Shown: positions 1 through 45,623 of the stretch, one piece after another
Layout: every line of letters begins with the position of its first letter
Position numbering within the stretch: the first letter of the stretch is position 1
Assembly: GCA_014728085.1 (NCBI GenBank)
Contig: WJMF01000159.1
Span: 1 to 45,623 of the forward strand
Reading direction: 5' to 3'
Source: Candidatus Zhuqueibacterota bacterium
GTDB lineage: Bacteria > Zhuqueibacterota > Zhuqueibacteria > Residuimicrobiales > Oceaniaggregativiventaceae
DNA length: 45,623 nt
Translations under genes and position numbers: made by a program
Notes under the pieces: generated by a model
Seen by the model: the letters and a program-made list of their open reading frames with translations, nothing else
Told to the model about the DNA's origin: nothing
The model's database searches: none

Positions 1-141
1 AGCCGCATTTCTGAGGCAACGAAAATGGGGTTTAAAAAAGCGGTGCTTCCAAAAGGTAATCGCAAAAAACTGAGTGTCTCCGATATTGAATTGATACCGG
101 TTAACAACGCTCAAAGCGCGTTGGATATTGTGCTGCAATAA
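1..141 (+). CDS. radA: DNA repair protein RadA, C-terminal end (partial)
   Basis: The window opens inside a reading frame of 46 codons that ends with TAA at 139-141. The translation begins SRISEATKMGFKKAVLPKGN and ends in a stretch of the form IELIPVNNAQSALDIVLQ. This resembles the last part of the Lon-protease-like domain of RadA/Sms, a RecA-family ATPase that helps process recombination intermediates; RadA proteins typically end with R(I/V)xEAxxLGFxxAxxPxxN followed by 'xxSLxEAL'. Walker and zinc motifs lie outside the window, so the call rests on the C-terminal signature only. tgt follows after 24 bases, probably in the same transcript. Confidence 0.8.
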   Translation, partial: SRISEATKMGFKKAVLPKGNRKKLSVSDIELIPVNNAQSALDIVLQ

Positions 142-165
142 AAAATCAGACGATATGGATCTTTA

Positions 166-1293
166 GTGAATTTTCAACTTTTAAAAACAGATGCAAAATC
201 AGCCGCCCGTGCCGGACAAATTGAAACGGCACATGGTTTGATCGAGACGCCTGTTTTCATGCCTGTGGGTACACAGGCATCTGTAAAGGCCATTTCACCC
301 CATGACCTGGATGAAATCGGCGCCCAAATCGTTCTTGCCAATATGTATCATCTATATTTGCGACCCGGAGGGTTGATCATTCAAAACGCCGGGGGCATTC
401 AAAAATTTTCCGCCTGGCATCGCCCGGTGTTGACCGATAGCGGCGGCTTTCAGATCTTCAGCCTGTCAAAGTTTAATCGAATTTATGATAAAGGCATTCG
501 TTTTCGCTCTCATATCGATGGCTCTGAGCATTTTCTTAGTCCTGAAGATGTCGTTAGAACACAACGCCGGCTCGGTTCCGATATCATGATGGTTTTGGAT
601 GAGTGCGTGCCTTATCCATGCGAGTATGAAGAAGCCCTGATTGCGCATAAGAGAACGATCGAGTGGGCCCAAAAAAGCCTGCTGACGTTTTCCAGAACCG
701 AAAAGGATTCCATGCACAACCAGGCACTCTTTGCAATCGTACAGGGAAGTACGTATAAAGAGCTTCGTCAGCAAAGTGCGGACTCGCTGATAGAACTCGA
801 TTTTCCCGGATATGCGATCGGCGGTTTGTCTGTTGGTGAACCTAAATCGCTCATGTATGAAATGACCGCCCTTTGTACTGATCTTTTACCTGCAGACAAA
901 CCCAGATACCTTATGGGCGTGGGCAAGCCCGAGGATATACTCAATGCAATCGAATACGGTGTTGATATGTTCGATTGTATCCTGCCGACCCGTAATGGCA
1001 GGAACGGTACTGTTTTTAGCCGATATGGCCAATTCAATATCAAGAATGCACAACATAAAGAGGATTACACGCCACTTGACGATAGCTGCGACTGCTATAC
1101 CTGTAAAACCTTCAGTAAAAGTTATCTGCGCCATTTATTTACTGCAAAAGAGTTGCTGGTATTACGGTTACTGAGTTTGCATAATTTACATTTTTATCTT
1201 CACATGGTCAGGCAGGCCCGCAAAGCCATACTTGACCAGCGATATTCAGAGTGGAAAACACTGTTTTTAGATTCTTATCATCAAAACAACTAA
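166..1293 (+). CDS. tgt: Queuine/preQ1 tRNA-ribosyltransferase (tRNA-guanine transglycosylase)
   Basis: Exchanges the guanine at the wobble position 34 of tRNAs with GU(N) anticodons for preQ1, in the queuosine pathway. The 375-residue length is normal. Visible motifs are TDSGGFQ (Asp91, proton acceptor), DECVP (Asp145, base recognition), and FDCILPTRNGRNG with the nucleophile Asp270. The zinc ligands Cys308, Cys310, Cys313 and His339 have exactly the spacing known for bacterial TGT. The start is GTG at 166; the only upstream ribosome-site candidate is a weak GGAT at 157-160. No other queuosine gene is in the window. It sits between radA and yajC; tgt-yajC is a very common bacterial pair. Confidence 0.96.
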   Translation: MNFQLLKTDAKSAARAGQIETAHGLIETPVFMPVGTQASVKAISPHDLDEIGAQIVLANMYHLYLRPGGLIIQNAGGIQKFSAWHRPVLTDSGGFQIFSLSKFNRIYDKGIRFRSHIDGSEHFLSPEDVVRTQRRLGSDIMMVLDECVPYPCEYEEALIAHKRTIEWAQKSLLTFSRTEKDSMHNQALFAIVQGSTYKELRQQSADSLIELDFPGYAIGGLSVGEPKSLMYEMTALCTDLLPADKPRYLMGVGKPEDILNAIEYGVDMFDCILPTRNGRNGTVFSRYGQFNIKNAQHKEDYTPLDDSCDCYTCKTFSKSYLRHLFTAKELLVLRLLSLHNLHFYLHMVRQARKAILDQRYSEWKTLFLDSYHQNN

Positions 1294-1352
1294 CGTGCAG
1301 CGTTTAAGCTAATCGCTGACGACATTTAAATGATTAAACCTGGGAGAACATT

Positions 1353-1694
1353 ATGAATTCACTTATGTTTGTACTGGCGATGGTTGGTCCGAGTCAATCC
1401 GGCGGCGAAGGTGGAGGTGCTCTGGGATTTTTCTTTCCCATCATACTGATTTTCGCCATTATGTACTTTTTAATTTTTCGTCCGCAGGCGAAACGCCAGA
1501 AACAGCATCGGGAGATGCAAAAATCTTTGCAAACAGGGGATAAAATATTGACCGTGGGCGGAATTTATGGCACCATTGTCGGATTGAAGGAAAAGGAAAG
1601 CATTATTGTGGTTAAAATCGCTGATAATGTAAGAGTCGAAATGACACCGAGCTCTGTTGCCAGCAAAGTAAGCGATCAACCAACTAAAAAGTAA
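1353..1694 (+). CDS. yajC: Preprotein translocase accessory subunit YajC
   Basis: A 113-residue inner-membrane protein associated with SecDF and the Sec translocon. It has a short glycine-rich N-terminus (GGEGGG), one membrane helix at about residues 24-43, and then the family signature FRPQAKRQKQH immediately after the helix. The cytosolic part continues with 'LQTGDKILTVGGIYGTI', typical of YajC. A good ribosome site (GGGAGA, 1341-1346) precedes the ATG. secD/secF, which often follow, are not here; fmt follows after a single base, so translation of the two is probably coupled. Confidence 0.95.
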   Translation: MNSLMFVLAMVGPSQSGGEGGGALGFFFPIILIFAIMYFLIFRPQAKRQKQHREMQKSLQTGDKILTVGGIYGTIVGLKEKESIIVVKIADNVRVEMTPSSVASKVSDQPTKK

Positions 1695-1695
1695 G

Positions 1696-2640
1696 ATGAT
1701 GAATCTTGTATTTTTCGGCTCGCCGGATTTTGCCATACCGGCTCTGAAACAACTTTTGAAACGGCACAATGTTCTGGCAGTTGTAACCGGACCTGACCGG
1801 CCGGCCGGGCGCGGCCGGAATCTTCGCCCGACAGCGGTGAAAATGACAGCAGAAAAAGCCGCACTGCCGGTATTACAACCAGAGTCCTTTACGGATACTG
1901 GTTTCCTGAAACAACTCGAGGCATACAAGGCCGACGTCTATGTTGTGGTTGCATTCAAGATCTTACCCCCTGAGGTATTCGAAATTCCTCCGGTGGGGAC
2001 GATAAATTTGCATGCATCCCTGTTACCCCAGTACCGTGGCGCAGCCCCTATTCAATGGGCGTTGATAAATGGTGAAAAAAAGACCGGCGTGACCACATTT
2101 TTTATCAATCAACGGGTCGACACCGGTGATATTCTGTTGCAAAAATCCTGTGCTATCCCTGAAAATATGATTGCAGCGGAATTACATGATGCCCTGGCAC
2201 ACCTCGGTGCCGATGCCCTGGCCGAAACCCTGGATGCTTTGGAACATAACAGCATTGAACCGCAACCACAACAGGGTGAAGCATCAAAGGCCCCGAAAAT
2301 TTTCAGAGACCTGGGCGCCATAGACTGGTCTGAATCCGCTGTATCGGTTCACAATCTGATAAGAGGATTATCTCCTTATCCGGGAGCTTTTTCATACCTT
2401 GATGATAAATATATTAAATTTATCCGCTCAAAAGTGAGTGATCCTGAAGCTCCTGCGAACGGAAACGGGCAACTTGTCGTCGAATCCAGTCCGGATCGGC
2501 TGTTGATAAAAACCGGCCGTGGATTGCTTGAAATTTTAACCTTACAACCGGCCGGCAAAAAGCAGATGCGTGCAGATGAATTTTTACGCGGATACCGTTT
2601 ACCGCCGGATGCGCGTTTTCAACAAAAACATGCAGAATAA
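1696..2640 (+). CDS. fmt: Methionyl-tRNA formyltransferase
   Basis: Formylates initiator Met-tRNA using 10-formyltetrahydrofolate. The 314-residue protein has the N-terminal GSPDFA motif, and the catalytic residues Asn104, His106 and Asp142 match the N-H-D triad of the family. The folate-binding motif SLLPQYRGAAPIQWALING is complete. The C-terminal OB-like tRNA-binding domain follows from about residue 205. Two adjacent ATGs (1696 and 1699) are possible starts; both follow the yajC stop closely. The partner enzyme, peptide deformylase, is 33 kb away at 35809 rather than adjacent as in many bacteria. Confidence 0.96.
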   Translation: MMNLVFFGSPDFAIPALKQLLKRHNVLAVVTGPDRPAGRGRNLRPTAVKMTAEKAALPVLQPESFTDTGFLKQLEAYKADVYVVVAFKILPPEVFEIPPVGTINLHASLLPQYRGAAPIQWALINGEKKTGVTTFFINQRVDTGDILLQKSCAIPENMIAAELHDALAHLGADALAETLDALEHNSIEPQPQQGEASKAPKIFRDLGAIDWSESAVSVHNLIRGLSPYPGAFSYLDDKYIKFIRSKVSDPEAPANGNGQLVVESSPDRLLIKTGRGLLEILTLQPAGKKQMRADEFLRGYRLPPDARFQQKHAE

Positions 2641-3970
2641 ATCGAAACAATTTACAAACAGCCGCAAGGCTGCCCTGATGATACTGCAGCGGATCGAGCT
2701 CGACGGTGCGTTTTCGGATATTGTTATCAATGCTTTTTTACAACAGGAACAATTTTCAGACCGGGATAAGGCATTTATCAATGACCTCGTACGCGGAACC
2801 GTTCGGTTAAAAAAGAGGCTCGATTGGATCGCCGGTCATTTTCTCAACAAGCCTCAAAAGCGGTTGAGTGACAAAACCCGCTTTATCTTACGCCTGGCAT
2901 TTTATCAGGTAACGGAAATGCAATCCGTTCCGGCATATGCGGTTGTCCATCAAAGTGTGGAAATGGCTAAACATTATGAGAACAGAGCCGCCGCGTCCAT
3001 GATAAATGCTGTTCTCCGCAGCTATTTGAGAACTCCGCAAAAGGTCACTTTTCCTGATATAAAGTACGATCCGGTTCGTGCCATCGCATTGGAAACCTCG
3101 CATCCGGAATGGATGGTTGAAAAATGGATCAATGCCTTTGGACGAAAACAGGCACAGGCGCTGTGTCGCGCCAATAATCGCAGACCGGATGTCTGCTTTC
3201 GCCGCAATCCGGTGAAAATATCAGGCGAGCATTTTAAACATATGTTGCAGCAACGCGGAATAGATTTCGAGGCACTTTTTTTACCTGATTTTTTCAAGTT
3301 ATCGAGTGATTTCCATCATCTTCAAGCTCCGCTGAAAGACGGTTTACTGTCCATACAGGATGCAAGCGCCGGAATGGTAGCTCATGTGTTGGCACCTCAA
3401 CGTAAGGGTCGTATCGTCGATCTCTGTGCTGCACCCGGCGGCAAATCCACCCATATGGCTGAGCTTGTTCAGGATCAAACGACCATAATCGCCAATGATC
3501 TGCAGCGAAATCGAATCTCTCTGATACGCGATGCTGCTCAACGCCTCGGTCTGCATTCCATTCAGCTGCTGCTATCCGATGGCCGATATCCGGTGGTGCA
3601 ACAAGCTGACGCCATATTGCTGGATGCCCCCTGTTCCGGGCACGGTGTGTTGGCAAAAAGAGCGGATTTACGATGGCGCCGTCAAAAGCATGATATAGCA
3701 GAACTGCAGACAATACAACAAAACCTGATCGACACCGCAGCAGATATGCTCAATAGCGGTGGAACTCTGGTCTACAGTACGTGTACAATCGAGAGAGAAG
3801 AGAATGAACAGATCGTTTCAGAGTTTCTGCAAAAACACGCTGATTTTCATGTCGTGGCACCGGAACAACCGTTTCTCAGAGCTTTTACGAACAGGGAAGG
3901 ATATATTAAAACACTTCAACATAAAGAAGATATGGATGGAAGTTTTTGTGTAAAAATGACGAAATCTTAA
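2630..3970 (+). CDS. rsmB: 16S rRNA (cytosine-967-C5)-methyltransferase RsmB
   Basis: SAM-dependent m5C methyltransferase for 16S rRNA. An N-terminal NusB-like RNA-binding domain (about residues 10-145) is followed by a Rossmann methyltransferase domain. Motif I, DLCAAPGGKS, lies at about 264-273; motif IV, DAPCSGHG, carries the general Cys near 335; motif VI, STCT, carries the second Cys near 384. The frame stays open upstream to 2570, but that would overlap fmt by 71 bases and add residues outside the NusB domain. The ATG at 2630 (11-base overlap with fmt) puts the start just ahead of the domain; ATG 2609 is the other option. Confidence 0.93.
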   Translation: MQNKSKQFTNSRKAALMILQRIELDGAFSDIVINAFLQQEQFSDRDKAFINDLVRGTVRLKKRLDWIAGHFLNKPQKRLSDKTRFILRLAFYQVTEMQSVPAYAVVHQSVEMAKHYENRAAASMINAVLRSYLRTPQKVTFPDIKYDPVRAIALETSHPEWMVEKWINAFGRKQAQALCRANNRRPDVCFRRNPVKISGEHFKHMLQQRGIDFEALFLPDFFKLSSDFHHLQAPLKDGLLSIQDASAGMVAHVLAPQRKGRIVDLCAAPGGKSTHMAELVQDQTTIIANDLQRNRISLIRDAAQRLGLHSIQLLLSDGRYPVVQQADAILLDAPCSGHGVLAKRADLRWRRQKHDIAELQTIQQNLIDTAADMLNSGGTLVYSTCTIEREENEQIVSEFLQKHADFHVVAPEQPFLRAFTNREGYIKTLQHKEDMDGSFCVKMTKS

Positions 3971-3976
3971 TAATTT

Positions 3977-4768
3977 ATGGATAAACACATGAAATTAAAG
4001 CAGATATTCAGCAGGGAAAATGTAAAATTTGTAGCGATTTTTACCGGTTCTTTAGCCGGTATTATTGTATTGTTGATTTATCTGATCTTGCCGTTTTATA
4101 CGCGCCAACATCAATTAATCGCGGTTCCCAATGTGTGCAATCTGAGTTATAGCGCAGCAGAGAAAATTTTAAAACAAAAAGATCTCAAAATCGTCAAAGC
4201 CGCGGAAAAATACGATGAAAATTTTCCTCCGGGATTCGTTATCTTCCAAAATCCCGAGCCGGGTTCGACCGTCAAAAAGGGAAGAAGAATTTATTTAACC
4301 GTCGGTAAAGGCCAACGCGTCATCGAAATGCCAAAGCTGGTCGGATTGGCAGAGCGCGACGCCAAATTTGTGCTTTCCGACCATAATCTCAGAGTCGGAC
4401 AGATTTCTTATGAAATTGATGAATTCTTGCCCGACGGTGTGGTCAGCGAACAGTCCATCGAAATCGGCAGACTTGTTTCCGTTGGCGAACAAGTGGACCT
4501 AACCGTAAGCCTGGGCGTTGAACCGACGATTTATATCGTACCAAACCTGGTTGGAAAGTCATTGCAGGAAGCCCTGAGAGAAATCAAAAAGGCCGGCCTG
4601 ACATTGGGCAAAGTAAACAGGCAAAAAACCGATAAATTGTTACCCAACACTGTCATCAGCCAGTCTTTTGAAGCAGGACTTGAAGTCGATCGCGGAGATA
4701 CGTTAAACCTGGTTATCAGTCAATTAAAACATGGAATAGAGGAGCAGAGTGAATCATGGTCAAGATAG
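3977..4768 (+). CDS. Membrane-anchored protein with three PASTA domains (no kinase domain)
   Basis: A 263-residue protein with a short basic N-terminus, one transmembrane helix at about residues 18-40, and three extracytoplasmic PASTA repeats at about 48-112, 115-180 and 186-250. Each begins with a VPN/MPK/VPN-type strand and contains the 'AxxxLxxxgL' helix and 'Gxxvdltvs' end. PASTA domains bind muropeptides or unlinked peptidoglycan in Ser/Thr kinases and penicillin-binding proteins. This protein has neither the kinase nor the transpeptidase module. It lies between rsmB and rpe, where Firmicutes often carry prpC-prkC-rsgA, so it sits where a PASTA kinase would be expected. Its role is unknown; cell-wall sensing or division is a guess. 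ATG 3989 is an alternative start. Confidence 0.85.
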   Translation: MDKHMKLKQIFSRENVKFVAIFTGSLAGIIVLLIYLILPFYTRQHQLIAVPNVCNLSYSAAEKILKQKDLKIVKAAEKYDENFPPGFVIFQNPEPGSTVKKGRRIYLTVGKGQRVIEMPKLVGLAERDAKFVLSDHNLRVGQISYEIDEFLPDGVVSEQSIEIGRLVSVGEQVDLTVSLGVEPTIYIVPNLVGKSLQEALREIKKAGLTLGKVNRQKTDKLLPNTVISQSFEAGLEVDRGDTLNLVISQLKHGIEEQSESWSR

Positions 4769-5409
4769 CACCATCTGTTTTAAATGCCGATTTTACCTGT
4801 TTGCAAAACCAGGTGAATCAAGCTGTTGCCGGGGGAGCGGATTGGATACACCTTGATGTTATGGATGGTGATTTCGTTCCCAATCTGACATTTGGTCCCA
4901 TGATGGTACAAACGCTACGCCGAATTACCGATTTACCTCTGGATGTGCATCTTATGATGTATCGCGTTGATGAGTTTATTCCACAATTCGTTGAGGCGGG
5001 TGCAAATACCCTTACGGTACATGTGGAAGCCTGTCCTCATCTCTGGCGTACGCTGGAAACCATCCGCAAGCTTGGTGCCAGTCCCGGTGTAACTCTCAAT
5101 CCGGCAACGCCGGTGACAATTCTCGAACCGATACTGGAATTGGTCGATTTAGTACTGGTCATGTCTGTGGAGCCGGGTTTTGGCGGCCAGTCTTTCATAA
5201 AATCATCGCTAAAGCGAATTAACTGGCTGGCTGAGCAGAAAGAAAAATATTCCTATGATTATGACATCGAGGTGGATGGAGGAATCGATAAAAACACCGC
5301 TCCTATCGTCTGCAATGCCGGTGCCGGCGTTCTGGTAATAGGAACCGCTATTTTTAAATCCGATGATATCTCGCAAGCGATTGGAGAGATCAGAGCCGGC
5401 ATCCGCTAG
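4756..5409 (+). CDS. rpe: Ribulose-phosphate 3-epimerase
   Basis: Interconverts D-ribulose 5-phosphate and D-xylulose 5-phosphate in the pentose phosphate pathway. It is a TIM barrel of 217 residues. Visible residues are the IAPSVLNADF start with Ser7, the metal ligands His32 and Asp34 in the signature HLDVMDGDFVPN, His65 in the DVHLMM motif, and the second catalytic Asp in EVDGGID. A phosphate-binding GGQSF loop (VEPGFGGQSF) and a later GAGVLVIGTAIF are present. A GAGG ribosome site lies before the ATG, and the gene overlaps the end of the PASTA gene by 13 bases. Confidence 0.97.
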   Translation: MVKIAPSVLNADFTCLQNQVNQAVAGGADWIHLDVMDGDFVPNLTFGPMMVQTLRRITDLPLDVHLMMYRVDEFIPQFVEAGANTLTVHVEACPHLWRTLETIRKLGASPGVTLNPATPVTILEPILELVDLVLVMSVEPGFGGQSFIKSSLKRINWLAEQKEKYSYDYDIEVDGGIDKNTAPIVCNAGAGVLVIGTAIFKSDDISQAIGEIRAGIR

Positions 5410-5438
5410 AATGTATCGCCCGTAAATTGAATTACCTC

Positions 5439-5467
5439 TTGACTAATGCCCACGTGCTTTGTATATT
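5439..5467 (+). promoter_or_regulatory. Strong sigma70-like promoter downstream of rpe
   Basis: TTGACT at 5439-5444 and TATATT at 5462-5467 are separated by exactly 17 bases. Transcription should start near 5474, giving a leader of about 75 bases before the terminator at 5524-5548. The promoter lies 29 bases after the rpe stop. Confidence 0.7.
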
Positions 5468-5523
5468 ATGTCACTTGAGGTGAAACAATTGTACGTAAAG
5501 TCCGTTATTAGTACTGAAGATTG

Positions 5524-5548
5524 CCCCGCGGTGTGTGGGGTTTTTTTT
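5524..5548 (+). terminator. Intrinsic terminator inside the leader of the 5582 gene
   Basis: A CCCCGC / GTGGGG stem (six pairs including one G-U, five-base loop) is followed by eight T residues. It lies between the promoter at 5439-5467 and the ATG at 5582. It may therefore end a small RNA of about 75 bases, act as an attenuator for the downstream operon, or finish read-through from rpe. Confidence 0.75.
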
Positions 5549-5581
5549 GTCAGCAAACGTCATTATGGAAAAGGATTGATG

Positions 5582-6046
5582 ATGAAAAAAGTATTTAGCA
5601 AAACGGATATAGAGCGAATCGCAAAAGTATTGGGTGTTGATTACAAATACAAGGGCAATAATTATCGTTTTGTCATTAAAAACACAGACAGCAAAAGACA
5701 TCTGGCTCTTGAGATCTATCCGGATATCCCTATTGGCGAAAAAACCGGTAATTTGATCTCCGTTTATACCACCAGCTCGCATCTGCAGCTGCACTTTTGC
5801 ACCGGATATGTGGTTAGTGAAATGCTTGGTGAAGTGACTTTTATCGGGGAGTGCGGCGAGCGCTTGTCCGGATTGGCCGTTGAGAGTGAAGGAGGGTGTT
5901 CACTTTACGCCAATGTCGATACAAAGCTTTTATCCGGTGATTTTACCCAGCTGGGTCCTGAGGTCATGCTGTCCGGCATTTCACTCTCATTGGCCGAACA
6001 TATTTTACCCGAAAATGATAACATACCAGATGACGATGAAGAATGA
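5582..6046 (+). CDS. Hypothetical protein (154 residues)
   Basis: I do not recognise this protein. It looks soluble and cytosolic, with a mixed alpha/beta pattern and an acidic tail (NDNIPDDDEE). There is no signal peptide, membrane helix or clear motif; a CGERLSG stretch near the middle is not diagnostic. The frame is open upstream to 5459, but the predicted transcription start (about 5474) lies downstream of that codon. ATG 5582, or ATG 5579, has a GGAAAAGGA ribosome site. An in-frame TTG at 5489 with GAGGTG in front is a less likely alternative that would translate through the terminator hairpin. The stop overlaps the xer start (ATGA), so the two are probably coupled. Confidence 0.75.
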   Translation: MKKVFSKTDIERIAKVLGVDYKYKGNNYRFVIKNTDSKRHLALEIYPDIPIGEKTGNLISVYTTSSHLQLHFCTGYVVSEMLGEVTFIGECGERLSGLAVESEGGCSLYANVDTKLLSGDFTQLGPEVMLSGISLSLAEHILPENDNIPDDDEE

Positions 6047-6960
6047 CGACGGTGACCTTATATGATCTATTGCACAGCTTTATCGACTATCTGCGAATCG
6101 AAAGACAAGTATCCCAAAATACTGTTATTGCCTACCAGCGGGATCTCGAACGCTATATTCGTTTTTTAGAAGAGAATCAAATCGATTCCCCTCAACAAAT
6201 CCGCCAGCAACATATTTCAACTTTTATCGCCAACCTGCATGAAAATCATCTGTGTGCTGCTTCGATATCGCGAAGTTTATCAGCGGCAAGGGGATTTCAC
6301 AGATTCATGATAGGTGAGAATATACTCGACCGTGATGTTACCGAAAATATAAAAATTCCCAAACCCTGGATGAAATTGCCAGAGGTTCTCGATATCGACG
6401 AAATAGACCTGTTGCTAAAAGCCCCCGATAGCAGCAGTGATAATGGATTGAGAGACCGGGCATTACTGGAGATGCTTTATGCCACTGGCGTTCGAGTATC
6501 TGAATTGATACAGATCAAATGTTCGGATGTCTTTTGGCAGGATCAATTCATCCGCGTATTCGGCAAAGGCAAAAAAGAACGGCTGGTACCTGTAGGACGG
6601 ACTGCATTGAGATGGACAAAGCTATACATGGAGCAGGTCAGAAGGAGGCTTGCCTCCCTTGGCGTTGGAGGGGATATTCTCTTTTTGAATCGCTTTGGCA
6701 AAAAATTAAGCCGACAAAGTGTCTGGAATCTGGTTAAGAAACGGGCTCGGGAAGCGAATATCCAAAAGTTTATCAGTCCCCACACCCTGCGTCATTCCTT
6801 TGCCACTCATCTCATTGAAGGGGGAGCGCATTTGAGAGCTGTTCAGGAAATGCTCGGACATGCCGACATTATCACCACACAAATCTACACCCATTTGGAC
6901 AAGGAATACTTGAAAAAAGTTCATCATCAATATCATCCTCTGGAAAAGGGTCTGGTGTGA
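6043..6960 (+). CDS. xerD: Tyrosine recombinase XerD/XerC
   Basis: Site-specific recombinase that resolves chromosome dimers at dif during division. The 305-residue protein has an N-terminal SAM-like core-binding domain (about 5-95) and a C-terminal catalytic domain. The complete catalytic set is visible: Arg151 (ATGVRVSEL), Lys175 (GKGKKER), His247 and Arg250 (HTLRHSFATHL), His273 (LGHAD) and nucleophile Tyr282 (IYTHL). Length and the HTLRHSFATHL form suit a chromosomal Xer rather than a phage integrase, and there are no phage genes nearby. Whether it is XerC or XerD cannot be settled from this sequence alone. It overlaps its neighbours by ATGA and GTGA junctions. Confidence 0.92.
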   Translation: MTTVTLYDLLHSFIDYLRIERQVSQNTVIAYQRDLERYIRFLEENQIDSPQQIRQQHISTFIANLHENHLCAASISRSLSAARGFHRFMIGENILDRDVTENIKIPKPWMKLPEVLDIDEIDLLLKAPDSSSDNGLRDRALLEMLYATGVRVSELIQIKCSDVFWQDQFIRVFGKGKKERLVPVGRTALRWTKLYMEQVRRRLASLGVGGDILFLNRFGKKLSRQSVWNLVKKRAREANIQKFISPHTLRHSFATHLIEGGAHLRAVQEMLGHADIITTQIYTHLDKEYLKKVHHQYHPLEKGLV

Positions 6961-7709
6961 AAGAACCACAAATAATACAGTATCAGCGCGTTACGTCAAC
7001 CAATGATGTTGCCAAAATGTTACTGCGAAATCAATGTTCGGAGGAAACTCTGATCACTGCTGAAGAGCAAACGCATGGAAGAGGGCGGCATCAACGCCGC
7101 TGGTTTTCGGCAAAAGGCCTTGGTTTGTACATGTCCCTTATTTATAAACCCGTTCAAATGGAAGCATATTCGGCATTTGCCCTCTTTCCGGCCTGCGCGG
7201 TAAGCAGAGCTGTGAAAAACCTGAGCGGTATTCAATTAAAGCTTAAATGGCCCAATGATATAATGTACGATGGAAACAAAGTCGGGGGTATCTTAATCGA
7301 AAGCGTCTTCAAACAAACGCATCCGCTGGGCCTGGTTGTCGGTATGGGATTGAACCTGTACCACCAAAACGAGGATTTGACCAGGCTACCTCAAAAATCT
7401 GTCTCTTTGTCCTCATTCAGCAAGCAAAAAATAGATAAAAATGCATTGATGACGGAAATTGTTCATCAGATGCAATCCTATTATTCTCGGGGTCGACTCT
7501 GCATTGATCCTGACCGAATATGCAGGGAATGGAATCAACTCTGCTGTCATCTTTTTAAAAGCGTAACGATTTCTACCCACACGGAAACGTACACCGCTAT
7601 TTTTAAAGGAATTCGCAGAGACGGAGGAGCGATTCTGGATAAGCAAGGTCAGGAAATAATCATCTATTCTGGAGAGTGTTCATTATCGGAGATGTCAGCA
7701 TGTTTTTAG
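6957..7709 (+). CDS. birA: Biotin--[acetyl-CoA carboxylase] ligase, monofunctional
   Basis: Activates biotin with ATP and attaches it to the lysine of biotin-carboxyl carrier proteins. The 250-residue protein begins almost directly with the catalytic domain: TSTND near residue 13, the adenylate loop GRGRHQRRW at 41-49, and KWPNDIMYDGNKVGGIL. The N-terminal winged-helix repressor domain of E. coli BirA is absent, so this should not be a transcription factor. A short C-terminal SH3-like domain is present. The start is GTG at 6957, overlapping the xer stop and preceded by GGAAAAGGG. Confidence 0.94.
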   Translation: MKEPQIIQYQRVTSTNDVAKMLLRNQCSEETLITAEEQTHGRGRHQRRWFSAKGLGLYMSLIYKPVQMEAYSAFALFPACAVSRAVKNLSGIQLKLKWPNDIMYDGNKVGGILIESVFKQTHPLGLVVGMGLNLYHQNEDLTRLPQKSVSLSSFSKQKIDKNALMTEIVHQMQSYYSRGRLCIDPDRICREWNQLCCHLFKSVTISTHTETYTAIFKGIRRDGGAILDKQGQEIIIYSGECSLSEMSACF

Positions 7710-8479
7710 CTATTGATATCGGCAATACGCACATTGCAGCAGGATTATTCCGGCAGCAAACCTTATCTGCAACCTGGAGATTATCAAGTATGCCCAAAAG
7801 AACTGAAGATGAGACCTGGGTACTTTTAGAGTCCATATGCAGAGCCAATCAATTTAACATAAACGAGGTTACCGGCCTGGCGGTGTCTTCGGTTGTGCCG
7901 GATATGGATCCGGTTTATAAAAAGATGGCCAACAAATATTTGGGTCTCGATCCTCTTTTTGTCGATTATACCCTGAATATCAGTCTCAAGATTCTGTATG
8001 ACAATCCCTCCAATGTTGGTGCAGATCGTATTTGTAATGCGGTGGCCGCGTTTGAGCTGCTGAATCAGGCTGTAATCGTTGTCGATTTTGGTACGGCAAC
8101 GACATTTGATATTATTTCCGATCAGGGTGAATATCTTGGCGGTATTATTGCTCCCGGCATTGAAACCTCGGCAAAAATTTTGCATCAACAAGCCGCCAGA
8201 TTACCGCTGGTCGGTTTGTCCTTTCCCGCGTCGGTTATCGGTACCTCAACGGAAACGAGTATGCAATCCGGACTGCTCTTTGGAGCGGTGGAAATGATCG
8301 ATGGGTTGGTGAGGCGAATTCACAGGCAAATGGGTGAAAACGTTCCGGTTATCGCCACCGGAGGATTGAGCAAATTGATTATAAACCGGCTGGAAACGAT
8401 CCATGAAAGCGAGCCTTTTTTAACGCTAAAGGGGTTGTATTCCATTTACCGCCAATGTCATACCGACATCAAATCATAA
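7700..8479 (+). CDS. coaX: Type III pantothenate kinase
   Basis: Phosphorylates pantothenate as the first step of coenzyme A synthesis; the type III family is not feedback-inhibited by CoA. The protein is 259 residues, an ASKHA-fold enzyme with DIGNTH (Asp6) at the N-terminus, GADR (107-110) and the catalytic VVDFGTATT with Asp129. The frame is open to 7676, but ATG 7700 with CGGAGATG in front puts the family's usual MFLAIDIGNT at the start. It overlaps birA by 10 bases; birA-coaX is a common pair. The 3' end overlaps the convergent 8469-9512 gene by 11 bases. Confidence 0.95.
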   Translation: MFLAIDIGNTHIAAGLFRQQTLSATWRLSSMPKRTEDETWVLLESICRANQFNINEVTGLAVSSVVPDMDPVYKKMANKYLGLDPLFVDYTLNISLKILYDNPSNVGADRICNAVAAFELLNQAVIVVDFGTATTFDIISDQGEYLGGIIAPGIETSAKILHQQAARLPLVGLSFPASVIGTSTETSMQSGLLFGAVEMIDGLVRRIHRQMGENVPVIATGGLSKLIINRLETIHESEPFLTLKGLYSIYRQCHTDIKS

Positions 8480-9512
8480 AGTCGATAAAGTCCTCTTTCG
8501 AACGGGCATTGGTCCAGTACAGTTCTTTCTTGCCGTTTTCGATTAACCAAATAGGATGCTGTTCTCTTTGCGGGCGGAGATAGCCGGTCAGAATGGCAAG
8601 CGCTGTCTGCACATCCTGTTCGCTTGTGTTCCCCTGCAGCGCAGCTTTGGATTCTTGATTATCCCGGGGTGATAAAAGTTTTGCTGTCGTTTTCCGTGAT
8701 AGTCGTTCAATATGGTCACTCTCGACCCAGTCACGTCCGACGACGAGTTTTGCCTGCGGCGACAAGCGAAAATGGCGCCCGAACTTTAACCACTCAAAAT
8801 CATCCTTGTCAAGACCTTCTTTGTCAGTATTTAAAAATAAATCAGCTGCTTTTTTACCAAAATAAGGATCTATACATAAACATCCGCCTCCGCCGGCGGA
8901 CGTTATATGCAAAAGGCCATATCGGCTGGCGAGTTTATGCTGTACTGTTCGCCTTCGGCCATGGATGGCCAATAATTTGTTCCGGTCGACCCAGTCTTTT
9001 CGCTCTGCAATGGTTTGGTCAAAGAGCCTGGCCGATAGCGGCCGAAGGACCAAACCCTTGACACCGGCCAGTTTATCGATTCTTCGCAAACTCTGCATGT
9101 TTTGTGTGAATGGTCGTTGATCGAGAACCTCACCCGTAATGATAAAGGAAGCTCCAAGCTCTTTCATCACCTCCTTTGCCTTTTTCAGCATGAAAATTCT
9201 GCAATCCATACAGGGATTGTATCCCGAGCCATACCCGTTCGGCGGGTTCTTTATCAGTCGCCAGAAATCATTTCTTATATCAAGAATCCGGTATTCGGAA
9301 TTGATGCGATCTGCGGCTTTACGGGATTTCAGCGGTAATTCCTGCGGGTCGACCTCCGGATTGAAGATGAAGGGCCGGGTTTCAGCCGCATCAAAACCAG
9401 TAATGAAGATCAGTGAGATAACTTTAATATCCTGGTCCTGGATGAGAGCTGTGGCCAGTGCACTATCCATACCTCCTGAAATCAGGGAGACCGCTTTGAT
9501 TTGTTCAGACAT
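8469..9512 (-). CDS. PP-loop ATPase, probable tRNA thiolation enzyme with extra cysteines
   Basis: A 347-residue protein of the adenine-nucleotide alpha-hydrolase fold. The PP-loop SGGMDS is at residues 12-17. A CxxC pair in NPCMDCR (Cys101, Cys104), the TGEVLDQRP motif near 127-134, and a glycine-rich GGGGCLC stretch (Cys211, Cys213) follow. Proteins of this type are usually annotated as MnmA- or ThiI-like tRNA thiouridylases. It is not an ordinary MnmA, which is organised differently. The cysteines could hold a thiolation intermediate or an Fe-S cluster as in TtuA-type enzymes; that is inference. The start ATG 9512 has an excellent GAGGAAGAG ribosome site, although the frame is open to 9569. 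It lies downstream of a NifU-like gene, across a terminator. Confidence 0.75.
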   Translation of the reverse strand: MSEQIKAVSLISGGMDSALATALIQDQDIKVISLIFITGFDAAETRPFIFNPEVDPQELPLKSRKAADRINSEYRILDIRNDFWRLIKNPPNGYGSGYNPCMDCRIFMLKKAKEVMKELGASFIITGEVLDQRPFTQNMQSLRRIDKLAGVKGLVLRPLSARLFDQTIAERKDWVDRNKLLAIHGRRRTVQHKLASRYGLLHITSAGGGGCLCIDPYFGKKAADLFLNTDKEGLDKDDFEWLKFGRHFRLSPQAKLVVGRDWVESDHIERLSRKTTAKLLSPRDNQESKAALQGNTSEQDVQTALAILTGYLRPQREQHPIWLIENGKKELYWTNARSKEDFIDFMI

Positions 9513-9528
9513 CACTCTTCCTCTATAT

Positions 9529-9553
9529 AAAAAAGGCCAGTGTAAAACTGGCC
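9529..9553 (-). terminator. Intrinsic terminator after the NifU-like gene
   Basis: On the minus strand a GGCCAG / CTGGCC stem with a seven-base loop is followed by six T residues. It ends only five bases before the ribosome site of the PP-loop gene at 8469-9512. There is no room for a normal promoter in between, so that gene would depend on read-through. Confidence 0.75.
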
Positions 9554-9581
9554 CATAAGATAGATTCAAAAATCCAAGTGG

Positions 9582-9818
9582 TTATTTTACAGATACAACC
9601 TCTTTTACTTCCGGCACCTGTTTCTTGAGCTCCCGCTCAATACCCATTTTCAGCGTCATCTGTGCCATCGGACATGATCCACAAGCGCCCTGTAGTCTTA
9701 CCTTGACCACACCATCATCATCTGCAGATATCAATTCAACATCCCCGCCATCAGCCTGTAACATCGGACGAATGGTTTCCAGTACGCTGGATACTTTTTG
9801 ATCAAAATTTTCAGCCAT
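9582..9818 (-). CDS. NifU C-terminal-domain protein (Fe-S scaffold/carrier)
   Basis: A 78-residue single-domain protein matching the NifU C-terminal (Nfu) domain. It has the IRPxLQADGGDVELI start and the cluster-binding CxxC in GACGSCPMA. Such proteins bind a bridging 4Fe-4S cluster and pass it to apo-proteins. The scaffold IscU and desulfurase IscS are encoded separately at 25903-27519. It is 17 bases downstream of the RnfB-like gene, which needs several Fe-S clusters, so delivery to that protein is a reasonable guess. An AAAGG ribosome site precedes the ATG. Confidence 0.92.
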   Translation of the reverse strand: MAENFDQKVSSVLETIRPMLQADGGDVELISADDDGVVKVRLQGACGSCPMAQMTLKMGIERELKKQVPEVKEVVSVK

Positions 9819-9835
9819 AATCTATTACCTTTATA

Positions 9836-10693
9836 TTATTGTTTTTCTGTTTCGACTTTTTGCTCTTCTTTTTGAACCGGTCGTTCTCCCCGAATCACAT
9901 AAGAGTGAGCCGGACATTTATCATAGGCTGCGAAGAGTTCTTCTTCATTATGAATATCGCGAATCACCGGCAAGTTGCCTTCCATTTCAATGCTTCCCGA
10001 CGGTGCGACTTTGGGTTTTGTACAGAGCTGGCAGGCAAAGCACCCGACCTTGCACACGGATTTTACCGCTTTGGTGCGGTCTTTTGATACACAACCCAGA
10101 TAAACGTTCTGAGATATTGGTATCAGTTCAATAATATTTCTGGGGCAAGTTTGTACACACACCCCGCAACCGGTGCATTTATCCTCTATAACAACGGGAA
10201 GACCGTTTTTATTCATTTCGATTGCATCGAACGGACAGGCTTTGGCGCAAGACCCGAGACCCAAACACCCATAGCGGCAGGCTTTATGGCCGCCGTTGAT
10301 TAAAAGGGCCGCATGGCAATCTTCAATGCCGCTATAGATAAATTTTTCAACCGCTTCTTCTTTACCGCCCTGACACCGTATGGCCGCCACTTTTGCTTCC
10401 GCTGATTCAACCCCGGTGATACCCAGGATCGATGCTATATTTTGCGTTACATCTTCGCCGCCCGGGATACATTTGTTGGGTGGGGCATTACCTGCCACAA
10501 CCGCTTCTGCATAAGCGCTACAACCCGGGTACCCACAGGCACCGCAATTGGCACCGGGCAGGGTCTCGATAATTTGCTCGACTTTGGGATCAATATCCAC
10601 TGCGAATTTTTTCGACGCAAATGCGAGCCCCGCACCGAACAACAATCCCAGCCCTCCGAGTGTTATGAGCGATGCGTAAAATATCAAATCCAT
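9836..10693 (-). CDS. rnfB: RnfB-like electron transport ferredoxin
   Basis: A 285-residue protein with an N-terminal membrane helix (about 4-26). The Fe-S (DUF4445-unlike, 'Fe_S' type) domain of RnfB follows with ANCGACGYPGC (Cys50, Cys53, Cys58) and a further Cys near 75. After that come ferredoxin motifs GLGSCAKACPF and CTGCGVCVQTCP, and an extra cysteine cluster KVGCFACQLC. In the Rnf complex RnfB takes electrons from or to ferredoxin at the membrane. No rnfA, C, D, E or G is adjacent: a NifU-domain gene follows and a divergent gene lies upstream. The C-terminus is a charged EEQKVETEKQ tail. It may be part of an Rnf complex encoded elsewhere or a stand-alone electron carrier. Confidence 0.88.
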   Translation of the reverse strand: MDLIFYASLITLGGLGLLFGAGLAFASKKFAVDIDPKVEQIIETLPGANCGACGYPGCSAYAEAVVAGNAPPNKCIPGGEDVTQNIASILGITGVESAEAKVAAIRCQGGKEEAVEKFIYSGIEDCHAALLINGGHKACRYGCLGLGSCAKACPFDAIEMNKNGLPVVIEDKCTGCGVCVQTCPRNIIELIPISQNVYLGCVSKDRTKAVKSVCKVGCFACQLCTKPKVAPSGSIEMEGNLPVIRDIHNEEELFAAYDKCPAHSYVIRGERPVQKEEQKVETEKQ

Positions 10694-10728
10694 TGTACCA
10701 TATTCCTTCTTAGCGTTGAAATTTGTGT

Positions 10729-10757
10729 AATTTAGTAAAAGGTTCCGTTAATTTCAA
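10729..10757 (-). promoter_or_regulatory. Putative promoter of rnfB
   Basis: On the minus strand TTGAAA (10752-10757) and TAAATT (10729-10734) are 17 bases apart, placing the start about 30 bases before the rnfB ATG. The -35 box is good; the -10 box matches four of six bases. Confidence 0.4.
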
Positions 10758-10935
10758 GATGAAAATTTACTATTCAGAATTATCCTATATTGTCACAACT
10801 GATTATATGACAGGAGGAAAAACCTTGTTTTATCATCACAAATTATGCCAAAATTCTACGCCACCACTCCCTGCAGGTTCCCTCAATAAAAGAGTTGTAT
10901 GTTTGCATATTTCATTTGAATGTAGTATTTTTTAC

Positions 10936-10964
10936 TCGACAGAAATCATGTGATGTTGTATATT
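10936..10964 (+). promoter_or_regulatory. Putative promoter of the secreted-protein gene
   Basis: TCGACA (10936-10941) and TATATT (10959-10964) are 17 bases apart, about 54 bases before the ATG at 11018. The rest of the 324-base divergent gap (10694-11017) holds the rnfB promoter and one doubtful small frame at 10825-10953. Confidence 0.55.
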
Positions 10965-11017
10965 GTATACTCTATAAAATCAATTTTGTTCAACGGAAAA
11001 AGGCAGAGTGACTTTTG

Positions 11018-12265
11018 ATGAAAAAGAATATCTTATTATTGTTATTGGTTCTTTCTGTTCATTCTCCTGCATCGGAGTTGGTTACCACCCCCTGGGAAAT
11101 GCCTCTTCAGCTGAAAAATGAGCGCATTAAAGCGACCCTTGCTTTCGGTACGCACCCGGAAGCGACCGACAGCTTTGATATCGCTCTGGATGGATTGGCC
11201 CCCCCGCCTGCACCTGCGAGTATCTGGGCCTATTTTCAGGGAAAAGGGATATTTTCAGCCCTCACCAGGGATATCCGCTCAAACCAGGATTCTTTAATTC
11301 TGTGGCAAGTAAATATCAGCGGACTTGAAGATTCGCTGTTGTTGCAATGGGATAGCTCGGTTATCCCTTCAGGAGATATTAATCCTGAATTGACGTTGGC
11401 CGATAGCATCGATATGCTTATTGACTCTACCGGTGTAATCAGGCAAAATACAACTTTAAACATTCAGTATAAACCCGGCCGCCAATTTGCAAGAGGTCGA
11501 TACCTTGTTTCAACCAAACCATTATCCGTTCCATTTTTTGTGGATGGACAGCATTATGATCAACCGACCGTATTTGACTGGGTATACAGCAGCCGGCACA
11601 TTATAGAGGCAATGGATAGTGTGCTTTTCGATGGATGTAAACAATATCGCTTTACGGCATGGAATCAATATCCTGAACCGAAATTGGATGTGACGGTTAC
11701 AGATACAGACTCTGTATTTTGCGCGATTTATGATTCCCTGTATTTCCTGTCCACTGCTGTCTCACCAGCAAATGCCGGTACAATTGATCCGTCACCACCG
11801 GGCTTGTGGGTAAGAGCCGGGGATAACATCACCCTTGTTGCAAAGGCTGATTCCGGATGGGGTTTTAAAGAATGGTCGACGGGCCATATTTCGAATGAAA
11901 TGACTCTCCTGGTCAACACCTGCAGCGAGTGGATTGCTCATTTTGCTTCGGTTTCTGCTCTGATTCCCGCAGACAATAGAGCTCCTGTCAGCTTTGCTCT
12001 TTTTCCCAATTATCCCAACCCCTTCAACCAGAGCACCCGTATACAATTTTCCGTTCCCCGGCTATCACCGGTAACCATTGTCATCTGTAATCAATTGGGT
12101 GAAATCATCAAAACGCTCTGGGATCGGCAAACCGCAGCAGGGTTTTATAAAATGATTTGGAATGGAAGGGATGAAGGCGGGCAGCCGGTTGCATCGGGTT
12201 TATACATTATGGTTCTGACTGCGGAGCACCAGAAACAAACACAGAAATTGATCTATCTGAAATAA
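11018..12265 (+). CDS. Secreted protein with two InlB-like repeats and a Por-type C-terminal sorting domain
   Basis: A 415-residue exported protein of unknown function. It has a signal peptide (MKKNILLLLLVLSVHSPAS) and an unrecognised beta-rich region to about 160. Two successive repeats of the 'bacterial repeat/InlB B-repeat' kind follow: about 165-243, ending in a YRFTAWN...VTVTDTDS pattern, and about 244-312, with AGTIDPSPPG and GWGFKEWSTG. The last 90 residues (FPNYPNPFNQSTRIQF, WNGRDEGGQPVASGLYIM) are a FlgD-Ig-like type A sorting domain, used for export through the type IX system in FCB bacteria. The ATG at 11018 is preferred to the in-frame TTG at 11015. The protein is probably on the cell surface or released. 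Confidence 0.82.
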   Translation: MKKNILLLLLVLSVHSPASELVTTPWEMPLQLKNERIKATLAFGTHPEATDSFDIALDGLAPPPAPASIWAYFQGKGIFSALTRDIRSNQDSLILWQVNISGLEDSLLLQWDSSVIPSGDINPELTLADSIDMLIDSTGVIRQNTTLNIQYKPGRQFARGRYLVSTKPLSVPFFVDGQHYDQPTVFDWVYSSRHIIEAMDSVLFDGCKQYRFTAWNQYPEPKLDVTVTDTDSVFCAIYDSLYFLSTAVSPANAGTIDPSPPGLWVRAGDNITLVAKADSGWGFKEWSTGHISNEMTLLVNTCSEWIAHFASVSALIPADNRAPVSFALFPNYPNPFNQSTRIQFSVPRLSPVTIVICNQLGEIIKTLWDRQTAAGFYKMIWNGRDEGGQPVASGLYIMVLTAEHQKQTQKLIYLK

Positions 12266-12344
12266 ATCGTATACTTTGAACAATATGGATAAATCATTTT
12301 CTGTTCAAGTTTATTTATCTTTGAATTATGATGTGGGATTGGTT

Positions 12345-13694
12345 ATGAGAATAATGGTTGTTGGCGCCGGTCGCGTGGGCATTCAGCTAAGTCGCTATCT
12401 GAGTCTGGAAAATCACGATGTTATCGTTGTTGAAAAGGATCCGGATGTTGCACGCAAGGCAATGGAAACGCTGGATGCAATGGTGGTGGAAGGCAATGGT
12501 GCCTCGCCCCAGACTCTGATTGAGGCCGGCCTTGAACGCTGTGATATGCTTATCGCGGTTTCTGCGATTGACGAGGTCAATATTCTGGCTTGTCTGGTCG
12601 CCTCAAAATCAGGGGTTGAACGCAAGGTCGCCAGACTGCGCAACAGCGAATTCAGCCGCCCTGATGCGAAACTATCGCAAAAAGATCTCGGTATTGATCT
12701 GATTATACACCCGGAAGAAGAAACCGCCAGAGAACTGGTTCTGTTGGTCAGGCGGTCGGCTGCAACCGATATTATCGAATTCGAGCAGGGACGGGTTCAG
12801 CTTATCGGCCTGCGCCTGGAGCAGGATGCCCGGATTATCAATAAAACACTGGAGCAAATCGACAAGGAAAATCCGGATATTCTGTTTCGCGTCATCGCGA
12901 TTTTCAGGGGCAATAAGACGATTATTCCTTCCGGCAAGGATATCATCAACAAAGGAGATCAGCTGTTTTTCATCACCAAAACAGAACTGGTGTCACGCTT
13001 GTTGCAGATCGTCGGCAAGAATGAAGAAAAAATGGAAAAGATCATGATTCTGGGCGGCGGCAAAGTCGGCCGTCTCGTCGCCGCAGAACTTGAACGCGAT
13101 AAACAGCTGAATGTCAAATTGATCGAATCCAGCCTGAATAAAAGCACAAAAATTGCCGAAAAGCTGCAGAGAACGCTTCTTATCGTTGGCGACGGCACCG
13201 ACCTTGATTTGCTTGCTGCAGAAGGTATTATGGACATGGACAGCTATATTGCTGTAACCGATGACGAAGAGACCAATATCCTCTCTTGTTTGATGGCAAA
13301 ACACCTCGGTGTCGTTCGCTCGCTGGCTCTGGTAAACCGTTCGGATTATTTGCCGATCATGTCCTCAATCGGGGTGGATGCCGCTGTCGACAAGCAAACC
13401 ATTACGGCCAATGCGATTTTGCGTTTTATCAGACGCGGTAATATCGTTTCGCTCGCCACCCTGAGAGGCATTGATGCCGAAATCTTGCAGATCGAAATTT
13501 CTTCAGATTCAAAGGTCGCCGGAAAGGAATTAAGATCGTTAAAATTGAGCCGAGATGCAATGATCGGTGTGATCACTCGGGGCAAGGACGTTATCGTCCC
13601 TGTCGGGAGCACAAAACTTACACCAGGGGATAAATTGATCGTTTTTACCAAACCGGATGCAATGATCAAAGTTGAAAAATTATTTGCGAATTAA
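12345..13694 (+). CDS. trkA: Trk potassium uptake regulatory subunit TrkA
   Basis: The cytosolic NAD(H)-binding gating subunit of the Trk K+ transporter. The 449-residue protein contains two tandem RCK units. The first begins MVVGAGRVG and the second IMILGGGKVG near residue 232; each is a Rossmann dinucleotide-binding domain with a conserved acidic strand end (VEKD, LIES) followed by an RCK-C domain. The frame extends upstream to a TTG at 12276, but those 23 extra residues precede the Rossmann start and look unlike protein; ATG 12345 gives the family N-terminus. trkH follows five bases later, so both subunits are made together. Confidence 0.94.
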   Translation: MRIMVVGAGRVGIQLSRYLSLENHDVIVVEKDPDVARKAMETLDAMVVEGNGASPQTLIEAGLERCDMLIAVSAIDEVNILACLVASKSGVERKVARLRNSEFSRPDAKLSQKDLGIDLIIHPEEETARELVLLVRRSAATDIIEFEQGRVQLIGLRLEQDARIINKTLEQIDKENPDILFRVIAIFRGNKTIIPSGKDIINKGDQLFFITKTELVSRLLQIVGKNEEKMEKIMILGGGKVGRLVAAELERDKQLNVKLIESSLNKSTKIAEKLQRTLLIVGDGTDLDLLAAEGIMDMDSYIAVTDDEETNILSCLMAKHLGVVRSLALVNRSDYLPIMSSIGVDAAVDKQTITANAILRFIRRGNIVSLATLRGIDAEILQIEISSDSKVAGKELRSLKLSRDAMIGVITRGKDVIVPVGSTKLTPGDKLIVFTKPDAMIKVEKLFAN

Positions 13695-13699
13695 TTCTG

Positions 13700-15142
13700 A
13701 TGAACTTGAAAACCGTTATTCACATTATCGGCATCCTGCTTTTTTTTGAAGCGGTCTCTATGTTCGCACCGTTGGCATTTGCTTTCTATTACCAGGATGG
13801 GGATGCGTGGGCGATTGCCGCTTCAATCCTGATCACGATGCTAACCGGTTTGATTTTTTATGCCTCCACCAAAACCAAACCGGAACTACGCGTACGGGAG
13901 GGGTTTGCGATCGTGGTTTTTGGCTGGGCGACCATGGCCGCTTTTGGTGCACTGCCCTTCGTGCTCTATGGCGCTGTGCCCTCCTATACGGATGCCTTTT
14001 TTGAAACCATGTCAGGATTTACAACCACCGGGGCCAGTATTCTCACCAATATTGAAGTCCTGCCGCATGGACTTCTCTTCTGGCGCAGTGAGACGCACTG
14101 GTTGGGAGGTATGGGGATTATTGTCCTTTCGCTCGCCATTCTGCCCTTTCTCGGTGTTGGCGGCATGCAACTTTTTAAAGCCGAAGTACCCGGACCATCA
14201 CCGGACAAATTGAAACCCAGAATTAAGGAAACCGCAAAAATTCTTTGGGGGGTCTATCTGGTTGTAACTTTTGCAGAAACGCTCCTGTTGATGTTTGGGG
14301 GTATGTCTCTTTTTGATGCTCTTTGCCATACATTCGGCACTGTGGCGACAGGAGGGTTTTCAACCAAAAACGCCAGCATTGCTCATTTCGACTCTTTTTA
14401 TATCGAAGGCATCATCATTCTGTTTATGCTTATCGCTGGTACCAATTTCAGCCTTCACTATCGAGCCCTCAAAGGAGAGTGGAAGAGTTATCATAAAGAC
14501 CGGGAATTTCGTTTTTACTTTTTATTTATTCTGACCTGCCTGCTCATCACAGCGCCGATTATCTATTTTTCTGTCAATTATTCAGTTGTCGATTCCATTC
14601 GGTCGGCAGCTTTTCAGGTTGTCTCCATTGTCACCACGACCGGTTATGCGACGGATGACTTTGAGATCTGGTCTTCATCGGGTCAGTTTGTTATGCTTAT
14701 ACTGATGTTTATCGGCGGTTGTGCCGGTTCAACCGGGGGTTCAATTAAAATCATTCGCATTATGCTTCTGCTCAAACACGGTGTTACTGAAATTAAAAAA
14801 TTGCTGCATCCCAATGCATATATTCCAGTTCGTCTTGGAGGACGGGTTATATCCCCGGATGTTATAACCAATATCCTCGCCTTTTTTATCCTTTATATGC
14901 TTATCTTCGTCGGCGGATCCTTTTGCATGGCCCTCATGGGCCTCGATCTTATCACCGCAATTGCCAGTGTGGCTGCGACACTGGGCAACATCGGCCCCGG
15001 TCTTGCAGATGTCGGGCCTACCGATAATTATGCCGCTATTCCTCTTGCCGGAAAATGGCTGTTGTCTCTTTTTATGTTGCTGGGTCGTCTGGAAATTTAT
15101 ACGGTCATTATTCTCTTTGTCCCCGAATTCTGGAAAAAATAG
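13700..15142 (+). CDS. trkH: Trk potassium uptake membrane subunit TrkH
   Basis: The K+-translocating membrane subunit, 480 residues and about ten membrane helices, organised as four M1-P-M2 pseudo-repeats. The four selectivity-filter regions are visible: FTTTGAS (about 110), TVATGGFST (about 218), TTTGYATDD (about 315) and TLGNIGPG (about 432). The conserved LLGRLEIYTV near the C-terminus is also typical of TrkH/KtrB. It follows trkA directly. After the stop there is a short CCCGG/CCGGG hairpin (15154-15166) with a T run about 15 bases further on; this is only a weak terminator candidate. Confidence 0.95.
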   Translation: MNLKTVIHIIGILLFFEAVSMFAPLAFAFYYQDGDAWAIAASILITMLTGLIFYASTKTKPELRVREGFAIVVFGWATMAAFGALPFVLYGAVPSYTDAFFETMSGFTTTGASILTNIEVLPHGLLFWRSETHWLGGMGIIVLSLAILPFLGVGGMQLFKAEVPGPSPDKLKPRIKETAKILWGVYLVVTFAETLLLMFGGMSLFDALCHTFGTVATGGFSTKNASIAHFDSFYIEGIIILFMLIAGTNFSLHYRALKGEWKSYHKDREFRFYFLFILTCLLITAPIIYFSVNYSVVDSIRSAAFQVVSIVTTTGYATDDFEIWSSSGQFVMLILMFIGGCAGSTGGSIKIIRIMLLLKHGVTEIKKLLHPNAYIPVRLGGRVISPDVITNILAFFILYMLIFVGGSFCMALMGLDLITAIASVAATLGNIGPGLADVGPTDNYAAIPLAGKWLLSLFMLLGRLEIYTVIILFVPEFWKK

Positions 15143-15472
15143 AACCGGCTGAACCCGGCTGCCGGGCCGCAGTGCCTTGTTTTTTTGTCGTGGTAATCTC
15201 CCGGCCAGTTTTCTGTTGCGCATTCAGTCGCTATTTCATATATTCGTATTCCGGTATTCGGATGATCTCTGTTTTTTTAGGCTCTATTGTGTAAAATAGT
15301 ATCGATAATATTCAAATCTGTCCATGAATAGCCGATATTATTGGAACGGCTGATAAAACCTGAAAAACAGCATTCAGAAAATCCCCGGTGCATTTGGAGC
15401 GATCCAGGGCAGGGGTTGTGATAGTCTCTATTTTGTGTTGATTGGTAACCAATTCTAAAACAGGATTCAGGC
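15143..15472 (+). other. Intergenic region between trkH and ccmF, with a small palindrome
   Basis: There is no convincing gene in these 330 bases. Near the 3' end, ATTGGT-A-ACCAAT (15441-15453) is a perfect 6+1+6 inverted repeat. It sits inside the spacer of a weak promoter candidate (TTGTGT at 15433-15438, TAAAAC at 15456-15461), about 20 bases before the ccmF start, and could be an operator for the ccm operon. The GC-rich hairpin at 15154-15166 lies just after trkH. I see nothing else in the middle portion. Confidence 0.35.
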
Positions 15473-17419
15473 TTGATTCTTTTTGGTCAATACTCTCTGG
15501 TTATTGCCTTTGTGCTGACATTGTATGCGTCGTTTCTGTATTTCAGAGCGGATAAGAAGCGCTTTCATTCGGTTATTGCCAGTGCGCAGCGGGCAACCCT
15601 CATAGCATTTTTAATGATCGTCACATCCAGTCTGTTGTTGCTTTATGCCTTGCTGTCGCGAAATTTTCAGGTTGAATATGTGGCACAATATACCAACCGC
15701 TCGCTTCCCATAGCCTATACCATAGCCGCTTTTTGGGCCGGCCAGGCAGGTTCATTGTTGTTTTGGGCGCTGTTGCTGTCTTTCTTTACCTGGGGGGTTA
15801 TGCTTCGCACCCCGCACAAAAATACCTTCTTTTTTAGCCGTACATTGGCAGTTTTATCCGTTACTCTTTCCTTTTTCCTTTATCTGCTGATTTTCAAGTC
15901 CAATCCCTTTGCGACAACACCCTTTACCCCTGAAGACGGAATCGGACTGAATCCTTTGCTGCAAAATCCGGCGATGATTTTCCATCCCCCGGCACTCTAT
16001 GTCGGCTTTGTCGCTTATACCATTCCCTTTTCCTATGCCATTGCAGCGCTTTTAAGCAAAAAACCGGATGATTATTGGCTCTTCAGCATACGAAGATGGA
16101 GTCTGTTTGCCTGGCTATTTCTCACCATCGGAAATATCCTGGGGATGCAATGGGCCTATGTTGAGCTGGGGTGGGGAGGATATTGGGCCTGGGACCCGGT
16201 GGAAAATGCATCGCTGTTGCCCTGGCTAACCGGTACTGCGTTTATCCACTCTGTTATCATACAACAACGACGGGGTATGTTCAAAAAATGGAATTTTAGC
16301 CTCATCATCATCACCTTTGCTCTGACCATCTTTGGCACTTTTATCACCAGAAGCGGATTGATTTCCTCGGTACATGCCTTTGGCGTATCGAATCTTGGTC
16401 CTGCTTTTTTATTGTTCCTTGCCATTGTTTTAATTGGCTCTTTTATTCTGCTTATCCGTCAGACTCCGCTTTTGTCCAGCAGGGCCCGCATCGACTCGTG
16501 GACCTCAAAGGAAAGTAGTTTTCTCCTGAACAATATTTTATTGACCATTTTTATGGTCAGCATTCTCGTCGGCACCCTGTTCCCGGCTATCTCCGAAGCA
16601 ATCAGTGGGGAAAAATTGACGGTGGGTAGTTCATTTTTCAATGCTCTTTCAGTGCCGGTCGGTTTGACGTTGTTTTTTATTCTCGGTATCTGTGTTCTCT
16701 TCTCATGGCAAAAAACCCGTTTTCAAAAGTTGCTTTCACGTTTTGCCATCTCAACAACCACGACCTGCCTCGTCGTTGTTTTGCTGGTTCTGGCCGGCGT
16801 CAGAGAAATGCTGCCACTCATTGCATTTGCGGTTTTTGCCTTTGCCATGATATCGGTGCTTTTTGAATTTAGCAGACAACTTTTACGATATAAAAATAGC
16901 GCAAAAGACAATGGCTCGCTCGGTTTTTTTCGGTTCTTTATAAAGAACCGGCAACGATATGGTGGATTTTTGGTTCATATCGGTATATTGCTTCTTTTTC
17001 TGGGAATCATTGGATCATCTGCTTATTCGATTGAAAAAACAGTAACCCTCGAACCGGGTGATTCCGTTGCAATTGCGAATTATCAAATTCACTATACCGG
17101 CTTGCAGCATGTGGACCGCGGCGATACTCATATCGACCGGGCCCGATTTGTGCTGAATAAAAGTCGGCCCAATACCAGGACTCTGTTCTCGGAAAAAATA
17201 TTCCATCGAAATTATCAACCGGTTACCGAAGTGGGAATTTATTCCAACCTGCGGGAAGATGTCTATATCATTCTCGCCAAAAGCGATGAAGAAAATCAGC
17301 GGATAACCGCCAGTATCCTCATTAATCCGCTGGTTTTATGGATGTGGATTGGTGGTGCTGTTATGGTTCTCGGCACGCTTTTGGCCTTTACAAATAAATC
17401 GCGAGCTGTTCGGCAGTGA
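15473..17419 (+). CDS. ccmF: Cytochrome c maturation heme lyase subunit CcmF
   Basis: A multi-spanning membrane protein of 648 residues that, in System I, takes heme from holo-CcmE and attaches it to CxxCH motifs of apocytochrome c in the periplasm. The tryptophan-rich WWD segment WAYVELGWGGYWAWDPVEN lies at about 227-245. Candidate heme-ligand histidines are in FHPPALYVGF (His171) and after the WWD segment (about His259). A large periplasmic loop precedes the last helix. The start is TTG at 15473 with AGGATTCAGG in front; this gives the family N-terminus (ILFGQYSLVIAFVLTLY), and there is no ATG until residue 48. It is the first gene of the ccm operon. Confidence 0.94.
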   Translation: MILFGQYSLVIAFVLTLYASFLYFRADKKRFHSVIASAQRATLIAFLMIVTSSLLLLYALLSRNFQVEYVAQYTNRSLPIAYTIAAFWAGQAGSLLFWALLLSFFTWGVMLRTPHKNTFFFSRTLAVLSVTLSFFLYLLIFKSNPFATTPFTPEDGIGLNPLLQNPAMIFHPPALYVGFVAYTIPFSYAIAALLSKKPDDYWLFSIRRWSLFAWLFLTIGNILGMQWAYVELGWGGYWAWDPVENASLLPWLTGTAFIHSVIIQQRRGMFKKWNFSLIIITFALTIFGTFITRSGLISSVHAFGVSNLGPAFLLFLAIVLIGSFILLIRQTPLLSSRARIDSWTSKESSFLLNNILLTIFMVSILVGTLFPAISEAISGEKLTVGSSFFNALSVPVGLTLFFILGICVLFSWQKTRFQKLLSRFAISTTTTCLVVVLLVLAGVREMLPLIAFAVFAFAMISVLFEFSRQLLRYKNSAKDNGSLGFFRFFIKNRQRYGGFLVHIGILLLFLGIIGSSAYSIEKTVTLEPGDSVAIANYQIHYTGLQHVDRGDTHIDRARFVLNKSRPNTRTLFSEKIFHRNYQPVTEVGIYSNLREDVYIILAKSDEENQRITASILINPLVLWMWIGGAVMVLGTLLAFTNKSRAVRQ

Positions 17420-17425
17420 GGCCCT

Positions 17426-17845
17426 ATGATGTTTTTGTTTATATCTATATTGATCGTTCTGATTTCTATCTATGTGACATGGCCATTGTTTCAGCCGTCA
17501 TATGGAAAACAGCTTCAATATGAACGAATGCAAATCCTATTGGAACAAAAGGAGTATTTGCAATCCGAACAAAAGAATCTCGAACACGACTATACGCTGG
17601 ATCGTCTTGACAAGGCATCCTTTGAATCGATGCAAGCTGAGCTGCAGGCGAATCTAGACAAAACCATTCAGCAAATCGAAAAATTGATGGGGATGAAATA
17701 CAGCAAACTTGAGGAGAACCTTCTTGATCAGCTCAGGGGTAAGGTTACGAACGAGGTGAAATTAAACTATTGTCCCCAGTGTGGCCAAACATTCACCCGA
17801 TCCGACAGGTATTGTTCACAGTGTGGGTTTAAACTAAGGGATTAA
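17426..17845 (+). CDS. CcmI-like membrane protein with C-terminal zinc ribbon
   Basis: A 139-residue protein with one N-terminal membrane helix (about 3-20), a coiled-coil region (about 30-98) and a C-terminal zinc ribbon with CPQC (116-119) and CSQC (130-133). The part after the helix (LEHDYTLDRLDKASFESMQAEL region) resembles the N-terminal segment of CcmI, which works with CcmF/CcmH as an apocytochrome chaperone. Here the TPR part of CcmI is missing and a zinc ribbon takes its place. Position inside the ccm operon supports a role in maturation; the assignment to CcmI is inference. ATG 17426 or 17429 can both be served by GAGG at 17418-17421. Confidence 0.7.
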   Translation: MMFLFISILIVLISIYVTWPLFQPSYGKQLQYERMQILLEQKEYLQSEQKNLEHDYTLDRLDKASFESMQAELQANLDKTIQQIEKLMGMKYSKLEENLLDQLRGKVTNEVKLNYCPQCGQTFTRSDRYCSQCGFKLRD

Positions 17846-17846
17846 T

Positions 17847-18956
17847 ATGCCGTGGTTTAGGCTAAAAATATATCTCTCCGTTTTCATTGCCGGGATTTTC
17901 GTTTTTCCCCTGAAAACCTGTGCCGGCGTCATTCAGGGCCGGGTGGTCAATGGGTCCAAAGACAGCAGTGCTGTAAGCGGACTTTTGGTGGAATTGTTGA
18001 GGTTCGACCCTGCCAGGCGTATGCCCGAGGCTGTTGAAGAGCATCCTGCCTTGCAAAATGGACGCTTTATGTTTACGGTGAGCAGAAGGGATACCACCAT
18101 ACGGTATTATGCCAGCTCGGAATATCAGGGCGTTCGCTATTTTACCCAACCGTTACTGAGCGAAGACGAAAATGTTCTTGTCGTTTATGATTCCACTCAT
18201 TCTGCAGATTCGCTCCACACCGTTATGCATCATTTGATCATCGACCAGGGCAGAGACGCGCTGTTTATGCGGGAAAATCGTATTATCAGAAACCCTCTGG
18301 ACTATACGGTCGTCAATGCCTTTCCTGAAACACCGGCCGGGATGGCGACATTTATTTATCCGCTACCTGTATCGAGTTTTAATTTCACGCCCTCCGAGAA
18401 CAGCGATGCCAAAATGGTGGCCCTGAATAATCGCGTTTATGATATGGGCATTTTCCTGCCCGGAACACGTCAGATTTCATATTCATATTTTGTTCCCTGG
18501 AATGGCAACGACAAAACGCTTGTTCTTAAACCCGGTCTGCCCACGCGGACATATGAAGTCTTTATAAACAATCCTGATATTAAAGTTACATCCGAGCAGC
18601 TACAGTTTATGGGACCTTTTAATATCCGTGGCATTCCTTATCTTCGCTTCAAGGCACAACATCTTGAGCGGGATGGCCGTATTGTTCTGCAGCTGCACAT
18701 CCCGCACCAGGGCCTTTCAAACACCATTATTATATTGCTGTTCGGTGGTATCCTGATCGTGACATATCTTGTTTCGATCATAAAGTCCCCCGATGGACCG
18801 TCTGAACATCCTGACTTGAAAAAGCTCAAAAGCGAAAAGCAGAAATTGCTGCATGCATTATCCCGTTTGGATCCCGATAGTGATCGTTTTAAACAGCGGT
18901 TTAGGCGTCTGGAAAATATCGAAATTATGCATCAAAACCTTCAGCATAAAACCTGA
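17847..18956 (+). CDS. Unknown exported membrane-anchored protein in the ccm operon
   Basis: A 369-residue protein that I do not recognise by name. It has a signal peptide or signal anchor (residues 1-26) and a carboxypeptidase-regulatory-like beta fold at the start of the mature part (GVIQGRVVNGSKDSSAVSGL). A long periplasmic region, probably beta-rich, follows to about 290. One membrane helix (about 292-313) then leads to a cytosolic basic coiled-coil tail (KKLKSEKQKLLHAL). There are no CxxC or heme motifs. It starts after an AAGGGA site one base after the CcmI-like gene, and ccmA starts one base after its stop, so it is translated as part of the cytochrome c maturation operon. A periplasmic role in that process is likely but unproven. 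Confidence 0.7.
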   Translation: MPWFRLKIYLSVFIAGIFVFPLKTCAGVIQGRVVNGSKDSSAVSGLLVELLRFDPARRMPEAVEEHPALQNGRFMFTVSRRDTTIRYYASSEYQGVRYFTQPLLSEDENVLVVYDSTHSADSLHTVMHHLIIDQGRDALFMRENRIIRNPLDYTVVNAFPETPAGMATFIYPLPVSSFNFTPSENSDAKMVALNNRVYDMGIFLPGTRQISYSYFVPWNGNDKTLVLKPGLPTRTYEVFINNPDIKVTSEQLQFMGPFNIRGIPYLRFKAQHLERDGRIVLQLHIPHQGLSNTIIILLFGGILIVTYLVSIIKSPDGPSEHPDLKKLKSEKQKLLHALSRLDPDSDRFKQRFRRLENIEIMHQNLQHKT

Positions 18957-18957
18957 T

Positions 18958-19641
18958 ATGATTATCGTCGACAAAATTGAAAAGTACTTTGGCTCTCAAC
19001 GCGTTTTAAGGAATCTCTCCTTTAAAATTTCAAAAGGCGAACATGTCTCACTGCTCGGCAGTAACGGTGCCGGGAAAACCACACTGGTTAAAATTCTTGC
19101 GACATTGCTCAAACCATCAAATGGTTCAGCTTCCATAGCGGGTTTTGATTTACTCGAAAAAGCAGATAAGATCCGTTCCTGTATCGGCGTCGTCAGCCAC
19201 CAAAGCTATCTGTATCAGGATTTGAATGCTGTGGAAAATCTCCGATTTTATGGTAAAATGTTTGATGTTGCAAAATTGGATCAACGAATTGACGATGTAC
19301 TACAAAGTGTGAATCTTTTTCACCGCCGTTTCGATATGGTCAGAATCTATTCCAGAGGAATGTTGCAAAGACTTTTACTGGCCAGAGCGCTTTTACATCG
19401 TCCCCCTGTATTGCTCCTGGATGAGCCTTTAACCGGGCTTGATGTTTCCTCCAGGGATATGTTTAATCAGTTTATCGAAAATCTGAAAACTCACAAGGTA
19501 ACGCTCCTGTCCGCCAGCCATGATATAGAACATGCCATTCATCAAAGCGATCGTGTTTTGATTTTAAAGGACGGAAGCCTCGTTTTGGATAAATTATCTC
19601 TTCATATCACCAGTCAGGAATTGAAGGAAAATTTGCGCTAA
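18958..19641 (+). CDS. ccmA: Heme exporter ATP-binding protein CcmA
   Basis: ATPase of the CcmAB(C)D transporter-like complex that releases holo-CcmE in System I. The 227-residue protein has Walker A GSNGAGKT (34-41), an ABC signature of divergent form (YSRGMLQRLLLARAL instead of LSGGQ), Walker B LLLDEPLTGLD and the switch histidine in SASHD. The SRGM-type signature is usual in CcmA. The frame is open to 18853, inside the previous gene, but ATG 18958 gives the normal N-terminus (MIIVDKIEKYFG) and follows the previous stop by one base. Confidence 0.9.
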   Translation: MIIVDKIEKYFGSQRVLRNLSFKISKGEHVSLLGSNGAGKTTLVKILATLLKPSNGSASIAGFDLLEKADKIRSCIGVVSHQSYLYQDLNAVENLRFYGKMFDVAKLDQRIDDVLQSVNLFHRRFDMVRIYSRGMLQRLLLARALLHRPPVLLLDEPLTGLDVSSRDMFNQFIENLKTHKVTLLSASHDIEHAIHQSDRVLILKDGSLVLDKLSLHITSQELKENLR

Positions 19642-19669
19642 GAATACCAGGATTCAGGAGTGATTTTAC

Positions 19670-20347
19670 TTGGCTGATATAAGACACATCATTCATCTGG
19701 TCTCCAAGGATCTATTGATTGAACTGAGGAGCAAGGAAATTTTGCTTTCGATGATCATATTTTCACTGACCATAATTTTAATTTTTAACTTTACCTATGA
19801 TATCGGCATTCAGGCTGTGCAGCGACACACGCCGGGATTGTTATGGGTTGCCTTTATCTTTGCCGGTACCCTGGGGCTTAACCGGTCGTTTATGCGAGAA
19901 TATGAAAATGGCAGAATGGAAGGACTGCTGCTTTGTCCGGTCAGTCGTGGATCGATTTATATTGCAAAACTTGTCGGTAACGTTATTTTTATGATGATCA
20001 TTGAGATGGTGTCGCTTCCTGTTATGGTCGTGCTTTTGAATCTGGATATCATTAAATTTATTCCAATGTTATTCCTTCTTCTTGTTTTGGGCAATATCGG
20101 ATTTGCGTCTGTGGGTACGCTATTTTCTGCGATCTCTTTGCATACACGCTCCAGAGAATTAATGTTGCCGATCATGCTGTTTCCGGTTACCATACCGGTT
20201 ATATTGGCAGCGGTCAAAAGTACAGCTTTTTTACTCAATGCCAAACCCCTGGCGGAGATAATGCCCTGGGTACGCATCTTGATTGGTTTTGACCTCATCT
20301 TTACCACTCTTTGCAGTTTTTTATACAAATATGTTGTTGAAGACTAA
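19670..20347 (+). CDS. ccmB: Heme exporter membrane protein CcmB
   Basis: A 225-residue membrane protein with about six helices, the permease partner of CcmA. Family features include the N-terminal KDLLIELRSKE amphipathic segment before the first helix, FAGTLGLNRSFMREYENGRMEGLLLCPVSR (shown here only as a landmark near residues 59-88), and the GTLFSAI motif near 150. The start is TTG at 19670 with AGGAG at 19656-19660, since no in-frame ATG occurs before the conserved start region. It lies 28 bases after ccmA. Confidence 0.88.
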   Translation: MADIRHIIHLVSKDLLIELRSKEILLSMIIFSLTIILIFNFTYDIGIQAVQRHTPGLLWVAFIFAGTLGLNRSFMREYENGRMEGLLLCPVSRGSIYIAKLVGNVIFMMIIEMVSLPVMVVLLNLDIIKFIPMLFLLLVLGNIGFASVGTLFSAISLHTRSRELMLPIMLFPVTIPVILAAVKSTAFLLNAKPLAEIMPWVRILIGFDLIFTTLCSFLYKYVVED

Positions 20348-20365
20348 ATTAAACGGACTAGTCTC

Positions 20366-21037
20366 ATGCCTGTTCATTTGATACTTTTTCTTTTGACCTG
20401 TCTGAGTATGACGGTTGCCCTGTTTTTTGTTTTTATCTTTGCACCTGCGGAAGCAACAATGGGGGAAATTCAGCGTATCTTTTACTTTCATGTTGCCTCT
20501 GCCTGGACCGCCTTTCTGGCTTTTTTTATCGTTTTTTGCTGCAGTATAGCCTATTTGGCGAAAAAAAGACGCTTTTGGGACTTTATATCGCTCAGCGCTG
20601 CCGAGACCGGCGTTCTGTTTATGACCTTTGTCCTTATCACCGGCCCATTATGGGCAAAACCGGTTTGGAATACCTATTGGAGCTGGGATGCCCGTTTGAC
20701 CACGTCGCTTATTCTCTGGTTGATCTATATTGTCTACCTTATGATTCGTAAATATACCGAGGACAGACAACAAGGGGCTCGTTTTGCCGCTGTTTTCGGC
20801 ATTGTCGCTTTTATTCAGGTTCCGATTGTCTATATGTCGATTCGCTGGTGGCGGACTCTGCACCCGGCTCCGGTATTGGGCAATGTTGAGGGCGGCGGCA
20901 TGGAAACAAATATGATTATTACCCTTTTGGTTTCTGTTCTCGCTTTTACCATGCTTTTTTTAAATCTTCTCTTTATGCGATACCGCATCGCCCAGGTCGA
21001 AGCGCAACTATTTTACCTCAGGGAGAACGCAGAATGA
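20366..21037 (+). CDS. ccmC: Heme handling protein CcmC
   Basis: A 223-residue membrane protein with six helices that loads heme onto CcmE. It carries the tryptophan-rich motif (WNTYWSWDARLTTSLILW, near residues 100-117) and two flanking histidines proposed as heme ligands, in FHVASAWT (about His37) and RTLHPAPV (about His169). It is smaller than CcmF and lacks the large periplasmic loop. Its stop overlaps the start of the ccmD-like gene by four bases (ATGA). Confidence 0.93.
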   Translation: MPVHLILFLLTCLSMTVALFFVFIFAPAEATMGEIQRIFYFHVASAWTAFLAFFIVFCCSIAYLAKKRRFWDFISLSAAETGVLFMTFVLITGPLWAKPVWNTYWSWDARLTTSLILWLIYIVYLMIRKYTEDRQQGARFAAVFGIVAFIQVPIVYMSIRWWRTLHPAPVLGNVEGGGMETNMIITLLVSVLAFTMLFLNLLFMRYRIAQVEAQLFYLRENAE

Positions 21038-21174
21038 ATATCAAATTTTTATTCATTGCCTTTATGGTGATATGGATCGGCCTGGTTATTTACCAGACCT
21101 ATCTGCTAAAAAAAATATCAGCTGCCGAAAAGCAGATTCAACTCCTGAAGGAGAATTTGAGGGAAAACGGCTAA
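21034..21174 (+). CDS. ccmD: CcmD-like short membrane protein
   Basis: A 46-codon frame starting at ATG 21034, overlapping the ccmC stop, and ending with TAA at 21172-21174. The product has one membrane helix (about residues 4-20), then a basic, helical cytosolic tail containing QTYLLKKISAAEKQIQLL. Size, topology and position directly after ccmC fit CcmD, which stabilises the CcmABC complex. The sequence is too short for a family match by eye, so the identification rests on context. The next 220 bases (21175-21394) hold no clear gene. Confidence 0.75.
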   Translation: MNIKFLFIAFMVIWIGLVIYQTYLLKKISAAEKQIQLLKENLRENG

Positions 21175-21394
21175 GGTTATATGCCCGTTCCATGGAAAAG
21201 AAAATGGTCAAATGCCCTAAACGATGTATCTGTTGTACCGGCTTTGGCAAACGGCTTTTTTCGCTAAAACCAATATTATGTAAATTAAAGGATTAAGTAT
21301 GATATTTGCCGGGACGTAACGCCGTCAGATTCAATCAATTGGCATGAAATTTGATTTCTTTTATTTTTCATATAACCTATGGGAGGAATTTGAT

Positions 21395-22867
21395 ATGAAA
21401 ACATGTTTTTTTTATCTGACAATTTTTTTGTTGGCAGGCACATCTGCGCTTTTTTCTCAGCAGAAGAGTCAGGGTATTCTGGCCCAATTAAATCAAAAAC
21501 TGGTCAATATACAGGACAGAATGCAGACCGATCGTGCAGATAACGTGCACCTGCTTTCACCGGAAATATTTGAAGATGCGGTAAAATACCTGCAAAATGC
21601 AAAGGAAAATTTAAATAAGGGCAAAGATGTCAAGGGTATTGATGAGAAGCTGGAACGCGCCAGCCGGGCGCTCGACATGGCGGAACGAAATGCAAAGGAA
21701 GCCAAAAAACAACTTCCGGACTTGATCCAGGCCCGGGATGATGCCTTGATTGCCAATGCACCCGAATATGCCCTCGACTTGTACGACGACGCTGAAAAGC
21801 GTTTTTACAATGCCATGAAAGAAATTGAAAACAACGACATTAACGATGCCATTAAACATGGCCGGGAGGGCGTGGGATTGTTTCGCCAGGCTGAATTGAA
21901 AGCCATAAAAACGAGTATTATCGGTAATGTGCATAAACTGTTGCAACAGGCTGAGGATATAAAAGCGGATAAATTTGCTCCGCTTACCCTCCATAAGGCT
22001 CAGGTGCTGTTGCGCGAAGCTGAGAACACACTCAACAGCAATCGAAACGCCCAGGCCACAGCGCGTCAAACCGCGGAGCAAGCTGAGTATCAGGCCAAAC
22101 ATGCTATTTACCTTGCCAATCTTGTTCAACAGCACAAGGACGATGTCAAAACCTGGGAACAGCTGATTTTGTCCTGGGAGGAGTCTGTTGATCAAGTCGC
22201 AACTGAATTGCAGATTGATCCCCGTTTCGACAGCGGTCCGGCCGAGCCGCTGCAGGCGATTCAGCTGGCTATTCAAGCGGTAAAACAATCAAAAAATGAA
22301 CTGAGCAATGAACTGGCCCAAAAAAACACGGAATTGGCGGAACAGCGCCAAACCATTCAAAAATTATCCAATGAACTGTACAAGACCAAAGAGCAGGAAG
22401 CCGGATTAGAGGCAAAACTCGAGGCTGAAAAGCGCCAGGCTGAGAAGATCAAACGCGTTGAAGCCATGTTCAATCGAAATGAAGCGATTGTTTTGCGGGA
22501 AGGGCCAAATTTGGTTCTTCGTCTGGTGGGACTCTCGTTTCCTTCAGGAAAAAGTCAGATTCAGGCCGAATATTTTGGTTTGTTAACAAAAGTTCAGAGA
22601 GCCATCCGCGAATTCGACACTGCCCCCATCATAATTGAAGGACATACGGACGCCCTGGGCCATGAATCGGCTAATATGAGACTCTCCATAGATCGGGCCA
22701 ATTCGGTTAAGAGCTATTTGATTGCAAATATGGGTTTGAATGAAAGTCGCGTCAGAGCGGTTGGATTTGGAAAAACCCATCCTGTTGCCAGCAATGAAAC
22801 CGAACAAGGCCGCCGTAAAAACCGCCGCATTGACGTTGTTCTCGAGATTGGCGAAGCGAGTTATTAA
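21395..22867 (+). CDS. OmpA-family outer membrane/peptidoglycan-binding lipoprotein-like protein
   Basis: A 490-residue exported protein. A signal peptide (residues 1 to about 21) is followed by a long alpha-helical region with two DUF4398-like helical repeats (about 50-245) and a coiled coil (about 295-355). The C-terminal OmpA domain lies at about 385-486, with the GHTDALG motif and the peptidoglycan-contacting NxRLSxDRA and GRRKNRRID segments. It should anchor the outer membrane or a periplasmic structure to the cell wall. No lipobox cysteine is visible after the signal peptide. ATG 21395 with GGGAGG in front is preferred over ATG 21344. Confidence 0.87.
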   Translation: MKTCFFYLTIFLLAGTSALFSQQKSQGILAQLNQKLVNIQDRMQTDRADNVHLLSPEIFEDAVKYLQNAKENLNKGKDVKGIDEKLERASRALDMAERNAKEAKKQLPDLIQARDDALIANAPEYALDLYDDAEKRFYNAMKEIENNDINDAIKHGREGVGLFRQAELKAIKTSIIGNVHKLLQQAEDIKADKFAPLTLHKAQVLLREAENTLNSNRNAQATARQTAEQAEYQAKHAIYLANLVQQHKDDVKTWEQLILSWEESVDQVATELQIDPRFDSGPAEPLQAIQLAIQAVKQSKNELSNELAQKNTELAEQRQTIQKLSNELYKTKEQEAGLEAKLEAEKRQAEKIKRVEAMFNRNEAIVLREGPNLVLRLVGLSFPSGKSQIQAEYFGLLTKVQRAIREFDTAPIIIEGHTDALGHESANMRLSIDRANSVKSYLIANMGLNESRVRAVGFGKTHPVASNETEQGRRKNRRIDVVLEIGEASY

Positions 22868-23071
22868 CGATTCATGATATCGCCGAAATTCTTGATCACA
22901 GGGTTGTATCAATAACGGTTCTGCAATACCTTTTGATGCAGCCCTGGCCAGAAGGCAATGAAATCATATCAGGGTAACAGGTCTGAAACTGTTTTTGAAT
23001 TTTTGCCTTTTATTAGTCAAAAATTTTTTCTAACTTGGTTCAATTCTAATTTTGATAAAACAGAGGATTAA

Positions 23072-23692
23072 ATGCCCTTGGATGATTTCAGTACATTTAA
23101 CAGCAATCTTTTAACGGAATGGTTTTCCGATCTGGTTTCACTTTGGCACGAAACGGGACCGATTGAGCCCAACCACTTTTCATCACCTAAAGAGCTCTTT
23201 CAATGGATTCATTATCAGAATTATATACTTTGGCATTTGGAAGACGATGCGAGGCGAGAAGATTTGCCGCCTGAGGAAATTGTCAGTGTCAAGCGTTCAA
23301 TAGACAATCACAATCAGGCAAGAAACGATGGCATCGAGCGTCTGGATCACTATCTCGATGAAAAATTACGTGAAAACGGTATAAATGCCGAGGCTGCTGA
23401 TATGAACAGCGAGACCCCGGGAAGCATTGTTGACAGGCTCTCCATCCTATCTCTCAAAATTTTTCACATGGATGAACAAATAGAGAGAAAACATGTGAGC
23501 AAACAACACCGCGCCCAGGCCAGGGCACGCAAGGAAATTCTCATGGAACAACAGAGCGATCTCGGTAAGGCTTTTGACAAACTGATACAAGATCTTAAAG
23601 AGGGCAAGAAACGCCACAAGCTCTATCGACAATTTAAAATGTATAATGACCCCAACCTTAATCCTTCGCTTTATAATCAAAAACAAAATTAA
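23072..23692 (+). CDS. DUF4254-domain protein
   Basis: A 206-residue soluble helical protein. It matches my recollection of the DUF4254 family: LWHLEDDARRE, KRSIDNHNQARNDGIERLD, NSETPGSIVDRLSIL with LKIFHMDEQ, and a C-terminal KLYRQFKMYNDPNLNPSLY segment. The function of this family is not established; it occurs widely in Bacteroidota and relatives, sometimes near envelope polysaccharide genes. AGAGGA precedes the ATG. It is separated from the OmpA-family gene by 204 bases and is followed 30 bases later by the larA-like gene. Confidence 0.8.
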   Translation: MPLDDFSTFNSNLLTEWFSDLVSLWHETGPIEPNHFSSPKELFQWIHYQNYILWHLEDDARREDLPPEEIVSVKRSIDNHNQARNDGIERLDHYLDEKLRENGINAEAADMNSETPGSIVDRLSILSLKIFHMDEQIERKHVSKQHRAQARARKEILMEQQSDLGKAFDKLIQDLKEGKKRHKLYRQFKMYNDPNLNPSLYNQKQN

Positions 23693-23722
23693 TAAATATA
23701 TACAGAATTCTACAGGTATATT

Positions 23723-24997
23723 ATGAAAATTCAAATGTCCTATGGGAAATCAGGATTGGATATTGAAATACCCGATGATCATACACGTGTTTTAACCATG
23801 AAAAATCAAAAGGCGGTCGCCGACCCTTCTATCGCGATTACCAAAAGTCTGCTAAAACCGATCGCAACACCACCCTTATATGACCTGGCAAAAGGCAAAA
23901 AAAATGCATGTATTTTGATCTGTGATATTACACGTCCGGTGCCCAACCGGATCCTGCTGCCACCGATTTTGAGAACACTCGGAGCCGCTGGAATGCCTAA
24001 AGATAAAATCCTGATTCTTGTCGCAACCGGTATCCATCGGCCCAATTTTGGAGATGAAATCAACGAACTTGTCGGTCCCGATATTGCCCGCGATTATCGC
24101 ATAGAGAATCACATGTCACGGGAGAAATCCGCACACAAAAATCTGGGAACATCAAGCCGGGGTACGGAAATGTGGATTGATGAACGTTATGCGAATTCCG
24201 ATTTCAAACTGGTGACCGGCTTTATTGAACCTCATCTTATGGCCGGCTTTTCAGGCGGCAGAAAGCTCATCGTACCCGGTATCGCAGGCGTCGATACCAT
24301 GAAAGTTATGCATGGCCCGCATATGATGGCGGATGCCAACTGCCGCGAAGGCATTATTGACAACAACCCCTTTCACGAAGAAGCTCTTGAAATTGCCAAA
24401 ACAGCAGGTGTCGATTTTAGCGTTCATGTCGCCTTGAATGAGAATAAAAAAATTACCGGCATCTTTTCCGGCCATCTGGAAAAAGCTCATCTTAAAGGTA
24501 TCGAATTTGTAAAAGACTCTGTTCGCGCAACAGTGGATGAACCGGTCGACATTGCAATCACCTCCAGTGCCGGATATCCCCTTGATAAAACCTGGTACCA
24601 GGCGATCAAGGGAGTAACCGCTGCAGCGAATGTTGTTAAAAAAGGGGGGACTATAATTTTAACCGCCGAATGTTCGGAGGGAGTTGGCAGCAAAGAGTTT
24701 TCCCAACTCGTTTATGATACAAAAGATCTCGATTCCTTTTTAAAGAAGATTTTTCGAAAAGATTTCTTTGTTATCGATCAATGGCAGCTGCAAAAATATG
24801 CACAAGTCGCAAAAGACATAAACGTGATTACCGTGGCAGGAGGATTAAGCAAAGAACAAAAAAACCGTATGAATATACCCTGGGCTGAAACGGTTACAGA
24901 TGCTCTCGAACAGGCCTTGAAACGACATGGCAAAGAGGCCTCCATTGCAGCAATCCCAAAAGGTCCATATGTGCTTTCCCAGGTCGAGGAGAAATAG
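23723..24997 (+). CDS. larA: LarA-type nickel-dependent racemase/epimerase
   Basis: A 424-residue member of the lactate racemase family, whose enzymes use a nickel-pincer nucleotide covalently tied to a lysine. The key residues of Lactobacillus plantarum LarA (His108, His174, Lys184, His200) have counterparts at His105 (TGIHRP), His171 (EPHLMAGFSGG), Lys181 (SGGRK) and His197 (HGP), all with the same offset of three. DITRP at 68-72 is also typical. The substrate may be lactate or another 2-hydroxyacid; the family is broad. Cofactor genes larB, larC and larE are not in the window (the PP-loop protein at 8469 is not LarE). The gene lies between DUF4254 and a ferritin-like gene. Confidence 0.87.
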   Translation: MKIQMSYGKSGLDIEIPDDHTRVLTMKNQKAVADPSIAITKSLLKPIATPPLYDLAKGKKNACILICDITRPVPNRILLPPILRTLGAAGMPKDKILILVATGIHRPNFGDEINELVGPDIARDYRIENHMSREKSAHKNLGTSSRGTEMWIDERYANSDFKLVTGFIEPHLMAGFSGGRKLIVPGIAGVDTMKVMHGPHMMADANCREGIIDNNPFHEEALEIAKTAGVDFSVHVALNENKKITGIFSGHLEKAHLKGIEFVKDSVRATVDEPVDIAITSSAGYPLDKTWYQAIKGVTAAANVVKKGGTIILTAECSEGVGSKEFSQLVYDTKDLDSFLKKIFRKDFFVIDQWQLQKYAQVAKDINVITVAGGLSKEQKNRMNIPWAETVTDALEQALKRHGKEASIAAIPKGPYVLSQVEEK

Positions 24998-25078
24998 ATC
25001 CTTCTCTACGACGTTCCATCGCCCATTACCGGTTTTTGGAACTTGTCGCCAAATATTGCGTAAAAGATAAAAAGATTC

Positions 25079-25107
25079 TTGGTTTTTTAAATTTATTTTA
25101 TTATATT
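25079..25107 (+). promoter_or_regulatory. Putative promoter of the ferritin-like gene
   Basis: TTGGTT (25079-25084) and TATATT (25102-25107) are separated by 17 bases, about 55 bases before the ATG at 25163. With the terminator at 25671-25704 it makes the next gene a single-gene transcript. Confidence 0.45.
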
Positions 25108-25162
25108 ACACGCTTGATATTTTTTTAGTATTTGGGATGATGGGAAAAGGAGGTATAGATAT

Positions 25163-25666
25163 ATGACCAATAAACTAACTTCGATCAACACGGATGAAGC
25201 GCTCAAAATTGCCATGCAATGCGCCATGGATATGAAAAATTTTTACAAGAAGGCCTCAGAACTGATTGAGGATAACGATGATGCATATGCTATATTATCC
25301 GGTCTGTCGGAAAAACACGCAGACCATAAAGCCAAACTCTTCAAGGGATATAGCAGTGCACTGGGTAAAAAATTGCTTTATCTCAAGCTAGGCAGAAAAC
25401 ATAAACTGAAAACCCTGCAAACCTGTGGTGATGATCCCAATGATGCTGTCAGAATGGCAAAGAAAAATGAAACGGAACTCAAAAAGTATTATGTTATTGT
25501 CTCGCGACGGGTCTATGAACCTGAAATTCGTTTGTTATTCAGAGAGTTGGCAACGGAAATCGATCAGCACCTCGCTCTGCTGGAATCCTCATTTGCAGAG
25601 CCGTTAACGCTCGACGAGGAATCGATTGCAGAAGAGCGATTTGAGAAAGAGTACTCTACCAATTAA
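25163..25666 (+). CDS. Ferritin-like (rubrerythrin-type fold) protein, degenerate metal site
   Basis: A 167-residue helical protein made of two related halves. Each half has a helix containing FY or YY (MKNFYKKA; LKKYYVIV) and a second helix with a histidine near its centre (SEKHADH; ATEIDQH). This is the spacing of rubrerythrin-like four-helix bundles, but several canonical ligands are replaced: Ala where the first Glu is expected, His and Ile where the ExxH glutamates are expected. A functional di-iron centre is therefore doubtful. A strong AGGAGG-type ribosome site precedes the ATG. Its own promoter and terminator point to independent, perhaps stress-linked, expression. Confidence 0.65.
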   Translation: MTNKLTSINTDEALKIAMQCAMDMKNFYKKASELIEDNDDAYAILSGLSEKHADHKAKLFKGYSSALGKKLLYLKLGRKHKLKTLQTCGDDPNDAVRMAKKNETELKKYYVIVSRRVYEPEIRLLFRELATEIDQHLALLESSFAEPLTLDEESIAEERFEKEYSTN

Positions 25667-25670
25667 TTTT

Positions 25671-25704
25671 AAAGCGACTTGCCACTGCAAGTCGCTTTTT
25701 TTTT
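25671..25704 (+). terminator. Strong intrinsic terminator
   Basis: A perfect 11-base stem (AAAGCGACTTG / CAAGTCGCTTT) with a six-base loop runs into nine T residues. It ends the ferritin-like transcript four bases after its stop codon. The leading A run makes it potentially bidirectional. Confidence 0.93.
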
Positions 25705-25855
25705 ATATTCCATGCCTGATGTGAATCGATCAAAACAAGCAACTATGCCTGTAATCCATTTTTTCAATAGACAAGCGCAATCTTTCAAAGACAAAATATG
25801 TGATTTTGCCGAATTCGATCGCTTTTTCGATAGATTTTGGGATTAAAGTGATGCT

Positions 25856-25884
25856 TTGTTGTGTTTATGTTTTAAAGATATAAT
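25856..25884 (+). promoter_or_regulatory. Putative promoter of the isc genes
   Basis: A perfect -10 hexamer TATAAT (25879-25884) lies 17 bases after TTGTTG (25856-25861), 18 bases before the iscS ATG. The remaining part of the gap from 25705 shows no gene and no obvious IscR-type site. Confidence 0.55.
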
Positions 25885-25902
25885 CCATTTAAGGAACTTT
25901 TC

Positions 25903-27114
25903 ATGAAACCAATATATATGGATCATCATGCAACCACACCGCTGGATCCCCGTGTACTCGAAATCATGCTGCCCTATTTGCAAGAACACTTTGGCAATCC
26001 TTCAAGTTCGACACACATATATGGTGAAATCGCTAAAAAAGCGGTTGAAGCGGCGCGAGAACAGGTTGTACAGCTACTCAACGCGCAAAATCCGGCTGAA
26101 ATCATTTTCACCAGCTGCGCAACCGAATCCAACAATATGGTCCTGAAAGGGGCTGTTGCGTTGTCCAAAGTTGAAAATCCGGAAATTATTACCATTGCCA
26201 CTGAACACAAAGCGATTCTCGATACCCTTAAAAGATTAAACCGACAGGGAGTTGTTACCCGTTTGGCCAAAATTGATAAATACGGGATTGTTGATCTCGA
26301 TTCTATAAAAGAGATGATCAACGACAGAACCATATTGATCACCATTCAGGCGGCAAATTCCGAGATTGGAACCCTGCAGCCTCTTCGGTCCATCGGTCAA
26401 ATTGCCAAAGAGCATAATATTCCCTTTCACACCGATGCCGTGCAGGCGCTTGGAAAAATTAAAGTTGATGTGGAAAAAGACCATATTGATTTTCTTTCGA
26501 TTTCTGCACATAAAATGTATGGGCCCAAAGGAGTCGGTGCTTTATATCTGCGTAAAGGGCATCGAATTGCGCCTTTGCTTGATGGTGGCGGTCAGGAACG
26601 CGGCGTACGCTCGGGTACGTTAAATGTTCCCGGGATCATTGGGCTTGGAAAAGCCGCAGAAATTGCCGGCAGCGATCTAACCGGTGAAGCAGACCGGGTG
26701 CGCCAGTTGCGCGATATGTTGATCAATGGCGTATTGGAACGCATAGATCAGACAACCCTGAACGGACATCCGACTTTAAGATTGCCGAATAATGCAAATC
26801 TCAGTTTTTCCTATATCGAAGGAGAGTCTTTGATACTCGCCTGCAAGGCGTTTGCGGTCTCTACCGGTTCAGCCTGCAGTTCTGAAACGCTCAAATCCTC
26901 CTATGTTCTCAAGGCTATTGGCGTGCCGGATTCTCTCGCTCACTCTTCCATCCGATTTGGCTTGGGAAAGAGCAATACCAAAGAGGATATTACGCTTCTT
27001 CTCGATACTTTAGAAAAAAATGTCAAGCGTTTACGGGATATGTCGCCACTTTATGAAATGGCACAACAAGGCATTGATGTTGACAAGTTTGAATGGGGTG
27101 AACACAAACATTAA
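25903..27114 (+). CDS. iscS: Cysteine desulfurase IscS/NifS
   Basis: A PLP-dependent enzyme that removes sulfur from cysteine and hands it as persulfide to IscU and to tRNA thiolation enzymes. The 403-residue protein has the N-terminal DHHATTP, the PLP lysine Lys204 in SAHKMYGPKG, and the persulfide cysteine Cys325 in STGSACSSE, at nearly the same positions as in E. coli IscS. This makes it a group I (Isc/Nif-type) desulfurase rather than SufS. An AAGGAA ribosome site precedes the ATG; iscU follows 15 bases later. Confidence 0.96.
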   Translation: MKPIYMDHHATTPLDPRVLEIMLPYLQEHFGNPSSSTHIYGEIAKKAVEAAREQVVQLLNAQNPAEIIFTSCATESNNMVLKGAVALSKVENPEIITIATEHKAILDTLKRLNRQGVVTRLAKIDKYGIVDLDSIKEMINDRTILITIQAANSEIGTLQPLRSIGQIAKEHNIPFHTDAVQALGKIKVDVEKDHIDFLSISAHKMYGPKGVGALYLRKGHRIAPLLDGGGQERGVRSGTLNVPGIIGLGKAAEIAGSDLTGEADRVRQLRDMLINGVLERIDQTTLNGHPTLRLPNNANLSFSYIEGESLILACKAFAVSTGSACSSETLKSSYVLKAIGVPDSLAHSSIRFGLGKSNTKEDITLLLDTLEKNVKRLRDMSPLYEMAQQGIDVDKFEWGEHKH

Positions 27115-27129
27115 AATGAAAGTTTTCCT

Positions 27130-27519
27130 ATGAGTACATTTGAATATTCAGAAAAAGTTGTTGAGCATTATGAGAACCCGCGCAATGTAGGCGTACTGGA
27201 AGATGCCAATGGTGTTGGTGTTGTCGGTAATCCGACGTGTGGCGATGTCATGAAACTCAGCATCAAAGTCGAAAATGAGCGAATCGTCGATGCCAAATTC
27301 AAGACCTTCGGCTGTGGCGCAGCAATTGCCAGTAGTTCCATGCTTACGGAAATGGTAAAGGGAAAGACCCTTGATGAGGTGATGGAAATTACCAACAAAG
27401 CCGTTGCAGAAGCGCTGGATGGTCTGCCTAAGGTAAAATTGCATTGCTCCGTTTTGGCGGAAGACGCCCTGAGAGCGGCTATTGATGATTACAGAAAAAA
27501 TCAGAAGAATAAACATTAA
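27130..27519 (+). CDS. iscU: Fe-S cluster assembly scaffold IscU
   Basis: A 129-residue scaffold on which 2Fe-2S and 4Fe-4S clusters are built with sulfur from IscS. The three conserved cysteines are Cys37 (GNPTCGD), Cys62 (TFGCGAA) and Cys106 (LHCSVLA), with Asp39 beside the first. The LPPVK chaperone motif of IscU appears in altered form as LPKVK. No hscA, hscB or fdx follows, so this is a minimal iscSU arrangement. Confidence 0.95.
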   Translation: MSTFEYSEKVVEHYENPRNVGVLEDANGVGVVGNPTCGDVMKLSIKVENERIVDAKFKTFGCGAAIASSSMLTEMVKGKTLDEVMEITNKAVAEALDGLPKVKLHCSVLAEDALRAAIDDYRKNQKNKH

Positions 27520-27552
27520 GCATATACATTGCCATATTATCACGGAGGCACT

Positions 27553-27759
27553 ATGGACGAGTATAAATTGTACAAGGTTTATCATATGGGCGAAAAAAAA
27601 TGCTGGAATTTAAAAGTTGCCCGTTCACCCGAAGAGGCATTAACCAAATGTTTTGACTATGCTGACCGTGTTGAAGATTTGAAACATAGCGACCGGTGTT
27701 GTCGGGCTGAAGAGGTTAAAGTCGAAGGCTTTACCATTAAAGTTAAAAAAAACGGCTGA
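27553..27759 (+). CDS. Small cysteine-containing protein linked to iscSU
   Basis: A 68-residue soluble protein that I do not recognise. It has a short beta-alpha-beta look: KLYKVYHMGEKKCWNLKVA, a helix SPEEALTKCFDYADRVEDL, and a final strand region. It has four cysteines (17, 33, 49, 50) and a basic C-terminus. The upstream in-frame ATG at 27529 is rejected because CGGAGG (27543-27548) is placed correctly for ATG 27553. It lies 33 bases after iscU with no terminator between, so it is probably co-transcribed and may assist Fe-S assembly; this is inference from position only. Confidence 0.6.
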   Translation: MDEYKLYKVYHMGEKKCWNLKVARSPEEALTKCFDYADRVEDLKHSDRCCRAEEVKVEGFTIKVKKNG

Positions 27760-27818
27760 TGACCGATCCTGATGTTGTCGTTTTCGGTTTAAATGCCACC
27801 ATCCTCCATTGAATAGAC

Positions 27819-27847
27819 TTGATTTTCATTCCTCTTTTCAATACTTT
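27819..27847 (+). promoter_or_regulatory. Putative promoter of the flavodiiron gene
   Basis: TTGATT (27819-27824) and TACTTT (27842-27847) with a 17-base spacer, about 56 bases before the ATG at 27904. Confidence 0.4.
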
Positions 27848-27903
27848 AGATTTTAATACCATTCAAAAATGACATTACTTGATCATTCCAATGCGGAGGG
27901 ACT

Positions 27904-29091
27904 ATGAAACCGTTTTCCATCGCCTCAGATATTCACTGGGTAGGCGCGCTTCACCCCGATTTGAGGATTTTTGATATCATTATGAAAACCAAAAACGGTT
28001 CCACCTATAACAGCTATTTACTCAATGCCGATAAAACGCTTCTCATCGATACGGTGAAATCAAAATTTACTGATCTCTTTCTGCAAAATATTTCTCAGCT
28101 TATGGATTTGGAAAAGCTCGATTATATTGTCGTCCAGCATACAGAACCCGATCATTCCGGCAGTCTCATTGCATTGCTCGATAAAGCTCCTGATGCTGAA
28201 ATTCTCTGTTCAAAATCCGCTGTAAAATTTGTTAAAAACACCATTAATCGCGATGCTAAAATTACCCCGGTGGGAGACGGTTCCACCATCGACCTCGGTG
28301 GTAAAACTCTGGAATTTCTCCAAACCCCGTTTTTGCATTGGCCCGATACCATGATGACCTATTGCCATGAAGATCGGCTGTTGTTCCCTTGTGATGTTTT
28401 TGCCAACCATTTTTGCGATAGCCGTATGTTTGATGATGCCATTACCCGGGATTTTGCTCCTGATTTTGAGCTCTATTTTAATATCATCTTTCGCCCCTTT
28501 AAGAAAAATGTCCAAAACGCGCTTGCCAAACTCGGGAATTTTGATGTTCAAATGATTGCTCCATCTCATGGTCCCATCATCCGTTCATCCGTGCATGAGG
28601 TGATGACAAGGTATGATCAATGGTCACGTCCTGTGCCCGAGAATTCAACTCCCAGGTGCCTGGTCTATTACGTCAGCGCTCACGGCAATACAGAAATTAT
28701 GGCAAAGATCATAACCGAGGCGTTAAAGCAGGATAATATGGATGTTGAATTGTATGACCTGACTCAGATTTCCATCGATGAACAGCTCGATAATATAGAA
28801 GCCTGCGATGCTATTCTGGTCGGCTCACCAACCATCAACAACGACGCTGTTAAACCGGTTTGGGAACTTTTAACCAGCCTGACCACGCTTAACCTGAAAG
28901 GGAAACTGGCTGCAAGCTTTGGATCGATCGGCTGGAGCGGTGAATCGGTAAAGTTTATCGATGAACGCTTAAAAGCGCTTAAATTCAAGGTTCCTTTTGA
29001 AGGAGTGACCTGCAAACTCGTTCCTGATGAAGAAGAGCTGCAAAGCTGTCGACAACTCGCGCATAAAGTCGCTGAAACCATCAAAGCGTAA
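27904..29091 (+). CDS. Flavodiiron protein (FprA/A-type flavoprotein)
   Basis: A cytosolic enzyme that reduces O2 to water or NO to N2O, using electrons from rubredoxin or related carriers. The 395-residue protein has an N-terminal metallo-beta-lactamase-like domain with the di-iron ligands His79, Glu81, Asp83 and His84 (HTEPDH), a His in FLHWPDTMMTY, an Asp in LFPCDVF and a His in APSHGP. A C-terminal flavodoxin domain (from about residue 255) has the FMN loop SAHGNTE. There is no C-terminal rubredoxin extension. A GGAGGG ribosome site precedes the ATG. With the ferritin-like and RnfB-like genes in the window it suggests exposure to low or fluctuating oxygen. Confidence 0.95.
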   Translation: MKPFSIASDIHWVGALHPDLRIFDIIMKTKNGSTYNSYLLNADKTLLIDTVKSKFTDLFLQNISQLMDLEKLDYIVVQHTEPDHSGSLIALLDKAPDAEILCSKSAVKFVKNTINRDAKITPVGDGSTIDLGGKTLEFLQTPFLHWPDTMMTYCHEDRLLFPCDVFANHFCDSRMFDDAITRDFAPDFELYFNIIFRPFKKNVQNALAKLGNFDVQMIAPSHGPIIRSSVHEVMTRYDQWSRPVPENSTPRCLVYYVSAHGNTEIMAKIITEALKQDNMDVELYDLTQISIDEQLDNIEACDAILVGSPTINNDAVKPVWELLTSLTTLNLKGKLAASFGSIGWSGESVKFIDERLKALKFKVPFEGVTCKLVPDEEELQSCRQLAHKVAETIKA

Positions 29092-29114
29092 AGTAACCGA
29101 CAACCATGGAATAA

Positions 29115-29144
29115 TTGGAGGCCCGGCGAAGTTGCTTATATATA
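29115..29144 (+). promoter_or_regulatory. Possible promoter of the pyruvate dehydrogenase operon
   Basis: TTGGAG (29115-29120) and TATATA (29139-29144) with an 18-base spacer, about 45 bases before the E1 alpha start. A reasonable but not strong match. Confidence 0.3.
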
Positions 29145-29189
29145 AAGCATTTGACATCTTTTGTGACTTTTTGGGAAAAGGAAAAAGAC

Positions 29190-30194
29190 ATGTCGGAATC
29201 CTCTGGGAACATTGAAGACCCGGTCAAGATCGAGCTTTTCAGGCTTGTGCTGAAAACCCGAATGACTGAAGACAGAATCATCGCTTTATACCGACAGGGG
29301 AAAATAGTAGGTGGGGTATACACCGGCAGGGGCGTGGAAGCCACCACTGTTGCATCCGCACTGGCACTGGAAAAAAAAGACTATCTATTTCCGATCCATC
29401 GCGATCTGGGCGCCCATTTGGCAAAAGGACAAACCATTCTGAATATTCTTCTTCAATATCTTGGTAAAGGAAACAACTTGACCAAAGGCAAGGAAAGCGG
29501 TATTCATTTTAGCGATAGGTCGCTCAATATTATCGGTAATATCAGCCACCTTGGTGCCATGATCCCTGTGGCGGTAGGTGTAGCCTTGAGTCTCAAGCTG
29601 CAAAAACAAAATTCTGTGGCGCTGAATTTCATCGGAGAGGGCGGTTCAAATATTGGTGATTTCCATGAGGGTCTCAATTTCGCCGCTGTTCAGCAGCTGC
29701 CTTTTGTATTGATTATTGAAAATAACCAATATGCCTATTCAACACCGGTCGAAAAAGAATATCGGGCTCGATATCTCTCGGATCGCGCCAAAGGATATGG
29801 CATCCCGGGTTACCATATCGACGGAACCGATGCCATCAAGGTCTACCAAACGGTGAAAGAAGCGGTAGAGCGCGCCAGAAGCGGAAAAGGACCGGCTTTG
29901 ATCGAATGCAAGAGCTTCCGTATGGTGGGCCATTCCGCCCATGATGATGCATTTTATGTCGATAAGGAATTGAGAAAAAAATATGAAAAAAAAGACCCGC
30001 TTATAAAATTGGAAAAATATCTGCTGAAAAACAATATTCTTGACCATGATTCTGTCGATCGCATTCGGCAGGAAATCGCGGAAAAAATTGAAGACGCGAC
30101 AGAAAAGGCGATAGAGAGCCCCCTGCCCGATCCGGAATGGGCTTATGGGGCAATATATGCATCCAATTCAGACAGGATGGCGTATGGCGACTAG
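29190..30194 (+). CDS. pdhA: Pyruvate/2-oxoacid dehydrogenase E1 component, alpha subunit
   Basis: The thiamine-diphosphate-dependent decarboxylase subunit, 334 residues. It has the R-x-G-K-I-x-G ... GRGVEATTVA N-terminal motif, the GEGGSNIGDFHEGLNFA thiamine/Mg site (GDG replaced by GEG) followed by ENNQYAYSTP, and the late FRMVGHSAHDD phosphorylation-loop-like motif. The upstream ATG at 29115 gives 25 extra residues of no family character; ATG 29190 has GGGAAAAGGA in front. The substrate is most likely pyruvate, but branched-chain 2-oxoacids cannot be excluded by eye. It overlaps the beta subunit gene by 11 bases. Confidence 0.88.
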   Translation: MSESSGNIEDPVKIELFRLVLKTRMTEDRIIALYRQGKIVGGVYTGRGVEATTVASALALEKKDYLFPIHRDLGAHLAKGQTILNILLQYLGKGNNLTKGKESGIHFSDRSLNIIGNISHLGAMIPVAVGVALSLKLQKQNSVALNFIGEGGSNIGDFHEGLNFAAVQQLPFVLIIENNQYAYSTPVEKEYRARYLSDRAKGYGIPGYHIDGTDAIKVYQTVKEAVERARSGKGPALIECKSFRMVGHSAHDDAFYVDKELRKKYEKKDPLIKLEKYLLKNNILDHDSVDRIRQEIAEKIEDATEKAIESPLPDPEWAYGAIYASNSDRMAYGD

Positions 30195-31161
30195 TACCTA
30201 TCTGGAGGCAATAAACCAGGCGCTCTTTGAAGAAATGGAACGGGATGAAAGCGTCTTTTTGCTTGGCGAGGATATTGGTATCTATGGTGGTGCATTTAAA
30301 GTGACAAAGGGATTATATAAAGCATTCGGCGGGGATCGGGTGATCGATACACCGATATCCGAGTCTGCCATAATCGGTAGTGCCATCGGTGCCGCCATTA
30401 CCGGATTGCGTCCGGTAGCAGAGATGCAATTTGCTGATTTTATTACCGTTGGTTTTAATCAACTCGTTGCCAACGCAGCAACCCTCTATTACCGGCACAA
30501 TATTCCGGTGCCCATGGTGGTTAGAGCGCCTTCAGGAGGTGGTATCCGCGGAGGCCCGTTTCATTCCAGGAATCCTGAAGCCTGGTTTTTTCACCAACCC
30601 GGTCTTAAAATTGTTGCTCCTGCCACCGCCAGGGATGCAAAAGGATTGCTAAAGTCTTCTATTCGCGATAACAATCCGGTCATTTATTTTGAACATAAAT
30701 ATCTATACAGACGCGTCAAGGAAGAATTGCCGAAAGAAGAGATCGTCGTGCCGCTGGGTAAAGCCAATATCTCCCGTGAAGGTGATGATGTGACTGTCAT
30801 TACCTATGGCGCCATGGTCTTCGAATGCCTCGATGCCGCCAAAAAACTCTTTGAAGAACATGATATCAGTGCACAAGTAATTGACCTGCGTACCCTGCAA
30901 CCATTAGACATGGAGCTGATCCTGCAATCGGTTCAAAAAACCAGCCGTGTCGTCATCGTTCATGAAGCCAGTTTGAGCGGTGGTATCGGTGCTGAAATTG
31001 CAGCCCGTATTTCTGAAAAGGCGTTTGAATATCTCGATGCTCCGGTCAAACGGATCGCCTCGCTGGACACACCAACACCTTTTAGTCCGATTTTAGAGAA
31101 TGAATTTATGCCCAATGCGGAGAAAATTTATAATGCAATTCTCGAAATCATGAAATTTTAA
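30184..31161 (+). CDS. pdhB: Pyruvate/2-oxoacid dehydrogenase E1 component, beta subunit
   Basis: The 325-residue partner of E1 alpha, with a transketolase pyrimidine-binding domain and C-terminal domain. Visible are LGEDIGIYGGAFKVTKGL, DTPISESAIIGSAIGAA (catalytic Glu in ISE), the AEMQFADF motif, RAPSGGGIRGGPFHS and the C-terminal VHEASLSGGIGAEIAA. ATG 30184 with AGGA at 30174-30177 is preferred over the frame opening at 30145. The next gene encodes a small ferritin-like protein rather than E2. Confidence 0.92.
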   Translation: MATSTYLEAINQALFEEMERDESVFLLGEDIGIYGGAFKVTKGLYKAFGGDRVIDTPISESAIIGSAIGAAITGLRPVAEMQFADFITVGFNQLVANAATLYYRHNIPVPMVVRAPSGGGIRGGPFHSRNPEAWFFHQPGLKIVAPATARDAKGLLKSSIRDNNPVIYFEHKYLYRRVKEELPKEEIVVPLGKANISREGDDVTVITYGAMVFECLDAAKKLFEEHDISAQVIDLRTLQPLDMELILQSVQKTSRVVIVHEASLSGGIGAEIAARISEKAFEYLDAPVKRIASLDTPTPFSPILENEFMPNAEKIYNAILEIMKF

Positions 31162-31173
31162 CAAGAGGTTGTT

Positions 31174-31422
31174 ATGACAAAAAAATATTTTGACAAAATG
31201 TTGTCCATGCAGGAAATTCTTCGCTTATGTATCGATAAGGAAAAGGATTTAATCGAGTTTTATACTCAGGCTCATAATCATGCCCGCACCGTCGAAGAAG
31301 ATAAAATGTTTAAAGCTTTGATAGAAGACAGCCACCAGCATATTGTAACCCTGGAAAAGCAATTGTCGGAAATTAAGGCACAACAGGAAACAGATAAAGC
31401 TCTTTCATATGATGTCTATTAG
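31174..31422 (+). CDS. Small two-helix ferritin-like protein inside the pdh operon
   Basis: An 82-residue acidic-basic helical protein of unknown function. It looks like half of a rubrerythrin-type bundle: helix one carries E23-x-x-L-x-x-FY (a typical ligand position) and helix two has FKALIEDSHQHIVTLEKQL, where Glu51, Asp52, His54 and His56 could bind metal but do not sit exactly in the usual ExxH register. It could dimerise to a four-helix bundle. It resembles the halves of the 167-residue protein at 25163. AGAGG precedes the ATG. The gaps to pdhB (12 bases) and E2 (15 bases) show that it is a full member of the operon. Confidence 0.65.
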   Translation: MTKKYFDKMLSMQEILRLCIDKEKDLIEFYTQAHNHARTVEEDKMFKALIEDSHQHIVTLEKQLSEIKAQQETDKALSYDVY

Positions 31423-31437
31423 AATGAAGGATCGCTG

Positions 31438-32664
31438 ATGAAAGTTGACATGGTCATGCCCCAAATGGGGGAGAGTATTGTTGAAGGTACCATTGTAAAA
31501 TGGCTAAAACATAAGGGCGACGCAGTCGAAAAAGAGGAGATCATTCTTGAAATCAGCACCGATAAGGTAGACTCGGAAATTCCTTCGCCTGCAAGCGGTA
31601 TTCTCGATGAAATTTTGGCAGAAGAAGGGGAGACCGTTCAGGTTGGAGGTGTTATCGCCAGAATCGAAAGTAACAAAAAACCAGGCAAAGCCGCCAAAAC
31701 TGAAGAACCACAACCCCGGCAAAAGGAGGAAGAGTATGAACAGGTATCCGCCGAAGAAGATCGGGGAAAGGTTTTCCTCTCTCCTGTGGTAAAGAAAATT
31801 GCAAGGGAAAATGATATCTCTCTCAATGAGGTGAAAACGATTAACGGTAGCGGTGCACATGGCCGAATTACCAAAAGTGATATCCTTGAATACATCTCTT
31901 CCAAAGGCAAAGAGAAACCGTCCGGCCAAACGGAAAAAGCGGCTTCCACTTTTGCCGAGCAAACGGAAATCAAAACGGAAAGCGTGACGGTTATCCCCAT
32001 GGATCATGTGCGTAAACGAATTGCCGAGCACATGGTCATGAGTAAAAAAACAGCTCCGCATGTTACCACGGTTGCAGAAGCCGATTTGACTAAAATCGTA
32101 ACCTACCGCGAAAAAGCGAAAAAGAGCTTTGAAGAACAACATGGTGTCAAACTTACCTTTACTTCGTTTTTTGTCCAGGCCATTGCTTCGGCACTAAAAC
32201 AGTTTCCCCTGCTGAACAGTTCAGTGGATGGCGACCGTATACTGCAGAAAAAGGATATTCATATCGGTATCGCTGTCGGCCTGGAGGACAAGTTGATCGT
32301 TCCCGTGATCCGTCATGCTGATGATTTGAGTCTGATTGGCATTGCCAAAGCGCTTGCAGATTTAACATTACGCACCCGCGACAAAAAACTCAATCCGGAA
32401 GATGTGCAGGGCGGTACCTTTTCTCTTACCAATATCGGTACATATGGTAACCTTTTCGGCACCCCTATTATTAATCAGCCTCAGGTCGGCATTTTGGGTA
32501 CCGGCGCGATAAAGGAAAGACCTGTTGTTGTCGATGGCATGATCGCCATTCGCAACATGATTTATCTGAGCCTTACATATGATCACCGTATCATCGATGG
32601 CCTTTATGCAGGCCGTTTCATGCAAACGATGGTAAAACTATTGCAAGAATTTAGCTCATCATAA
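31438..32664 (+). CDS. pdhC: Dihydrolipoamide acyltransferase E2
   Basis: The core acyltransferase of the 2-oxoacid dehydrogenase complex, 408 residues. One lipoyl domain comes first (about 1-78, lipoylated Lys43 in STDKVDSE), then a charged linker, a peripheral subunit-binding domain (about 118-155, LSPVVKKIARENDISLNEV). A catalytic domain follows, with the active-site DHRIIDG near residue 382 (His383, Asp387). A single lipoyl domain and this spacing fit both pyruvate and branched-chain complexes. lipA lies three genes downstream. Confidence 0.92.
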   Translation: MKVDMVMPQMGESIVEGTIVKWLKHKGDAVEKEEIILEISTDKVDSEIPSPASGILDEILAEEGETVQVGGVIARIESNKKPGKAAKTEEPQPRQKEEEYEQVSAEEDRGKVFLSPVVKKIARENDISLNEVKTINGSGAHGRITKSDILEYISSKGKEKPSGQTEKAASTFAEQTEIKTESVTVIPMDHVRKRIAEHMVMSKKTAPHVTTVAEADLTKIVTYREKAKKSFEEQHGVKLTFTSFFVQAIASALKQFPLLNSSVDGDRILQKKDIHIGIAVGLEDKLIVPVIRHADDLSLIGIAKALADLTLRTRDKKLNPEDVQGGTFSLTNIGTYGNLFGTPIINQPQVGILGTGAIKERPVVVDGMIAIRNMIYLSLTYDHRIIDGLYAGRFMQTMVKLLQEFSSS

Positions 32665-32701
32665 CAGATATTGATAAATCCTGACTAATCATGAGGTGAA
32701 T

Positions 32702-34099
32702 ATGGCAGAAAAATTTGATCTTGTGGTCATTGGATCCGGTCCTGGAGGATACGTGGCAGCGATTCGAGCGTCACAACTGGGTTTGAAAACCGCTGTGGTT
32801 GAAAGAGACAGGGTTGGCGGCATTTGCTTAAACTGGGGATGTATTCCGACAAAAGCACTGTTGCATAGTGCTTCTTTGTATAGCGAGATTCAGCGCGCTT
32901 CCGATTTCGGTATCGACGTTCAGGAATCAGCGGTAAATTTTGCCAATATGGTTAAACACAGTCGCAAGGTAGCAGACCAGCTTTCAAAAGGAGTGGAGTA
33001 TCTATTTCGTAAAAACAAAATCACCTCGATAAAAGGCTTGGGAACCCTGCTTGCGAAGAACAAGGTTGAGGTTACCGATGAAAAAGGGGCGCGTAAAACT
33101 CTGGACTCAAAGTATATTCTCATCGCCACCGGCGCAAGAGCTCGCAGTATTCCCGGCATTGAATTGGACGGTAAAACGATCATCTCCAGCAAGGAGGCCA
33201 TGGTTCTCGATAATCAACCCAAATCACTGGTTATTATCGGGGCGGGAGCGATCGGGGTTGAATTCGCCTATTTTTACGCCTCCATCGGTACCAGGATCAC
33301 CCTGATCGAAATGATGCCTCAGATTCTGCCGCTTGAGGATTCAGAAGCCGCTCAGGTGGTGACGCGTTCATTTAAAAAACGGGGTATCGATGTCCTGACA
33401 AATGCCAGGGTCGAAAAAATCGACAAGCGTAAAACGGGCGTACAGGTTTCAGTCGAGGCCAAGGGAAAGCATCATGAACTCGAGGCCGAAAAGGCTTTGC
33501 TTGCCATCGGGGTTCAGGGTAATGTGGAAAATCTGAATCTGGACGGCGTTGGGGTAAAACACGAAAAGGGTATGATTTCAGCGAATAAAGCAACATTTCA
33601 GACCAATATCGGTGCTATTTATGCAATCGGAGACGTTATCGGCCCGCCGTGGCTGGCTCATGTGGCCTCGGCCGAGGGTGTTGCTGCGGTTGAACATATG
33701 GCCGGCGAAAAGCCGGAATCCATAGATTACGATAACATACCGGCATGCACATATTGTCAGCCGCAGGTCGCCAGTATGGGAATGACCGAAGAACTCGCAC
33801 GCAAAGCAGGGTATGAGGTAAAGGTCGGCAAGTTTCCATTTCGCGCCAATGGAAAATCTCTGGCTATGGGGCATACAGACGGTTTTGCAAAGCTCATTTT
33901 TGATGCCCGGTATGGCGAGTTGTTGGGTGTGCATATCGTCGGTTCAGAAGCAACCGAAATGCTGGCCGAGCTCGGTGTTGCCAAAACCCTGGAAACCACT
34001 GCGGATGAGATTTTTAAGACCATACACGCTCATCCGACGGTTTCCGAAGTCATTAAAGAGGCTGCCGAGGATGCTTATGACCGGGTTATTCATATCTAA
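32702..34099 (+). CDS. lpdA: Dihydrolipoyl dehydrogenase E3
   Basis: The FAD-dependent disulfide oxidoreductase that reoxidises the lipoyl group of E2, 465 residues. FAD-binding GSGPGG is at 11-16, the redox disulfide Cys42/Cys47 in GGICLNWGCIPTK, the NAD-binding GAGAIGVEFA near 180, and the catalytic His-Glu pair in HAHPTVSE near the C-terminus. The ATG at 32702 with GAGG at 32694-32697 is preferred over the in-frame GTG at 32696. The gene completes the E1-E2-E3 set. Confidence 0.95.
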   Translation: MAEKFDLVVIGSGPGGYVAAIRASQLGLKTAVVERDRVGGICLNWGCIPTKALLHSASLYSEIQRASDFGIDVQESAVNFANMVKHSRKVADQLSKGVEYLFRKNKITSIKGLGTLLAKNKVEVTDEKGARKTLDSKYILIATGARARSIPGIELDGKTIISSKEAMVLDNQPKSLVIIGAGAIGVEFAYFYASIGTRITLIEMMPQILPLEDSEAAQVVTRSFKKRGIDVLTNARVEKIDKRKTGVQVSVEAKGKHHELEAEKALLAIGVQGNVENLNLDGVGVKHEKGMISANKATFQTNIGAIYAIGDVIGPPWLAHVASAEGVAAVEHMAGEKPESIDYDNIPACTYCQPQVASMGMTEELARKAGYEVKVGKFPFRANGKSLAMGHTDGFAKLIFDARYGELLGVHIVGSEATEMLAELGVAKTLETTADEIFKTIHAHPTVSEVIKEAAEDAYDRVIHI

Positions 34100-34140
34100 A
34101 TCGTTTTGAGGTTCACTTTAAGAGGTAAAAATAAATCCAC

Positions 34141-34818
34141 ATGGCTGAACATAAGGACATCCTTGATCACGGTTTTGTTCGCCTGGTCGATTTTATGGGG
34201 GGAGACCTGGCTGTTGTCCAGGCGGCCAGAGTATCGCTCGGCAAGGGCATTACGCATACGGTGCGCGATAAAAAACTTGTCGATTTTTTGATGGCCAACC
34301 ATCATGAAACGCCTTTTGAACATTCTGTTTTCAAGTTTCATATAAAGTGCCCGATTTTCGTTGCCCGTCAATGGTTCAGACATCGGATGGCGAGTTATAA
34401 CGAGATATCGGGTCGCTATACCGAAATGGAGGAACAATTATATCTGCCTGAACGTTTACGGACACAGAAGGCACAAAATTATCAATATCAGCTGCTTGAA
34501 GAAGAAAAAAACAGGACATTCCTGCAGAAAATCAGCCGGTTATATCAGGAGACGTTTGCTCTATATCAGGAGCTTTTGGAGAACGGGGTGGCAAAAGAAC
34601 ATGCCCGGATTATTTTGCCTGCCGCTCTCTATACCCAATTTTACTGGACAATCAATGCGCGCTCGTTGATGAATTTTCTTGCTCTGCGTCTCGATATTCA
34701 CGCTCAGGAGGAAATTCGTCTTTATGCAAAGGAGATTTGCCGGATCTTCCGGCAAAAGATGCCCTGGACCTATGAAGCATTCGACCGTTATCTGCTCAAC
34801 AATGATAAGAAACCATGA
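34141..34818 (+). CDS. thyX: Flavin-dependent thymidylate synthase ThyX
   Basis: Makes dTMP from dUMP using FAD, NADPH and methylene-tetrahydrofolate. The 225-residue protein carries the ThyX signature RHRMASYNEISGR at 80-92 and a preceding HHETPFEH segment (54-61), both of which form the flavin and dUMP site. It is unrelated to ThyA. A possible ribosome site, AAGAGG (34121-34126), is rather far from the ATG. It lies between the E3 gene and lipA. Confidence 0.95.
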   Translation: MAEHKDILDHGFVRLVDFMGGDLAVVQAARVSLGKGITHTVRDKKLVDFLMANHHETPFEHSVFKFHIKCPIFVARQWFRHRMASYNEISGRYTEMEEQLYLPERLRTQKAQNYQYQLLEEEKNRTFLQKISRLYQETFALYQELLENGVAKEHARIILPAALYTQFYWTINARSLMNFLALRLDIHAQEEIRLYAKEICRIFRQKMPWTYEAFDRYLLNNDKKP

Positions 34819-34821
34819 AAG

Positions 34822-35712
34822 GTGATCTTGAAACAGAATCGATACAAACGCCGGCCTCATTGGCTCAAGCGCAAATTGCCGGCCGGTGAAAATTATACAG
34901 AGATCAGCAGACTGCTGAAAGATCAGAATCTGCACACAGTCTGTAAGAGCGCTCATTGTCCAAATGTCGGCGACTGTTGGGCCCGGCGCACGGCAACGTT
35001 TATGATTTTGGGCGATTCTTGTACGCGTAATTGTCTTTTTTGCGCTATTGATCATGGTCACGTTCATTCCCTGGATGCAGAAGAACCTTTACGCGTCGCC
35101 CGGGCCGTAAAACAACTCGACCTTTCATATGCGGTTATCACCTCGGTGACACGCGATGATCTCCCGGATGGTGGTGCATTGCAGTTTGCCCGAACCATTG
35201 AACAAATTCGCGAATTGCAACCCAGGTGCAGAATTGAAGTGCTGATTCCGGATTTGCAGGGAGATCCTCGGGCACTCGATATCATTTTTAAAAGTCATCC
35301 CGATGTCCTGAATCATAATTTGGAAACGGTTGAACGACTGTACGAAAAAGTAAGACCACAGGCAAATTTTGAACGCTCCCTGAAGGTTATACACCTGGCA
35401 AAATCTGCCGGTCTCACTACAAAATCGGGTATGATGCTGGGAATCGGTGAGAAGGATGACGAAATTATAAAAGCCATACAATCATTGCTCAATGCGGGAT
35501 GTGATATTTTAACCCTGGGACAATATCTGCAGCCCTCAAAAGATCAGGTGGAGGTGGATCGATTCGTGCCCCCTGAGCAATTTGACCGGCTTAAAAAAAT
35601 GGGTCTTGAATTGGGTTTCAGACATGTCGAGTCCGGTCCTTTTGTCCGAAGCTCCTATCATGCAGATGAACAACTTTTACCGGATGCCGATTCAGCAGTA
35701 CAACAAAAATGA
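34822..35712 (+). CDS. lipA: Lipoyl synthase
   Basis: A radical-SAM enzyme that inserts two sulfurs into octanoyl groups on lipoyl domains. The auxiliary-cluster motif CKSAHCPNVGDC and the radical-SAM motif CTRNCLFC are both present; 296 residues with the C-terminal RSSY motif (VRSSYHAD), whose serine ligates the auxiliary cluster. The start is GTG 34822 or TTG 34828; AAGGTG in front of the latter is better spaced, but both are possible. It is close to E2, whose Lys43 is its expected target. lipB or lplA is not in the window. Confidence 0.95.
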   Translation: MILKQNRYKRRPHWLKRKLPAGENYTEISRLLKDQNLHTVCKSAHCPNVGDCWARRTATFMILGDSCTRNCLFCAIDHGHVHSLDAEEPLRVARAVKQLDLSYAVITSVTRDDLPDGGALQFARTIEQIRELQPRCRIEVLIPDLQGDPRALDIIFKSHPDVLNHNLETVERLYEKVRPQANFERSLKVIHLAKSAGLTTKSGMMLGIGEKDDEIIKAIQSLLNAGCDILTLGQYLQPSKDQVEVDRFVPPEQFDRLKKMGLELGFRHVESGPFVRSSYHADEQLLPDADSAVQQK

Positions 35713-35808
35713 AATGTTTGGATTTTGGATTTTTTTTAGTAACTTTTCTGTTACATGTCGGGTACAAACTCGATAATTTAATCATCACATACAATAGCGG
35801 ACAGATTA

Positions 35809-36399
35809 ATGAAACTTTTAGACATTATAACATATGGTCATCCCACATTGCGAATGAAGGCGGCAGATTATCACCGCGACGAAATAAATCACAATTTTAT
35901 AGATGATCTTTTGAATACCATGTACGAAAAAGATGGCATCGGACTGGCTGCACCGCAGGTGGATGTGTCCAGACAGGTGCTCGCAGCCACGGATTTACAG
36001 AATGAGTATATATTAATCAATCCTAAAATTATTGCGCACAGTGAAAGCAGTACTGTTGATATCGAAGGCTGTCTTTCCATTCCCGGCTTTCAGGCGAATG
36101 TTTCCCGCTATGATAAAATCGTCGTTAAAGCGCAGGATCCGGAGGGGAAAAATTTTGAAATTACCACCAGAGGATTGCTTGCCAGGGTGTTGCAGCATGA
36201 AATTGATCACCTAAACGGCATTCTCTATATCGACCGAGCCGAACCCGGCTCTGTCGTAAGGCTGACGGATGATCCCAACAACGAAGGTACGATACACAAG
36301 CCGGTCTTGTTAAAGGAATTACAAAGTCACTTTAAAGAGCGCTATCATTCGGAACGCCAAACCGATTTTCAAAGACGTACACCACTCGAAATTGTCTAG
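35809..36399 (+). CDS. def: Peptide deformylase
   Basis: Removes the formyl group from nascent peptides; metal-dependent. The three family motifs are present: GIGLAAPQ (43-50), EGCLS with the ligand Cys88, and QHEIDH (129-134) with His130, Glu131 and His134. The 196-residue length includes a short extra C-terminal tail after residue 165. No clear ribosome site precedes the ATG. The 96-base gap after lipA contains a small GTAAC/GTTAC hairpin (35739-35754) but no sure terminator. Confidence 0.95.
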   Translation: MKLLDIITYGHPTLRMKAADYHRDEINHNFIDDLLNTMYEKDGIGLAAPQVDVSRQVLAATDLQNEYILINPKIIAHSESSTVDIEGCLSIPGFQANVSRYDKIVVKAQDPEGKNFEITTRGLLARVLQHEIDHLNGILYIDRAEPGSVVRLTDDPNNEGTIHKPVLLKELQSHFKERYHSERQTDFQRRTPLEIV

Positions 36400-36422
36400 T
36401 TTCAATCTATTTATGGACGTTA

Positions 36423-37178
36423 ATGAAAGCGATTATTCTTGCAGCCGGATATGCCACCAGAATGTATCCGTTGACAAAGGAGACACCAAAGCCCCTGCTG
36501 ACACTGGGCAACCGTACCATTCTGGACCACATTGTCAACGATATTGCCGTCATTGACGACGTTAATGAGCTCTATATCGTCAGCAATGAGAAATTTATCG
36601 GTCATTTTCAAAACTGGCATCAAACGGTAAAAAAGGATTCTCTTTATCCGAATGTATCGATATTCATCATAAGCGATGGAACAACGGATAATGAAAACAG
36701 GCTTGGTGCAATTGCGGATATCCAGTTTGCAATTGAACGTTTCCAGATAGACGATGATACGCTTGTTATTGCCGGCGATAATGTCTTTACATTTTCCTTT
36801 CTCGATATTTTTTCATTTTTCAAAAAAAAAGATGCCGGTGTCATCGCTGTAAAATCTTTCGACAGTATGAAAAAATTGCAGCGTTCCGGTATTGTCGAAT
36901 TTGATCAGCAAAAAAGAATCATCGGGTTTGAGGAAAAACCTGAAGAACCAAGATCAACATTTGTCGCCCCGGCTTTTTATATCCTCAAGCGGGAATCATT
37001 GCCGCTGATCAAGGCATATCTTGACGAGGAAAACAAATCTGATGCACCGGGTTATTTTATTTCCTGGCTGATCCAGCGGCGGCCACTCTATGCATTTGAA
37101 ATTCAAAATCCATATTATGATATCGGCACCCTTGAAGCATATCAGACTATACAAAAAGTGTTTACTCAATCCGGTTAA
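36423..37178 (+). CDS. Sugar-1-phosphate nucleotidyltransferase-like protein
   Basis: A 251-residue nucleotidyltransferase of the GT-A-like fold. The signature AAGYATRMYPLTKETPKPLL is at the N-terminus (residues 7-26), followed by an acidic metal site in VIAGDNVF (about 120) and a FEEKP motif (about 166-170). These features fit enzymes that make NDP-glucose or GDP-mannose type donors. There is no acyltransferase beta-helix domain as in GlmU. The substrate cannot be told from the sequence. It is followed by a ROK sugar kinase, so a route from sugar to sugar-phosphate to NDP-sugar is conceivable. Confidence 0.85.
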   Translation: MKAIILAAGYATRMYPLTKETPKPLLTLGNRTILDHIVNDIAVIDDVNELYIVSNEKFIGHFQNWHQTVKKDSLYPNVSIFIISDGTTDNENRLGAIADIQFAIERFQIDDDTLVIAGDNVFTFSFLDIFSFFKKKDAGVIAVKSFDSMKKLQRSGIVEFDQQKRIIGFEEKPEEPRSTFVAPAFYILKRESLPLIKAYLDEENKSDAPGYFISWLIQRRPLYAFEIQNPYYDIGTLEAYQTIQKVFTQSG

Positions 37179-37214
37179 AGACGCTTTGCACAAGACGCAG
37201 GCAGGAGTTGATGA

Positions 37215-38171
37215 ATGAAATTAAAAGATCTCTATGTCGGACTGGATCTCGGTGGTACGTTTACCAAATACGCTGTCGGTACGGCAGACGGGTTTCTGCT
37301 TTATCATAACAAAAAACGCTCCATGTCCGATAAAGGACAATCAGAAATTTTCAATAATATTTTTGCACTCATCGAGGAATTGCAGGAAAAGGCAAAAGAG
37401 CTGCAGGGAGAAATAAAGGCAATCGGGTTCGGCAGTCCCGGTGCGATCAACTTTGATGAGGGCAGACTCATCGGTAGTACGCCAAACATAAAATCATGGA
37501 CGGATGCTGATATTCGCGGAAATATTGAATCAAAATTTAATCTTCCCACCTGGGTGGATAACGATGCCAATGTTATGGTATTTGCTGAAGCACGCCAGGG
37601 AGCTGCAAAAGGGGAAAAAAATGTCACCGCTCTGACGCTGGGAACCGGCATCGGTGGAGGGGTTTTGATCAATAATCAGGTGTACCGGGGAGATCATTTT
37701 GCCGGTTCAGAGCTGGGACATATGAGTATCAATTTTAATGGTCCGCGATGTGACTGCGGCGGGATTGGCTGTATTGAACAGTATGCTTCTGCTCCGGCTA
37801 TGGAGAGAAACTATGAGAAAAAGCTCAGTATGGCCAAAAAATCCATACCGAATGACCTGTCAACTGTGACCATATTTGACCGTGCCGCAGAAGGGGAAAA
37901 AGAAGCCATCGATACCATAGACGATACGGCCATTTACCTGGGAACGGCGTTGGCGAATATCGCAAACATTTTTAATCCTGCCGTTATTGTCATCGGCGGT
38001 GGTGTGTCTGCTGCCGGAGAGGTCTTTATCGATAAAATTGATGCTGAAATGCGGCGTCGCGCAATGCCGCCCAGTGTCAGGCATCTCAGAGTCGTGGCGG
38101 CAAAACTCGGCAATTCGGCCGGCATGATCGGGGCCATCAGCCTGGCGGCCGAGATGTACGCAAAAAGATAA
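37215..38171 (+). CDS. ROK-family sugar kinase (probable glucokinase)
   Basis: A 318-residue ATP-dependent sugar kinase of the ROK family. The phosphate-binding motif DLGGTFTKYAVG is at the N-terminus; the catalytic DNDANVMVFAEA region with Asp near 116 follows, then TLGTGIGGGV. The ROK zinc motif is complete, with ELGHMSI ... CDCGGIGCIEQYAS providing His and three Cys. No helix-turn-helix precedes the kinase, so it is an enzyme, not a NagC-type repressor. Glucokinase is the likeliest activity. Confidence 0.87.
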   Translation: MKLKDLYVGLDLGGTFTKYAVGTADGFLLYHNKKRSMSDKGQSEIFNNIFALIEELQEKAKELQGEIKAIGFGSPGAINFDEGRLIGSTPNIKSWTDADIRGNIESKFNLPTWVDNDANVMVFAEARQGAAKGEKNVTALTLGTGIGGGVLINNQVYRGDHFAGSELGHMSINFNGPRCDCGGIGCIEQYASAPAMERNYEKKLSMAKKSIPNDLSTVTIFDRAAEGEKEAIDTIDDTAIYLGTALANIANIFNPAVIVIGGGVSAAGEVFIDKIDAEMRRRAMPPSVRHLRVVAAKLGNSAGMIGAISLAAEMYAKR

Positions 38172-38210
38172 AATATACGCGTAAAAATTTCTTGTTTTAT
38201 TTAAGAAAAA

Positions 38211-38228
38211 ATGATAACTTGTTATCAT
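38211..38228 (+). promoter_or_regulatory. Perfect 18-base palindrome upstream of the his leader (operator candidate)
   Basis: ATGATAAC-TT-GTTATCAT is an inverted repeat of 8-base arms with a two-base centre, 39 bases after the ROK gene and 22 before the leader ATG. It overlaps the only plausible -10 regions (TATCAT 38223-38228; TAACTT 38215-38220, which is 17 bases after TTGTTT 38192-38197). A repressor bound there would block the his promoter. There is no T run, so it is not a terminator. Confidence 0.5.
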
Positions 38229-38250
38229 ATTCACCAAGAGTAAGGACCGT

Positions 38251-38322
38251 ATGTTTCAACAATTTCCGCATAACCACCATCATTTGCTAACCTATCCGTT
38301 TAAATCAGGTGGAAATTTATAA
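38251..38322 (+). CDS. hisL: His operon leader peptide
   Basis: A 23-codon frame starts at ATG 38251 with TAAGGA (38241-38246) just upstream and ends at TAA 38320-38322. It begins MFQQFPHNHHH: four histidine codons (7, 9, 10, 11; bases 38269-38283) occur within five positions. It is followed by an intrinsic terminator and then hisG. The peptide itself is not expected to have a function; its translation rate would report charged tRNA-His. The name is by analogy with HisL of enteric bacteria; there is no sequence homology beyond the histidine run. Confidence 0.82.
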   Translation: MFQQFPHNHHHLLTYPFKSGGNL

Positions 38323-38375
38323 CTTTTTAATCAGAACAGAAAGAGCCCACCTGGTTTACGGTGGGCTTTTTTTTT
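38274..38375 (+). promoter_or_regulatory. Histidine-operon transcription attenuator
   Basis: Three mutually exclusive pairings can be drawn. Segment A, CCACC (38274-38278) plus ATTT (38282-38285), lies on the histidine codons and can pair with segment B (AAAT 38302-38305, GGTGG 38308-38312). Segment B (38302-38312) can instead pair with CCACCTGGTTT (38347-38357) over 11 bases with one G-U, which breaks the terminator. A ribosome stalled at the histidine codons would cover A and leave B free for antitermination. A ribosome finishing at the stop (38320-38322) would cover B and let the terminator form. Directly seen: the complementarities and codon positions. Inferred: the mechanism. Confidence 0.82.
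38344..38375 (+). terminator. Intrinsic terminator of the his attenuator
   Basis: An eight-base perfect stem AGCCCACC / GGTGGGCT with an eight-base loop is followed by nine T residues. It lies 21 bases after the leader stop and ends 19 bases before the hisG start codon. Confidence 0.93.
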
Positions 38376-38393
38376 ATCCAGGGAGGTGTACTT

Positions 38394-39287
38394 TTGAATT
38401 GGAACGATATTGATGACAATGTTCTCAAAATTGGATTGCCAAAGGGTAGTTTACAGGATGCCACCTTTCGTCTGCTGGCCAAAGCCGGCTTTCATTTTTC
38501 CGTATCGCACAGATCCTATTTCCCCTCCATCGATGACGATGAAATTCAGGGCACCCTGATCAGAGCTCAGGAAATCGCCAAATATGTTGAAAACGGCGTC
38601 TTTGATGTCGGCTTGACGGGCAAGGACTGGATTCTGGAAACTGCATCGGATGTCATCGAAATCACAGAATTGACCTATGCCAAATCCACTTCCCGGCCGG
38701 TACGATGGGTTTTGGCTGTGCCTAATGATTCTCCGGTTAAATCGGTGAAAGATTTGCAGGGCAAGCGTATCGCTACCGAAGTGGTAAATATTACAAAAAA
38801 TTACCTGGCCGAACATCGGGTGGAAGCAAGCGTTGAATTTTCCTGGGGGGCCACGGAGGTCAAGGCCCCGACGCTGGTGGATGCTATCGTCGAAGTGACT
38901 GAAACGGGTTCTTCATTGAGAGCCAATAACCTGCGCATTATCGATACCCTGCTCGTATCCAGAACCATGTTGATTGCCAACAAAAGGTCCTGGCAGACGC
39001 CCGAGAAAAAGGAAAAAATCGAAAACCTGACCATGTTGCTCAAAGGAGCGGTAGAATCGGAAGGATTGGTCGGATTAAAGATGAATGTGCCGAAAGAAAA
39101 GCTTGATTTGGTGATGAAACAGCTGCCGTCGATGAAAAACCCAACCATCTCGCCGCTATATGATAACAAATGGATGGCGGTTGAAACCATTATCTCGGAA
39201 AAAGAGGTGAGATCTCTGATTCCCTCTCTCAAAAGAGCGGGTGCTCAAGATATAATTGAATACCCATTAAATAAGGTGATATATTGA
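38394..39287 (+). CDS. hisG: ATP phosphoribosyltransferase, long form
   Basis: First enzyme of histidine synthesis, joining ATP and PRPP. The 297-residue protein is the long HisG form: the catalytic part ([16 protein letters not shown], the PRPP loop near EVTETGSS) is followed by a C-terminal ACT-like regulatory domain of about 75 residues, so no HisZ partner is needed and feedback inhibition by histidine is expected. The frame opens at a GTG (38361) inside the terminator stem. The real start is probably TTG 38394, with GGGAGG (38381-38386) seven bases upstream; no ATG is suitably placed. Confidence 0.93.
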
Positions 39288-39288
39288 T

Positions 39289-40575
39289 ATGGAAATGAAA
39301 ATTATTACGGATCAGCAGATTCCGGAATTTATAAAGCGTTTTGAAGAAAGACGCGGCGGAGTCGTGGAAGAGGTCGAAGGAACGGTTAGGACGATTATCG
39401 ATAATATCAAAAAAGAGCAGGATTGTGCCCTCTTTAAATACGCCAAAGCCCTGGACGGTACCGATCTGAAGCAACACCCCATTCAGGTAAGCCGGGATGA
39501 GCTGGAGAGCGCTTATCTTTCCGTCGAGTCTTCCCTGCGCCACGTTTTACTCGATGCAAGGGATAATATCAGAAAATTTCACGAGAAGGGGTTGTCGCGA
39601 TCCTGGCTGAGTTGGGAAGAAGATGGCGTTTTGCTCGGTCAGCGTATGATACCCCTGCAGCGCGTTGGAGTGTATGTGCCGGGTGGTCGTGCCGCCTATC
39701 CTTCGTCTCTGTTGATGGGAGTCATACCGGCCCAGGTTGCCGGAGTTAAGGAGATCGCTGTTGTGACCCCGAGTAATTCGGAAGGGCATATCAATCCGAT
39801 TATTTTGGCCACCGCGCATCTCCTCAATATCGACAAGGTTTATCGTATCGGCGGTGCTCATGCGATCGCCGCTTTGGCCCTGGGAACGCAAAGCATCCCC
39901 CGGGTTGATAAAATCGTTGGTCCCGGTAATATCTACGTCGCAACCGCAAAAAAAATGCTCTATGGCAGTGTCGGCATCGATATGGTCGCCGGTCCGAGCG
40001 AAGTGGTCATCATTGCTGACCACCAGGCCGAAGCGGATTTTGTCGCTGCAGATTTGCTTGCGCAGGCTGAACACGACCCGCTTGCCTCTTCCATACTGAT
40101 CACCGATAATGCAGATATGGCAAAACAGGTTTCCAAAGCCGTTTCCAGACAATTCGACAGCCTTCGGCGCCAGTCTATATTGGAAAATTCACTTAGTGAA
40201 TATGGTGCCATTATACTGGCCGACTCTGTGAACGCGTGCGTTGAGCTGTGCAATCAACTTGCACCAGAGCACCTCGGTCTTCACGTCACGGATCCGTGGC
40301 AGCTGAGCGGACGAATACAAAATGCCGGCGCAATTTTTCTCGGTTCCTATTCGCCGGAATCCGTAGGTGATTACTGGGCGGGCCCCAATCATGTATTGCC
40401 GACCAATGGCTCGGCTCGCTTTTTTTCGCCACTCAATGCCAACGATTTCCTGAAAATGAGCAGTCTGGTCAGCTATAGTAAACAGGCAATGAGCCGATAC
40501 GGACAAAAGATTATTGATCTCGCCAACTCGGAAGGACTGGACGCACATGCAAACGCCATCAAAATCAGGATATGA
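39289..40575 (+). CDS. hisD: Histidinol dehydrogenase
   Basis: Catalyses the last two steps, oxidising histidinol to histidine with NAD+ and zinc. The 428-residue length is normal. Motifs visible include VYVPGGRAAYPSSLLMG, GPGNIYVATAKK, AGPSEVVIIAD, the zinc/catalytic region QAEHDP, and APEHLGLH with the catalytic Glu-His pair, then GPNHVLPT. It follows hisG after one base; AAGGTG at 39272-39277 is the likely ribosome site, and ATG 39295 is a possible alternative start. Confidence 0.96.
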   Translation: MEMKIITDQQIPEFIKRFEERRGGVVEEVEGTVRTIIDNIKKEQDCALFKYAKALDGTDLKQHPIQVSRDELESAYLSVESSLRHVLLDARDNIRKFHEKGLSRSWLSWEEDGVLLGQRMIPLQRVGVYVPGGRAAYPSSLLMGVIPAQVAGVKEIAVVTPSNSEGHINPIILATAHLLNIDKVYRIGGAHAIAALALGTQSIPRVDKIVGPGNIYVATAKKMLYGSVGIDMVAGPSEVVIIADHQAEADFVAADLLAQAEHDPLASSILITDNADMAKQVSKAVSRQFDSLRRQSILENSLSEYGAIILADSVNACVELCNQLAPEHLGLHVTDPWQLSGRIQNAGAIFLGSYSPESVGDYWAGPNHVLPTNGSARFFSPLNANDFLKMSSLVSYSKQAMSRYGQKIIDLANSEGLDAHANAIKIRI

Positions 40576-41638
40576 AATAAATCCGGAAGCGATTTTTAAA
40601 AAATCGGTGCTCAAAATCAAGGGATATCAATCCCCGCCGCAGAGCCACGTCAAGGCCAAACTGAACCAGAATGAAAATCCCTTTGATGTACCTTTGGAAG
40701 TGAAAGCGATGCTTGCCGACCGAATTGTCAGGCTGGCCTGGAATCGATATCCTGTGAACGAGTCTCCTGCTCTGCGCAAAAAACTGGCGGATTGGCATCA
40801 TGTTCACCCCCGACAAATATTATTGGGAAACGGCTCGAATCAGCTTTTACAAACTATTCTTTCAGCGACTGTAAATGATGGCGACAAAATCTGCTGGAGT
40901 TCGCCGACCTTTTCGCTGTTTTCGCTTTTTTCCGCCCTCTATAACGCGGTTCCTGTGGATATTCTTCAAACAAGTGACTTGCGATTTCCCTACGAGACAT
41001 TTATTGCAGGCGTTGAAAAACATCAGCCCAGAGTTACTCTGCTTTGTTCTCCCAACAATCCGACCGGCTCTGAAATAGATCTGGATTTTCTTCGAACGCT
41101 CTGTAACGCAGCATCCGGACTGGTTTTTTGGGATGAAGCCTATGCTGAATTTACCGATCAAACCGCAGTGGAATTGTTGCACCAATATTCCAATCTTGTC
41201 ATTTCCCGCACTTTTTCAAAAGCCTTCAGTCTGGCCGGATTGCGGTTTGGTTATCTTATCGCCAACAAGCCAGTCATCGAACAGCTCGAAAAAGTCAATC
41301 TACCCTATAATGTAAATATTATTACCGAAGCGGTCGTATCCGAGCTCCTGGATTGCAGGGATATTCTCTTTGAACGCGTCAATCAGATTATTGAACAGCG
41401 TCAATGGATGTATGAAAAACTTTGCCGTATACCGAAACTAAAAGTGTATCGCTCAAAAGCGAATTTTATTTTGTTTAAATGTCAACATGCGCGCTCCGTT
41501 TTTCAGACTCTGAAAAAACATGGTATCCTGGTTCGCGACGTCAGCAGCTATCCGTTACTCGACAATCACCTGCGCGTCAATGTGGGATCACCCGAAGAAA
41601 ATGAATATTTTTTAGATATTTTGCAAACTATCAGGTAA
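40547..41638 (+). CDS. hisC: Histidinol-phosphate aminotransferase
   Basis: A PLP-dependent fold-type I aminotransferase converting imidazole-acetol phosphate to histidinol phosphate. The 363-residue protein has LNQNENPFDVP near the N-terminus, GNGSNQLL, SPNNPTG, DEAYAEF and the PLP lysine in SRTFSKAFSLAGLRFGY. The chosen ATG 40547 overlaps hisD by 29 bases; the frame extends to 40514, but the extra residues lie outside the family's usual start. GGAAGGA at 40529-40535 could serve it. Confidence 0.93.
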   Translation: MQTPSKSGYEINPEAIFKKSVLKIKGYQSPPQSHVKAKLNQNENPFDVPLEVKAMLADRIVRLAWNRYPVNESPALRKKLADWHHVHPRQILLGNGSNQLLQTILSATVNDGDKICWSSPTFSLFSLFSALYNAVPVDILQTSDLRFPYETFIAGVEKHQPRVTLLCSPNNPTGSEIDLDFLRTLCNAASGLVFWDEAYAEFTDQTAVELLHQYSNLVISRTFSKAFSLAGLRFGYLIANKPVIEQLEKVNLPYNVNIITEAVVSELLDCRDILFERVNQIIEQRQWMYEKLCRIPKLKVYRSKANFILFKCQHARSVFQTLKKHGILVRDVSSYPLLDNHLRVNVGSPEENEYFLDILQTIR

Positions 41639-41642
41639 AGCG

Positions 41643-42239
41643 ATGAAATCAACACGTACAGCCACTGTTCACAGAAAAACCAGAGAGACCGATATCTATG
41701 TCAGTGTCAATCTCGATGGTAACGGTACGGCTGAAATCGAAACCGGAATCGGGTTCTTTGATCATATGCTTGATGCCTTGAGCCGCCATTCCGGAATCGA
41801 TCTTGTGGTGAAGGCCAAAGGTGATCTTGAGATCGATTGCCATCATACCGTTGAAGATGTCGGTATCGTCTTGGGTATGGCTCTGAAAAAAGCCCTGGCG
41901 GATAAAAAATCTATTATCCGGTTTGGCTTTGCCTATTGTCCGTTGGACGAAGCGCTGGCAAGAAGCGTTATCGATATCAGCGGCCGCGCCTATTTTATTT
42001 ACAATTGTGACATCGAGTTTTCTCTCATCGGCCAGTTTCCGGGTGAACTATGGCAGGAATTCCTCAGAGCCTTTACAACACATGCCGCTCTTAACCTGCA
42101 TGTGCATCTGATTTATGGAACCAACCAGCATCACATCATTGAAGCAATGGCCAAAGCCATTGCCCTCGCTCTGAAACAGGCGATCCGGATCAATCCGGGA
42201 CAGTCCGAAGTTCCGTCAACCAAAGGGGTGTTAGAATGA
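41643..42239 (+). CDS. hisB: Imidazoleglycerol-phosphate dehydratase
   Basis: Dehydrates imidazoleglycerol phosphate; a manganese enzyme. The 198-residue protein is the monofunctional form, without the N-terminal histidinol-phosphatase of enteric HisB, so the phosphatase (HisN-type or PHP-type) must be encoded elsewhere. Metal-binding histidine motifs are FFDHMLDALSRH, DCHHTVEDVGI and GTNQHHIIEA; the C-terminal STKGVL is typical. The stop overlaps the hisH start (ATGA). Confidence 0.96.
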   Translation: MKSTRTATVHRKTRETDIYVSVNLDGNGTAEIETGIGFFDHMLDALSRHSGIDLVVKAKGDLEIDCHHTVEDVGIVLGMALKKALADKKSIIRFGFAYCPLDEALARSVIDISGRAYFIYNCDIEFSLIGQFPGELWQEFLRAFTTHAALNLHVHLIYGTNQHHIIEAMAKAIALALKQAIRINPGQSEVPSTKGVLE

Positions 42240-42838
42240 TATGTCTGATCGATTATGGAGCCGGAAATCTTTTCAGTGTTCAGAAAGCCGTAGAATTTCT
42301 CGGTTATCGCCCCCGTATCAGCAATCGTGCTGCTGATCTTGAAAAAGCGGATAAAATCATCTTCCCCGGTGTCGGTTCGTTCGGCCGAGCAGTCGGAAAC
42401 CTGCAACAGGCGGCACTCGGACCGAAAATCAGAGAGGTGGTTGATGCCGGAACGCCGTTTTTAGGTATCTGTCTGGGTTTGCAGCTTTTTTTTGCCCAAA
42501 GTGAGGAGAGCCCGAATGTCCGGGGTCTCGATCTGGTGGCCGGGAGGGTTAAAAAATTTCAAAACGGTTTAAAAATTCCCCATTTGGGCTGGAATTCAGT
42601 CTCACAATGCAATACAAAAAGTCCATTGTGGCATGAGATTCCCGAACACGTTTATTGCTATTTTGCTCACTCTTACTATATCGAGCCGGATGATCCGAAT
42701 CTCATTATTGCCACCTGTGACTATGGTGGTGATTATCCGGTTGCTATACAAAGGAATAATTTGTTCGGATTGCAATTTCATCCGGAAAAATCGCAAAAAT
42801 GGGGCCTGGAAATCTTGCATAATTTTTTGAAACTATAG
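42236..42838 (+). CDS. hisH: Imidazole glycerol phosphate synthase, glutaminase subunit
   Basis: Glutamine amidotransferase that feeds ammonia to HisF. The 200-residue protein has the N-terminal DYGAGNLFSVQKA, PGVGSFG, the nucleophile Cys79 in GICLGLQL, and the His182/Glu184 pair in QFHPEKSQ. It is followed nine bases later by hisA; its partner hisF is one gene further on. This H-A-F order is the usual one. Confidence 0.96.
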   Translation: MICLIDYGAGNLFSVQKAVEFLGYRPRISNRAADLEKADKIIFPGVGSFGRAVGNLQQAALGPKIREVVDAGTPFLGICLGLQLFFAQSEESPNVRGLDLVAGRVKKFQNGLKIPHLGWNSVSQCNTKSPLWHEIPEHVYCYFAHSYYIEPDDPNLIIATCDYGGDYPVAIQRNNLFGLQFHPEKSQKWGLEILHNFLKL

Positions 42839-42847
42839 GAGTAAATC

Positions 42848-43576
42848 GTGATCGTTATACCTGCAATAGATCTACTCGATGGGCGCTGTGTGCGCTTAAC
42901 GCAGGGTAAAGAAAAAGATTCTACCGTTTACAGCCATGATCCTGCTGAGATAGCACTGCAATTTCAAAAACAGGGTGCGGATTATCTGCATCTGGTCAAT
43001 CTCGACGGGGCTTTTGGCCGTGCGAATCGAAACATAGCGTCAATCAAAAAAATACTCGGGACTGTAGATATACCGGTGGAGCTGGGAGGCGGTCTGCGTT
43101 ACTATGAAGACGCTTGTAAGTGGATAGAGCTCGGCATTACACGCGTTATTTTGGGTACGCTGGCCGTATCTCATCCGCTTATCGTAAAGCAATTGATCGA
43201 TTCCTTTGGCCCTGAACGCGTCGTTGCCGCTATCGATGCCAAAGATAACCGCGTTATGGTCAAAGGCTGGACAGAAGCGACGTCGTTCTCCCCCGTTGAA
43301 TTGGGCAGGCACCTCGATAACCTGGGCCTGCAACGCATCATATACACCGATATTTCCCGAGACGGTGTGTTGAAAGGACCGAATTTGAGTGCTGTGGATG
43401 ATCTTGCCCGGCAACTCGAAATGCCGACCATCGCATCCGGCGGCTTTGCTTCTTTAGAGCATTTTTCTCAGCTATCATCGCTGAATAATGCATATATTGA
43501 AGGTGCCATCGTCGGCAAAGCACTCTATGAAAACAAAATCGAGTTACCGGATATTGTCAAACTTTTGGAATCCTGA
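42848..43576 (+). CDS. hisA: Phosphoribosylformimino-5-aminoimidazole carboxamide ribotide isomerase
   Basis: A (beta/alpha)8-barrel isomerase, 242 residues. It has the two catalytic aspartates Asp8 (IPAIDLLDG) and Asp130 (AAIDAKDN), and phosphate-binding glycine motifs GGGLR and ASGGFAS. The start is GTG at 42848, preceded by AGGAG at 42837-42841. The N-terminal [13 protein letters not shown] distinguishes it from the homologous HisF. Confidence 0.96.
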
Positions 43577-43578
43577 TT

Positions 43579-44337
43579 ATGTTGGCCAAGCGAATTATAC
43601 CTTGTCTCGATGTCAAAGACGGACGTGTTGTAAAGGGCATAAATTTTCTAAATCTGGTTGATGCCGGCGATCCTGTGGAACAGGCCAAATATTATAATGT
43701 GCATGGCGCTGATGAGCTCGTTTTTCTTGATATCACCGCTTCATCCGAACATCGGGATATTATGATCGATGTCGTGCGCCGTACCGCTGAACAGGTCTTT
43801 ATGCCTTTAACGGTCGGTGGCGGAGTTCGCAGCGCAGAGGATGCCTTCAAACTGCTTAAAAGCGGTGCCGATAAAGTTACCATGAATACCGCTGCAGTAC
43901 TGAATCCTGATCTGGTGAAAGAATGCGCGGACCGTTTCGGCAGTCAGGCCACGGTTGTGGCCATCGATGCAAAGCGCCGCAAGGATAAAAAATGGTACGT
44001 ATATACCTACGGCGGACGAACAGCGACCGAACTGGATGCCCTCGAGTGGGCTGGTATGGTCGAAGAACTGGGTGCAGGTGAAATTTTACTCACCTCTATG
44101 GACAGAGATGGTACGAAATCCGGCTATGATCTTGATCTCACCAGAACGATCGCTTTATCCGTTTCCATTCCGGTAATCGCTTCCGGAGGATGTGGCAGCC
44201 TTGAACATATATACGACGTTTTTGCAAACGCACAAGCTGATGCCGCGCTTGCTGCGTCAATTTTTCATTATCGCGAAAATTCCATCCAAGAGGTGAAAAA
44301 CTATCTGAGAGAGAGGAATGTACATGTCAGACATTGA
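43579..44337 (+). CDS. hisF: Imidazole glycerol phosphate synthase, cyclase subunit
   Basis: A (beta/alpha)8-barrel cyclase of 252 residues that uses ammonia from HisH to form imidazoleglycerol phosphate and AICAR. It has catalytic Asp11 ([15 protein letters not shown]) and Asp130 (VAIDAKRR), with phosphate sites VGGGVRS and ASGGCGS. It begins two bases after hisA and overlaps the start of hisI by 14 bases. Confidence 0.97.
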
Positions 44338-44674
44338 ACGCCTAGAGCAAGAGGACCTTTTCAAAGAGCTAAAATATAATGAACAGGGATTGATTCCCGC
44401 GATCATTCAGGATTGGCAGGATGGCGCAGTTTTGATGCTGGGGTATATGAATGAAAAAAGCCTTGAAACAACGCTGCAAAGCGGAAAGATCACCTTCTGG
44501 AGCCGTTCGAGAAAAAAATACTGGACCAAAGGAGAAACTTCCGGTAATTTTTTGCTTTTAAAAGAGATCTTTACAGACTGCGACAAGGATACAATATTGA
44601 TCAAAGCCGAAGCCAAAGGACCAACGTGTCATACCGGCAAACGGAGTTGCTTTTCCTGGAAGGTGACATCATAA
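44324..44674 (+). CDS. hisI: Phosphoribosyl-AMP cyclohydrolase
   Basis: Zinc-dependent hydrolase opening the adenine ring of PR-AMP. The 116-residue protein has [33 protein letters not shown] and the zinc cysteines in FTDCDKD and [12 protein letters not shown]. Only the cyclohydrolase domain is present; the PR-ATP pyrophosphatase (HisE) domain fused to it in many bacteria is missing and no separate hisE follows. GAGAGG at 44311-44316 fits ATG 44324 rather than ATG 44318. It is the last gene of the his operon; the following 215 bases hold no certain terminator. Confidence 0.94.
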
Positions 44675-44889
44675 ACAGGATCGGATGACCGATATCAGTC
44701 TCTTATAAAAAATCACTTGCTATTCTTTTAGCATTTATCTAATTTGAAAAGCCAATGAGAGATTCCTCTTTTGTCATTGCACCATCACCAAATGCAATAA
44801 ATTGGAAACAGCACCGGGCCGGGTCTTTTTTAGGTCTTCCTGATCGTCGGACTAAGTCATGATGGGTTGAATAAAACAGAGGTTTTGCT

Positions 44890-45279
44890 ATGCTGGCATT
44901 CCTTTTACAGGTTCCCGGGTCATCCGCTGCTGCCGATACAACGGCCAGGCATCTACCGGGTGAGTTGTGGTGGCCGCAAATACATGAAACGGTTTCATTG
45001 ATTGCATTCGTTTTAGGGTTTCTCATCATGCTGATCGCAAATTTTGCCGGTGCGAGAACCAATCGCGGCAAACTGATCTTTGCTTTTTCGTTCACCTCGG
45101 TGCTGGGGATTTTGGCAATGCAAATCATCCTCAAAGTTGCAACAGATCTGGGAGTTCTGGAATATACCTGGGGAACGGTCGTTGTTATTGTTGCCCTTAT
45201 TATTTACATAACAGCGGTTGCGATACATCTTTATGAAATCGTCATTGTATCCTCGCGCGAAGCTATACCACCGGAATAA
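44890..45279 (+). CDS. Hypothetical membrane protein, three helices
   Basis: A 129-residue protein of unknown function. The N-terminal 30 residues (GSSAAADTTARHLPGELWW) are probably extracytoplasmic. Three membrane helices lie at about 33-55, 64-85 and 92-116, then a short tail ends in REAIPPE. A conserved-looking HETVSLIAF and the final AVAIHLYEI each place a histidine within or next to a helix, which could in principle bind heme, but there is no established family match. GAGG at 44880-44883 precedes the ATG. Confidence 0.65.
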   Translation: MLAFLLQVPGSSAAADTTARHLPGELWWPQIHETVSLIAFVLGFLIMLIANFAGARTNRGKLIFAFSFTSVLGILAMQIILKVATDLGVLEYTWGTVVVIVALIIYITAVAIHLYEIVIVSSREAIPPE

Positions 45280-45300
45280 TCATTACCTGCATTTTAGGAC

Positions 45301-45329
45301 TTGATTTTATCTCCTGGTATTGTTATATT
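45301..45329 (+). promoter_or_regulatory. Promoter of the TPR-like gene
   Basis: TTGATT (45301-45306) and TATATT (45324-45329) with a 17-base spacer, about 45 bases before the ATG at 45375. Confidence 0.6.
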
Positions 45330-45374
45330 TAGCGTTTGAATTCATAATTTTTAATTTTAAACCATGGATGAGCG

Positions 45375-45623
45375 ATGTTAAAACCAAGGAAACGACTGAG
45401 TAAAAAGGAACTAAAAGAGGATAAACTCGTCACATTTTATATCAATGCCAATAACTGGGTTAAAGCGCATTCCAGCTATATTTATGCAGTATTGATTGCG
45501 TTGGTATTGCTGGTTGTCGGGATAACCTATTTCACAAGAGCGTCGGCCAAGAAAAATGAGCTTGCCAGCGCTGAGCTGATACAGGCTACTCAGCTTTATG
45601 AAGCGGGTGATTTTGAAGAGGCC
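45375..45623 (+). CDS. Membrane-anchored TPR/YfgM-like protein, N-terminal part
   Basis: The frame starts at ATG 45375 and runs off the window after 83 codons. A basic N-terminus (KPRKRLSKKELKED) is followed by a single membrane helix (about residues 38-58). The first tetratricopeptide-like helix pair then begins (ASAELIQATQLYEAGDFEEA). This is the layout of YfgM/BamD-like tetratricopeptide proteins attached to the inner membrane. With most of the protein missing, no more can be said. Confidence 0.7.
   Translation, partial: MLKPRKRLSKKELKEDKLVTFYINANNWVKAHSSYIYAVLIALVLLVVGITYFTRASAKKNELASAELIQATQLYEAGDFEEA

Follow-up and report, generated by a model that had tools for sequence, protein, structure and literature searches.

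A putative ribosome-mediated histidine attenuator upstream of hisGDCBHAFI in the phylum KSB1 and similar candidate leaders upstream of other amino acid genes

The best-documented cases of ribosome-mediated attenuation are from Proteobacteria, Actinobacteria, and a small number of Firmicutes. The his leader of E. coli and Salmonella contains seven His codons, compared with four in the leader examined here, which lies in a 45,623-nucleotide stretch of contig WJMF01000159.1 (the whole stretch is referred to as the window). As in the his attenuator of E. coli and Salmonella (Rfam RF00514, His_leader), a leader with clustered His codons and a terminator precede the his operon, and a segment at the end of the leader pairs with the 5' arm of the terminator. 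The present element differs from that attenuator in its simpler, three-segment pairing and in the phylum that carries it. It also produced no match to RF00514 within positions 38150 to 38450, even at E values up to 10, and is thus not Rfam's His_leader. An earlier note on this DNA had suggested that the attenuator may have evolved independently; the lack of a His_leader match agrees with that suggestion and falls short of proof.

His-leader attenuators have been reported in the Firmicutes, namely in the Bacillus cereus group, in Peptostreptococcaceae and Lutispora, and in Erysipelotrichales, likewise without a match to RF00514 (PMC9413887), and attenuators of hisZ and hisS are known in bacilli (PMC2965389). 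Before the hisS and hisZ cases of bacilli, leader-peptide systems were known only in Proteobacteria and Actinobacteria (Naville and Gautheret 2010; PMC2965389). The element described here resembles the Firmicutes His-leaders in its short leader, its terminator and antiterminator, the missing RF00514 match, and its occurrence also upstream of hisZ; the Firmicutes leaders, likened to it by description rather than by alignment, have runs of three to five His codons and belong to a different phylum. The stalling logic is also that of the enterobacterial trp, phe, thr, and ilv attenuators and the actinobacterial trp, cys, and leu attenuators (PMC1262725), to which KSB1 offers candidate Trp, Phe/Tyr, Thr, Ile, and Cys counterparts. 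Unlike those attenuators, several of the KSB1 elements resemble the GGTGGG and GCCCAC segments of the his element, a likeness that the search itself favored. No literature report of such attenuators in KSB1 was found, and older comparative papers may name further groups. The earlier wording, a little-described attenuator, is fair for KSB1. His attenuators outside the Gammaproteobacteria had already been reported in Firmicutes (PMC9413887, PMC2965389). The mechanism is of a known kind; what is new is the phylum-wide scope and the presence of other amino acids, and phylum-wide attenuation in KSB1 looks undescribed so far.

Anatomy of the leader and its alternative pairings

The element lies directly upstream of the first gene of the hisGDCBHAFI operon, and its features are listed in Table 1. 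A base-by-base check of the anatomy recovered the 23-codon leader open reading frame (ORF) of the earlier note, from the ATG at 38251 to the TAA at 38320 to 38322, with His at codons 7, 9, 10, and 11 (positions 38269 to 38271 and 38275 to 38283). The pattern CAY-N3-CAY-CAY-CAY matched 35 times on both strands of the 5.19-Mb genome, and about 5 × 10⁻⁴ matches were expected on the right strand within the ~150 nt upstream of hisG. Synonymous differences exceeded nonsynonymous differences at the His codons, with P values from 4 × 10⁻⁷ to 0.29 depending on the substitution model; this excess is suggestive, though model dependent. The start of hisG is most likely the TTG at 38394, which follows a good Shine-Dalgarno sequence. 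The names of hisD to hisI were assigned by reading ORF translations rather than by an HMM scan.

The eight-pair terminator with nine T residues that had been proposed was confirmed. It has a loop of 8 nt and was more stable than shuffled sequences (Table 1); with the flanking A/T pairs included, the stem spans 12 positions at about −21 kcal/mol. The proposed antiterminator of 11 bp with one G-U pair (38302 to 38312 with 38347 to 38357) was also confirmed, and it comprises 12 bp when counted from 38301. Its 5' arm covers leader codons 17 to 21 and ends 8 nt upstream of the stop codon. The region between the His codons and the terminator was shuffled 300 times, and no shuffle paired equally well with the terminator arm. 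Segment 3 overlaps the 5' arm and the loop of the terminator, and antiterminator and terminator are mutually exclusive.

Table 1. Features of the his leader region and the downstream operon, with positions in the window
Feature	Position	Strand	Evidence
Promoter-like site, weak (TTAAGA-16-TATCAT, TG before the second hexamer)	38201..38228	+	1 found versus 0.9 expected by chance; a lead only
Shine-Dalgarno-like TAAGGA of the leader ORF	38241..38246	+	Sequence
Leader peptide ORF MFQQFPHNHHHLLTYPFKSGGNL and stop codon	38251..38322	+	His-rich ORFs in the matching place in 40 other KSB1 genomes
His codons 7 and 9 to 11, proposed stalling site	38269..38283	+	Sequence
Segment 1, proposed 5' arm of the competing hairpin, CCACC	38274..38278	+	Inside the His codon run; minimum free energy fold
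Segment 2, antiterminator 5' arm	38301..38312	+	Energy versus shuffles; covariation
Segment 3, antiterminator 3' arm	38347..38358	+	Common to the terminator 5' arm and loop; energy versus shuffles
Intrinsic terminator, stem AGCCCACC (38344-38351) with GGTGGGCT (38360-38367), T tract 38367-38375	38344..38375	+	z = −5.45 versus shuffles
Shine-Dalgarno sequence of hisG, GGGAGGTG	38381..38388	+	Sequence
hisG, ATP phosphoribosyltransferase carrying a HisG C-terminal domain, at the head of the his operon	38394..39287	+	NCBIfam TIGR00070 and TIGR03455 above cutoff
Remaining his operon, hisD-hisC-hisB-hisH-hisA-hisF-hisI, in order	39289..44674	+	ORF translations read

Folds of parts of the leader were compared, the ribosome positions being assumed as in the established trp/his model. 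With a ribosome stalled at the His codons, the stretch from 38290 to 38376 would be unoccupied, and it folded into the antiterminator (z = −3.1 versus shuffles). From 38290, the minimum free energy (MFE) structure was the antiterminator (−23.9), though the whole terminator was available, whereas from 38323, with the ribosome at the stop codon, the terminator alone was left (−21.3). These folds follow the logic of the earlier note, in which a ribosome at the leader stop (38320 to 38322) would lie over segment 2, there called segment B, and one stalled at the His codons would not occupy it. In the unoccupied whole leader, the MFE structure consisted of the terminator and the competing hairpin, in which CCACC pairs with GGUGG (38308 to 38312). 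A competing hairpin at the His codons had likewise been proposed, and its pairing is thus present in the MFE structure, but it was no better than chance against shuffles, either in the window (z = +0.29) or across related loci (z = −0.43). The competing 1:2 hairpin is unproven, with its base pairing seen and no further support obtained.

Conservation and covariation in KSB1 and beyond

By HisG, the closest named relative was bacterium UBA2214 (75% identity), whose locus matches that of a genome of the window's order (G008) without a difference over 3.9 kb. The phylum KSB1 has one class only, UBA2214 (PMC9386943). Together with the order-level kinship that we infer to UBA2214, this assigns the window to the KSB1/UBA2214 lineage, and the earlier impression that the genome belongs outside the Gammaproteobacteria proved correct.

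Conservation across KSB1 was observed directly. A His-rich leader ORF and a terminator were found upstream of hisG or hisZ-hisG in 41 KSB1 genomes, the window's included. Within the window's order, 17 of 18 relatives with readable sequence upstream of hisG carried a His-rich leader, a count that includes one leader whose start is lost at a contig end (L087) and one with only three scattered His codons (L088). The His codons were kept in 16 of the 18 (L087 counted, L088 and L101 not). Relatives with the terminator and without the His codons had been named in advance as evidence against attenuation; one of the 18 was of this type, which counts against the claim, and the 16 that keep the codons count in its favor. 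That relative, L101 (G016:C24), retains a GGGAGG/CCTTCC antiterminator and a terminator upstream of hisG together with a short ORF without His codons, and candidate readings are a decayed attenuator, a rewired attenuator, or a sequence error.

Outside the window's order, the leader was present in 19 of the 21 KSB1 genomes with HisG of the window's type; in one of the two exceptions (L111), hisG is internal to the operon rather than first. Leaders also accompanied a distant HisG in two KSB1 genomes (L134, 34% identity; L135, 30% identity) and were found where hisZ comes first (L248 and L249), and KSB1 families with short or distant HisG were mostly without a leader. Of the 77 HisG loci whose labels name other phyla, 76 had no leader, and horizontal spread of leader and HisG to other phyla was rejected on this count. 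The leader trait required 3 changes on the HisG tree, compared to 29 with shuffled labels, which indicates that the leader has for the most part been passed on together with the KSB1 his operon. The exceptional locus from another phylum, L005 (JAKUSY010000444.1, labelled Planctomycetota), has a His-rich leader (MTKTLHVFHHPIHHHLRHSPRRGSQVC) and a terminator upstream of hisG; its HisG groups with that of a leaderless planctomycete, and its antiterminator is weak.

Covariation was judged by comparing own with swapped antiterminator arms, in place of column-wise covariation on MAFFT alignment A1, which was dropped because the window row was shifted by one column at the GGTGG core. Own minus swapped arms differed by −2.92 kcal/mol (n = 36 loci; −0.10 ± 0.34 when the 5' region was shuffled within each locus), and the mean pairing of own arms was beaten in 0 of 20,000 permutations. 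The test is conservative, because the arms of near relatives are interchangeable. The 5' arm usually contained GGTGGG, GGGAGG, or AGTGGG, and the terminator arm contained the matching CCCACC, CCTTCC, or CCCACT/CCCGCT. By a simple duplex measure, the antiterminator was no better than shuffles at L086, L089, L090 (family f2), L106, and L005. Of the compensatory changes expected in both hairpins upstream of hisG in relatives, those in the antiterminator arms were found, whereas the competing hairpin was unsupported.

Candidate attenuators for other amino acids

A covariance model (R1), as suggested in the earlier note, was made from 22 his elements and run on 82 KSB1 genomes, in which it found cognate leaders upstream of other amino acid genes. 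These were Trp leaders upstream of TrpB-like genes (11 loci) and trpE (5 loci), Phe/Tyr leaders upstream of DAHP synthase or chorismate mutase genes (9 loci), Ile leaders upstream of ileS (4 loci), Cys-rich leaders upstream of cysteine synthase genes (2 loci, L305 at G045:C121 and L291 at G033:C103), a Thr/Ile/Met-rich leader upstream of asd (1 locus, L253 at G025:C2), and a Met/Cys leader (MISMCMCMC) upstream of an O-acetylhomoserine sulfhydrylase gene (1 locus). Representatives of the downstream genes were confirmed by NCBIfam, and the others were recognized on reading by sequence similarity; about half of the weak R1 matches were ordinary terminators. The non-his antiterminators covaried (−3.45 versus 0.07 ± 0.42; n = 17). 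The regulatory codons follow the downstream gene, and the stalling mechanism is thereby independently supported. The likeness among the elements is partly a selection effect, because R1 retrieves only similar ones.

Besides the his leader, the window's genome has Trp leaders (trpE and the TrpB-like gene) and a Phe/Tyr leader (chorismate mutase/DAHP synthase). When the regions upstream of trpE were inspected directly across the window's order, leaders with WWW or WWWW were seen in seven genomes, the window's own included, at ~250 to 340 nt upstream of trpE (L156 in the window's genome, contig C101, and L151 to L154, L157, and L158). The window's own trpE leader (MIQNWWWPAAFDAM) came from this inspection and was missed by R1. 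Trp-rich leaders with a terminator and an antiterminator upstream of the TrpB-like gene included one in the window's genome (L268, C97:7488-7570; MQSLRYKQPDQMRDSWWGWCNGIVYRSGIGMF) and further ones at L257, L267, L289, L292, L298, L300, L310, L311, L314, and L322. The Phe/Tyr-rich leader of the window's genome, upstream of chorismate mutase/DAHP synthase (L269, C9:34348-34469; MKRKLKIFNYFYYYDLFSVVEGER), has further counterparts upstream of either gene at L261, L265, L297, L302, L307, L313, L318, and L321.

The Ile-rich leaders of ileS (L252, L254, L266, and L309; e.g., MSIISIIIRIITIMIRPPLLAEGL) were accompanied by a terminator and a strong antiterminator. A Met/Cys-rich leader (MNQLNIKNIAIMISMCMCMCQYSKMFGRRSG) with a terminator and an antiterminator was seen upstream of the O-acetylhomoserine sulfhydrylase gene at L264 (G038:C70), which is a possible Met or Cys attenuator represented by a single case. 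No literature counterpart was found for either the Ile leader of ileS or the Met/Cys leader of O-acetylhomoserine sulfhydrylase. Trp/Tyr-rich leaders (YGWRWWWWTAF; HHWFWYWYY) occurred at L303 (G052:C742), L319 (G022:C34), and L301 (G027:C11), where the ORF downstream had no Pfam match and appeared ParB-like by eye. Upstream of ilvB, Leu/Ile/Val-rich ORFs with a common II.L.LLL pattern were present in the window's genome (L176, C240) and at L173, L174, L178, and L180.

Proposed mechanism and rival explanations

A ribosome-mediated transcription attenuator very probably couples the charging of histidyl-tRNA to transcription of the his operon. The his/trp attenuation logic put forward in the earlier note is supported by conservation across the phylum, covariation of the antiterminator, and cognate codons in other operons. 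A ribosome would translate the leader as RNA polymerase transcribes it. When charged tRNA-His is ample, the ribosome would reach the stop codon and cover segment 2, leaving segment 3 free to form the terminator, and transcription would end upstream of hisG. With scarce charged tRNA-His, the ribosome would stall at codons 7 to 11 with segment 2 beyond it, and the free segment 2 would capture segment 3, so that no terminator would form and hisGDCBHAFI would be transcribed. The co-transcriptional timing, the ribosome footprints, the read-through, and the role of the 1:2 hairpin are what we infer in this scheme.

It is very unlikely that the terminator belongs to another kind of attenuator, one governed by a protein, by a riboswitch, or by a T-box, in which the His codons are incidental. 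L101, with its terminator and antiterminator and no His codons, would fit such control, but His runs persist in almost every relative, and the regulatory codons of other operons agree with the gene that each precedes. Moreover, no Rfam family reached its gathering score in the window, and the 18 related loci gave one tRNA only; the T-box covariance model had no match in the window at the gathering or a relaxed threshold, nor in the 18 related loci. Matches to Rfam at relaxed thresholds were at chance level, to unrelated terminator-bearing sRNAs and leaders, and were rejected. Repression by HisR, a TrpR-family protein with a 20-bp operator, would be compatible with attenuation.

Less probable still is that the terminator marks the 3' end of the ROK-kinase gene that lies upstream, with the short ORF being noise and the hisG promoter lying downstream of the terminator. 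The end of the kinase gene at 38171, 80 nt upstream of the leader, and the closeness of the T tract to hisG (about 20 nt) would suit this arrangement; however, the T tract and the start of hisG are 18 nt apart (38376 to 38393), too little for a promoter, and covarying arms and His-rich ORFs recur upstream of hisG through KSB1. Just as improbable is a leader that does not work through termination of transcription but through translational coupling, reinitiation, or a stable His-rich peptide. In favor of this reading, reinitiation after a leader ORF can enhance translation of the gene that follows when ~10 nt separate stop and start (PMC4833913). Against it, the leader stop lies 71 nt from hisG with a strong intrinsic terminator in between, and the peptide is free to vary outside the His codons while the conserved part is the RNA pairing.

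Beyond histidine, attenuation is likely a general form of amino acid sensing in KSB1, in which a his-like chassis with exchanged codons would control His, Trp, Phe/Tyr, Ile, Cys, Thr, and Met/Cys genes, including those behind the ileS and O-acetylhomoserine sulfhydrylase leaders. The attenuator proposed here would extend the known range of ribosome-mediated attenuation to an uncultured phylum, with an element that is absent from Rfam. The approximately 40 his attenuators form a comparative set, and the presence of other codons on similar elements upstream of cognate genes would make amino acid regulation predictable in unculturable genomes. It can now be asked whether a new attenuator originates when codons are exchanged on an element already present or whether each one arises afresh.
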